Position numbers and translations under genes: made by a program. The notes below the pieces were generated by a model. The model was not told where the DNA came from. It saw nothing but the letters and a program-made list of their open reading frames with translations, and made no database searches. Below are positions 1-45,531 of a stretch of DNA of 45,531 nt, piece by piece (positions within the stretch are counted from its first letter, which is position 1; every line of letters begins with the position of its first letter). This stretch comes from a virus, in the IMG/VR virus record IMGVR_UViG_3300027973_001824, positions 1 through 45,531 of that record; one strand, given 5' to 3'.

Positions 1-1
1 T

Positions 2-3000
2 CAGTCCGCGGCAACCACTAAAGCAGCGCCTGCGCCTGCTGTAGCTCCAGTTGTAGCTTCTGTAGCTCCTAAACCTGCACCTGCTCCAGCTGTAGCTCCT
101 CAGCAACCTGCACCTACAGCAACCTCAGTCTCTTCGGCTAGTAGTTCCACCGGGTCTGCAAAACCAAGTGCAGCTACTACGGGTACTAGAACCGCCGCTA
201 ATACACCACCTCCTGCAGAGCTAACACCCGCACAACGAGCAGAGGTTGAAAAAATTATTACTGCGGCGTTGGGACCTTTGGGGTTAAAGTTTGTAACCGA
301 GGCAAATGATCCAAGTTTAGCCGCAAGTACGCATATAGGAGAATATGCTAACAAAACAGTAGGCATAAACTTTAACAATGCGGTGAAGGCTTACAACAAC
401 AATAAATTTACGCCGTATGATAAAAATAGACAAGTTACCTATGCTGATGACGGTTCATCTAAATCAGCACGAGATTACAGTAAGTACGACGATCTTGTTC
501 AGTATATTCTAGGTATTGTTAGTCATGAGGTAACACACGCAGCACAGTATCGAGCGGCGGACTATGTCGGAGATTTACCGCGAGCGGGTGTAGAATTATC
601 TACAATACAACTAGAAAATTCTGTGTTTAAAAAGCTGTTTCCCGATCGAAAACCGCCAGCACGGCAACCAGTCGGTAGGTTTCAAGCGAGCGCCTCAGCT
701 AAACCGGAGGCTTTTGCTTCAACCATACTTAGGTCAACTCCAGAATTTATTGATAGCATGCAGTTAGACGAGGACACTATACGACAAGTATTAAGTGAGG
801 CTCGAGCAGACATCGGACGTAGACAACCTACCGAATCTGAAAGTGCGAACATTAAGCATCTTCGCAGACAACTAAAAGAATTTGAGGAAGGTAAAAATCC
901 GCACGAAGGTAAATCGCTTACACTGGGAAAGTTTACACCCTATAGTGGGCAACAAACACCACCACCTGTAGCTCCTAAATCTACAACTCCTCCTTACGCC
1001 CCCGCAACTCCCGCAAGCACACGACCGCCTGTAGTTGCTGTAGCTCCTAAACCTACACCTGCTCCAACTGTAGCTCCTAAACCTACACCTGCTCCAACTG
1101 TAGCTCCTAAACCTACACCTGCTCCAACTGTAGCTCCTAAACCTGTTGAAGATGGCGTTGTTTTTGGAGTACAATCTTCTTTGGTGCGCGCTACGTCTGT
1201 TGCGGAAAACTTACGCAAAAAAAATGTTTTTGCATCCAATGCAACATTTGACATTAAACCGGGAGAAGTGACTTCTGAGATGGAAAAGTCTGCGCGCAAT
1301 TTGCTTAAGTCAGCCGGTACCGTAATTACTAAAGCTGGTGACAAAACAGGGAAAGCCTATCTTGCCGTTGGTAGAGGTGGAAGCGTTGAAATGGTACTAC
1401 GTGCAGTAGAAGACCTGTACCATCGAACCGCGATAAAAACAGAGCACGGTGAAGAATACTTAAGCAACTTAGCTGACACAGAAGTTAATTTACAAAACCT
1501 GCCTTCAATAATGAGCGTAATAAAACAAGCCATAACTACAACTAAAGAACAAGGTTTACGCAATCCTTCAGAAGTACTTCAGTTGGGACAGGGTGCACAC
1601 TTAAACGCTGACGGCACCGGAGTACTTACAGCCGAGGATATCGGAAAAGCTGCGGCAGACGATTCCGACGAAGGTACTCCAAGATCCATGGTTCGAAACA
1701 ACAGCATAGTCTACTATAAAGAAAACAAGACAAGTACACATCGAGGGCAACAATCGTTGCGGACAGCCATGGGGCTGGCGGTACTAGGTGGCTCAACAAA
1801 CAAAAGTCGTGATGCAGCATCCGAATCTGAATACGGCCGCGAAATTGTTTCAGGGTCGCAAGTAGTCGGTTTTGGTACAAAAGACGTTTTTCCTCCACTA
1901 GTGGTTGACCGGGTAAAGCAGCGTATTGAAGAACAAGAACGCGTAGCTCGTGCACAGTTAGCCGCTGGTGAAACTACGTCGATGCAAGTTGGTACTACTA
2001 CCTACGATAACGTTCCGCGAATTATCGCGGATAGCCAGCTAGCCATTATGCGATCTGCAGGCCGTGCCAGCGAGATAACCGGGCTCACTAAATTAGGTAA
2101 TAAACACGGTCCGTATGGTGAGTTAGAGGGGAATCACTCAATTGACATGCTGGCTAATTTACATCTTGGTAAAATGTTTCAAAGCCTTACAACGACAGGA
2201 GAGATACCGTCAGACCTTACCGAAAACTTTCTGTTAAGCACCGCCGCACAAGAAAGCGATCCCGCATTACTACCGGATTCAGTAAAACCCGAACAATCAG
2301 CAAACAATCTTCAAGTAATGGCTCAACGCTTAAAAGAAAAACTAGCGTACTACCAACGAATCGGTGAGGAAAATTTAGCTGCTAATGCAGATCAATCACC
2401 GAGTCAGTTAGCTATGGAAGAAATTAGCAGTCTGGCAATGCAGCAAAGATTGTTAGACGAGTTGATGACCACGGCTGCAGACCCCGACGAAGAGAAATTA
2501 CGACGAAAACGACGCGGTCAAATTATTTATCCAAAAGAACATCAAGCTAATTTACGTGAAGCCAACTCGCACGTCATTCCCGAGTTGTCTTCCGATCAGG
2601 CGTTGTTTTCTTTGTTTGGTGACTCCGCTTTGGTTGACGCGTACCCAGCAACGTTTTTAAACATACGCGAACAAGCGCAGTCCGTTAAAGATTATGTTCA
2701 CAGCACTGGCGGGAACACGCGGGCTACTCGCGGTTACGACAACTTTAGCTCAGTTGCACGTGCAGTTAAAGCAGCTACTGTCTCCGATTCTAGAGACGCT
2801 GATGAGCTGTACAACAGCATAGTACCCGAGGATTATCAAGCTCAGCTTGATTCGTCAGGAACCTCTAAGGCAAAGATGTTGGACAGAAAAGAAGTGGACG
2901 TGTCGCACACCTCAGGAATGGTTGAAAAAGACATCTCGTACATTTTAAACGATATGTATGGGTTAAGTGCTCAGAAAGATCAAAACATATTTAATGCAAT

Positions 3001-6000
3001 GTATCACGCAAGTCGAGCTACTGACGAGCAGGGTAATCTACTTGATCCGGCACAGCTACGTGCTTCGATGGGCGGTACAACAAAGCACGGTTTAGAGTCA
3101 ATTCACCGCGGTGCTCAAGATCTACAGGATATATCCCGCACCGGAATACCTTTAATTGAGTATGCTAAATTGCGAACTCAAGAAGTACTACCGGGGCAAG
3201 AAGAAGCACATCAACAAGCACTGGACCGCATACACGCGGTTTCGCCCGCATTGGCCGATCTTGACGAATCGCAAGTGCAGTCACTCAGTAAAGTTGACTA
3301 CAAGCAAGAAGCAAGTCAAGTGCTTACTCAAATTATAAAAATTGTGGGAACATCAATTCAAAAAAGAGTAGCCGAGGCGGTACAGAAAAAGGGTAGAGCC
3401 GCGGGTTTGTCAGACGATCAACTTATTGACATGTTTGTAGATAACAAGGAAACAGGCCGAGTACCAGCTGGATTTGAGTCGCTGTTTCGTCAATTCAACT
3501 TGTTTAACCCGGCCACTATTGAAAGCAATCCTGAATTTTTACGTGCAATGACTTTGCTCATGGACGTGCAACAAGAAGCAGCGCGAGGAGAAACCGCCGC
3601 TGATTTCACCGCACGCGCGCTGGGGACTACCCCTGTTTTACAAAGAGCGCGCACTGCAGCAGACGCACAATCTGCTAATGTATCACACGCAGTAAATCAA
3701 GAGAGCTACGGACTGCAAGCAAGCGCACGTACGTTTGTTCAGGATGAGACTGGCCGAGCACCTAGAGCAATAGTTAGACGCCAAATTATGGGAGCTGCCA
3801 ATCTACAGAAACTTCAACAAGAGCTAGCAGAAGCAACGGCTCAAAAAGAAAAGATTCAAGAGCAGTACGACAACGCATCAAGCACACGTAAAAGTTTACT
3901 AGGGGTTGAGCTTGCAAAAGCTATTGAAGTACAAAAAAACGCAAACCAAGCATTTTTAGACGCTGCACACTCTGCCGACCCCACCGCAGTAGACGTTCAT
4001 TTTTCAAGACTTTCGGCAATCGTCGCCAGTGACGGGGCCTCTCCAGAATCAAGACAAGCCGCTATGATTGAGCTGGCGGCATCCGAGCGAATACGTACAA
4101 TTACTAGAGAAAATCCACTCCTTATGCGAGAGAATGTAGACGAGTTGGATGAGCGTGACATGACAATTCTTCCGGGACAAACGTCATATCTTGGTCCCGA
4201 GTCGGGTTACGAGGGACGTAGTCAAGTAGAAAGGCTGCGTAGTTTAGAGGAACACCTACGCCTTGTAAACGCAGCCAAAACGGCTCATCCCGACTCCGAT
4301 GTACATAGAGATTTAGGGTTGTTTGAATCGGAGAGAAATTTTCGTATTGCCAACTATCAAAGCAGGGATGAGGCTCAGCGCGAACTAACTGATTCTGATG
4401 GGTTTGTCGGTCTCTCTGCGGGTACCAACGCACCGGTCACTTCGGATCAGCGTGACATTGTACAAGGTACGTCACTATCCTCGTTTATTTCGAGCGAAGC
4501 TATGCTTGATCGTAATCAAGACGAAGCGTACGCAGCTCCAGTGAGTTTTGCTCCACTGGAAACCGCGGTTACCTCACTGACAGAGGAAGACTTAAAAGCA
4601 ATTGTTACGGCTACTCCAGAGGAATTACTTGGAAGAGCTGCCGGAGGTCAAGCCGCTATTGAAGCACGACGTCGAGCAAAAGAAAAAGCACACAATGACG
4701 GGCTCGACTGGCTACGCAGAATAAACCCAGAACTAAAGAATCGCTATTTACTTACACAGTCGTATCAAAGAACAGGTCGGCCCCTTGCACGGGATGCATA
4801 TATAGCAGCAAATCCACCAGCAAACGAGACGTACGCAGAAGATTTAGCGCAAACTCCCGAGTATCAACACTATGTAAGCATCCCAAGCGTCAATCAGTTC
4901 TCTGATAGAGCAGATCTACGAAAAGCAGAAGCAATGATGCCTGCAGCAGACACGGCCAGAATGAGTACGACGGAGAGAGCTAATCGAATAATCGCTTATA
5001 AAGCGGAGCAACTTGAACAAGTACGTAACACACCCGAATATCAAAGGATGCAAGAAGTTAAAGATCAGGATTTTGGTACAATTGCAACCCCCGAAGAGTT
5101 AGCAGATGCACGCGACACGGTGCAGTATTATCACGGTGTAGACCCCGCCACCGACGAAGAACGATTTAAACTTGAAAAAGCGAAAGCATTGCGAAAACAA
5201 CACGCAATTAATCTTTTGTTTGATCGATACGATAATAAATCCAAAGTTTTGAGTATTGGCGAAAGACACGCGCGTGTAAAAGACTTTTCCGAAGAACACG
5301 AGCGCAAAAGAGAAGAACTTCGCGTACAGAGTGACAACACTCCCGAAGGACAAGCCTTCAATAATATTCGTGGTGCAATTCGTCCATATAGAAACACCGC
5401 TGGTGAAGAGCGATACAGTGTTGACCAAAGCGCTTTAGATTTTTTCGAAGAACAAATGGGCGTAGATAAATACGATCCAGATACAGTAAAGCAACTAGAA
5501 GCACTGGACGCAGAGTACAAAGCTACAAAAAACCACGAGCGTCGCAGGGAGATTGAAAAGGAAAAGGTAACAGTACAAACCGCGGCAGACCGAAAGCGAC
5601 TACTTCGTGCTCAGGAGTATGCACTAACTTTAAGTACCGCCGCTCGCGGCACCAAAGAGTATCAAGCTTTTGTTAACTATCCTGTATATAACTCCAGTTT
5701 GGCGGGTATAGAACGAGCGGAAAAAGTGCTAGGACTCAGTCCTCAGCGTTCGGAACCTACAGAGGTATTAAGCCCCGCAGCATATCAACCGTCAGTACCT
5801 GAGCCAGATAGCCCAGACGTTCGTTTAGCTAAAACTTTTGCAGAAACAAAACAATTGCATGAAGAACGACGTAAGACAGACGTTAGTTACATCGTACCAG
5901 ACGATGAAGCGATTATGCGGCAAGTGCAACAAATTGCAATAAATCAACTTAACGAAACCGGCATCAGTGTACCTCAGCAAACAGCTGTCAACGCAAGCGC

Positions 6001-9000
6001 ACTTGCAACCGAAGTTAAAAAAATTGCAGAAAAAGATCGCCGAGTAGCCGGTAAGAATAAACGCAGGATCAGTCAAGCGCAGCTAAAAACAGCACGCGGT
6101 ACACAAGCAGAATTGTACGGCAAAGAGGAAATGACTCAAGACGAGCGACAGCGACTCAGTGCTGCACAGGAAATTTTGCGTGTGCACGGAATGCAGACTG
6201 TACGCAAAAATTTTGGAGATGACACTAGTCAAGGTATACCTCAGCTTTTTGACATTTTGACGAGCATTACTCCGCAAGACTGGGACACAAGTCCTGAAGC
6301 AATGCAACGACGGGGTGTTGCAGGTAGTGTTGCTAGTATTGTGGACTCTTTAGATCCTAGTATGCTGGCCTTGGCAAAGAATGCAGACTTTACTACTAGT
6401 CGCGGAAGAAACTGGTTAGGCAACAAAGACCCACGTTGGAAAGCGATTATTGCTCAACTGGATAGTATTCCCGATATAAAAAAATACACGCGTAGCCGAG
6501 ACCGAGGACTGCGCGGGGCAGTGCGTGCTGACGCAATGACAAGCGTTTCAGATGCTGCAGCAAAATCCGTTATGGACGAGGCAGAGGGTGCAGGACCTGC
6601 GTACTTTGACCTTGAGACAAACATCCCGCGTAATGCAGCGGGTGAGGACGATAAAAGTCTAAAGCGGACTATTTTTCAAGCGTCCGTACTGTCTGGAGAT
6701 CAAAAAGAACCTACGGTAATGTACGCGGCCGCAACAAAAGAGATAGCGAAACAAATAGAAACAATGGCGGCGGAAGCTAACGCTGCTGACGATCCTACGC
6801 GTCGCGACGAGATTATTAAGCAAATGCGCGCAGTGGCAACTACTGATGTTTATGGTAAAACCGGAAAAGACGTAGAAGTAAATGCTGATGTTATTCAGTC
6901 TCTAGTTGCACACGCATTAGCCGGTGGTACCGTCTACGATCAGGAAACTATTAAAGATCAAGTAAAAGCACGCATAAGCGATGCTACTCAAGTAATTGGT
7001 CACAACGTTAAAGAGTTTGACTTACCGGTATTGTATGACGGTGGCATAGATCAGGCCGCAATAGACACCGTACCTGAAGACATAATGAGTAAGGCGGTGG
7101 ATACGCTAGCGTTGTCGCGCGATATTTCTCCCGGATCACACAGGCTTATAGACTCATACAAAAGATTTGTAGATCCCGCCGGTTTTACCGGAGCACATGA
7201 CGCCGGTCAAGACGTACTTGCAACAAGAGCGTTGCACGAAGTACTGGGTAGACGCGGTGCGGCACTGAGTAAACTAGACATGAGCGCAATACCTGCGGAG
7301 TTACACCCGTATATTACAGACTCGAGTAAAGTAGGCGCAGGCGACCCACGTGCAAAACAATTTGCCGTACTTACCGGCACGTATAAAGCCCTGTCTACCA
7401 TGGAAGACTATACGCGAAAACACGGCGTCGAAGGCCAGACCATGGACGCCCGAACTATGGAAAACATGGAAAAAATGTTTCCCGGTATTGGAGCTAAAAC
7501 TCCGGAAGAGGCGGCCGAGTTAAAAAAACAAATTCAGGAGCAGTACTTAGACAAGTATCAGCACCTAGCGGTAGACGGCAGTTTTCGCAGTGGTAATGCG
7601 TTTCTTCAAAGACGCACAGACTTTGACAAAACTAAACCGTATTGGGGTAGTTACGCAGGTATGCGGGAAAACCTTAGTCGCGGTTTGAGTGTTGACGAAA
7701 TGGTCGGTGCAGCAGCTGAGGGTGTCGGTGTACACGCGAAGCGCGCAGAAGGTACGGCCGGTACAGCTGCGGCAACAGTCGCTGGCGGTGCGGCGGAAAC
7801 TCGTCGAACCGGCAGTCGTACGACCTCGTATGGTGCTGGCGGTGCTGGCGGAGGCGGAGGTAGTGGTGGTAGCTTCACTATGTCGGGCGGCGGTGACGTA
7901 CCCGGTGGCGGTGGCGGTGGACCAATAATTATTCACGTCGGTCGTGCCGAAATCTACGTACAGAATGGTCACGTTGCAGGTATGTCTGAAGGTGGTGGTG
8001 GAGCATGGCCCGGAGGTTCCTACACTGGTGCCGGTACGGGTATGGATGCTGGCGTGGAATCAACGGATAAAGATCCAGACACCGGCGGTTCGTTCGGCGC
8101 GGGCGTGGCAGGCGCAGGCATGGGATCACGGCGAACTGGTGCAAGAGATGCTTACACTGATCCCACAGGTAGTGAAGCTTCAGCGGGCAGTGTTGCGTCA
8201 GCCGGGCCTATTAGTGCCGCATCGTTAGACGGTGTGACAACCCTGTCTACGTCAACTGTCACAATACAGAACGCCACAATTCAACAAGTTCAAACAGACA
8301 CGGTAACAGTTCAATCAACGGGCGGACCTGTTACGGTCACGGCACAATTCTCCAAAGAAGGTGCCGCGGCATACGATAAGTCACTTGTATACGTAAAGAA
8401 CACTGGTGACGCTTCTATTGAGGGTAGCGTGGCTATGGGCGGTGGTCGAGGTGGGGGTGGTGGACCGCGATTCCCCGCATCTGTCACAGGTATCCTTAGT
8501 CAGATGGATTACGATCGAGCAACTACAGCGGCCAAGCTTGGAGTTGAACGAGACCCGGCTATACGTGCTTCTCTACAATCGGATCTAATGACTCGCGGCT
8601 ATGCAAACATGAAAGCAGCACTCAGCGGTGAAGAGTTTGCGGGAGTGCGTAAACTAAACGTTAACGGGAACAATGTAGGAGATCTGGTAGATCTTGTACA
8701 AACTTTACCTGAGTTGGCAGTGCCTGAGTTAAACGCGACCAACCTCGTAACCGCTGCAGAACAGCAGCATCAAGCGGCTATTACAGCAGGTGCTGACGAA
8801 GATACAATCGCCGAGTATGCAGCAGTAATTGTATCAGCGCGTCAATTTACCGACGCACTGCGCGAACTAAACAAGGCATTTCAACAAACAGAGCAAAGCT
8901 CAAGAACAAACGCTCCGTACGAACGCGGGGTTGACACTAAAGCCGGGTCTACTTATCAAACTGGTGGTTTGCGTAAGTACAACAATGAAATGGCTCCGTA

Positions 9001-12000
9001 TCGTGGAGCACTGAACAACATTGAAGTAATGCGCGGTTATTACACAGCACAGTTATCTAAAGAAAAAGACCCGGTAGTAGCCGACATGCTACGTGCGAAA
9101 ATGATGAGCGAATTTGCCGGTTCTGCTAAAGGAGTTTTAGGGCACGATACGTTTGCTGACATAATGGCAATGAACGTTAACGGAATGAGTGTGCAATCCG
9201 CAGTAGACCGAGTGCAGCACGATCCTGTAACCGGCTTAGGCATGCTTAACTACATGGCCGAGGGCATGACTACACAAACAGGCAGTGATCTAGAAGCGTT
9301 AAAAACAAGCGGAACTGCAACAGAAGACGAAATTAAACTCGCTGAAGCGCGTAATAACAAAGCACACGAGTTTGTGTCGACGTTAGGTGAAATTAGTAAG
9401 GGGTACAGAGACGTAACGTACTCGCAAAAAACAACCCCGCCATACGACCGCACAGCGGGAGCGGGTGGGACAGGCGGAGTAGGGGGAGTCGGTGGAGCCG
9501 GTAAGCGTGGTGTATACGATCCGACAAGAGAAGCAATTGTTAACTCTATTGAAGCAGCACGAAATGCGTATGATCAAAGCGGCGGTTTATTTTCAGGTAG
9601 AAATATATTTCAAAGTAAGGGCGACCTAACTGGTCGCACAATACAAGCAGCGCAGAGCTTAGTTGGTTTACGTCAAGGACTTGTTACTGCCAGCGGTGCA
9701 GCGCTAATGGCCGGGTTACCCAACCCTGAAGCTGCGGGGCAGTACGCCGAGCTAGACGCAAGTTTTACAAGCTTACAAGACGCGGCAACTATTGAGCAAG
9801 CGTCAGCAGCTATGCTACAACTGCTCAGTTCTATTGAGTCACTGACGCAAACACTTTCATCTGAAACAGGTCCGGGTATTGATGAGTTTAAAGATAATCT
9901 TCAAGGATTAGGTAAACTTGCAAGTACTGGTACTATGCAGTTAAACAAAACTGCAAAGACGCAACAACAGACTGAGTCATTGCAGATTGGTAAGATGGAA
10001 GAGCGTGTACAGGCTGCAGTTACTCAACCCGGGATTTTTAACTTTGGTAGACGGCGAGAAGATAAAAAAGCAGCACTGCGCGACTTTGCTGAAGGATTTT
10101 TAGGAGACAAGGCAGACACGCTGTACGACGAAAGAACGGGTGAACTGAGCTTACCGCAGTTAACCGAGACTGTTGATGCGACAGGCAAACGAGTGCTGGC
10201 TATCGATCCTAGAGGGCGACGTAAAGCGCTGCAACGCGCTAGCGATAAAGATCTTCAACGACAGGTTGAATATCTCAATCAGTTAGACCCAAGTAATCCC
10301 GTTACGTTTGAGTCGCTGTCTAAAACACAGCGTGCGTATGCTCGTGCACAACAGTCACAGAATCAGGCGCCATTTGCCGACAAGATGTTTTACGCTGCGT
10401 CTAAGCTAAGAGACCTGCAATTCTTTGCACAAGGCATCGCGGGAATTCCGCAGATACCTCAGCAAATAATGCAAACGATTGAAATGGCTACAAATCCCGC
10501 ATTGAGCGCAGAACGTACAATGACCACAGCTCGCTCGCTGTCATTAACCCCGCAAGTGTACAATGCCGCACTATCCGCGGCTGCAGGACAACAAGCACGC
10601 TTTGGTGGTTCGTTGTCGAGTAACGTAGGTAAAATCACCGACTTCATACCGCTGACAAATGCGTATGGTGTGGACATGACAAAGTCGCTGAACGTTGCAA
10701 GAAAACTCGCCGCGTTTGACCCGGCACAGGGTATGCAAGGTGCAAGTATTGCACTTAAAGAATTTTTGTCTGGTAACGTATCGTCGCTTTCGCGGCGGTT
10801 TGAAATTAATCGTAGTGCCCTGAGCAAAATTAACACCGGCGATGCTACAGAGATGTTAGACTCTTTAGATGCAGTACTCTCATCGATGGGTGTTACGGAC
10901 AAACTTATTGACGATCAAGCAAACACGATGGCCACTAAGTACGATAAAATGGTTGGACGATTAGAAACAGTTGGGCAGAACTTGAGCGGAATGTTAGTCA
11001 GTGCTGTTACCCCGACACTTGAGTCTATGCTAGGTTCTGATTCAGGTGTTGCAAGTGCGGCAGGTGGTAGAACATTGGACAAGATTACCGCCGAGTCAAT
11101 GCAAGTCTACGGCGACAAGGCGCTTACCGATAAAGTTACCGGATTAGGTAGTCTTAATCCTTACAGTAGTATTGAACAATTCTCGCAAGGATTTGACAAT
11201 GTGCTTCGTATGGCCAACAACGATATTGCAAAACAAGCGCTTGCGTATAATAAAGGTACAAACCGTGTTACTATGTTAGCACCTTACCGTCGGCTAAATA
11301 ACGCGGCACCCGGCGAACAGTTTGCAATGCAGCAGTCGGTTATTCGCTCTATAGATAAAGGCATGACGAGAGAGCAAGCGTACCTACAAGCGTTGCGTGA
11401 GAATCCAAGTGACTTCAACACATATCAAGAGTACATGTTTCAGCGTAATCCATTAGCGGGAGATACGCGAGCTTATGACGGTCGTGAGGGTGGTCCTCCG
11501 GCCAACCTATCCACTAAAAGTGCAGTTGCACGCATATTTGGCACAGACACTACAATTGGTACAATGACGGCGGCAACACAAGGTGGCATGAATCAAGCTG
11601 AGCTTGATCGCGTAGGTAAAATCGCAGATACAGCCATGTTATCGCAAAGTTTCCCCACCGAATACGACGGTAACTACAAAATTGATCGAAACGCGGTGCT
11701 TAGCGGAAAACTCAGCACTAGCGAAATTGTTGCGGCTGGGAAGAAGCTGGGCACAATTTACGAGGGTAAAGCGCGATTGCTCTTAGACAACGACACAATA
11801 GAAATTGTGACCGATGCCAAAAAAGTAATGAGGACTCGTTTAGCCAACATAGATGCTCCAGAGTCTGGTGATGTTGCCGGTAATCGAAAGTCAGCTAGGT
11901 CAGATGTAGCCGGTCGATTAATGGGTATAACTCAAGCGGACATAGTACGTACCGCCGCAGATCGAGCGCAGTTTGTGCAAGAAGCAACCGCCGGTGGAAT

Positions 12001-15000
12001 GAGTAAATCTGAAATAGACACGTTACTAAAACAGCACGGTAACGATGGGCGATTGATCAAGTATAGCAAACAACCCACAGTAACAGTAGGTTTAACTGGC
12101 GAAAACGACAAGTACGGCCGTGTGCTAGGTAACGTGTACATGAAAAAAGGCGACAACTTAGAAGCTGTTAATAGACGGTTAGTAGAGCTAGGCGCAGCAC
12201 CTATGGCATTTGGTGGCGCGTTACCTCGAAGCGGTCAAGACGCGTTAACTGCACTTCAAGCTAATGCGGCTAATACGCAACTAGGTGCAGTTAACGTAAC
12301 TGCCTCGCAAGCAGGTTTTGGCGCAGAAGCAACAATTAGCCAAGCGGCTCGTGATGAATACTTTAAACGACACTATATGAACTTTGAGCAAACTGCCGGA
12401 GCTGCGGCTTTACTGGGAGGCGGACTTACACTTGGTGGAAGTATGGCGGGCGCAGGTTTAGCCGGTATGGGCGTAGCCGGAGCCGGTGCGCTTGCAGGAG
12501 GACCTGCTTTTGCAATAGCTGCGGGTATCGCGGGTGCTGCGGGGTTAAGTTACGGTACCTACGCCTACCTTAATGACGTTAACGATACTTCAGTTGCAAA
12601 ACAACGAGAGCTCTATAATATTCAAAAAGCACAAAATACAGATGTTAATCGACGCGGTATAATGGCGCTAGCACTGAATAAAGCGGGTGTAATTGCTGAT
12701 CAAAACTTACCAAGTGCAATAAAGGGAGTGGAGCCGACTTGGGCGCAAAGCTTAGGTTTAAAAATTGCCAATTTAGCGGGGTACACGCAAACTCAGAAAG
12801 CCCTCGATACTGTAAACTCGCCCTCCGTCGTTGTAGACGCAGTAAAAAGTCTTGATGAAGAATTTTTAAAACGTCGCGAAACTGCGCCAGAAAATCAAAA
12901 AGCAGTGTATGACACTGTAATACAAAATCCTTTTGATAAAAACGGCACTCCGATGACTGTCTTGGAAGTTCAACAACAGTTAGACGGTATTTCCAAGTAC
13001 GCAACAGAGACGAACGACTCAAGACTTCAGAAATACGTAGGCGGATTTAATTCCTTGCGGGGTACAATAGCGACCGCACTTAATCCGCAGACATTGAAGT
13101 TAAGTGAGCTGTTTAGACAGTCTGACGTTGCTATTCCACAGTCGGTTATAGACGTAGGTGCTGGACCTGCATACCTCAGCGCAGGGAACGCTGATACAAA
13201 AAATGTTCCTTTTTCTGACCTCAACATGCTTAACTACACAGCAGATCAACAAGAAGCAATACTTAAGTATGGCGTACAGGCGATGGGCTCATTACGCAAC
13301 TATGGTCAACCCGCAAAAGAGTACGTAGATAACGCAATGGGCAAGTCTTTAGCTTTGCGTAATCAACGATTTAACACGTTTGTGGACGCTAATGCTATGA
13401 ACGCTATGTTTATGGGCACCGACTTTACCAAGTCTGCGACTAGTCTGCGCGGTACAGAGGGTGTAAAGCAAGCTGCGGAAAACATGCTCAATCAGTCTTA
13501 CTTCACTAAAGGTGCAGGATATAGCAACGAAAACAAAGACATGATTCGAACTGCTCAAAGAACAGCGGTAGATGCAATGTTAGAACAAGCTCGTGCGTTT
13601 AGAGAACAAGCAGACATGGCTCGACCGTTTACTACTGTGTTTCGTTCTACGTTTGCAAACTTAGTCACCGGTATGAATATTGCCGGGGACAACTTTCGTC
13701 AAATCTACGACACCATGGCTCAGGGTAATCCACTGTTTGCAATTGACTTTGCCAAGCAAAGCACTGGTTTAGACTGGAAACAATCAATTGCTTCGCAGTT
13801 GTATGTTCCCGGATTTAATGCACAGGGGGCAGAGAATGCACTACGACCGGGTTTAATGGCCGGTACATTTCAGACACCGTACGCAACTGGCCCACGTGCA
13901 AGTATTCAGTATGCAAGTGATTTGTACAACGATAAGAAATCATCGGGTATGCTTAATCCAGCAGAAATGTTAAACATCTTTCAGTCAGCTGCTCAAGGTC
14001 AAACTGAGTTAGTTCGCCGTCAGATTCAGTTTAACAATCAAATGCGTGATCTTAACCTTAATCACAATCGTGCGCTTGAGGATATTGCCCGCAATGGTAT
14101 GCGACAACTGGAAGACATTCACATAAATTACACACGGCAAATGATACAGCTTACGCAACAGAACGAAATAACGAAGCGTATGGACCGAGCAACCGTTAAC
14201 AAAAGTATTGAGTCGGCCGACATAACGCAGGCAGATCGTGTACAAGCACACGTCGTACAAGAGTCAGGTCAAATGTTTGCTCGTCACGCAGGTCAATCAA
14301 ACCCCGCAGGATTCTTAGCACGAATTCAAGGCACGGCTATGGAGAATGACCCCCAAGTTGTTGCTCTACGTGAAGCTTTAGCAAAGTACAACAGCATTAG
14401 TTACGATGACTCTGCGGGCAAACAATCGGCGTGGGATAAAGTAATTGAAGCCCGTAATCCGCTTGAAGGTAAAATTAAGCAGATGATGCAGGGAGCCACT
14501 CCACAAGACACCGCTAACTACGAATCGTACTTAGCACTCCTTGGCCGCGATCCTGCACGTGAAGCACAAGCACAAACTTACTCAAATCAACGTACCTCGC
14601 AATTTGTGGAAACCGCTGCAGAACGTAAAAGTTTGTTAAAGCAAAAAGAAGAATTACTTTATCAGCAAAGCGGTGAGGGCCTTACGCGACGTCAGCTGCA
14701 GAAAGGTATTCAAGATGCAAACGCAAGCGGTGATCCGTTACAGATAGCGGCCGCAAGAAAAGCAATGGACGACTTTGATATAAGTTCGCAAAAAACTGCT
14801 GACGCAGTTGCGTTAGTCAGTCAAAAACTTTCGGCTATATCAAATACGTCGGAAATGTTCGCGGACGCATGGACAGAAGCTTTTTTAAATATTAAGAATA
14901 ATGCAAGTACCACTGTGTTGGGCTTGGTGCAAAGTTTGGATGATTTCAATAGGAAAATGCAGCAGCAATTAGATGATCAAGACCTTCAGTTTGGTCGTCA

Positions 15001-15469
15001 AATTCACGATCTTAAACAAGCGTTCATTGACGCAGCTCGAGAAATTGCCACACAGATACCCGGCGAGATGGCCAAGGGTTACACCGCCGTAATGACCTAC
15101 CTTGCAGAACAGTCGAGAGCAGAGTCATTAATGCTGAGTGGTAATTACAGTGAAGGCGAAGCACAGACGTTTGCAAACATGAATCGGTTAGGCGATTCGC
15201 TATATGGATCGGCTGACTCAGATGCAAAGCGCGCGTTTATGGCTAGCTTGGAAGCAAACATTCCTAAACGGGATGTGACCGCCACAGGCGTGGAATTACC
15301 GTCAAACGGCATAGCCGCAGCACTGGCTCGAGTTAACGGTCAGTGGGCATTGCGCGTGACAGCAGTGGGCAGTCCGGAAGACAAACCAGCGTCGGTTACC
15401 CAGCCCGATAGAAATACTGGTAACGGTTCGTTTGAATCTGACACACCAAGAACTGGCTATACTGGTTGA
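2..15469 (+). CDS. Giant tape-measure-type virion protein with protease-like, exonuclease and nuclease domains (5' partial)
   Basis: The frame is open from the first bases of the window, so the N-terminus lies upstream; 5155 residues are visible, ending at TGA 15467-15469. In order (visible residue numbers): an HEVTH zincin-like motif (175-179, nt 524-538) with a downstream Glu in EARAD (266); Pro/Ala-rich repeats (about 340-382); a DEDDh exonuclease with D2203 and E2205 in FDLET, D2340 in HNVKEFD and H2399/D2404 in HDAGQD; Gly-rich linkers (about 2612-2670 and later); a tape-measure-like region (about 3460-3677); a staphylococcal nuclease domain with D3929, D3931, E3934, R3946 in RLANIDAPES and R4040 in DKYGRVLG; a Gly/Ala hydrophobic stretch (about 4134-4187); and charged helices near 4667-4730. 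Location between late tail genes and the coiled C-terminus indicate a tail-lumen protein. The enzymatic domains would be carried in the virion and perhaps ejected; that is inference. Confidence 0.9.
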   Translation, partial: QSAATTKAAPAPAVAPVVASVAPKPAPAPAVAPQQPAPTATSVSSASSSTGSAKPSAATTGTRTAANTPPPAELTPAQRAEVEKIITAALGPLGLKFVTEANDPSLAASTHIGEYANKTVGINFNNAVKAYNNNKFTPYDKNRQVTYADDGSSKSARDYSKYDDLVQYILGIVSHEVTHAAQYRAADYVGDLPRAGVELSTIQLENSVFKKLFPDRKPPARQPVGRFQASASAKPEAFASTILRSTPEFIDSMQLDEDTIRQVLSEARADIGRRQPTESESANIKHLRRQLKEFEEGKNPHEGKSLTLGKFTPYSGQQTPPPVAPKSTTPPYAPATPASTRPPVVAVAPKPTPAPTVAPKPTPAPTVAPKPTPAPTVAPKPVEDGVVFGVQSSLVRATSVAENLRKKNVFASNATFDIKPGEVTSEMEKSARNLLKSAGTVITKAGDKTGKAYLAVGRGGSVEMVLRAVEDLYHRTAIKTEHGEEYLSNLADTEVNLQNLPSIMSVIKQAITTTKEQGLRNPSEVLQLGQGAHLNADGTGVLTAEDIGKAAADDSDEGTPRSMVRNNSIVYYKENKTSTHRGQQSLRTAMGLAVLGGSTNKSRDAASESEYGREIVSGSQVVGFGTKDVFPPLVVDRVKQRIEEQERVARAQLAAGETTSMQVGTTTYDNVPRIIADSQLAIMRSAGRASEITGLTKLGNKHGPYGELEGNHSIDMLANLHLGKMFQSLTTTGEIPSDLTENFLLSTAAQESDPALLPDSVKPEQSANNLQVMAQRLKEKLAYYQRIGEENLAANADQSPSQLAMEEISSLAMQQRLLDELMTTAADPDEEKLRRKRRGQIIYPKEHQANLREANSHVIPELSSDQALFSLFGDSALVDAYPATFLNIREQAQSVKDYVHSTGGNTRATRGYDNFSSVARAVKAATVSDSRDADELYNSIVPEDYQAQLDSSGTSKAKMLDRKEVDVSHTSGMVEKDISYILNDMYGLSAQKDQNIFNAMYHASRATDEQGNLLDPAQLRASMGGTTKHGLESIHRGAQDLQDISRTGIPLIEYAKLRTQEVLPGQEEAHQQALDRIHAVSPALADLDESQVQSLSKVDYKQEASQVLTQIIKIVGTSIQKRVAEAVQKKGRAAGLSDDQLIDMFVDNKETGRVPAGFESLFRQFNLFNPATIESNPEFLRAMTLLMDVQQEAARGETAADFTARALGTTPVLQRARTAADAQSANVSHAVNQESYGLQASARTFVQDETGRAPRAIVRRQIMGAANLQKLQQELAEATAQKEKIQEQYDNASSTRKSLLGVELAKAIEVQKNANQAFLDAAHSADPTAVDVHFSRLSAIVASDGASPESRQAAMIELAASERIRTITRENPLLMRENVDELDERDMTILPGQTSYLGPESGYEGRSQVERLRSLEEHLRLVNAAKTAHPDSDVHRDLGLFESERNFRIANYQSRDEAQRELTDSDGFVGLSAGTNAPVTSDQRDIVQGTSLSSFISSEAMLDRNQDEAYAAPVSFAPLETAVTSLTEEDLKAIVTATPEELLGRAAGGQAAIEARRRAKEKAHNDGLDWLRRINPELKNRYLLTQSYQRTGRPLARDAYIAANPPANETYAEDLAQTPEYQHYVSIPSVNQFSDRADLRKAEAMMPAADTARMSTTERANRIIAYKAEQLEQVRNTPEYQRMQEVKDQDFGTIATPEELADARDTVQYYHGVDPATDEERFKLEKAKALRKQHAINLLFDRYDNKSKVLSIGERHARVKDFSEEHERKREELRVQSDNTPEGQAFNNIRGAIRPYRNTAGEERYSVDQSALDFFEEQMGVDKYDPDTVKQLEALDAEYKATKNHERRREIEKEKVTVQTAADRKRLLRAQEYALTLSTAARGTKEYQAFVNYPVYNSSLAGIERAEKVLGLSPQRSEPTEVLSPAAYQPSVPEPDSPDVRLAKTFAETKQLHEERRKTDVSYIVPDDEAIMRQVQQIAINQLNETGISVPQQTAVNASALATEVKKIAEKDRRVAGKNKRRISQAQLKTARGTQAELYGKEEMTQDERQRLSAAQEILRVHGMQTVRKNFGDDTSQGIPQLFDILTSITPQDWDTSPEAMQRRGVAGSVASIVDSLDPSMLALAKNADFTTSRGRNWLGNKDPRWKAIIAQLDSIPDIKKYTRSRDRGLRGAVRADAMTSVSDAAAKSVMDEAEGAGPAYFDLETNIPRNAAGEDDKSLKRTIFQASVLSGDQKEPTVMYAAATKEIAKQIETMAAEANAADDPTRRDEIIKQMRAVATTDVYGKTGKDVEVNADVIQSLVAHALAGGTVYDQETIKDQVKARISDATQVIGHNVKEFDLPVLYDGGIDQAAIDTVPEDIMSKAVDTLALSRDISPGSHRLIDSYKRFVDPAGFTGAHDAGQDVLATRALHEVLGRRGAALSKLDMSAIPAELHPYITDSSKVGAGDPRAKQFAVLTGTYKALSTMEDYTRKHGVEGQTMDARTMENMEKMFPGIGAKTPEEAAELKKQIQEQYLDKYQHLAVDGSFRSGNAFLQRRTDFDKTKPYWGSYAGMRENLSRGLSVDEMVGAAAEGVGVHAKRAEGTAGTAAATVAGGAAETRRTGSRTTSYGAGGAGGGGGSGGSFTMSGGGDVPGGGGGGPIIIHVGRAEIYVQNGHVAGMSEGGGGAWPGGSYTGAGTGMDAGVESTDKDPDTGGSFGAGVAGAGMGSRRTGARDAYTDPTGSEASAGSVASAGPISAASLDGVTTLSTSTVTIQNATIQQVQTDTVTVQSTGGPVTVTAQFSKEGAAAYDKSLVYVKNTGDASIEGSVAMGGGRGGGGGPRFPASVTGILSQMDYDRATTAAKLGVERDPAIRASLQSDLMTRGYANMKAALSGEEFAGVRKLNVNGNNVGDLVDLVQTLPELAVPELNATNLVTAAEQQHQAAITAGADEDTIAEYAAVIVSARQFTDALRELNKAFQQTEQSSRTNAPYERGVDTKAGSTYQTGGLRKYNNEMAPYRGALNNIEVMRGYYTAQLSKEKDPVVADMLRAKMMSEFAGSAKGVLGHDTFADIMAMNVNGMSVQSAVDRVQHDPVTGLGMLNYMAEGMTTQTGSDLEALKTSGTATEDEIKLAEARNNKAHEFVSTLGEISKGYRDVTYSQKTTPPYDRTAGAGGTGGVGGVGGAGKRGVYDPTREAIVNSIEAARNAYDQSGGLFSGRNIFQSKGDLTGRTIQAAQSLVGLRQGLVTASGAALMAGLPNPEAAGQYAELDASFTSLQDAATIEQASAAMLQLLSSIESLTQTLSSETGPGIDEFKDNLQGLGKLASTGTMQLNKTAKTQQQTESLQIGKMEERVQAAVTQPGIFNFGRRREDKKAALRDFAEGFLGDKADTLYDERTGELSLPQLTETVDATGKRVLAIDPRGRRKALQRASDKDLQRQVEYLNQLDPSNPVTFESLSKTQRAYARAQQSQNQAPFADKMFYAASKLRDLQFFAQGIAGIPQIPQQIMQTIEMATNPALSAERTMTTARSLSLTPQVYNAALSAAAGQQARFGGSLSSNVGKITDFIPLTNAYGVDMTKSLNVARKLAAFDPAQGMQGASIALKEFLSGNVSSLSRRFEINRSALSKINTGDATEMLDSLDAVLSSMGVTDKLIDDQANTMATKYDKMVGRLETVGQNLSGMLVSAVTPTLESMLGSDSGVASAAGGRTLDKITAESMQVYGDKALTDKVTGLGSLNPYSSIEQFSQGFDNVLRMANNDIAKQALAYNKGTNRVTMLAPYRRLNNAAPGEQFAMQQSVIRSIDKGMTREQAYLQALRENPSDFNTYQEYMFQRNPLAGDTRAYDGREGGPPANLSTKSAVARIFGTDTTIGTMTAATQGGMNQAELDRVGKIADTAMLSQSFPTEYDGNYKIDRNAVLSGKLSTSEIVAAGKKLGTIYEGKARLLLDNDTIEIVTDAKKVMRTRLANIDAPESGDVAGNRKSARSDVAGRLMGITQADIVRTAADRAQFVQEATAGGMSKSEIDTLLKQHGNDGRLIKYSKQPTVTVGLTGENDKYGRVLGNVYMKKGDNLEAVNRRLVELGAAPMAFGGALPRSGQDALTALQANAANTQLGAVNVTASQAGFGAEATISQAARDEYFKRHYMNFEQTAGAAALLGGGLTLGGSMAGAGLAGMGVAGAGALAGGPAFAIAAGIAGAAGLSYGTYAYLNDVNDTSVAKQRELYNIQKAQNTDVNRRGIMALALNKAGVIADQNLPSAIKGVEPTWAQSLGLKIANLAGYTQTQKALDTVNSPSVVVDAVKSLDEEFLKRRETAPENQKAVYDTVIQNPFDKNGTPMTVLEVQQQLDGISKYATETNDSRLQKYVGGFNSLRGTIATALNPQTLKLSELFRQSDVAIPQSVIDVGAGPAYLSAGNADTKNVPFSDLNMLNYTADQQEAILKYGVQAMGSLRNYGQPAKEYVDNAMGKSLALRNQRFNTFVDANAMNAMFMGTDFTKSATSLRGTEGVKQAAENMLNQSYFTKGAGYSNENKDMIRTAQRTAVDAMLEQARAFREQADMARPFTTVFRSTFANLVTGMNIAGDNFRQIYDTMAQGNPLFAIDFAKQSTGLDWKQSIASQLYVPGFNAQGAENALRPGLMAGTFQTPYATGPRASIQYASDLYNDKKSSGMLNPAEMLNIFQSAAQGQTELVRRQIQFNNQMRDLNLNHNRALEDIARNGMRQLEDIHINYTRQMIQLTQQNEITKRMDRATVNKSIESADITQADRVQAHVVQESGQMFARHAGQSNPAGFLARIQGTAMENDPQVVALREALAKYNSISYDDSAGKQSAWDKVIEARNPLEGKIKQMMQGATPQDTANYESYLALLGRDPAREAQAQTYSNQRTSQFVETAAERKSLLKQKEELLYQQSGEGLTRRQLQKGIQDANASGDPLQIAAARKAMDDFDISSQKTADAVALVSQKLSAISNTSEMFADAWTEAFLNIKNNASTTVLGLVQSLDDFNRKMQQQLDDQDLQFGRQIHDLKQAFIDAAREIATQIPGEMAKGYTAVMTYLAEQSRAESLMLSGNYSEGEAQTFANMNRLGDSLYGSADSDAKRAFMASLEANIPKRDVTATGVELPSNGIAAALARVNGQWALRVTAVGSPEDKPASVTQPDRNTGNGSFESDTPRTGYTG
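1040..1144 (+). repeat. 30-bp in-frame tandem repeat coding a Pro/Ala linker
   Basis: Three identical 30-bp units start at 1040, 1070 and 1100, followed by a half unit at 1130-1144. Each encodes VAPKPTPAPT. A diverged relative of the same unit lies near 61-100. The repeat makes an extended, probably unstructured linker between the HExxH part and the rest of the giant protein. Confidence 0.95.
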
Positions 15470-15494
15470 TCTTTATCAAAAAATAACGTATACT
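15466..15494 (+). promoter_or_regulatory. Sigma70-like promoter ahead of the distal tail genes
   Basis: TTGATC (15466-15471) and TATACT (15489-15494) are 17 bp apart. The -35 box overlaps the stop codon of the giant gene. A transcript would start near 15501, inside the hairpin that precedes the next gene. Confidence 0.55.
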
Positions 15495-15496
15495 AA

Positions 15497-15523
15497 AGGG
15501 TGGGGGATTACGTCCCCTGCCCT
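15497..15523 (+). promoter_or_regulatory. Leader hairpin just upstream of the ribosome binding site
   Basis: An 11-bp stem (15497-15507 with 15513-15523, two G-U pairs) closes a 5-nt loop TTACG. It ends two bases before the GGAGGT site at 15525-15530. There is no T-tract, so it does not look like an intrinsic terminator. It could limit ribosome access or protect the 5' end of the mRNA. Confidence 0.6.
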
Positions 15524-15532
15524 TGGAGGTTT

Positions 15533-15949
15533 ATGACATACACAATTAATCCAATCTATCTAAGCGGCTACTTAGGAACTACTGCGTTTAGAACTGATTT
15601 AAAAGCAACTTCGGTACGCGAAGCTATTGCAAACGTTGGGGAGCGGCTCGATGCCGTTGATGGGGCGGTCAGCTACTTGCACCGTGCGTATAAACGGCAG
15701 TGGGATATAATGTGGGATCTGGTAATTTACTCAGGTTCGGTTACCTACCCATTAGCGACAGTGCTCGGACTTAAGCGTGTATACACGGCACTGGCACTGA
15801 GCGGCACCGCTATGGTGTTCGGTATGGACGGAGTCGAGTATCAAGTAATCCCCGACATGAACACGTGGTCCGCGGAACTGCGAGCGAATAATGTATCGCT
15901 TACAAGTATGCCGTACTACTCGGTGTCGTTTAAGGTGATCGAGATATGA
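15533..15949 (+). CDS. Small tail protein, unrecognised family
   Basis: A 138-residue protein directly after the tape-measure-type gene. I chose ATG 15533 because GGAGGT lies just before it (15525-15530); an upstream in-frame GTG at 15500 would sit inside the leader hairpin. No signal peptide or membrane helix is seen. Position between the tape measure and the probable tail hub gene is the slot where siphoviruses often have a distal tail or tail-completion protein, but no motif proves that. The stop overlaps the next start (ATGA), implying translational coupling. Confidence 0.85.
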   Translation: MTYTINPIYLSGYLGTTAFRTDLKATSVREAIANVGERLDAVDGAVSYLHRAYKRQWDIMWDLVIYSGSVTYPLATVLGLKRVYTALALSGTAMVFGMDGVEYQVIPDMNTWSAELRANNVSLTSMPYYSVSFKVIEI

Positions 15950-17700
15950 ACTACCTGCTATCGTACCGTGTCTACATCGCACCTTTGGGGGAAAGCTTGG
16001 ACGTCGCATCAACCGCACCGTCATATCCGTTTCCGCCATCACAGTATTTACTACCGTCTAAGGTAGTACAGGATGTGACTATCTCACACAGCACAAGCAT
16101 TGACTACGGCGCGGGTATTACACTAGGAGTGACTTCTCCGCCTACAGCAATGTTATTGCTAATTAAAAATAATCTAACGCAGGTAACATCACGCACGTAT
16201 AATTGGCGTATGGCAACTGTCAAGATTTACTACTCTATCGATTCGGTAAACTTCTACTCTGCGTTTAACGGATTTCTTGAAACACGCGGAGAAGAACTGA
16301 ACGGTATCAGTTACAAAGCCTGTGGATTTGTACGCTATCTCGATTACTACAAGCACTACACGCCTCTGTGGAGAAACAAAGCTGCAGCTACGTATGTGCC
16401 CGATCCACCGCAGCCATGGTCTACCGCAGTTAGTGGCCAATGGGGTGAGCTGTACCGTAGTCAAGATCCAACGACTCCGTCGGGATCCAACACAGGTACA
16501 GTGAACAGCATTTTTTGGCTAATGGGCGGACGCCCGTATAAGTACAAAGAACAGGCAGTGCGGAGTGCCGAAAGCGTACGCTTTTGGTACGACTGCGATC
16601 ATGCTCCGATTGTACCCAACTTCACATGGCTAAATCAAGAGAATGTACTTGACGATCTTGTATCGTTGTCAACAGCAACCGGCGGTCAAATAACACAAAC
16701 ACCCGAGGGTGTGGTAAAGTATATTAACCCGCATTCATTTGCAAGTGCACCTAAGAATATAACTATTACCGACAGTATGTTTCGCTCTCTGTCTGTCGAT
16801 GAAGAGTCGATTAATACCTACGGTAAGGTAGTAATCACGTTCTCAGCGCGTTACCTTGGGGCCAACAAAGCGGTGCTTGACGATCCCGTGGGTAAGTACC
16901 TTGCATACAACGAGGAATATTCTCACGACGTGGAATTTCCACAACCCGTTGATCGACTTACAAACAACACGTACTACGGATCGGGCATTTCATTCGGTGC
17001 TAGTGGTGGGTACTTCGGTATCGATGAGTTTATCGACTCGCGCGACTTTGTACGTGCTGTTGACTACACCGGTGAAACAGCCACAGTTCAGTTAAAGATT
17101 CCACGACTTACTACTTTATACTTTCCAAAGAAACGCTACACAACTGCGTCAGGATGGGTTACTCAGCAAGATGTCACTAAGACTCCCGGTCAATTCATGA
17201 CCTTAGTTATTAAGAACAATGATCCTGCACGTGCGCTTTATTTAGCACACATCACGTTGTTTGGCATACCTGTGGCAGCAGGAGAGCCGCAGACAATCAA
17301 AGTAAACATTCCGTTGCAGTTCTCAGGTCTAGTAAACGCAGGTATTGTACCTAGCGGGTTCCGAGAAGTGCGTATAAACGAGAACCCATATATTCAATCA
17401 AAAGATCAAGCAATGCGTCTAGCGGACGTTATAAAATATTTGCACAAACGTCCTCGACCGGTAATTCGTGTTACTGACCTAATTTACAATCCGGCCTTAC
17501 TGTTGAATGACGTAATTACTCTGAGCAGTTTAGCGTACAATTTGCAAGGTAGCTACAAAATTGTTGAAGTGACAGTCAAGAAAACAGGTGCGTTTATGGA
17601 CGTTGGATTGGTTGATGTAAGCGACATTAAGCAAAGGAATGAGTTCTTTATTGTTGGTAACGCTTACGAATCAACAGACACAAAATACTTATCTTGGTAG
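15946..17700 (+). CDS. Probable tail hub / baseplate-type protein
   Basis: A 584-residue protein, starting at ATG 15946 within an ATGA overlap and preceded by GGTGATC, a good anti-SD match. The N-terminal part is beta-rich. The last ~100 residues (RPRPVIRVTDL, then a hydrophobic 'LLLNDVITL' element and 'GSYKIVEVTVK') resemble the C-terminal barrel of phage tail hub proteins, which bind at the tail tip below the tape measure. This resemblance is by eye only. The order tape measure, small protein, hub, large tail proteins, fibre agrees with it. A different minor tail protein is possible. Confidence 0.7.
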   Translation: MNYLLSYRVYIAPLGESLDVASTAPSYPFPPSQYLLPSKVVQDVTISHSTSIDYGAGITLGVTSPPTAMLLLIKNNLTQVTSRTYNWRMATVKIYYSIDSVNFYSAFNGFLETRGEELNGISYKACGFVRYLDYYKHYTPLWRNKAAATYVPDPPQPWSTAVSGQWGELYRSQDPTTPSGSNTGTVNSIFWLMGGRPYKYKEQAVRSAESVRFWYDCDHAPIVPNFTWLNQENVLDDLVSLSTATGGQITQTPEGVVKYINPHSFASAPKNITITDSMFRSLSVDEESINTYGKVVITFSARYLGANKAVLDDPVGKYLAYNEEYSHDVEFPQPVDRLTNNTYYGSGISFGASGGYFGIDEFIDSRDFVRAVDYTGETATVQLKIPRLTTLYFPKKRYTTASGWVTQQDVTKTPGQFMTLVIKNNDPARALYLAHITLFGIPVAAGEPQTIKVNIPLQFSGLVNAGIVPSGFREVRINENPYIQSKDQAMRLADVIKYLHKRPRPVIRVTDLIYNPALLLNDVITLSSLAYNLQGSYKIVEVTVKKTGAFMDVGLVDVSDIKQRNEFFIVGNAYESTDTKYLSW

Positions 17701-17709
17701 GAGTAATTT

Positions 17710-20154
17710 ATGATTTTTGCACTGGCAGATGTGCCATTAGTTTATCAGGGTCAGGAGGTGTCTGCACAAGATTTGAATAATCTAGCGCAGAACACGGAGA
17801 TTCTGGATCAGATCGTGCATGGGCCTAATCCGTTATTTCTTGCTCACTGGAAGCTTGCACCCCCTGCGTTTTTTTTAACTGCAGCCTACGACGATTTTAA
17901 AACGTTACTACGCAAAGATCCCGACGTTGTTTTGAGCGGTGGTGTTACAATCACTGGTACCAGTTACTACACCTCTATTCCCGGCATGAGTGAAGTTGAG
18001 GAAATTGATACTTGGCGCGGTGCTTTTATTTTTCGAGAAGGTATGCACACGCTTCGGTTAGGATTTCAAACTTTTCCTGTGATTGACGGCGCAGCTTTAC
18101 CTGTTAACAAAGTTGCGGGTAAGCCCGCTGGAGCTGACTCAGCTAGCTTGTTTCTAATCTTTCGCTATACTGACGTGCCAATTAAAGAGCTGCTGGCCAA
18201 TGCTAAGTATCAACCGTACGTTCGATCTTGGGTTTATTGGTCGGATGTAAAATCTAAGTATAAGCAACCGCATAACTCAACGTTAGATTCCTACAGCTTT
18301 ACTAATCAAACCGCTGAATGGCGACCAAACACTGTTGGTGGCACGCTAGTAAGCGGCATGATTCAAAATGGTACGCAAGTAGTAGATGGTTACGCTGAGT
18401 ACACTACCGATCTAACACAATTTAATTTTATACAGGGCGAGATTGTCACGCTAAAACTTAAAATTGCACTACGCGACAGCACGCAAGTAGTAGCAAATGC
18501 TGGTCGAAGATTTTACTTTTCAATGATTTACGCAAACATAGATCACGACTTACACGAAGTACCGTGGGTAGATTTGCCTACGATTACAGGTTTAGACCAG
18601 CTTAGTACGCTAGTAAACAATCAAAAGCACCTTGTTACATTTTTTAAAAAATACGATAACCCTGTACGCGCTAGTGTTTGGGATCAAGTGCTCGTAGGTA
18701 CAAGTGCTTTTCCGACGTATAATGCTACAGCTAATTTTTCGTTTTTAGGTCTTTGGGGTTTTCACAATGCGGCAGATCTAAACTACTTTAACCTTTATGC
18801 TCAGGAAGCAAGATACTACACGCAAAAAAACTTTGCAATTCATGATACAATTAGTACTTCTTTTTTAGTTAACGTTAATACTGCAACGGCGTTTACTTTG
18901 CAAGGAATTTTATCGAATACCGTAACTACTGCGATGTCCTATCGACTACCATATGCACAGCTAGCTCAAGCTGCACCGACGTTAGCCACGTGGAATAGCC
19001 CGCCGGGTCTGTCTCCATTAAGTGCTACAGAGAATCAATATGCAGGTACAACTGATATGGCCTCACAAATATCACGTCAAGGGCCAATTCATAGCGTAGG
19101 CAGCCGAGTAGTTCGCTCGGTTACATACTCACCCGTACTGGCTATTAGCGGTATCTCGGTAAAGGCGGTCAGCAATGCTGTACCAATTTCCGAAACAATG
19201 TTTATAAAGAAAACGTCGTTGTTCTCTACTCCATCGTTTGGAGGATTTTATTTTATTCGACCATCGCCGTTAGACGGCGGCGTCACTTATTACAGCCTTA
19301 AATCGGGATTAGTACTTGGAACTAGTACAAAGTTTTTTTACGGACCACGTACCGGTAACGTTCAAGCTGCGGTAGGTACGTATGCGGACCTCTTCAACTT
19401 TACGCTAGTACCGCAAACAGCTTACTCCGGCCGTTACTATCCCGGATTATACGGTACTGTACTAAGTGGGTTAGATAATCATCCAATTAGCTACTTAACT
19501 GAAGACCCCAGCACTTACACTGACTTTAGCATTGATCTACAAGAGAGTTCAAATCAAGGCGCTTTCAATAAAGCAAGTTACATATCGACAATACGCATTG
19601 CCGAGGTAGCTAAAAAATCTGCTAGTTTCGTAGTAAATAACTTCCCGCGATACACAAGCTTTAATCAACTTACGTACGCCGAGCTAATTGACACACTGAG
19701 TAACATAAACAATAAGCTAAATGAGGTTAGGGCCGCCATTAACAACGTAAACGAGTACCGTTACGTACCTGTGTTTTGGGAAAAACCTCAGAGTATGCTT
19801 AAACAATACGAGAAAATTCGTTTAGGAGATAAAAATCCAAACGCACTTCGTGTAGGTCAACTGGAAGAACTAACTGTGTACCTTAGCAAACTGCGTCAGG
19901 CTGACTACTTAGTAGTGCGTGGTAAAAATATTAACATCGGTTGGGGTGGGTTTAACAAACTTTACCGCGACAATCCAGTTGATATCTTTCCCTCTCCGCT
20001 TCAATTTGAATTCGCAAGCTCGCAAACACTAACCGGTGGCGTCCTTGAGACCGTGATAATCGGATTCTCCGCACTTAGCGGGTTAGCATATGGTGAGCGC
20101 TACTACTTAACAGGAGACGTACAATATGCCGCAGAAACAATGGGGGTACCTTGA
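17710..20154 (+). CDS. Large minor tail protein
   Basis: An 814-residue protein with AGGAG right after the previous stop. The N-terminus contains QEVSAQDLNNLAQNTEILDQ, a short helical element common at the start of phage tail-tip and fibre-attachment proteins. Most of the rest is rich in Ser, Thr, Tyr and Val and looks like beta structure. A helical stretch (LIDTLSNINNKLNEVRAAIN) precedes the C-terminal domain. No enzymatic motif is seen. It probably belongs to the tail tip or baseplate periphery; the exact role is unknown. Confidence 0.75.
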   Translation: MIFALADVPLVYQGQEVSAQDLNNLAQNTEILDQIVHGPNPLFLAHWKLAPPAFFLTAAYDDFKTLLRKDPDVVLSGGVTITGTSYYTSIPGMSEVEEIDTWRGAFIFREGMHTLRLGFQTFPVIDGAALPVNKVAGKPAGADSASLFLIFRYTDVPIKELLANAKYQPYVRSWVYWSDVKSKYKQPHNSTLDSYSFTNQTAEWRPNTVGGTLVSGMIQNGTQVVDGYAEYTTDLTQFNFIQGEIVTLKLKIALRDSTQVVANAGRRFYFSMIYANIDHDLHEVPWVDLPTITGLDQLSTLVNNQKHLVTFFKKYDNPVRASVWDQVLVGTSAFPTYNATANFSFLGLWGFHNAADLNYFNLYAQEARYYTQKNFAIHDTISTSFLVNVNTATAFTLQGILSNTVTTAMSYRLPYAQLAQAAPTLATWNSPPGLSPLSATENQYAGTTDMASQISRQGPIHSVGSRVVRSVTYSPVLAISGISVKAVSNAVPISETMFIKKTSLFSTPSFGGFYFIRPSPLDGGVTYYSLKSGLVLGTSTKFFYGPRTGNVQAAVGTYADLFNFTLVPQTAYSGRYYPGLYGTVLSGLDNHPISYLTEDPSTYTDFSIDLQESSNQGAFNKASYISTIRIAEVAKKSASFVVNNFPRYTSFNQLTYAELIDTLSNINNKLNEVRAAINNVNEYRYVPVFWEKPQSMLKQYEKIRLGDKNPNALRVGQLEELTVYLSKLRQADYLVVRGKNINIGWGGFNKLYRDNPVDIFPSPLQFEFASSQTLTGGVLETVIIGFSALSGLAYGERYYLTGDVQYAAETMGVP

Positions 20155-22409
20155 GTAAAATAACACCTTTACCGCGCATAGATCGCGACTATGAAAAGAA
20201 TCTTAAATTTCCTGACATAAACGATTTTCTTAACGACACATCGTATAGGGAAAACACATCCGCATTCTTAGATAATCAGCAGCACGTAGTACTTGAACCT
20301 AAAGCGAGTAACGCCACTCCCCCGACACTGATGCAAAACTTTATAGTCGCGGGAATTAAACGCTTGTTCTATATGACGCCTATTGAATTCTATGGGTATA
20401 ACCCTGATTTAGAATCAGTTGAGTATGCTGAAACGAGTATTAATTTCTTACTAGTTGATAACCCACGAAAAGAAAACATATATCGTGGAGAGGGTGACGA
20501 CAAGTTAGTAACGTTGCCGGGTCAGCAAGCAAACAGTTCCGGTAACAACTTGTACAACTACAAAATTCGCCTAAGTGTCGCAACAGTTGAATCAATGTTA
20601 ACGTGGGTTTTTAACACGCACAAGGATCAGGCGCAGACTTACTTCGCAGGCGACTACTCTACTCTGCAGAACTTTGTAGATACTCAGTTTTATACTATGG
20701 CCGTACCAATAAGCATTAAGATGTTTTACTTTGGAGCTACAGATGCGGCCATAATTTACAATACCTCTTTGGCGTTTGGATCGCTGACCACAGTGCTAAG
20801 ATCTAGCTTAGTCGTAAAGTCAGCAAGTGCGTACCCTTATGTGTACAGTCCGGGAGACTTTGTTTCCTACCGACCAACAAAAGAATATCTGACTCTTAAG
20901 GCCACGTTTGCTGCGCCAATTACATCTAATGCACTTTGGCTAACAGCTACACTTAGCGGTGTTGGCACAAACGCATCTGAAAAAGTAAGTGTGATTGAGG
21001 GTGCTCTTAACGCTCGCACAGGCTTGTTGCGAAGCGCTGTGGCTAAGGAAGTAAACAGTGGTTACTCAACGTCTTATCCAACGGTCAGCTTCACCTATTC
21101 GGCAAACTCGGAGGCGTTTACGGGGAACGCATCAATCTCAGGAGCAGCGCTAACCAGCTTTACACCGGTAAAATTCTTACCTTTAGTGCACTCGCTTAAG
21201 ATAATTGATTACTTTATTGGCCATCCTACCACAATCCTTACTTCTGCTAACGGCGGCGTTCCCGCCGACTCTGCAAACTTTCACGTAAAAATAAGTTTTA
21301 CCACACCTAAGAACGTGATAGATGCTACTCAAGAAAAAACTTTTATGTTGGAGTTTATACAGCCCGACAATCCAAGGACCGAGACTTATGATGCTATAGG
21401 CCAAGTGTCTACAGCAGTGCAAAAGACAAAGCTGATGATCCGCGGATCTCTGCCTAATACTGCAGTTGGCATAAGCAAAACAGCGCAATACGAAAGTTCC
21501 TACACTGCTGCTAGCGGTACTCTGGGGTACATATACAAATCCGCTTACTTTGATGAGACTGGTGGAGTCTACAACTGTGTTGTTCAGAAGATATTTAATG
21601 AGGCACGTAACGAAGCAGCCTACGGTCACATAGATTTAAGCAAATTTACAGCTACGCTTACGCCGGTAAAATCCGACTCTGCAGTCGCAGATGCCTACGT
21701 ACTGTCCATTAAGTGGGACGAACCAAACGTTGCACAAGCACTCTTTCTTACCGCCGAGCTACCTATAATTCGACTGCATCTTGGTGATTTTATGTATCAA
21801 CTTTATGCACAAGCAACATTTACTAAGAGCATCGCTGATAACTACACGCGAGCAACTAATCCATTCTATTACTACTTAGATACAAACCGCACCTTGCGGT
21901 GGTATCCACGGATGTCTTCCGTACTCGTAAATGGCGTTCCGTTGGCAGGGCTTGTCAAGGGTGGTGTGACCGCGCTAGATGCGACTACTGTATTAGTTCC
22001 AGCTACTGCTAACTTTTTTAAACTTGCGCTAACCGTCGATCAAGAGGTTTCAATTGCGTATGTAATGCGCGTTTACTGCCGCGGTTATTTTGATAATCCA
22101 CTGCTACTAGCTAGTAAAGCACCGATTCTAAACAGAGACGCAAATGGATTTAGAATACCTTACATCAGGTTACCCTCTAACAGCAGTTCGGCAGTGTTAG
22201 CTAGTGCGTTGATCAGCGCCTTTACAACAATACTAACTAAAAGTACGCTAAATAACTTAAACATTACGTTGAACAAAAGCCCGCGTTCCTACTTTCTGAC
22301 TAACTTAAAGTTAGTTACGCTTGCCGATAAGTCAACATACTACACTTACTCGTACACGGGTACTAACGTACCTCAGTGTGACATCGGTTTTTATTACGAC
22401 AAAATTTAA
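20151..22409 (+). CDS. Large tail protein, unrecognised family
   Basis: A 752-residue protein whose best start is TTG 20151, making a TTGA overlap with the previous stop (20152-20154); GGGGG lies just upstream. The sequence opens MSKITPLPRIDRDYEKN and is largely Ser/Thr/Tyr/Ala-rich, without Cys-rich clusters, membrane helices or enzyme motifs that I can see. It lies between another large tail protein and the tail fibre, so a virion role at the tail tip is likely. I do not recognise the family. Confidence 0.75.
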   Translation: MSKITPLPRIDRDYEKNLKFPDINDFLNDTSYRENTSAFLDNQQHVVLEPKASNATPPTLMQNFIVAGIKRLFYMTPIEFYGYNPDLESVEYAETSINFLLVDNPRKENIYRGEGDDKLVTLPGQQANSSGNNLYNYKIRLSVATVESMLTWVFNTHKDQAQTYFAGDYSTLQNFVDTQFYTMAVPISIKMFYFGATDAAIIYNTSLAFGSLTTVLRSSLVVKSASAYPYVYSPGDFVSYRPTKEYLTLKATFAAPITSNALWLTATLSGVGTNASEKVSVIEGALNARTGLLRSAVAKEVNSGYSTSYPTVSFTYSANSEAFTGNASISGAALTSFTPVKFLPLVHSLKIIDYFIGHPTTILTSANGGVPADSANFHVKISFTTPKNVIDATQEKTFMLEFIQPDNPRTETYDAIGQVSTAVQKTKLMIRGSLPNTAVGISKTAQYESSYTAASGTLGYIYKSAYFDETGGVYNCVVQKIFNEARNEAAYGHIDLSKFTATLTPVKSDSAVADAYVLSIKWDEPNVAQALFLTAELPIIRLHLGDFMYQLYAQATFTKSIADNYTRATNPFYYYLDTNRTLRWYPRMSSVLVNGVPLAGLVKGGVTALDATTVLVPATANFFKLALTVDQEVSIAYVMRVYCRGYFDNPLLLASKAPILNRDANGFRIPYIRLPSNSSSAVLASALISAFTTILTKSTLNNLNITLNKSPRSYFLTNLKLVTLADKSTYYTYSYTGTNVPQCDIGFYYDKI

Positions 22410-22418
22410 GGAGTACCT

Positions 22419-25400
22419 ATGCCAATATCCGATTACATAGACGATCTGAGCAGCAGCAAAGGTTCTGTGTCTTACCTCGATAGCAGTCCGCGCAGACAAG
22501 TTCAGTTACCTTTAGGCATTTCTTGGTACACCGGTTCAGGTACGACAGATCCTAATGATTTGTACACCGATGATCCGTCTTTGTACTTTGTGTACTCAGG
22601 TGGCTGGCATCAAACGGCCATCACTTCGCAGGTGCGCGATCGCTACAACGGCGTCACTATCACTCTTCTCGAGGGTGGACCAATTCAGCTGTACGTGCAA
22701 GCTGCCGACAGCGTGTTCAGTTTTGTTCAAAACTTTTACGGCGCTCCGTACACCACCTCGGGAGACGCTGGTTCAGAGGAATTAATTCTTAGCACGTACT
22801 ATCCGACTACTCCGGTAGATCCAGAATCCTTGGCCGTTGAGGTACCGAGCCCGGGTACATACAAGGTAGTGTTTCCGCACGCCACGGACTCGCAGGCGTT
22901 CGTAGTATCACACTCGGGCGTTGGTTCGTACCGTGTCAGTCAGATCATCCCTCGGCGCGCTGTACAAGCGTATGACATCGATGTGAACTCTATCAAAGCT
23001 TATCATGTAACTGCGGAGCTTATCGATACGATTTCGCTGCGTGTGAGTGACAGCATTGTAGTTGGTCCTGAGCTGATTGGCGCAAAGAGCATCGACGGTT
23101 CTAAAATTGTAGACGGTACGATCTCCGGCATCTTGATGCGTGATGGTACGGTGACCGGTAACAAGATACTCGCCGGTACAATTTCTGGTGTGCTCATTGC
23201 GGGTAATACAATCACAGGTAACAACATTGTTGCCAGTACTATATCGGGGGCTTTAATAGCAGCGGGTACAATTACAGCCAATAATATAACAACCAGAACT
23301 ATTACCGCTGACAAGATCGTGCTGAGCGGTATTACCGCCGATCTTCTTGGCCCCGAAGCGGTGACAGCAGCGGCACTGGCATCCGGTGCGGTCATCTCCG
23401 GTAAATTAGCCGCTAACTCAATCTTGGCCAACAACGTTACTGCAGGTGTTATTCAAGGTTACCATGTTGCTGCAAACACTATAAGCGCGGACAAGTTACA
23501 AGTAGTTCAATTAGATGCAATAGCCGCAAACATGGGTACACTCACGGTTAACAGTGGTATCACCATTGGAACAGCCGGGTATTTGTGGGCTGGTGCTGGT
23601 TCTGCTAGCGCACCAACGACTGGCCTCAAGATATATACTTCAAATGGTATTAGCAGATTAACTACTTTCTCTGGCGGTATTTCTCAGATAGACATCGGTA
23701 GCGACGGTAAACTTTATGCAGGTAGTGGGCAAAGCTTAAAGCTAGATTCTACTGGTATGACTCTTAAAACTGCTGTAAGCGGTGTATTTGTGCCTAACAG
23801 CAGAACGGGTCAACCCGAAATTTTAACTACGGCTTTCCCACCTAAAGAAAATTTAATAAAGTTTCATCCGTACATTATTCAAACAAGTTACGGAGTACCT
23901 ACATTCTATCAAGATACGAGTGACTCAGTTCTTGCATTCTTAGAAAGTACTCAGCTTTACAACACTAGGTCTAACATTGCTACAAGCAGCTACACGGGAG
24001 TAAAAACAAGATTTAGGTCTGGGTGGTTGCCTACAGAATCTGGACTTACTAGTGCATTTACAGGCCTTACCGATAGTATAATGTCTGTAGAAAGTAACGC
24101 AGCCGCGTATGCTAGTTTAAATCTTTCCGCGGGGACTGACTACGCTAGAGCAATTATTAGCTTAAGCGGACACGCACTTAATTATTCAACGATTAATGCC
24201 CACGCAACTTACATAAACATTAATCCCGCATCAGACCTTTACGTGACCAATTCCTCTGCAAGTACTAACATCGCAGGCCGCACAACAGTCAATAATACAT
24301 TAACTGCTGGTGCTACTACTATATCAGGTACTCTTAATGTAGCAAGTGATTTTAAAGTAAACACAAATAAGTTTACTGTTGCACCGGCTACAGGGAATAC
24401 TGTAGTTGCGGGCACATTAAATATTACAGGGGCAGCGTCTGCCTCAAATTTATCAGGAACAAACACCGGTGATCAAACCCTACCTGTTTACGGAGATGGT
24501 GCAGACGGTGCAGTTACTTTTGACGGCTCTTCAGCCTACAGTTTTGCAACTTACTCAAGCACAATTTATACACTAACGAGAGATGTATGGGCAACCACAG
24601 TTAGTGTTTCTTCAGGTTATACAGTGATTACCGCGGGGTATAGACTTTTTGCACAAAATGAAATTTCAAATTATGGAGCAATTCATAACAATGGTTCAAG
24701 CGGTGCGGGTACCACAGCAGGTGCGGGCGGACTAGGTGGATTCTTTAAAGCAGGTGGGGCAGGAGCCGTAGGCTTACTTGCAGCCTCGGCAGGCGCAGCT
24801 GGCAACGCTCAAGCAACACCGACAGCAAATACTTGGGTCGGTGGTATTGGTGGTAGGGGTGGTCAAGGTAGATTAAATAATATAGGTTTTAACGGTGGTC
24901 AGATTACTTCTGCGAATGTAACAACTCCTGCAAATGCTGACGGAGGTTCTAAAGTCACTTCTAACTATGTAAATTATCTAACAAGGTATGTTGTTGGTGC
25001 AACTAATTGGCAAATGACCCCCTCAATTGGGGGTGGTGGCGGTGCCAAGTCAGTTACTGGAACTGCTGCAACTTCAGGTGGAGGCGGTGGTGGCGGCGGT
25101 ATATGTTTTGTTGCCGCACCTATAATTACGGGTAATGGAGTCATTTCAGCAAACGGCGGTAGCGGTGGAAACGCTGCGGGAACAGGGGGAAGTTTTGGTG
25201 GTGGAGGAGGAGGCGGTGGGGGTGTTGTGTGTGTAATCGCAAAAACTTCCGCAATAACCCCAACAGCAACAGGAGGAACTGGTGGAACATCAATTTTTGG
25301 AGCAAACGGAACACAACCTGTAGCTCACGCTTTTGGAACAAACACCACGGCTACGCAAACATTGACGTTGACCCCAGTTCATCCTTTATCCAAGGGTAAG

Positions 25401-26021
25401 CTGTACCTAATAACTGTGCACTTAAATGTCGCTGCAGGACTTGGTGGTTCAGGTATTAATAGCATAACGGGTTACGGGATAAACTGGACTAATCTGACTG
25501 GCTCAAGAGTGGAGTACTCAACTATTGCCGCTCCTACAAGAGTTCAAGAAACTTGGTACGGGTCTTACACTGGGACTGAACCCGATTTAATTGAAAGCGG
25601 GGACATTGTTATAAACTTATCTAACATTAACACAGCAGCTAGAGTAATTATGGACGAGATTTCCGGTGTAGAGCTTAGCACTGCTGTAACAAGCAATATT
25701 GCAATCAACGCAACTAACTCGGCAATGACCCTTACCGTCACGTTACCCAACGTACCCGTAGCGGGTAATATGGTTTACTCCGTTTTTACAAGAAGTGCGG
25801 GAGCGGCAACTGCGGCGGGTGCCGGTAATGTTTTGGTAAACAGCCAAGTAACAGCTCCTCAAATTTCGAGTCAGGTGTCTAGTGCACAACAAGCAAATAC
25901 ACAAACACACACAACTAATTTTGCCACAATGGGCGCATTTTCCGTAGAACTTACGGCCTCGATTGCCGGAGCTAGCGGCTCTGATGGTTGGGCTGGAAAG
26001 GTGATTAGAGTATATGGATAA
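22419..26021 (+). CDS. Tail fibre / receptor-binding protein with Gly-rich tip
   Basis: A 1200-residue protein, preceded by AAGGAG. The N-terminal ~200 residues probably attach to the virion. Residues ~215-390 are a repetitive beta region containing three 20-residue repeats of the form I-x-x-GTISG-x-L. The motif LSGTNTGDQ near residue 685, common in phage tail fibres, precedes a long Gly-rich region (about 765-955) with several polyglycine runs, as in Gly-rich adhesin tips that form polyglycine helices. A C-terminal beta domain follows. It should trimerise and contact the host surface. The next gene, overlapping its end, is a tail assembly chaperone, which supports the call. Confidence 0.88.
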   Translation: MPISDYIDDLSSSKGSVSYLDSSPRRQVQLPLGISWYTGSGTTDPNDLYTDDPSLYFVYSGGWHQTAITSQVRDRYNGVTITLLEGGPIQLYVQAADSVFSFVQNFYGAPYTTSGDAGSEELILSTYYPTTPVDPESLAVEVPSPGTYKVVFPHATDSQAFVVSHSGVGSYRVSQIIPRRAVQAYDIDVNSIKAYHVTAELIDTISLRVSDSIVVGPELIGAKSIDGSKIVDGTISGILMRDGTVTGNKILAGTISGVLIAGNTITGNNIVASTISGALIAAGTITANNITTRTITADKIVLSGITADLLGPEAVTAAALASGAVISGKLAANSILANNVTAGVIQGYHVAANTISADKLQVVQLDAIAANMGTLTVNSGITIGTAGYLWAGAGSASAPTTGLKIYTSNGISRLTTFSGGISQIDIGSDGKLYAGSGQSLKLDSTGMTLKTAVSGVFVPNSRTGQPEILTTAFPPKENLIKFHPYIIQTSYGVPTFYQDTSDSVLAFLESTQLYNTRSNIATSSYTGVKTRFRSGWLPTESGLTSAFTGLTDSIMSVESNAAAYASLNLSAGTDYARAIISLSGHALNYSTINAHATYININPASDLYVTNSSASTNIAGRTTVNNTLTAGATTISGTLNVASDFKVNTNKFTVAPATGNTVVAGTLNITGAASASNLSGTNTGDQTLPVYGDGADGAVTFDGSSAYSFATYSSTIYTLTRDVWATTVSVSSGYTVITAGYRLFAQNEISNYGAIHNNGSSGAGTTAGAGGLGGFFKAGGAGAVGLLAASAGAAGNAQATPTANTWVGGIGGRGGQGRLNNIGFNGGQITSANVTTPANADGGSKVTSNYVNYLTRYVVGATNWQMTPSIGGGGGAKSVTGTAATSGGGGGGGGICFVAAPIITGNGVISANGGSGGNAAGTGGSFGGGGGGGGGVVCVIAKTSAITPTATGGTGGTSIFGANGTQPVAHAFGTNTTATQTLTLTPVHPLSKGKLYLITVHLNVAAGLGGSGINSITGYGINWTNLTGSRVEYSTIAAPTRVQETWYGSYTGTEPDLIESGDIVINLSNINTAARVIMDEISGVELSTAVTSNIAINATNSAMTLTVTLPNVPVAGNMVYSVFTRSAGAATAAGAGNVLVNSQVTAPQISSQVSSAQQANTQTHTTNFATMGAFSVELTASIAGASGSDGWAGKVIRVYG
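23106..23285 (+). repeat. 60-bp (20-residue) repeat in the tail fibre, three copies
   Basis: Units at 23106-23165, 23166-23225 and 23226-23285 encode IVDGTISGILMRDGTVTGNK-like segments. The protein repeats are clear, while the DNA has diverged. The pattern fits a beta-helical shaft. Confidence 0.8.
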
Positions 26022-26235
26022 ACAAACACAAGACAAATGGAAGAACATAAGAAGCAACCGCAACGGACTTCTCTCGCAGACCGACTGGACACAACTGGCC
26101 GATGTAGACTTAACTTTTGAGCTAATCGAAGCAATGCAGATGTACAGGCAGAAACTAAGGGACTTAACAAAAGACTTCGGCAATCCCGACGATGTAGTAT
26201 TTCCGGATAACCCATTAGAATTACTCTCACCGTAA
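26014..26235 (+). CDS. Phage tail assembly chaperone (Phage_tail_APC-like)
   Basis: A 73-residue protein overlapping the fibre gene by 8 bp. The line of motifs IRSNRNGLL, SDWTQL-like QTDWTQLADVDL, MYRQKLRDLTKDF and NPDDVVFP matches the pattern I know for the Phage_tail_APC family (RDxLLAxSDWTQLxD...YRQALRDIT...P..VVWP). Members of this family usually sit next to tail fibre genes and are thought to help fibre assembly. The short length is normal for the family. Confidence 0.8.
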   Translation: MDKQTQDKWKNIRSNRNGLLSQTDWTQLADVDLTFELIEAMQMYRQKLRDLTKDFGNPDDVVFPDNPLELLSP

Positions 26236-26243
26236 GGGACTAG

Positions 26244-26273
26244 TTGACAAACTAAAAATAAAAACAGTATAAT
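26244..26273 (+). promoter_or_regulatory. Strong consensus sigma70-type promoter
   Basis: A perfect TTGACA (26244-26249) and a perfect TATAAT (26268-26273) with 18 bp between them lie in the short gap after the tail genes. This is the best promoter match in the window and would drive the following gene, glycosyltransferase and possibly the replication genes. Confidence 0.8.
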
Positions 26274-26284
26274 AGGAGATGAGC

Positions 26285-26869
26285 ATGATTGTAACTATGA
26301 CGAATTTGGACTACTTGATTGAGTCCGTTCGCATTCGCTTAGGTGACTTCAACGAGGATCAGTACTCGGAGCCTTTGATTCGCATGTCATTGGTAAACGG
26401 TGTGAAGTTCCTGCAAAAACGATGGCGATCGAAGTATCAGATTTTCAGTTCGGGTTTGATTGCTGCGGAGCAGCCAGCAGGCGCACCAGCAGCCGGTGTT
26501 CTTTGGTGCAGTACAGTGAATGGATACGCGTTTCTACCAAGCGGTCTACGCACAGGCGATACGTTTAGGAATCCGTTCTTGTTGTTTGTGCAACCACCGT
26601 TGCCAATCATTGAGCAGAACGACGAAGATGCAATAATACTAGCCGCAACCTATCTAGTACATTTGGCCAAACTTTCCTCCTCTAGTTCTGCGTTTACCTC
26701 GTGGTCTACCGCCGACGTAAAATACACGAATACTGAAGCGTCTCGATCTATGAACCACGTGCTAGACACACTGCAGGAGGAACTAACTGCAATGTTTAAA
26801 CTAAAGATTGCCCAACCGAAGTCCACCCGTCAGCCGCTCAACACAATCATCGGTCCAAAGGTTTATTAA
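26285..26869 (+). CDS. Putative structural / head-tail connection-type protein
   Basis: A 194-residue protein. I choose ATG 26285 because AGGAG (26274-26278) touches the alternative ATG at 26279 but is six bases from 26285. The N-terminal half (LDYLIESVRIRLGDFNEDQYSEPLIRMSLVNG...) is helical and resembles small virion connector proteins that form rings, with a paired-helix start and an acidic-to-basic pattern; this is by eye and weak. The transcript would have a very short leader, because the promoter lies only 12 bp upstream. It could also be a non-structural protein. Confidence 0.65.
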   Translation: MIVTMTNLDYLIESVRIRLGDFNEDQYSEPLIRMSLVNGVKFLQKRWRSKYQIFSSGLIAAEQPAGAPAAGVLWCSTVNGYAFLPSGLRTGDTFRNPFLLFVQPPLPIIEQNDEDAIILAATYLVHLAKLSSSSSAFTSWSTADVKYTNTEASRSMNHVLDTLQEELTAMFKLKIAQPKSTRQPLNTIIGPKVY

Positions 26870-26881
26870 AAAGGAGACGTT

Positions 26882-28090
26882 ATGTCACGACCAGTACAAA
26901 AGATGTTATACATCGGAGACTTTCCGGTACAAACCGGATTTGGGGTAGTAAGCACTAACTTAATACGCACGTTCAAGAAGATTTACGACTTGCACGTACT
27001 TGGGGTTAATTACTACGGGGACTATTCCCCATTGATTGAAGGATTAAAGGTGTACCCTGCGTCGTCTGGCGGTGAGGTCTGGGGTGTTACGCGTCTAGCC
27101 GAGATGCTGACGCGTATTCAACCTGACGTTGTGTTCGTGCTAAACGATCCGTGGATTTGTCGTGACTACGCCAATGTATTTGCAAAGTACAAAGCGGACA
27201 ATCCAGCATTTAAGGCAAAGTTTATCGCCTACACTCCGATCGATGCAGAGAACATTAAGAGTGAATTTGTGGAGGGTCTTCAACAATACGATCGTGTTGT
27301 ATCATACACAAACTTCGGCAAGCGCGAACTGGAGAACAGACCACCCGACATTGCGCTTAAGAATGTAGCCGTGATTCCTCACGGAGTTAACACCCAGTCG
27401 TTTTACCCAGTACCCGACAAAAAGACGTTGAAGAAGAACATGATGCTTGGTGAGGATGATTACATTGTACTTTGTTTGCAACGCAATCAACCGCGCAAGC
27501 GTATTGATCTCACCATGTACTACTTCGCCGAGTGGGTGAAGCGGTACGACCTTCCTCCAAACGTGCGCTTTTACTATCACGGTGCGTTGCAGGACTTCGG
27601 TATTGATGTCTTGCAGTGGGCCACCTACCTCGGGATTGAGGAACGATTGGCGATCTCCTCTCCAAACATCCGTCCTGATGCGGGATTACCTGTGGAGCAG
27701 CTCAACATGGTGTACAACGTTGCTGATGTGTTCTTCACTACTACCGCCGCAGAGGGTTGGTGTTTGCCGGTGGCCGAAGCAATGGCAGTTGCCTGTCCAG
27801 TTATCATCCCGCGTCACTCAGCGTTAGCGGAGTGGCCAGAGGGTAATGCCGAGTACATGGAGATCTACCCATGGCCTGCGCTCACTGATCGCGGTCTCAA
27901 CACAATTCACCACGTCACTGAGATGGAAAGTGCTATCGCCGCACTGCATAAAATGTACACCGACAAGCAGTATCGGCTGGAGCTAGGTCAGCGCGGTTTT
28001 GAACACATGACCCAAAAGAAATTTAACTGGGATGTGATTGCGCGTCAGTTTGTGGAGATTATCGATGAAGCACTTAAACAAAAAGTTTGA
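26882..28090 (+). CDS. GT-B fold glycosyltransferase (GT4-like)
   Basis: A 402-residue protein with AAGGAG before ATG 26882. The N-terminal Rossmann half begins MLYIGDFPVQTGFG, a glycine-loop-like start. VIPHGVN follows in the linker, then the donor-binding half with LCLQRNQPRKRID and EGWCLPVAEAM, which carries the E-x7-E motif of retaining GT-B enzymes. It should transfer a sugar from a nucleotide donor. The acceptor is unknown; it could be host surface glycan, a virion protein or modified DNA. It lies between a structural-type gene and the SSB gene. Confidence 0.88.
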   Translation: MSRPVQKMLYIGDFPVQTGFGVVSTNLIRTFKKIYDLHVLGVNYYGDYSPLIEGLKVYPASSGGEVWGVTRLAEMLTRIQPDVVFVLNDPWICRDYANVFAKYKADNPAFKAKFIAYTPIDAENIKSEFVEGLQQYDRVVSYTNFGKRELENRPPDIALKNVAVIPHGVNTQSFYPVPDKKTLKKNMMLGEDDYIVLCLQRNQPRKRIDLTMYYFAEWVKRYDLPPNVRFYYHGALQDFGIDVLQWATYLGIEERLAISSPNIRPDAGLPVEQLNMVYNVADVFFTTTAAEGWCLPVAEAMAVACPVIIPRHSALAEWPEGNAEYMEIYPWPALTDRGLNTIHHVTEMESAIAALHKMYTDKQYRLELGQRGFEHMTQKKFNWDVIARQFVEIIDEALKQKV

Positions 28091-28235
28091 TGGCGTGATC
28101 AAGAAGTACATCAAAAGACTCTTGACACGGTTGGAAGCTCGTGGTATAGTTACCAGCGTAGTTCGGAAAGATATTCTTGACGAGCTAAATTCGATGGCGA
28201 GAGAAATCGCCGTAATGCAGGAGAGTGGTGAGTAA
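28065..28235 (+). CDS. Small basic/helical protein, unrecognised
   Basis: A 56-residue protein starting at ATG 28065 with GGAG upstream, overlapping the glycosyltransferase end by 26 bp. It begins MKHLNKKFDGVIKKYIKRLL, is Lys/Arg-rich in the first half and acidic at the end. No known motif is seen. A consensus promoter lies inside it, so the frame may be partly constrained by that. It fills the space up to the SSB gene. Confidence 0.55.
   Translation: MKHLNKKFDGVIKKYIKRLLTRLEARGIVTSVVRKDILDELNSMAREIAVMQESGE
28122..28150 (+). promoter_or_regulatory. Consensus promoter for the SSB gene, inside the preceding ORF
   Basis: TTGACA (28122-28127) and TATAGT (28145-28150) are exactly 17 bp apart. 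The transcript would reach the SSB start within about 80 nt and would end at the intrinsic terminator after that gene, giving a possible one-gene SSB transcript. Confidence 0.75.
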
Positions 28236-28236
28236 T

Positions 28237-29091
28237 ATGGCATTTGGTAAGATGATTCAAGAAGCACAGCAAGCGTCAGTGTCGGCCGGAAGCGCAAAGA
28301 GCATGTTCCTCGATTTGCACGAGGGTGTCCGTATCATTCGGTTCCTTCCCGATCCCGTGAATCCTTTGGAACCCTTGTTGGGGCCAACTGTGCTTCACGT
28401 GTGGCTTAAGGTGATGCGCGGTGGTGTGGAAGTACAACGTCGCATTTTTGTAGACAACGAAACTCGCCGTCTGTTACCCGAGTCGGTACAGGAGAGCGTA
28501 CGTCGTCGGTTCTTCATTAACGTGTACGACAAGAGCAAGGTGGTTAAGCTGGAGGACGGTAGTACCGTTTACGCCAACTTGCAGAATCAGTTCATTCAAG
28601 TCAACAAGGGCGAAGCTCGAGTGATGACTGATCCTCCGGCACCGAACAACTCGGTTGTTATACTTGAGGCCAGCGTTTCTGGTGGTCAAGGTGCTGGCGG
28701 TATGCTCAACGACATGGAGTCATTGGCGATGTCGGCACTAGATGCGGACAACAACTTGATTCCAATCACACAGATTGATTTTCAAATCACGACTCGTGGC
28801 AAAGGGCTTCAGACCAAGCGCCATGTGTACCTCGGTACGAACCGTGATCCATTGGCTCAGTTTGTGTACGATCTCCCCGTGTTTGATTTGGCCAACTTTG
28901 CCAAACCTTACCCAGCTGCAGCTATCCGCGACCTTATCAAGGGCGAGGACTACGGCGAGGTGGTCAAGGCGTACAACGTGACGGTCATGCCACAGTTGGT
29001 CTCACGCACAGCTGGCGTAGAGGCTACGGCGGTCGGGGTAGTGAAGGCGCCTACCGCTCCCATCGAATCGTTGTTTGACCAAGAGTTCTAG
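28237..29091 (+). CDS. Phage single-stranded DNA-binding protein (gp32-like)
   Basis: A 284-residue protein if it starts at ATG 28237 (GTG 28228 is an alternative; GGTGAG lies just upstream). The segment LHEGVRIIRFLPDP followed by basic and aromatic residues (WLKVMRGGVEVQRR, RRRFFINVYD, VYANLQNQF) resembles the OB-fold core of T4 gp32-type SSBs. The C-terminus ESLFDQEF is acidic with aromatic residues, as in SSB tails that bind replisome partners. The Zn-binding cysteines of T4 gp32 are absent. It has its own promoter and terminator, and the primase gene follows. Confidence 0.78.
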   Translation: MAFGKMIQEAQQASVSAGSAKSMFLDLHEGVRIIRFLPDPVNPLEPLLGPTVLHVWLKVMRGGVEVQRRIFVDNETRRLLPESVQESVRRRFFINVYDKSKVVKLEDGSTVYANLQNQFIQVNKGEARVMTDPPAPNNSVVILEASVSGGQGAGGMLNDMESLAMSALDADNNLIPITQIDFQITTRGKGLQTKRHVYLGTNRDPLAQFVYDLPVFDLANFAKPYPAAAIRDLIKGEDYGEVVKAYNVTVMPQLVSRTAGVEATAVGVVKAPTAPIESLFDQEF

Positions 29092-29102
29092 TTTTCCGAG
29101 GT

Positions 29103-29139
29103 GGGGTGGTGTTAGTAATAGCACCACCCCCTCTTTTTT
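29103..29139 (+). terminator. Intrinsic terminator after the SSB gene
   Basis: The 9-bp GC-rich stem GGGGTGGTG (29103-29111) / CACCACCCC (29122-29130), plus one internal U-G pair, is followed by CTC and six T's (29134-29139). It lies 11 bp after the stop codon. Confidence 0.92.
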
Positions 29140-29153
29140 ATTAGGAGTTTGTC

Positions 29154-30071
29154 ATGTCACGTGGTTACAAATCAGATTGCCCTGAGTGCGGAGGTCATAA
29201 CTTGTACGTTACTCCGGACAACGGTGTTGAGTACTGCTTTAACTGTGGTTACCGCCGATCGCCCGAGCACCAAGCCGCACCGCACATACCAACGTTTAAA
29301 GTCAACCCATACATACAGGATATACGACACTACTACACGAAGCTGGGCGCCTACTATCACGCTTGCGTCACACCAGCGGTTCGTGCGTACCTCAACACTC
29401 GTGGTATTAGCGACTCGCTCATTCAGCATTACGGTCTTGGCTACTGCCCTGCAAGTACTAACACTATGTATGAAGAGGCTATTGGCAAGATTGCAGGAAT
29501 TAGTACATCCAACGGTAAGTCAGTACTCGCAGGGCGGATTATATTCCCGTACTTTAACCCCTTGAACAACATGGTTTGCGACCTACGCGGGCGTGCGTTC
29601 GATGCGTACGACAGCGACGTGAAGTACAAAGGTCCATACAACACTGCATCGGCACGCGGGGCCGACGAGTGGCCCTACGATGCAGCGTGGTGCTTAAGCA
29701 CTGACCCGCTGGTCATCACTGAGGGTGAGGTCAAGTCACTTGTTGCTACTGCTGCAGGAGTTCCGACGGTTGGCCTACCCGGCATGGGTATGTGGCGTTG
29801 GCGTATCAAACCGGCGGTGGACACACAGAGACGGATGGTAGTGATCTTTGATGCACAACGCAACCCAGCAGTGCACGAGGCAGTGATGCAAGCTATTGAC
29901 CGCATCGCACAAAAGATACCGGATGTGTTTGTCGGTACGCTCCCATTGTGGGGTAACAAGACAGATGTAGACGAGTTCATTTTGACACGGGGCGCGCAAG
30001 AGTTTAAGATGATAGTGAATTCCGCGCTACCCTACACTACATGGGCTAGCCTACAACGAAGAGGTAATTAG
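29154..30071 (+). CDS. DNA primase with zinc ribbon and TOPRIM domain
   Basis: A 305-residue protein. The zinc ribbon has C9-x2-C12 and C28-x2-C31. The TOPRIM domain has VITEGEVKSL (Glu near residue 190), VVIFDAQ (Asp near 230) and a DVDEF motif near 270. These are the metal-binding residues of DnaG/T7-type primases. It makes RNA primers for lagging-strand synthesis. It is shorter than bacterial DnaG and has no helicase part; the helicase is a separate gene starting directly after its stop. TAGGAG precedes ATG 29154. Confidence 0.88.
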   Translation: MSRGYKSDCPECGGHNLYVTPDNGVEYCFNCGYRRSPEHQAAPHIPTFKVNPYIQDIRHYYTKLGAYYHACVTPAVRAYLNTRGISDSLIQHYGLGYCPASTNTMYEEAIGKIAGISTSNGKSVLAGRIIFPYFNPLNNMVCDLRGRAFDAYDSDVKYKGPYNTASARGADEWPYDAAWCLSTDPLVITEGEVKSLVATAAGVPTVGLPGMGMWRWRIKPAVDTQRRMVVIFDAQRNPAVHEAVMQAIDRIAQKIPDVFVGTLPLWGNKTDVDEFILTRGAQEFKMIVNSALPYTTWASLQRRGN

Positions 30072-31268
30072 ATGTATCAAGACACAGTGGCTGAGTGGCG
30101 CTTACTGGCCAGTTTCACACGTAATGCTGAGGCGTTGCACAAAGTAACTGAGGCCCTTGTCACCGAAGAGCGCAAGGCAATCCTTACCAAACTCAAAGAC
30201 GCTCACATGCGCTACGGTGAGTGCTCGTACGAAGTGCTTCGTATGGCCTTCGATGGAGAGATCCCCGGGGAGTTACTTGTGCAGTCTGCGGTCAACCAGA
30301 ACGCACTGATTGATGACTTGGCCCTAGTGGCTCGCCGTCGTCAACTGTACGAGGCCAGCAAGGTATTGGAGTATGAGTCACAGCAGTATCACCCGAACGA
30401 GAAGTCAGTGGACGCCGCACTGGAATTTGACGCGGTGATACCACAGCACGACAGTGCTCTGCTCGGCGGAGCACAGCGTATGCTCGGTGATCTCATTCGC
30501 AAGGTGGACGGTACTTACGCGTTCACTCGCACCGGTATCGGTTTTCTAGATCAAATGCTGGGCGGTGAGTGGTTGCCGAAGACACTCAACATCATCATGG
30601 CCAAGCCGGGTACGGGTAAGACTGCGCTGGTTGGCCAGTCGATGCTTGAAATGGCACGGCAGTACAACACACGCAGTCTGTTCTTCTCATTGGAGATGAG
30701 CAAGGAGCAATTGATTAGTCGCTGGGTTGCATACCTACTCAAGATTGATGCGTCACTGCTTCAGTTTGGCCGTCTCTCGAAGCCACAGTCGGAGCAGGTG
30801 GAGCAGGCCGTGATGTACCTGCAATCGCTACCGCTGTTTGTGGTGGACGATCCCACAGTTAGTTTGGATGCCATGCGTAAAGAAATCCGAGACGCTGCAC
30901 GTCAGGGCTGTCGTGTGGTATTCCTAGACTACCTGCAGATCACCCGGCACCATGTCCACGGCAATCGTAATCAGGACCTTGGTGAGGTTGCAGTACTACT
31001 GAAGGAAGCAGCCAAGGAACACAACATCGCGATCACAATTCTATCTCAGATGAACAAGTCCTCCGAGGGGTTGGACGCGGTACGTGACTCAGGTGAGGTG
31101 GCTCAGGTTGCCGACACCGTGCTCGAGCTGGCTCCCATCGATGACTATCCGGATGACCAAGGCAATCGCGCAATCAGTTTAAAATTTCATAAGAACCGCA
31201 ACGGTAAGTTGGGTACTTCAACGGTGGTGTTTAATGGTGCGTACCAAAAATTTAGCGGGGGTGTCTAA
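30072..31268 (+). CDS. DnaB-like replicative DNA helicase
   Basis: A 398-residue protein of the RecA/DnaB fold. Walker A is AKPGTGKTAL (about residue 177) and Walker B is VVFLDYLQI (about 282); LSQMNKSSEG and the C-terminal KFHKNRNG match DnaB motifs 4-5. The N-terminal ~150 residues would be a reduced primase-interaction domain. It should unwind the replication fork as a hexamer, with the adjacent primase. The start is ATG 30072 with GAGGT upstream, right after the primase stop. It ends overlapping the next gene by 35 bp. No helicase loader is recognised nearby. Confidence 0.9.
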   Translation: MYQDTVAEWRLLASFTRNAEALHKVTEALVTEERKAILTKLKDAHMRYGECSYEVLRMAFDGEIPGELLVQSAVNQNALIDDLALVARRRQLYEASKVLEYESQQYHPNEKSVDAALEFDAVIPQHDSALLGGAQRMLGDLIRKVDGTYAFTRTGIGFLDQMLGGEWLPKTLNIIMAKPGTGKTALVGQSMLEMARQYNTRSLFFSLEMSKEQLISRWVAYLLKIDASLLQFGRLSKPQSEQVEQAVMYLQSLPLFVVDDPTVSLDAMRKEIRDAARQGCRVVFLDYLQITRHHVHGNRNQDLGEVAVLLKEAAKEHNIAITILSQMNKSSEGLDAVRDSGEVAQVADTVLELAPIDDYPDDQGNRAISLKFHKNRNGKLGTSTVVFNGAYQKFSGGV

Positions 31269-31836
31269 CCCCATCACGTCTCCTGAAGAGAGTGAGCGTT
31301 TGAAAGAAGAACGCAAACAACGGAACCGATTGAACCGACAGCGTGCAAAGAACATGGAGCGTCGAGTGGCTCGGTACCTTGGCGGAGATCGCACACCACA
31401 GTCAGGCGCAGGTAGCAGTAAAGGGGATGTCGCAGTCCTCTTTACAAACCGCCCCGGTCGATACCTTGTTGAGTGTAAGCTCACTGATCAGTGGTTCAAC
31501 GGCCACCCAGCCATGTCGCTAAGTAAAGCATGGCTGCTTAAGATCCAAGAGGAAGCAAAGCAGATGAACGCATTGTTTGGTATCTTGGTGTTTCGGTTCC
31601 ATCAACGGCAGGATGATTACGTGTTGGTGCGTGCGTCGGACATGGCCAAGCTGGTTAAGATGGGAGATACCCCGCTCAGCTTGGCGTTTGAGACTAGCGC
31701 AAAGACCATTCACATGACGTTCGAGCGTGCACAATTATGCAAACAGTCTCCGGGGTTTGTCAGCGTATCCATAAACTATGTGATATACTACCTCATGACA
31801 TTAAGCATGTATAAGCAACTGCTGGACGAGTCGTAG
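31234..31836 (+). CDS. Hjc-like Holliday junction resolvase / PD-(D/E)XK nuclease
   Basis: A 200-residue protein with the active-site pattern E42, GSSKGD65V and VE80CK82, in the spacing seen in archaeal-type Hjc resolvases and related endonucleases. A basic N-terminal helix (RKQRNRLNRQRAKNMERR) leads into the fold. It would resolve branched recombination or replication intermediates before packaging. The start overlaps the helicase gene by 35 bp. The C-terminal ~70 residues extend beyond the minimal Hjc fold and have no recognised motif. Confidence 0.75.
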   Translation: MVRTKNLAGVSNPITSPEESERLKEERKQRNRLNRQRAKNMERRVARYLGGDRTPQSGAGSSKGDVAVLFTNRPGRYLVECKLTDQWFNGHPAMSLSKAWLLKIQEEAKQMNALFGILVFRFHQRQDDYVLVRASDMAKLVKMGDTPLSLAFETSAKTIHMTFERAQLCKQSPGFVSVSINYVIYYLMTLSMYKQLLDES

Positions 31837-31844
31837 GAGAGACA

Positions 31845-32156
31845 ATGGCCAAAGCAACCGTAGACAATAGCCCTTTCGCACCCCTCATCGGTAAGCAGAT
31901 AACCATCGAGTTTGATGGCATCGTACTGAACGCGGTGCTTCAGGCTGTCGAAATGCAGAAGCTTACAGGCATGACGAATGCACCAGAGAAGCGTGTGCGA
32001 GAGGAAGGGAAGTACTACACACCGCCCTGCATAAAGGTGGTGTGTGATGTAGGATCGATGGTATTTGTGCAAGAGGATTGCCAGATTGTGGCGATCGCAA
32101 ATGGTATCGCGTTTATGTTTTCTGATTATGCAGTGAGGATCCGATGTACCAACTAA
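31845..32156 (+). CDS. Conserved-looking small protein of the replication cluster, unrecognised
   Basis: A 103-residue protein with GGAGAG just before ATG 31845, overlapping the polymerase gene by 13 bp. The composition suggests mixed alpha/beta structure (KQITIEFDGIVLNAVLQAVEM, then IKVVCDVGSMVFVQEDCQIV). No enzyme motif, zinc site or membrane helix is seen. Its position between a resolvase and the DNA polymerase suggests an accessory replication role, which is inference from location only. Confidence 0.75.
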   Translation: MAKATVDNSPFAPLIGKQITIEFDGIVLNAVLQAVEMQKLTGMTNAPEKRVREEGKYYTPPCIKVVCDVGSMVFVQEDCQIVAIANGIAFMFSDYAVRIRCTN

Positions 32157-34057
32157 TCACCAATGAGCAAGAGTTCCACGCGTCGCTACCAAAATTGACG
32201 GGCACGCTGTATGTGGACACTGAGACGACTGGCCTTGACCCACACACGTACACACTCTTGTTGGTGCAGATTGCTACCGATACCGATGTGTACGTGTACG
32301 ACTTTACACGGCTTCCCTTGGAACTGGTGCGTTTGTTTGCACCCATGCTTGGTGGTGAGCAACTCAAGGTATTGCAGAACGCAAGCTTTGACATCAAGGT
32401 GTTCTACAAGTTCGGTCGGTTCGTCATGCGGAACATTCACGACACCCGTATTGTAGAAGCCATGCTCACTGCTGGTCAACTGGGTGTGCAGAACAACTTA
32501 GCTGCTATTGCTGATCGTCGGCTTGGGTTGACCCTAGACAAGACCGTGCGTGACCAGTTCACGAGTGGCTTCACCGAGATTACCGCCGAGCAACTTGAAT
32601 ATGCAGCCAAGGATGTCATTGTGCTACAGCAGTTGTATCCCATTCATCAGATTCTGATTGCAGATGCGGAGATTGAGAAGGTGTACAAGCTGGAGTCTGA
32701 CCTGATTCCAGTGGTAGCCATGATGGAGTACTACGGCATGCCGTTTAAGAAGGAGCACCTCAGTGGGCTGGAGCCCGTGCTACAGGTGCTGATCGACAAC
32801 GCTGAGAAAGCAGTACAGCGCATGGTTATTGAGAATGGTGCGGCTGATCAGGTAGTCTTTAGTCGTGATGGGTATAAGGCGCTCAACAGTTCCTCCAACC
32901 AGCAGATGCTAAAGTACTTCAATGATGTCGGCATCAACGTCACTGATCTTAACGCACGCACTATTACTGAGTGGGACTTCAAACACCGTAAGTCTGCCGA
33001 GCGGTACGAGATGGACTCAGCGTTGTTCGATGACGATTTGTTGGAGTCGATCGATGCCTTCGGCCGTTACGAGAACTTTCAACTTCGTATGTACGCATAC
33101 TTAGTGGGTGCTCGTAAGCTACAGTCAACCTATGTCAAGGGGCTACAGGAGATGGAGAACCCGGTGACCAAGCGCATCCACTGTACCTTTAATCAGATCG
33201 GTGCAGCGACTGGTCGCTTCAGCAGTTCACGCCCTAACCTGCAGAACTTGCCGTCGGACCAGAAGATGCGGAACCTTGGGGTGAACGAGAGCATTCGCCA
33301 CGCGTTTGCCGTCAATGATAATCGCCGGTTGATTATCGCGGACTACTCTACGATTGAGTTGGTTATCATTGCAGACGCTAGCAACGATGCTGCACTTGTG
33401 GCCAACCTTGGAGACCTACACACATACGTTGCGAAGCACGTATTGGGGGTGACGGAGATTAATGATACAAATAAGAAAGAGCACCCGTACAAAATATGGC
33501 GAGATGTCGCTAAAATGGTCAACTATTCTATTGCTTATTCTGTTGGCGGTGATTCTTTGGCCAAGCAGATGACCATTCAGTTGGGTCCGCTTGGTGTGAA
33601 GTATACACCGAAGCAGGGTGATGAGATTATTGAGCAGTGGAAGCAGATGTTTCCCGAGGCTACGGCGTGGCTAAAGAAGAGTGCCCGCAGTGCAGTATTG
33701 TTTGGCTGGGTTGCTGACAGCTACGGGCGTAAGCGATGGTGGAATCGGGCAGAGTTTCACCAACGGTGGAAGAAAGAGGCGGCTGAACGGGAGGCAATGA
33801 ACTTCCCGATCCAAGGGCTCAGTGCCACCATGGTTAAGCTTGCGTTGATCAAAGCGTTTGATCGCTTGGACCTGCGACAGGCGGTGATTGTGTCCACCGT
33901 GCACGACGAAATCATCCTCGAGAGCACGGTTGGGTACGCGGAGACAGCCAGCACAATCTTGAAGGGTGCCATGGAAGAAGCAGCACAGGAAGTGCTACCG
34001 AATCTTGGCCACACGGTGAAGGTAGACCCCGCAATTTCTACTAAGTATGATAAGTAG
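32144..34057 (+). CDS. polA: Family A DNA polymerase with 3'-5' exonuclease
   Basis: A 637-residue protein. The proofreading domain has VD25TE27TTGLD, NASFDIKVFY and YAAKDVIVLQQLY. The polymerase domain has TGRFSSSRPNLQNLP, motif A DYSTIEL (D400; the usual Gln is Thr), motif B R453-x3-K457-x3-Y461 (nt 33500-33541) and motif C H587-D588-E589. The position equal to Phe762 of E. coli Pol I is Tyr, as in T7 polymerase, and the two glycines near it are Ser. There is no 5'-3' exonuclease domain. It is the replicative polymerase of the phage. Motif B lies in a locally AT-richer patch. Confidence 0.95.
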   Translation: MYQLITNEQEFHASLPKLTGTLYVDTETTGLDPHTYTLLLVQIATDTDVYVYDFTRLPLELVRLFAPMLGGEQLKVLQNASFDIKVFYKFGRFVMRNIHDTRIVEAMLTAGQLGVQNNLAAIADRRLGLTLDKTVRDQFTSGFTEITAEQLEYAAKDVIVLQQLYPIHQILIADAEIEKVYKLESDLIPVVAMMEYYGMPFKKEHLSGLEPVLQVLIDNAEKAVQRMVIENGAADQVVFSRDGYKALNSSSNQQMLKYFNDVGINVTDLNARTITEWDFKHRKSAERYEMDSALFDDDLLESIDAFGRYENFQLRMYAYLVGARKLQSTYVKGLQEMENPVTKRIHCTFNQIGAATGRFSSSRPNLQNLPSDQKMRNLGVNESIRHAFAVNDNRRLIIADYSTIELVIIADASNDAALVANLGDLHTYVAKHVLGVTEINDTNKKEHPYKIWRDVAKMVNYSIAYSVGGDSLAKQMTIQLGPLGVKYTPKQGDEIIEQWKQMFPEATAWLKKSARSAVLFGWVADSYGRKRWWNRAEFHQRWKKEAAEREAMNFPIQGLSATMVKLALIKAFDRLDLRQAVIVSTVHDEIILESTVGYAETASTILKGAMEEAAQEVLPNLGHTVKVDPAISTKYDK

Positions 34058-34060
34058 GTG

Positions 34061-34249
34061 ATGAATATGTTGAGTATGCTACTAGTGGTCGTTTGTTTTA
34101 TCTGGTGTCAGATGTGTGTGCGGCAAGCACGCATTAATCCGACTGACCCGCAGTGGGTTAACAGTTGGATTACTGCATTGCAGATGGGTGCGATACTTTT
34201 AATTTTTCTTGCAGCAGTAACAGGGGGTGAGTGGTGGCTAAGAAACTAG
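34061..34249 (+). CDS. Small membrane protein with two hydrophobic segments
   Basis: About 62 residues. Possible starts are GTG 34058, ATG 34061 and ATG 34067; AGGTGAT (34056-34062) favours 34067. Two hydrophobic segments (LSMLLVVVCFIW and ALQMGAILLIFLAAV) flank a short polar loop with NPTDPQW. It overlaps the RecA-like gene by 19 bp. A small inner-membrane protein between replication genes may anchor or influence host processes; nothing in the sequence fixes its function. Confidence 0.65.
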   Translation: MNMLSMLLVVVCFIWCQMCVRQARINPTDPQWVNSWITALQMGAILLIFLAAVTGGEWWLRN

Positions 34250-35166
34250 ACTTCTCGAACATTGCCTTTGGAGATACACCGATTGAGTACCGCTACTATC
34301 CTTCGAGCATCATCTCGTTGAACCAAATCATGGGGGGTCATGGCCTGCGTGGTGGGACAATCACGCAGCTATTGGCTGAACCGGGGCACGGTAAGACAAC
34401 GTTGGCCTTGGACTTCCTCGCTCAAGGACAGAAGTCCTCAGTCAAGGAGGTCGAGGTGACACAGGGTAAAACTACTCGAAAGATAAACGCATTGTTTGTC
34501 GATTTAGAGCGCTCGTTTGACCCGGTGTACGCGGAGAAGATCGGCGTGGACCTGTCAAAGCTGCTTGTACTGCGGCCCTCGTATGCTGAGCAGTGTCTGG
34601 CACAGGTTGAATGGTTCCTAACTAATGGACTGCAACTAATCGTGTTCGATAGTGTCCCCGCAATGGTAACCAAAGACGAGTTTGAGAAGGAGATGGACGA
34701 CCCAGCACGCATGGCTGGTGCCTCAGGATTGTTATCCCGCTGGGTTATCCGCCTTGTCGGCATGGTACACAACGCTGATGCAATGTTTATCTTTATCAAT
34801 CAGTACCGTGCTAACCTATCGCCCATGGCACGGACGGAGAAGAAACCTTTTGGTGCACGGTCGTTGCGGTACTACTGCAACGTTATCTTGGAACTGGTGC
34901 GGATACGCAACGAGGACGAGAAGACAATTATTCAGGCCACAGTGACAAAGAATAAACAATCCGGCGAGGGAAATCGTTGTGAGTATGTGATGCTCAAGGG
35001 CCGCGGTCTTGCTCCGGAATACGACCTATTGGCATTGGCCTTGGAGTATGGTATAATCACCAAAGCAGGAGCATGGTACGAGTATGCGGGAAAGAAAGCC
35101 CAAGGGCTCGACAATTGTATTCAGCAGTTTGACATGGATGAAATTCGCAAGCAAGTACAAGCGTAG
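34231..35166 (+). CDS. RecA-like recombinase
   Basis: A 311-residue protein (GTG 34231, or GTG 34234 which has better spacing from GGGGGTGA). Walker A is AEPGHGKTTL, Walker B LIVFDSV, and FINQYRANLSP followed by KPFGARSLRYYCNVILEL matches the region after the second DNA-binding loop of RecA/UvsX proteins. It should pair homologous strands in recombination-dependent replication or repair. It is somewhat shorter than cellular RecA (about 350 residues). The Cas4/RecB-like nuclease two genes downstream could supply its single-stranded substrate. Confidence 0.88.
   Translation: MVAKKLDFSNIAFGDTPIEYRYYPSSIISLNQIMGGHGLRGGTITQLLAEPGHGKTTLALDFLAQGQKSSVKEVEVTQGKTTRKINALFVDLERSFDPVYAEKIGVDLSKLLVLRPSYAEQCLAQVEWFLTNGLQLIVFDSVPAMVTKDEFEKEMDDPARMAGASGLLSRWVIRLVGMVHNADAMFIFINQYRANLSPMARTEKKPFGARSLRYYCNVILELVRIRNEDEKTIIQATVTKNKQSGEGNRCEYVMLKGRGLAPEYDLLALALEYGIITKAGAWYEYAGKKAQGLDNCIQQFDMDEIRKQVQA
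35029..35057 (+). promoter_or_regulatory. Internal promoter near the end of the recA-like gene
   Basis: TTGGCA (35029-35034) and a perfect TATAAT (35052-35057, also with TG at -15/-14) are 17 bp apart inside the coding region. A transcript would start about 110 bp before the next gene, separating the coiled-coil and nuclease genes from upstream control. Confidence 0.6.
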
Positions 35167-35175
35167 GAGAATGAG

Positions 35176-35526
35176 ATGAACCCCAATCTTGAGACATGGA
35201 TTGATAACGTGCCGGACTACTACGACATGACTACTGCGTACAACGCATACGGTCGTCTGAAGCAACGTCTGGTACTCAAAGAGCGGGAGATTGAGCGCAT
35301 CGAGCAGCAGATTGCAATGGAGGAATCAAAACCCCGTAGTAACGAGGCACGTGCACTGAAGCTTTCGCGCACAAGCGCACTGCTTGATGAGCGGGCCGAG
35401 ATCCAAGCGGAGCTGGTGATGCAGGAGTCGTACGTGAAAGCGTTGGAGTACCGCAAATCAATGTTTGCGAGTGCTGCGTACACTATCAAAATGCGCTACG
35501 AAGCTCCGATGGGGGAGGTAGAGTGA
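35176..35526 (+). CDS. Coiled-coil protein upstream of the RecB-like nuclease
   Basis: A 116-residue protein with AGGAGA five bases before ATG 35176. Residues ~25-95 are a highly charged helix (LKQRLVLKEREIERIEQQIA..., then LSRTSALLDERAEIQAELV) typical of coiled coil. The stop overlaps the nuclease start (GTGA), which suggests coupled expression and perhaps a physical partnership with the nuclease. No catalytic motif is seen. Confidence 0.78.
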   Translation: MNPNLETWIDNVPDYYDMTTAYNAYGRLKQRLVLKEREIERIEQQIAMEESKPRSNEARALKLSRTSALLDERAEIQAELVMQESYVKALEYRKSMFASAAYTIKMRYEAPMGEVE

Positions 35527-36287
35527 CCGACACACTACCTGAGTTCAGTGCCAGCCGGTTTAACTTGTACAAAACATGCCCCCGGCTGTACCGCTACCAG
35601 TATATTGATCACTTGGAGGGCAACCGTCATGTATATACGCTTATGGGCAGTGCTTTGCACTTGGCGATCGAGCACTACTACAAGACGAAGGAGAACCCGC
35701 TACCGCTGTTCACCAATAACTTCCACGAGTTAATGGCTGCGGCTAGCGCCTCCGAGAACGGGGTGGTTGCAGGTAACCTACTTGCGAAAGCAGTAACCCT
35801 TGGCCAGTCTATCCTACGGGGCATGGACTGGGGTACACTCGAGCCGAAGGAAATTGAGTTCGGGTTTCGGTTACCCTTTCCCGCGGAAAATCCCTTGGTA
35901 ATTATGCGTGGGTTTATCGACATGATTACGGAGGATGAATGGATCGTAGACCACAAGAGTGGTGGTAAGAAACCAAGCTCAGTAGAGCTGGCCAACAACC
36001 CACAGTTGTTGATCTACGTGTGGGCATATGAGCAGTTGTATGGCCACAAGCCGAAGCGTGTGATCTGGCATCATCTCCGCACACTAGAGTTGTGCGAAGC
36101 CAAAGTGATGGACGACTACGACGCTAAGCTGGAAAAATTAACGAAGACACTGGTGAGCATCCTTACGGATACAGCGTTTGAGAAGATACCGGAAGGTTAC
36201 TTTTGCAAACAAGTGTGCGCCCACAATCACCTGTGTTGGCCAAGGCAAACGGATGAAGAGTCGCTTACTTTTGCGGGAGACTCTTAG
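35523..36287 (+). CDS. Cas4/RecB-like PD-(D/E)XK exonuclease with probable Fe-S site
   Basis: A 254-residue protein starting at GTG 35523. FSASRFNLYKTC19PRLY, GSALHLAIEHYY, MRGFIDMI, WIVDHKSGG and NNPQLLIYVWAY follow the order of motifs in the PDDEXK_1/Cas4 nucleases: structural Gln/Tyr elements, the metal-binding Asp and the D-x-K pair. C19 with C228-x3-C232-x5-C238 matches the split cysteine arrangement that binds an iron-sulphur cluster in Cas4 and AddB. It probably resects DNA ends for the RecA-like recombinase. Confidence 0.87.
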   Translation: MTDTLPEFSASRFNLYKTCPRLYRYQYIDHLEGNRHVYTLMGSALHLAIEHYYKTKENPLPLFTNNFHELMAAASASENGVVAGNLLAKAVTLGQSILRGMDWGTLEPKEIEFGFRLPFPAENPLVIMRGFIDMITEDEWIVDHKSGGKKPSSVELANNPQLLIYVWAYEQLYGHKPKRVIWHHLRTLELCEAKVMDDYDAKLEKLTKTLVSILTDTAFEKIPEGYFCKQVCAHNHLCWPRQTDEESLTFAGDS

Positions 36288-36639
36288 GGATCTCTTAGCA
36301 AACAAACTACCGATAGAGGATCGGGTAGCAATCGAGATGACTGTGCAAGCAAATGCACACTTCATGTTAGACAACCACCCGAACTCTATCGTTATCCTCC
36401 AGCAATGGAGCGAGGGATACTCACCAATGGAGATTGCGTCGATGCACAAGATGCACAACGGAGTAGTCAAAGACATTCTTCGGTTTTGTTTTGAACTACT
36501 TGGAAGAAAGCTACACATCGAAGACGGTAACGTACTCTCACAGGTACCGCCACAACTAACAAGTGTAGCCCGCAGTGTATTCAACGCTTACTATGATACG
36601 TTTACTGAATTACCTGAAAGGGATATGGAAGTGAGTTAA
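36253..36639 (+). CDS. Putative helix-turn-helix protein (sigma region 4-like)
   Basis: A 128-residue protein with ATG 36253 (an upstream TTG at 36178 would overlap the nuclease gene far more). Residues ~57-85 (QQWSEGYSPMEIASMHKMHNG and on) look like a helix-turn-helix of the sigma region 4 / LuxR type. The N-terminal helix is basic, KSRLLLRETLRDLL. It may act on phage transcription or at the origin; both are inference. It overlaps the next start (TAATG). Confidence 0.62.
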   Translation: MKSRLLLRETLRDLLANKLPIEDRVAIEMTVQANAHFMLDNHPNSIVILQQWSEGYSPMEIASMHKMHNGVVKDILRFCFELLGRKLHIEDGNVLSQVPPQLTSVARSVFNAYYDTFTELPERDMEVS

Positions 36640-36884
36640 TGAAAGAAAATGAATGGTCAGTCGACCTGTCGCAGGATATTCTGCGTACAATACGCTTAGA
36701 GTGTAACGGAAACATTGCGGCGATAACTGTGACGCGAGCATGGGGTGAGCAAGAATCAATGACGTTGTTTGTAGAAGAGCGCGAGTCGCTCAAAGCATCG
36801 ATCGCTGAGATAGGTTCACAGATGGTAATTCTGGGGATGATTATTTCACACATTGGCCCAGACAAACCGGTGAGGACTAAATGA
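36639..36884 (+). CDS. Small acidic protein, unrecognised
   Basis: An 81-residue protein in a tight overlapping string: its ATG overlaps the previous TAA and its end overlaps the next ATG (ATGA). It starts MKENEWSVDLSQDILRTIRL, with a beta-rich middle (NIAAITVTRAW) and a C-terminal hydrophobic helix (IAEIGSQMVILGMIISHIG) that could be amphipathic or membrane-associated. No known motif. Confidence 0.65.
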   Translation: MKENEWSVDLSQDILRTIRLECNGNIAAITVTRAWGEQESMTLFVEERESLKASIAEIGSQMVILGMIISHIGPDKPVRTK

Positions 36885-37900
36885 AGGGTATTTATTTTTC
36901 AAATAATTCATACGGTATCCGTTGGTGGGACAAAGAACAAAAGAAGTACATTCACGGCGGGCGATTTGCTACTCGCGAAGAAGCTGAAATTGAGTTAACA
37001 CGCCGCATGGGTAATCAGCAAACGCCCACCATCCGTGGCGTGGATATGGTACAGTATGATGCAGACTACGCGGATTCATTATGGAAGGCGGCTGGTAGCG
37101 TGCACAAGGTTGTGCGTAAAGCAGCTGAAGAACGTCGGCACACTGCAATTCATCTGGGTGATCAACCAGTGGCTCTTGCGTTTCTTTCTGATCTGCATAT
37201 TGGCAGTGAGGGCACTGATTACGATGCGATAAAGAGAGACACCGATCTGATCTCCAAGACTGATGGCATGTACGCAGTGTTTCACGGGGACGGTATTGAC
37301 AACTGGATTGTCGGCAAACTTCAAGCGTTGCAGCGCAGCCAAGCGGTGTCTTTTAAGAATGAAATCTTGATGTTCCGCCGTTGGCTTGAGCTGATCTCCG
37401 AAAAATTGCTAATCGTTGTCAGCGGTAACCACGACAATTGGACCAAGAAGTTATCCGGCATCGACATTATCCCGAACTACCTGACCAATACGTGTGTACT
37501 GTACGATCCATTCGAGGTACGAGTGCAGGTGTCTTGCGGTACTGGCAGCTGGGATATGTTGATCCGCCACCAATGGAAGTCATCCAGTATCTTTAACCCT
37601 ACACATGGTATTGAGGTAGGGTACGATCGCATGACCCTGCCCTTTGATATTGGTGTAGGCGGCCACACACACATAGGCACGTTGGTGCGTCCCTTCTACC
37701 GTCACAACAAGGAACGATTGGCAATCCTGACCGGTGCCTACAAGCGCGTGGATAGTTTTTCAAAAGAGATTGGATTTGCCGACACAATGACCAATGGGTG
37801 CGGTGCACTAATCCTTTTCCCAGACGGAAAAGTGTGGTATAATTCTGACTTAGAGGTAGCAGCTAGTTACCTCACTTACTTACGGAGGCAACAATGGTAG
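36881..37900 (+). CDS. Metallophosphoesterase with an integrase-arm/AP2-like N-terminal domain
   Basis: A 339-residue protein. The calcineurin-like motifs are all present: SD104LH106IG, HGDGIDN, SGNHDNW, RHQWK and GGHTH, giving the two-metal site of phosphodiesterases. The first ~45 residues (NSYGIRWWDKEQKKYIHGG, then FATREEAEIELTRR) look like a small three-strand-plus-helix DNA-binding module found in AP2 domains and integrase arm-binding domains. The combination suggests a DNA- or nucleotide-directed phosphoesterase. The start lies in an ATGA overlap. The fusion is uncommon as far as I know. Confidence 0.85.
   Translation: MKGIYFSNNSYGIRWWDKEQKKYIHGGRFATREEAEIELTRRMGNQQTPTIRGVDMVQYDADYADSLWKAAGSVHKVVRKAAEERRHTAIHLGDQPVALAFLSDLHIGSEGTDYDAIKRDTDLISKTDGMYAVFHGDGIDNWIVGKLQALQRSQAVSFKNEILMFRRWLELISEKLLIVVSGNHDNWTKKLSGIDIIPNYLTNTCVLYDPFEVRVQVSCGTGSWDMLIRHQWKSSSIFNPTHGIEVGYDRMTLPFDIGVGGHTHIGTLVRPFYRHNKERLAILTGAYKRVDSFSKEIGFADTMTNGCGALILFPDGKVWYNSDLEVAASYLTYLRRQQW
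37835..37843 (+). promoter_or_regulatory. Extended -10 promoter element
   Basis: TGGTATAAT (37835-37843) is a perfect extended -10 box without a clear -35 box, about 50 bp before the small zinc protein. It could start transcription of the following zinc, HTH and thyX genes. Confidence 0.4.
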
Positions 37901-38076
37901 ACGAATGTGAGTATTGCGGTCTAGAATTGGAAGAATGCACGTGCTCAGAACCTGTAGCAGACACTCGACACTCCGTTGGCAATCGAGTTAAGAAAGAGCA
38001 CGATTATCAACAGGAGGAATGGCTGATGCGTTATCACTACGCACAGACTCAACATCAGAATGACCAGAACCGCTGA
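37894..38076 (+). CDS. Small zinc-ribbon-like protein
   Basis: A 60-residue protein with GGAGG before ATG 37894. The N-terminus MVDECEYCGLELEECTCSE has C-x2-C and C-x-C pairs that could bind one zinc ion. The rest is hydrophilic and rich in Gln, His and Arg. Such small zinc fingers are frequent in phage genomes and often modify host proteins, but no specific role can be read here. It overlaps both neighbours. Confidence 0.7.
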   Translation: MVDECEYCGLELEECTCSEPVADTRHSVGNRVKKEHDYQQEEWLMRYHYAQTQHQNDQNR

Positions 38077-38269
38077 GATTATCAAAGCTGAGATGCGTGC
38101 TGCCCGTACAACTGTTGAAGAGTTGGCCGAGTATGCAGGCATCTCAGCTAAACGCCTCGAGGATATACTAGGGGGTACTAAAAAACCTAGCATTACTGAA
38201 GGCATCGCAATCGCCAAGTTTTTTGAATTTGATCCGTTACTTATTATTGGAAGGCACCATGACAATTAG
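38060..38269 (+). CDS. Small XRE-type helix-turn-helix regulator
   Basis: A 69-residue protein: TVEELAEYAGISAKRLEDILGG followed by KPSITEGIAIAKFF is the Cro/CI-type helix-turn-helix layout with its fourth helix. It is nearly all DNA-binding domain, so it would act as a small dimeric regulator. No strong SD site precedes ATG 38060, so translation may be coupled to the upstream gene. It does not by itself show lysogeny, because no integrase is present in the window. Confidence 0.78.
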   Translation: MTRTAEIIKAEMRAARTTVEELAEYAGISAKRLEDILGGTKKPSITEGIAIAKFFEFDPLLIIGRHHDN

Positions 38270-38972
38270 TATTGTATCTGTTACGCAGCCCGAGCCGGAG
38301 CTGAACATGACCGCGGAGGAGCTAGTAATTTACAATGCGCGCGTGTCTAATCCTGCTGGTCAACACAACCACTGGTCAGCACCCAAGCTGATCTACCACT
38401 TGATTCGCGAGAAACATTGGAGTCCGTTTGACATGGTTGATGTAACCATGGAGGTTACTACTACGCGGGATATATCACGGCAAATGATTCGTCATCGCAG
38501 TTTTGCAGTGCAGGAATTTAGTCAGCGATATGCTGACCCAACGACTGCGCTAGGATTTGTTGACCGTGAGGCACGACTACAAGATACTAAGAATCGGCAG
38601 AACAGTATCGAGCTAGAAAAGACCGAGGCAACTCGAGAGCTGCGTGAGCAATGGTACGCGCGGTTACAAGCAGTGATTAACTACGCACGGTTTACTTACG
38701 AGTGGGGCCTACAACGAGGTATTGCCAAGGAACAGCTGCGTGCGGTGCTGCCCGAGGGATTAACACTCTCCCGCCTGTACTTCAAGGGTAGTCTTCGCTC
38801 ATGGATGCACTACTGTCAGGTACGCATGCACCCATCGACACAGAAAGAGCACCGCGAGATTGCTGTAGCAGCGTGGGCCTTACTCGAGACAAAGTTCCCG
38901 GTGATTATCCCTGCCTGTAATGTACGCTTTGCAAAAGAAAAAGCGTTTGAAGAGGAGTACTGGAATGATTGA
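38259..38972 (+). CDS. thyX: Flavin-dependent thymidylate synthase
   Basis: A 237-residue protein with GGAAGG before ATG 38259. R78-H79-R80-x7-S88 is the ThyX signature, followed by QRYADP. IYNARVSNP and HWSPFDMVDVTMEV fit the family's N-terminal half, and LRAVLPEGLTLSRLYFKGSLRSWMHYCQVR the C-terminal half with flavin and substrate contacts. It converts dUMP to dTMP with methylene-tetrahydrofolate, FAD and NADPH. Neighbouring DUF1599-like gene overlaps its 3' end by 8 bp and may act in the same nucleotide pathway. Confidence 0.95.
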   Translation: MTISIVSVTQPEPELNMTAEELVIYNARVSNPAGQHNHWSAPKLIYHLIREKHWSPFDMVDVTMEVTTTRDISRQMIRHRSFAVQEFSQRYADPTTALGFVDREARLQDTKNRQNSIELEKTEATRELREQWYARLQAVINYARFTYEWGLQRGIAKEQLRAVLPEGLTLSRLYFKGSLRSWMHYCQVRMHPSTQKEHREIAVAAWALLETKFPVIIPACNVRFAKEKAFEEEYWND

Positions 38973-39375
38973 TAAGTCAGACTTGGTAAAGGAAATGGCC
39001 GATCGATTGGGGCTGACTGTAGAACAGGTGGTTAATCCTAATCTTAAGAAGACCGCGTATAAGGCTGAGCTTCCTGTGTACGCAGAACAAAAGGCAGAAT
39101 TTCGCGATGTCTTAGAGGCACTGTGGGACATGCATCAGCAAAAGAGCGCCGACTACGGGCCGTGGAATGTAAACGCGGTTGGTGAGACCGGTGTGGCCGT
39201 GCGTATCTGGGACAAGGTTGCACGCCTGATGAACTTACTCGGTTGGGATTTGTCCACGGGTAATTTTACCGCACCGAAAACTCCCCGGAATGAATCTTTG
39301 GATGACACGCTTATGGATTTGGCCAGCTACTGTATTATTATGATAATTTATCGAAGGGGGAAATGGGGAAAATGA
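38965..39375 (+). CDS. DUF1599 / all-alpha NTP-pyrophosphatase-like protein
   Basis: A 136-residue protein with AGGAG before ATG 38965. HQQKSADYGPWN, GVAVRIWDKVARLMNLLGWD and NESLDDTLMDLASYCIIM match the pattern of DUF1599 proteins, related to MazG/dUTPase-type all-alpha NTP pyrophosphatases (acidic metal-binding helices). It probably handles a nucleotide. Placement after thyX suggests dUTP or modified-nucleotide metabolism, which is inference. Confidence 0.75.
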   Translation: MIDKSDLVKEMADRLGLTVEQVVNPNLKKTAYKAELPVYAEQKAEFRDVLEALWDMHQQKSADYGPWNVNAVGETGVAVRIWDKVARLMNLLGWDLSTGNFTAPKTPRNESLDDTLMDLASYCIIMIIYRRGKWGK

Positions 39376-39659
39376 CGCTAGAACCAACAGCACCAGAAGT
39401 AATAAAAATGCCGGAGTACGATCCATATAAGGATCCACTTCATCCCGCAGGTAATCCCTGCAGTATCTGCGACAGTCCGTTTGATGACGAAGAATGGGGA
39501 ACGATTGGTTGGGTTGGCATCCTCCCACTCTCACTCTGCGCTACCTGCAATGCTGGCATCTTTGATATGGTCTACACGCTTACTGATGAGGACACCCTCA
39601 AAGAACTGTTGGCCAGTAAGACCGAGGATGCTCAAGTCAAACAACAACTGCCTGATTAG
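39363..39659 (+). CDS. Small zinc-binding protein, unrecognised
   Basis: A 98-residue protein with GGGGG before ATG 39363 (another ATG at 39372). CSICDSP and CATCN form two C-x2-C pairs about 27 residues apart, a treble-clef or zinc-ribbon pattern. The N-terminus (EYDPYKDPLHPAGNPC) is Pro-rich. It is the last gene before a long hairpin. Confidence 0.7.
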   Translation: MGKMTLEPTAPEVIKMPEYDPYKDPLHPAGNPCSICDSPFDDEEWGTIGWVGILPLSLCATCNAGIFDMVYTLTDEDTLKELLASKTEDAQVKQQLPD

Positions 39660-39665
39660 TTGACC

Positions 39666-39700
39666 AAACGAACTGACAAGGATTACTTGTCAGTTCGTTT
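39666..39700 (+). terminator. Long perfect hairpin, probable terminator
   Basis: A perfect 15-bp stem (39666-39680 with 39686-39700) closes a 5-nt GATTA loop, seven bases after a stop codon. The 3' arm ends in TTT and is followed by ATTC, so the T-tract is weak. It would be a moderate terminator, or an RNA-processing or stability element. Confidence 0.65.
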
Positions 39701-39738
39701 ATTCATATCGGTACAAAATAAAACTAAAGGAACAGCAC

Positions 39739-40386
39739 GTGATTAACAAACTTATTATTGATTCGTCGAACAGCCGCACACCGCTTTGTGATCTTGGAGT
39801 AAAATATCCTACGGATAAGTCACCGTACAACGTAGGCTCAAGTAGTGGCCATCGGCATGCGTATACGGCTGTCTACGATCTTCTGTTCTCGTCCATTCGC
39901 CACAAGCCACTGATTGTAGGGGAAATCGGCATCGAAAGTAACCACTCCATGATGTGCTGGCGAGAATACTTTCCCGCAGCACAACTTACTGGTTGGGAAT
40001 ACTACCACGACAAAATGATCAAGGCCGTTGACGATGCGCTCAACAACACACGGTATATCTACATGGACGTGGGATCAGAAGCTTCCATCGCTGACGGGTT
40101 TCGCCGTGCTGTTAGTGAGTTCGACATTATCATCGATGACTCAACACACAACTTCGATGATCAGATGCGGGTACTTAAATATGTACACGAGTATTTAAAG
40201 CCCGGCGGTTACTTCATCATTGAGGATATCTTCAAGACGCGGTCAGAGTCTGACTACGAATCAGCATTGGCCCCGTACATGCAGTACTACACCTCGGCTA
40301 CATTTATCGAAGCTGACCATGCGAACAAAGATTCAGGTACATGGAACAACGACAAGTTGCTTGTACTCGTGCGAGGTACCAATTGA
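39739..40386 (+). CDS. Class I SAM-dependent methyltransferase-like protein
   Basis: A 215-residue protein with GTG 39739 and AAAGGAA upstream. PLIVGEIGIESNHSMMCWREYF resembles the glycine-loop SAM site (E-x-G-x), FDIIIDDSTHNFDDQM is the acidic post-strand-4 motif, and LKPGGYFIIEDI the strand-5 motif. The DDSTH pattern with a possible metal site resembles TylF/MycE-type sugar O-methyltransferases. Together with the coupled glycosyltransferase gene this suggests modification of a glycan. The substrate is unknown. Confidence 0.82.
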   Translation: MINKLIIDSSNSRTPLCDLGVKYPTDKSPYNVGSSSGHRHAYTAVYDLLFSSIRHKPLIVGEIGIESNHSMMCWREYFPAAQLTGWEYYHDKMIKAVDDALNNTRYIYMDVGSEASIADGFRRAVSEFDIIIDDSTHNFDDQMRVLKYVHEYLKPGGYFIIEDIFKTRSESDYESALAPYMQYYTSATFIEADHANKDSGTWNNDKLLVLVRGTN

Positions 40387-40946
40387 TTCACATCATTACC
40401 CCATGCACACGGCCAGAGAACTTGCCGATAATGCAGCAGTCAATTCCGCCCGAGTGCACGTGGACAATTGTACTAGACAAGTCTGTCTCCGACATGCCAG
40501 AGGGGGGTGGGTTAAAAGCGACGATCTACCGCTCGCCAGTCACAGGTCACTTTGGCAATCCCAATCGCAATTTTGCACTCGAGCACATGTACTTTGACGA
40601 TTTGGATTGGATCTATGTATTGGATGACGACAATATTATTCACCCGCAGTGGTACCCAACGGTTAGTCAGCTAAATGACGACACCTTGAACATGGTGGGT
40701 TGGGGGCAAGTGTGGCAGAACAACACCGTACGATTACATCCCGCCGGTGATCCGCATGTGGGTAATATCGATACGTCCTGCTACATGATTCGTGGCCGTC
40801 TTATGCAGAAGCTACGCTATGAGATGGATTACGTAGCCGACGGAATAATTGTAGAGCAGGCGCTGCTTCACGGTGGGTATCTTTGCTTGAACGAATACCT
40901 TGGGTACTACAACTATCTTCGTACTCCTGACGATCGAAAGCTTTAG
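40383..40946 (+). CDS. GT-A fold glycosyltransferase (GT2-like)
   Basis: A 187-residue protein. The TTG at 40383 overlaps the previous stop (TTGA) and has GAGGT upstream; from there the protein begins with IHIITPCTRPENL, a usual GT-A N-terminus, whereas the upstream in-frame ATG would add an unrelated tail. WIYVLDD82DN contains the metal-binding Asp cluster (D81-D83), and VGWGQVWQNN / CYMIRGRLM follow where the acceptor side begins. It is short for the family and lacks a membrane helix. It probably works with the upstream methyltransferase on one glycan. Confidence 0.82.
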   Translation: MIHIITPCTRPENLPIMQQSIPPECTWTIVLDKSVSDMPEGGGLKATIYRSPVTGHFGNPNRNFALEHMYFDDLDWIYVLDDDNIIHPQWYPTVSQLNDDTLNMVGWGQVWQNNTVRLHPAGDPHVGNIDTSCYMIRGRLMQKLRYEMDYVADGIIVEQALLHGGYLCLNEYLGYYNYLRTPDDRKL

Positions 40947-40986
40947 TCCTAGTGGTGGCCAGTACTCGGTACTCGTCACCACACAC

Positions 40987-41062
40987 GCCAGCATAGCTCA
41001 GTGGATAGAGCAACTGCCTTCTAAGCAGTTGGCCATGGGTTCGAGCCCCGTTGCTGGTACCA
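40987..41062 (+). tRNA. tRNA-Arg (anticodon UCU), CCA encoded
   Basis: A complete cloverleaf: acceptor GCCAGCA/TGCTGGT (40987-40993 with 41052-41058), D stem GCTC/GAGC, anticodon stem ACTGC/GCAGT with loop CTTCTAA (anticodon TCT at 41020-41022), T stem ATGGG/CCCGT with loop TTCGAGC, discriminator A and encoded CCA (41060-41062). It reads AGA (and AGG by wobble). AGA is used regularly in the tail genes. Confidence 0.96.
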
Positions 41063-41074
41063 TATTGCACACCT

Positions 41075-41114
41075 TACGCCTTTGTGATAAAATACACAAA
41101 GGCGTAGCCTTTTA
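41075..41114 (+). terminator. Intrinsic-type terminator after the tRNA
   Basis: A perfect 12-bp stem (41075-41086 with 41095-41106) closes an AT-only 8-nt loop and is followed by GCCTTTTA. It begins 12 bp after the tRNA CCA end and could define the tRNA precursor 3' end. Confidence 0.72.
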
Positions 41115-41123
41115 GGAGGGCCA

Positions 41124-41384
41124 ATGAATGAACACGACGTAGATCCTTTCTCGACACATCTTTTAAGCGTCACCACGATAAGTCCGCCGGTGTATCGATC
41201 ATTAAAGAATGGCCATCAAATAAAGTTTACTACTGAGTATCATAAAGGGTATAACGTACAAAAATACGTCGTATTCTGGACCAGTCGCTTCGGTACATTT
41301 GGATACGCTGACTGCGACTCACTTGACGAAGTAGAAGGGTGGATGACCGCAATCATGACTAAGTTAGATAAGGAGTCAACATGA
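41124..41384 (+). CDS. Small protein, unrecognised
   Basis: An 86-residue protein with a strong AGGAGG (41114-41119) before ATG 41124. The middle is beta-rich with aromatic residues (GHQIKFTTEYHKGYNVQKYVVFWTSRFGTFG), followed by a short helix. No motif is recognised. It begins a run of five tightly packed genes with ATGA-type junctions, which suggests an operon. Confidence 0.75.
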   Translation: MNEHDVDPFSTHLLSVTTISPPVYRSLKNGHQIKFTTEYHKGYNVQKYVVFWTSRFGTFGYADCDSLDEVEGWMTAIMTKLDKEST

Positions 41385-42052
41385 CACAACAATCAACCGC
41401 ACCAATACAAGCCCCGTTCAGCGCTACCAGCTACGGAGCCGGTTCAATGACAATTGACAAGACAGGCACTATCTTTCAAGTATGGACTGGCCGACTTACA
41501 AACCCGGGCGCGTGGGGTTCTCGCGTTTATCGCACCGTAAAAGGTGGCAAGCCCGAGCTTGTATGGTTTATCGAAGATGCGAACGCTGGGGTTTTAACAG
41601 TTATAAACAAGCAACTGTTCCTTCCCTACCAACCACCAAGAGGAAGTCAACAACTACAGCAAATTGACGGTTACATTGACTTTGCCGATCAACCATCGAG
41701 TACAGTAGTGAGTGTGGATGAGTCGGCCCTCAGTTCAATTAAGCAAAGTGTTGCAGTCGCTCAAGCAGCGACAAATATGGTAGATTACAAAGCAACTCGC
41801 GCACAGAATATTGCTCAGGATGCACAAAAAGCTGCCGATGAAGCTAAAGCACAGGTTGCCGCACTTCAAGCGCGAATCGATGCAATGCAGCCGCAGGGCG
41901 TTAACGTGCAGCAGGTAGCAGACATTGTGTGGGCTAAACTGTGGGATGTAATGTACTTGTTGCGTATGGGTATGAATGCAGGTAAGAGTGACGATGCCAA
42001 TATTCAAGGATGGATCAACGATCTTACTAGTTTTATTAAAAAGGTGAAGTAG
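41381..42052 (+). CDS. Protein with Ala-rich coiled coil, possibly virion-associated
   Basis: A 223-residue protein in an ATGA overlap. The N-terminal ~110 residues are beta-like (SYGAGSMTIDKTGTIFQVWTG...). Residues ~125-170 form an Ala-rich coiled coil (NIAQDAQKAADEAKAQVAAL). The C-terminus (VADIVWAKLWDVMYLLRMG, then WINDLTSFIKKV) is amphipathic. A globular head plus coiled coil fits a trimeric fibre or spike, or a membrane-associated protein. No family is recognised. Confidence 0.75.
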   Translation: MTQQSTAPIQAPFSATSYGAGSMTIDKTGTIFQVWTGRLTNPGAWGSRVYRTVKGGKPELVWFIEDANAGVLTVINKQLFLPYQPPRGSQQLQQIDGYIDFADQPSSTVVSVDESALSSIKQSVAVAQAATNMVDYKATRAQNIAQDAQKAADEAKAQVAALQARIDAMQPQGVNVQQVADIVWAKLWDVMYLLRMGMNAGKSDDANIQGWINDLTSFIKKVK

Positions 42053-42492
42053 TGAAACAGCCAGTAGCGAATCAAACGTTCTTTGTCAAGCCGTTCTTTA
42101 ATCTCAACGATAAAGAATTTCCCGCGGATAGTATCGTGGACATGCCACGTGGAGCAACACTCAGAGTACACCAGTACTTTAACTTCGTGTTCTTTCAGAT
42201 CTACACACCAGTAGCAGAGGTAGTAGACATGACTACTCGTAGTGTACGCATGATTACCGAGCAACAAGCAGTACCTGCAGACTGGGCCTTAGTCGGATCA
42301 ATCATCCTGAACGAGGCCAATACTAATGGCAGCGACACCGTACTTGACGATGACGACGGGGAGGACAGCGATCTTATCGATATACCCACCGATCCAGATG
42401 AGTTCTATCGCCTACTCACCGTAGCGAACGTGTACTTATCCCCGGAGTTACCCGATAAAAAGGAGTTTAGTTCATGGAGGTTTGGCCGATGA
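42052..42492 (+). CDS. Protein with acidic C-terminal region, unrecognised
   Basis: A 146-residue protein starting at GTG 42052, which shares its G with the previous TAG; AAGGTGA lies upstream. The N-terminal half looks globular and aromatic (FFVKPFFNLNDKEFPADS, RVHQYFNFVFFQIYTP). A run DTVLDDDDGEDSDLID gives a strongly acidic linker, as in some DNA-mimic or chaperone-like proteins. The function is unknown. Confidence 0.7.
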   Translation: MKQPVANQTFFVKPFFNLNDKEFPADSIVDMPRGATLRVHQYFNFVFFQIYTPVAEVVDMTTRSVRMITEQQAVPADWALVGSIILNEANTNGSDTVLDDDDGEDSDLIDIPTDPDEFYRLLTVANVYLSPELPDKKEFSSWRFGR

Positions 42493-42824
42493 GTGAGGAT
42501 ACATTGAACGAGAATACACCCCCGGTAAGTATTACGATGGATAATCTCCGTATGCTTACTAACATAGTAAATGAAATGTGCCAGCATATGCGCGCAGAAG
42601 TAATGGACTTCCGTTTCCCAGAAGAAGAACTAATCGAACGACAGAACTTACTTACCTTAATGGGGGGTAATCTACAGATGACGACCAATTACATCGATGC
42701 CTATCTCACCATGGCTCAACGACAGCGCGATCTCCGTGCAATAGGTACAGAGTTCTCCTTGCGTTCGGTCATGCTCAGCCCCACGGATACCGCGGAGGAA
42801 TACTATGGAGACCCTGACACTTAA
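42489..42824 (+). CDS. Helical protein, unrecognised
   Basis: A 111-residue protein. ATG 42489 is favoured over ATG 42474, because GGAGG (42476-42480) is then eight bases upstream and the start makes an ATGA overlap with the previous stop. The sequence is helical and Met-rich (MLTNIVNEMCQHMRAEVMDF, IERQNLLTLMGG). No motif recognised. It overlaps the next gene by 20 bp. Confidence 0.7.
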   Translation: MSEDTLNENTPPVSITMDNLRMLTNIVNEMCQHMRAEVMDFRFPEEELIERQNLLTLMGGNLQMTTNYIDAYLTMAQRQRDLRAIGTEFSLRSVMLSPTDTAEEYYGDPDT

Positions 42825-43053
42825 GCTGGCCGCGTGCCATCTGGGCAAAGAACAATGGACCAAAGAGATGTTGGCCGCTATCGAATACCCCCCGGGATTT
42901 ACCTTGGGAATAACTGATGATGAATATACAGATACAATAAGAGATTATATCGTAGATATCGTCGTAGAGACGGTAAACGAACAGCGTATCGCTGCTGGTG
43001 TACCTACCATCTATCACATCAAAGACGGTGATCTGTACATCATGGGGAACTGA
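42805..43053 (+). CDS. Small acidic protein next to the putative origin, unrecognised
   Basis: An 82-residue protein with GGAGG before ATG 42805. It is acidic in the middle (GITDDEYTDTIRDYIVDIVVETVNEQR) and ends in a beta-like segment (IYHIKDGDLYIMG). It is the last plus-strand gene before the convergent non-coding region. No family is recognised. Confidence 0.7.
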   Translation: METLTLKLAACHLGKEQWTKEMLAAIEYPPGFTLGITDDEYTDTIRDYIVDIVVETVNEQRIAAGVPTIYHIKDGDLYIMGN

Positions 43054-43091
43054 CTTTTTTCTTTGGGTAGTTGGAAGGTAAAAACTATAGT

Positions 43092-43125
43092 ACTGGGGTA
43101 TATACATAATGTGTGTTACCCCGGT
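43092..43125 (+). promoter_or_regulatory. Hairpin adjoining the DnaA boxes
   Basis: ACTGGGGTA (43092-43100) pairs with TACCCCGGT (43117-43125), nine pairs with one T-G wobble and a 16-nt loop. It ends three bases before the first DnaA box and has no T-tract. It may be a structural part of the origin or a weak end for plus-strand transcripts. Confidence 0.5.
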
Positions 43126-43128
43126 GCT

Positions 43129-43159
43129 TGTGGATAACCTGTGGATAAAATGTGGATAA
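43129..43159 (-). promoter_or_regulatory. Three tandem DnaA boxes at 11-bp steps
   Basis: TGTGGATAA, the reverse complement of the high-affinity DnaA box TTATCCACA, occurs at 43129-43137, 43140-43148 and 43151-43159. All three are perfect and in the same orientation. The constant 11-bp step puts them on nearly the same face of the helix. Confidence 0.85.
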
Positions 43160-43197
43160 CTTTGTTCATGTACGTGAAAAGAGCCAATAGCGCCCTA

Positions 43198-43267
43198 ATT
43201 GGCCTCACACAACCATTGCTTTTGCCATTGGCCTCAGTACATATACCTTTAAGGAACCATTGGCCTC
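43198..43267 (+). repeat. ATTGGCCTC direct repeats, three copies
   Basis: ATTGGCCTC occurs at 43198-43206, 43227-43235 and 43259-43267 (steps of 29 and 32 bp), the last two extended to CCATTGGCCTC. An inverted near-copy, GAGCCAAT, lies at 43181-43188. They lie between the DnaA boxes and the AT-rich tract, as iterons often do. Confidence 0.8.
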
Positions 43268-43269
43268 GA

Positions 43270-43340
43270 GCGATCATATGATATAATTTGAACTTTTCAT
43301 TTCAAAAAAAGTCTCAAAAAGTCCGAAATTTAAAAAAAAG
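43270..43340. other. AT-rich tract, candidate DNA unwinding element
   Basis: The stretch is strongly AT-rich with several A-runs of five to eight, and opens with the palindrome ATCATATGAT (43273-43282), which overlaps an extended -10 box TGATATAAT (43279-43287). Its place beside repeats and DnaA boxes fits an unwinding element. Confidence 0.55.
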
Positions 43341-43341
43341 T

Positions 43342-43542
43342 GGCCAACATCGTGAAAAACATCACAAATAGTTGACATAACGTTGGCCAATGTGTGCAAT
43401 TTATCACAAAGTCGTGCAAAACGTGGCCAAACCTGTGCAAAAGCAGACAGAAACTGTGCAAAGTCAAAGCAACATTAGTGCCGTAGTGTTGCTTTGGGCC
43501 AAAGTCTGTGCACGCGCGCGTCGTCGAGCAAAAAGTTTGGCC
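43342..43542 (+). repeat. Interleaved GTGCAA and GGCCAA repeat array
   Basis: GTGCAA starts at 43394, 43414, 43435 and 43456 (steps of 20, 21 and 21 bp, two helical turns). GGCCAA or its complement TTGGCC is at 43342, 43383, 43425, 43497 and 43537, continuing the TTGGCC cores of the left repeats and followed by one more at 43682. ATCACAAA occurs twice (43361, 43403). The phased spacing suggests protein binding sites. Confidence 0.7.
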
Positions 43543-43553
43543 AGCGCGCGTCG
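43514..43553 (+). repeat. GCGCGCGTCG direct repeat, two copies 30 bp apart
   Basis: Exact copies lie at 43514-43523 and 43544-43553. They are the most GC-rich part of the intergenic region and mark its right half. Confidence 0.7.
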
Positions 43554-43718
43554 ATCGCAGCGCATCGCAACGCCAAAAACCAAACGTGGGTTTCCCCCCG
43601 GGCCCCCCTTCGGGCGCTCTACCATCAATATATGAGACGAGCAATCAATACAGTAGGCGCAAAAAAAGGGGGGCCACTAATTTGGCCGACACCCAGTCAG
43701 CGTAACAAAAAAAGAGAC

Positions 43719-43766
43719 AAAAAAGAAGCGTAATAGCCCGTTACAGAGCCGTCACGCCTCTTTTTT
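43719..43766 (-). terminator. Terminator of the minus-strand operon
   Basis: AAAAAAGAAGCG (43719-43730) and CGCCTCTTTTTT (43755-43766) are complementary except for one pair. Read on the minus strand, the hairpin lies about 20 nt after the last gene and ends in a T-run followed by another T-rich stretch (43707-43718). It could also stop plus-strand transcripts, since a T-run closes the right arm. Confidence 0.7.
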
Positions 43767-43784
43767 GCCTAGAACAAAGCTAAC

Positions 43785-44201
43785 CTACCAGATGAGTGCC
43801 CCCGGTGGTACGATCAAGCGTGCGTACCCGTAGAGATTGGCCTTCCCTGACAAGAAGTCGGCTCCATCCTCACCGGTTGTCCACGCGGCATGCACCCATT
43901 TGTTGGTGCGCTTCTCCCAGAACGTTACTCCGTCCTTGTCGAGACGACCAATAACGTATCGCGCGTACAGTACCTGCTCGAGGCTGGCCACCATAGCGCC
44001 GTCCTTGTAGTGCTGCACAACGGTCTCCTCGTTCTGCCGTACCAGCGCGATCACCTCGTCACCGTCGAGCTCCTTGAGATACTCGCGATACAGAACGAGC
44101 ACCGTACGCAGGTCGTGCATGCTCGCGTGCTTGACACGACGATCGTAGCTGACCCACTTGTCACTGCCGGTGTAGTCGAAGTCACTGTCGAAATTACCCA
44201 T
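43785..44201 (-). CDS. Last gene of the minus-strand operon, unrecognised
   Basis: A 138-residue protein. ATG at 44201 is chosen because GAGGTG precedes it by a few bases; an upstream ATG (44213) lies next to that ribosome binding site. It begins MGNFDSDFDYTGSDKWVSYD and is acidic and aromatic, with a helical middle (DLRTVLVLYREYLKELDGDE) and a C-terminal part rich in Trp (VTFWEKRTNKWVHAAWTTGED). No family is recognised. The 53-nt junction upstream carries the shared hairpin cassette. Confidence 0.75.
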   Translation of the reverse strand: MGNFDSDFDYTGSDKWVSYDRRVKHASMHDLRTVLVLYREYLKELDGDEVIALVRQNEETVVQHYKDGAMVASLEQVLYARYVIGRLDKDGVTFWEKRTNKWVHAAWTTGEDGADFLSGKANLYGYARLIVPPGALIW

Positions 44202-44222
44202 GATACACCTCATAACACTAAC

Positions 44223-44244
44223 GCAGGAAGTACGTTACCCCTGC
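44223..44244 (-). promoter_or_regulatory. Junction hairpin A of the minus-strand operon
   Basis: On the minus strand, stem GCAGG/CCTGC is extended by two G-U pairs and closes the loop TAACGTAC. It lies 10 nt after the upstream stop and 21 nt before the start at 44201. No T-tract follows. Confidence 0.85.
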
Positions 44245-44254
44245 ACTCGACCTA

Positions 44255-44557
44255 TTACTTGGACTTGTAGTTGGTCAACTCGATGTACCGTGGATCGAGT
44301 GTGCCACTGCGCTCTATTACGCGTGCATACTGCGTGCAGACCTCCCGACCCGTCACATACGTAACGTTGACAGCATAGTGCTCCGGATAGATAAACGCAC
44401 GTGGTTTGTACGACGGGTCACGGGTGATCTCCTGAATGTGGATGTCGTCCGTGTCGTGCTTGTGACGGAGGTAGTTGAGGACAGCCTCACGCAAACTGTG
44501 CCGACTGCTCGTATCGCCGAACCCGAAGTGCAAATCGTAGATTGTTGAGAAGGTCAT
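44255..44557 (-). CDS. Small protein of the minus-strand operon, unrecognised
   Basis: A 100-residue protein. The ATG at 44557 is chosen over in-frame upstream ATGs because GAGGTGTACC lies directly before it, as at the other junctions. It begins MTFSTIYDLHFGFGDTSSRH, then has a helix (LREAVLNYLRHKHD) and a beta-like second half (AFIYPEHYAVNVTYVTG). No motif recognised. Upstream in-frame codons cross the conserved hairpin and should not be translated. Confidence 0.75.
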   Translation of the reverse strand: MTFSTIYDLHFGFGDTSSRHSLREAVLNYLRHKHDTDDIHIQEITRDPSYKPRAFIYPEHYAVNVTYVTGREVCTQYARVIERSGTLDPRYIELTNYKSK

Positions 44558-44578
44558 GGTACACCTCATTATGCTAAT

Positions 44579-44600
44579 ACCGGAAGTATGTTGCCCCGGT
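44579..44600 (-). promoter_or_regulatory. Junction hairpin B of the minus-strand operon
   Basis: Stem ACCGG/CCGGT plus two G-U pairs closes the loop CAACATAC. It lies 10 nt after the upstream stop and 21 nt before the start at 44557. Compared with the other copies, both arms changed together at the A-U to C-G pair. Confidence 0.85.
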
Positions 44601-44610
44601 GCTCTACCTA

Positions 44611-44871
44611 CTAGCGATACGGTAACACGTGCTCCGTATGCCACGCGTCAATCAGTTCGATTTTACCCCACTGATCCTCGTTGAACTCAGCGCGGTTGGT
44701 AAGCAACGACATCAACGTGCCGTCAAAACCATCGTTCCAATCGTCGAGAAAAAAATCGACGATCAGGTGCTGCACCTCAGGATGCATGGGGTGGCCGAGC
44801 GGAGTCATGAGAAACAACGCCTTGACGTGTCCTTTGAGTTGGATTTTGGTTGCGTGTGTTGGTCGTGTCAT
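44611..44871 (-). CDS. Small protein of the minus-strand operon, unrecognised
   Basis: An 86-residue protein with GAGGTATACC directly before ATG (44871). It begins MTRPTHATKIQLKGHVKALF and continues with an acidic helical part (VQHLIVDFFLDDWNDGFDG, then FNEDQWGKIELIDAWHTE). It is rich in Asp, His and Trp and carries no recognised motif. Small acidic early proteins of phages often bind host enzymes; here that is only a possibility. Confidence 0.75.
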   Translation of the reverse strand: MTRPTHATKIQLKGHVKALFLMTPLGHPMHPEVQHLIVDFFLDDWNDGFDGTLMSLLTNRAEFNEDQWGKIELIDAWHTEHVLPYR

Positions 44872-44891
44872 GGTATACCTCGTTGCTCAAT

Positions 44892-44913
44892 ACAGGAAGT
44901 ACGTTACCCCTGT
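44892..44913 (-). promoter_or_regulatory. Junction hairpin C of the minus-strand operon
   Basis: Stem ACAGG/CCTGT plus two G-U pairs closes the loop TAACGTAC. It lies 10 nt after the upstream stop and 20 nt before the start at 44871. Confidence 0.85.
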
Positions 44914-44923
44914 GCTCTGTGAA

Positions 44924-45388
44924 CTAATACCCGAGGTCACGGTCGCGTTTTTCTAACTTCACCATGCTCTCGTAAACATCTTGAATGTATCGGTACTCCT
45001 GCCCGTCGTCACCGCAAAGGCCCGCGTCGTTCTCGTGCATTTCCGCCCGTAGCTGCATCCAGCGCTCGGGCGTCAGAATAAGGGGATCTTCGAGCTCGGT
45101 CGTAGCCACGTCACAATCGTCCTTGTTTAGGGAGTGAAGATAGACGTTATACTCCAACTCGAGTTGACGGATTGCCTCCCACCGCTCACTGGACCACTCG
45201 CCGGTAGGACACCCCACTACCTCTGCGCTGTACTCAAGGAACACGCCGTGCGCGTTTACGCCCTTGAGCAAAGCGACACGTCGTACTTCCTTATCTAAGT
45301 CCGCCATGGTACACTGTACCACAAACGTAACGGTAACCGGAGACACGCCAAAGCCGTAGACCACGCGGAAAAACTGTAACTGATCCAT
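44924..45388 (-). CDS. Protein of the minus-strand operon, unrecognised
   Basis: A 154-residue protein with GAGGTGACAT before ATG (45388). It begins MDQLQFFRVVYGFGVSPVTV, a beta-like start, followed by helical and acidic stretches (SSERWEAIRQLELEYNVYLH, LTPERWMQLRAEMHENDAG). The RWEAIRQLE and RWMQLRAEM segments are similar to each other and may be a weak internal repeat. No enzymatic motif is seen. Confidence 0.78.
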   Translation of the reverse strand: MDQLQFFRVVYGFGVSPVTVTFVVQCTMADLDKEVRRVALLKGVNAHGVFLEYSAEVVGCPTGEWSSERWEAIRQLELEYNVYLHSLNKDDCDVATTELEDPLILTPERWMQLRAEMHENDAGLCGDDGQEYRYIQDVYESMVKLEKRDRDLGY

Positions 45389-45409
45389 ATGTCACCTCTG
45401 TATACTATT

Positions 45410-45431
45410 GCAGAAAGTACGTTACCTCTGC
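45410..45431 (-). promoter_or_regulatory. Junction hairpin D of the minus-strand operon
   Basis: Stem GCAGA/TCTGC plus two G-U pairs closes the loop TAACGTAC. It lies 10 nt after the upstream stop and 21 nt before the start at 45388. Relative to copy A, a G-C pair is replaced by A-U on both arms. Confidence 0.85.
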
Positions 45432-45441
45432 GCTCTGCCGA

Positions 45442-45531
45442 CTAATGGTTCTTGAACACGACGTTCATGGGTATCAAGTACTCACCGACCTTGCGACGGT
45501 ACAGCATGTACTTGGGCTCGAGCGGATGTGG
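45442..45531 (-). CDS. 3' end of a further minus-strand gene (cut by window edge)
   Basis: The frame is open from the right edge to TAG at 45442-45444 and shows the last 29 residues, ending in EYLIPMNVVFKNH. The Lys/Arg-rich part MLYRRKVG precedes it. The stop is exactly 10 nt before hairpin D, the same distance as at the other junctions, which supports it as a real gene end. Confidence 0.7.
   Translation of the reverse strand, partial: PHPLEPKYMLYRRKVGEYLIPMNVVFKNH

Follow-up and report, generated by a model that had tools for sequence, protein, structure and literature searches.

A covarying RNA element at the gene junctions of a phage operon and in related phages, a candidate intercistronic control signal

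The operon and its four visible junctions

Four consecutive gene junctions in the DNA of an uncultured phage carry what looks like the same short hairpin, each time with a different stem, which raises the question of whether these copies form one RNA-level element and what such an element might do between unrelated genes. The window, that is, the whole stretch of 45,531 nucleotides that was analyzed, is an IMG/VR fragment (a 45.5-kb record); all genomes compared with it were likewise uncultured, and the gene calls are simple calls made in this analysis. The junctions lie in a minus-strand operon at window positions 43785-45531, which contains four genes in full and the 3' part of another:

45442..45531, minus strand: 3' end of the first visible operon gene, cut by the contig end; the product matches the C-terminus of the relatives' GP88/DUF7227-type early protein
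44924..45388, minus strand: early-type gene, 154 aa, without known family; homologue in G016 (49%)
44611..44871, minus strand: early-type gene, 86 aa, without known family; weak homologues in G010 and G023
44255..44557, minus strand: gene, 100 aa, without known family
43785..44201, minus strand: last operon gene, 138 aa, without known family
43672..43687, minus strand: terminator-like hairpin with a T run, 3' of the last gene; a consensus match only, with a chance expectation about equal in number

The product of the truncated gene showed 50% identity to that of the related genome G005 and also had matches in G004, G009 and G012; its homologue in G011 matched PF17338 and PF23872. A first-pass annotation had described the coding regions as unrelated to one another, and this was borne out by comparing their products. 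Among annotated phage records, neither DNA resembling the operon region nor an isolate match was found, the isolate relatives of the window DNA polymerase were only distant, and a search for an overlapping contig beyond the contig end revealed none. Early genes resembling GP88 and L5 gp82 point tentatively to actinobacterial phages; a WhiB gene, sought as a pointer to actinobacterial hosts, was not found. Elsewhere, the window contained a ThyX-type thymidylate synthase gene (38223-38972), a tRNA-Arg(tct) gene (40987-41062) and a single open frame of more than 5,155 codons that runs off the contig end (2-15469). This frame encodes proline-rich repeats and an SNase-like domain, and its homologues in relatives reach up to 6,477 aa.

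The minus strand of the window carries four exact copies of GGYAACRTACTT (at 45426, 44908, 44595 and 44239), and the 45.5-kb record contained no further exact copies of this core. The gaps of cassettes 1-4 measured 53, 52, 53 and 53 nt, and each consisted of a stop codon, 10 nt, a 22-nt hairpin, a spacer of 21, 20, 21 and 21 nt, respectively, and ATG:

45386..45444, minus strand: cassette 1; stop TAG 45444-45442; flank GAGC 45435-45432; stem GCAGA 45431-45427 / TCTGC 45414-45410 around core GGTAACGTACTT 45426-45415, stem probability 0.82; GAGGT 45398-45394; start ATG 45388-45386
44869..44926, minus strand: cassette 2; stop TAG 44926-44924; flank GAGC 44917-44914; stem ACAGG 44913-44909 / CCTGT 44896-44892 around core GGTAACGTACTT 44908-44897, stem probability 0.85; GAGGT 44881-44877; start ATG 44871-44869
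44555..44613, minus strand: cassette 3; stop TAG 44613-44611; flank GAGC 44604-44601; stem ACCGG 44600-44596 / CCGGT 44583-44579 around core GGCAACATACTT 44595-44584, stem probability 0.93; GAGGT 44567-44563; start ATG 44557-44555
44199..44257, minus strand: cassette 4; stop TAA 44257-44255, followed directly by TAG; flank GAGT 44248-44245; stem GCAGG 44244-44240 / CCTGC 44227-44223 around core GGTAACGTACTT 44239-44228, stem probability 0.99; GAGGT 44211-44207; start ATG 44201-44199

The first-pass annotation had reported this layout, compensatory changes among the stems and a fixed GAGGT ribosome site; the layout and a GAGGT 5' of each ATG were seen at all four junctions, and the four different stems all paired. 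Its 5' flank, RGAGYRC, should read NGAGYRC, as the copy at 44239 has CGAGTGC, and its wording "every junction" holds for the four visible ones, with the contig ending inside the fifth gene. The GG/TT oppositions that it called fixed were constant in the window and not in the relatives, where UG/UU occurs in some G011 copies and CU faces GG in the "C" variant. Cassette 1 scored 70.7 bits with one covariance model (CM R1) and an E-value of 3e-8 with a second (CM R2), and both models also matched cassettes 2-4. Local RNA folding gave stem probabilities of 0.82-0.99 across the four copies, and their fold energies were unexceptional (z -0.44 to 0.41); energy-only folding was thus uninformative, and the evidence for the fold is comparative. 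An intrinsic terminator was rejected because none of the four hairpins is followed by a T run.

Covariation and pseudoknot pairing in related phages

Relatives were collected through the DNA polymerase (11, then 15 uncultured contigs) and through an alignment of the intein-bearing terminase (51 contigs), and the contigs had replication and structural genes in common, in conserved order. As a separate observation, the large terminase of relatives contains an intein-like insertion directly after the nucleotide-binding motif (GGRAIGK-CQPASARV ... VVHN-S; L048:3636-6227, with homologues in L042 and L054), which scored 34.1 bits with Pfam Intein_splicing at a cut-off of 35.8.

The element was found in five related uncultured phages, G009 (to which G022 is near-identical), G010, G011, G016 and G023, and G012 contained one related copy; it was not found in eleven relatives (G004, G005, G017-G021, G025, G029, G036 and G038). 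Over 0.98 Mb, a covariance model built from the aligned copies revealed 28 places at E < 0.06; these were without exception known copies, most of them members of the model by construction, and all 28 were sense-oriented and 5' of a start codon, and none lay in the eleven element-less relatives. Pattern scans of viral contigs outside the clade gave chance matches only, without a stem. A genome carried up to about 15 elements before unrelated genes, one per gene or gene pair and always between the stop codon and the ribosome site. At the equivalent junctions of G004 and G005, we found a terminator-like repeat and, between it and the ribosome site, a shared sequence of the form TTTTTGTTATA..AGTGG.

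To avoid circularity, 24 copies were chosen by their unpaired core and start codon alone, with pairing ignored. These copies contained 17 distinct stems, and 96% of the stem positions were paired, a value that none of 10,000 permutations of the partners reached (mean 67%); two rows were scored in an adjusted register (one base inserted between core and stem), and the G023 35384 row was still one base off, so that 96% is slightly low. Ten similar cores that do not belong to the element were 58% paired. In a 21-copy MAFFT alignment, 9 of the 11 pairs varied on both sides, and the covariation of 0.416 was reached in none of 500 shuffles (0.168) and fell to at most 0.145 in slid registers. The comparison of copies strongly supports an RNA-level element that is shared by the junctions and by the relatives. 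The first-pass annotation had assigned the fold to the transcript, and this was upheld by its restriction to the sense strand, its covariation in the larger alignment and its recurrence in related phages. Two refuting conditions that the annotation had named, an absence of copies from relatives and a lack of covariation, were thus not borne out.

As judged from the covariation of both helices, the element of the relatives usually takes the form 5'-[a]-AG-[b]-GG(A)YAA-[a']-..AACUU-[b']-3', a pseudoknot of the H type; the 22-nt hairpin noted at first stands and corresponds to the second helix of this fold in most long-loop copies of relatives. In these copies, the four bases before AG pair with the four after the loop YAA (for example, CTGG/CCAG, TCGG/CCGA, ACTG/CAGT, CCTG/CAGG and GCTG/CAGT). 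Helix a was located by rule and had no part in choosing the 12 long-loop copies; all four pairs were present in 11 of them and three of four in the remaining one. A further set (GCGG/CCGC, ACGG/CCGT, GTGG/CCAC, ATGG/CCAT and CCGG/CCGG), drawn from the C and D types of G011 and G016 and from leader copies of G009 and G010, illustrates the helix and does not test it, since its members were listed on account of their pairing. The window copies are of the short-loop type with a/a' limited to 1-2 bp beside AG, and we therefore make no claim of a pseudoknot in the window; a longer first helix was sought there, and only the last one or two pairs were found. Pairing of the loop with downstream sequence occurred in single copies only and was unconserved. 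A generic pseudoknot search over all spacers was kept for reading known copies because element-less spacers also scored high. We also observed that GAG occurs with GG and GAA with UG in 24 of 24 copies of both the short and long types, which suggests a contact between linker and helix, the GAA copies being mostly near-duplicates.

Other folds were observed at junctions of the relatives. A second element with covarying stems has the letters CCUG..GGAU (CTCAC-CTGTGTCGGAT-GTGAG, CTCGC..GCGAG and CCCAC..GTGGG), is possibly another pseudoknot with the flank AAC(G), and was located at G009 56725, 61747, 62110 and 63051, G010 13754, 14150, 14757 and 18415, and G011 72158 and 73082. In longer leader versions, the pseudoknot is followed by CCATT and by another hairpin whose stem varies (G009 57514, 57808, 58433 and 58756; G010 15545 and 19000); these versions are not directly at a called start codon. 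Additional repeated long intergenic hairpins with matching arm changes, namely GTGTCCATGCCGGAGCATGGACAC / GTGTACATG..CATGTACAC and the GCGGAGTAGTAAAGTGCTACTCCGC family, were found at G005 12645-14269 (listed on the minus strand), in G012 and the 64-68 kb region of G009, and at G017 12986 and 13183.

Exchange of joints and candidate functions

The element-bearing region is the fast-changing part of the genomes, and the genes behind the elements are mutually unrelated. The joint of the ArdC-like gene was of the short type in G011, of the long type in G010, a CCUG..GGAU pseudoknot-like element in G009 and a terminator-promoter in G004. The joint 3' of the GP88-like gene was of the short type in the window; G011 has type C in this place, and G009 has a plain hairpin. 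The same short type that precedes the cassette 1 gene precedes its G016 homologue, and a C-like variant stands in front of the G010 homologue of the cassette 2 gene. Since orthologous genes bear different variants, hairpins or a terminator-promoter, the joint is modular and not gene-specific. Additionally, the stop codon before the element was TAG in about 20 of the 24 copies, compared with about one third of genes overall, and cassette 4 of the window has TAATAG. This excess suits a cassette that moves together with its stop codon; it could instead be a habit of early genes.

Across the 24 copies, the median spacing was 12 nt between the stop and helix b and 22 nt between the helix and the start, the latter being 19-23 nt in 16 copies and 32-40 nt in 8. 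At these median distances, the fold would sit between the footprints of a terminating and an initiating ribosome. In the window, the hairpin lies roughly 10 nt past the stop and leaves some 20 nt free ahead of the start, and it could stay folded while one ribosome terminates on its upstream side and another initiates on its downstream side. Sequestering of the ribosome site was not supported, as the ensemble pairing probability had a median of 0.00 and was at most 0.12 (n = 24 copies); in cassette 2 alone, the minimum-energy fold paired the core with the ribosome site.

Together, these results suggest a shared, previously undescribed control signal at the messenger-RNA level. The common RNA-level element proposed at first is strongly supported, and the operator, ribosome-recruiting element and processing site named with it are candidate roles. 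The reading that we ranked first, with a probability of roughly 0.4, is an intercistronic control element that is recognized by a trans-acting factor and through which many unrelated early genes are tuned together; its mechanism is inferred. The unpaired letters (AG, YAA and AAC) and the G-U pairs would offer a surface for a single factor, most likely a phage or host RNA-binding protein, which would bind beside every ribosome site of the operon and switch or tune the translation of many unrelated early genes jointly, the cassette being a modular joint that stays in use as genes come and go. Recognition is favored by the conservation of unpaired letters, whereas the exchange with other hairpin types favors a structural role. 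Indeed, the CCUG..GGAU pseudoknot type and plain long hairpins are similarly placed within these operons, so that a purely structural role fits equally well; the window copies, which have no demonstrable second helix, also count against a factor. Those genes confined to element-bearing phages that were checked had no RNA-binding annotation, and no binding protein was found. A conserved ssDNA-binding-like protein of 284-288 aa is encoded at window 28237-29091; that it is the binding factor, or a phage single-strand binding protein, is a guess, and a profile search of solved structures gave no match for it. We give a chance somewhat below even to an undescribed class of H-type pseudoknot, several variants of which would act as a general, exchangeable intercistronic control module of the clade's whole early operon and be served by one dedicated factor.

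Ranked second, and in our view rather unlikely, is a joint for mRNA processing or stabilization, at which a ribonuclease would cut or be blocked, so that polycistronic early RNA would yield separately stable messages of one or two genes, much as with the RNase III sites of phage T7, each message being protected at its 5' end by the fold. The placement of one element per gene or gene pair in the interval from stop to ribosome site, the other hairpin types in the same place, the terminator and promoter-like sequences of G004/G005 as an alternative way of making units, and the swapping of types among orthologous genes all suit this reading. However, the conserved unpaired letters exceed the needs of a barrier, no element-associated nuclease gene was found, and a stem of 5 bp with two G-U pairs is short for RNase III.

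An improbable reading is that of a factor-free structure that recruits or positions the ribosome or insulates it from ribosomes terminating upstream. In its favor, the spacing is fixed to both stop and start, and GAGGT ribosome sites were in excess behind the element, with p 0.0015 in G000 and p 0.0002 in G011; no such enrichment was present in G009, G010, G016 and G023, and a passive spacer needs no conserved loop letters. Still less probable is a small-molecule riboswitch, in which the pseudoknot would bind a metabolite, e.g., a nucleotide, and control each early gene. Small riboswitches are typically H-type pseudoknots with conserved joining letters and an adjoining ribosome site, and the conserved letters of the element are located where a pocket would form. 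Unlike known riboswitches, however, the element precedes unrelated genes in numbers of up to about 15 per genome, the computed ensembles leave the ribosome site unpaired with it, and no Rfam riboswitch matched.

It is very improbable that pseudoknots released from the early messages are decoy RNAs mimicking ToxI-type antitoxins (type III toxin-antitoxin) against a host ribonuclease toxin: the size (about 33-36 nt), the pseudoknot topology and the abundance of copies in an operon of early type, which also has a gene for an ArdC-like anti-restriction protein, are reminiscent of such a role, whereas the copies are dispersed, one per junction and always at gene starts, without tandem repeats, no Rfam antitoxin family matched, and a ToxN-like gene was not found in a weak search whose control was silent as well. 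Just as slight are the prospects of an operator, promoter or recombination joint acting as DNA and palindromic by coincidence, already disfavored: modular exchange between junctions and the frequent inclusion of the TAG stop codon would suit a recombination joint, whereas the stems vary freely with pairing kept, two interleaved helices covary, the GG/TT oppositions pair only in the RNA of this strand, all copies have a single orientation, and the junction scan revealed no convincing promoter or terminator site.

To our knowledge, each phage translational operator described to date controls one gene or a few. Here, a compact RNA fold recurs gene after gene, is kept while neighboring genes are replaced, and is interchanged with other folds occupying the same position. 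If a trans-acting factor reads the element, a single protein would control a whole operon post-transcriptionally, and the cassette would be a ready-made joint for gene addition; if it is a processing or stabilizing joint, it would show how small folds can divide the operon of a phage into individual messages. Exact mutants can be derived from the conserved letters and the covarying helices.

Comparison with known systems

In Rfam 15, the whole window matched only tRNA at the gathering score, the window operon had no match at E-values up to 10, and the relatives gave only weak matches, all below cut-off. The nearest family was the DUF805 RNA (RF03081), with scores of 24.1 bits at best (G011) and 12.6 bits at a cut-off of 51.1, and without a match in the window. 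This RNA of Bacteroidota resembles the "D" variant of G011 (GTGGAGTCGAGTAACCACGTTAAAA) in helix a, the AG linker and an A-rich third linker, and the consensus GUGG-AG-N..AACCAC-UUAAAA is common to the Bacteroidota examples and this one phage variant. In contrast, its conserved 3' part (..GAGUAGG..) after the first helix is absent from the phage copies, and a test for a second helix in the Bacteroidota examples was not significant. With a score below cut-off and no significant second helix, it was rejected as a parent family; because the second helix was not demonstrable and the remainder differs, we regard it as a lead and not as a membership.

The start-associated sequences (SAS/ESAS) of cluster K mycobacteriophages, which the first-pass annotation named as a conceptual parallel, are like the element in being repeated and tied to the starts of a subset of non-structural genes (PMC3203893). 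About half of them have an additional upstream inverted repeat, with 17-bp repeats conserved in sequence (PMC3203893). Unlike the element, the SAS is a fixed 13-bp sequence, 5'-GGGATAGGAGCCC, located 3-7 bp from the start and without covarying stems, so that the parallel extends to position and nothing further (PMC3203893). Before the four window starts, the 13-bp GGGATAGGAGCCC was absent, and GAGGT with 5 nt was found instead.

The early RNase III sites of phage T7 are hairpins with long stems at the junctions of the early operon. The element is similar to them in being a hairpin at the junctions of an early-type operon and different in its short pseudoknots and conserved joining letters.

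The operator of T4 gene 32 serves one gene per genome, is used by the single-strand binding protein for autoregulation, and has conserved letters that differ from those of the element. Unlike this operator, the element occurs in many copies before unrelated genes and has no known binder. In the relatives, the element is usually, like the T4/T2 operator with its two short stacked helices, an H-type pseudoknot of phage mRNA located 5' of the ribosome site (PMC3014915, PMC535899); in the window copies, whose first helix measures 1-2 bp, this fold was not demonstrable. According to a 2010 review, the T4-type pseudoknot is possibly the sole viral example used for translational autoregulation (PMC3014915). 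Of the systems compared, the one that the element most resembles in kind is the T4 gene 32 pseudoknot.
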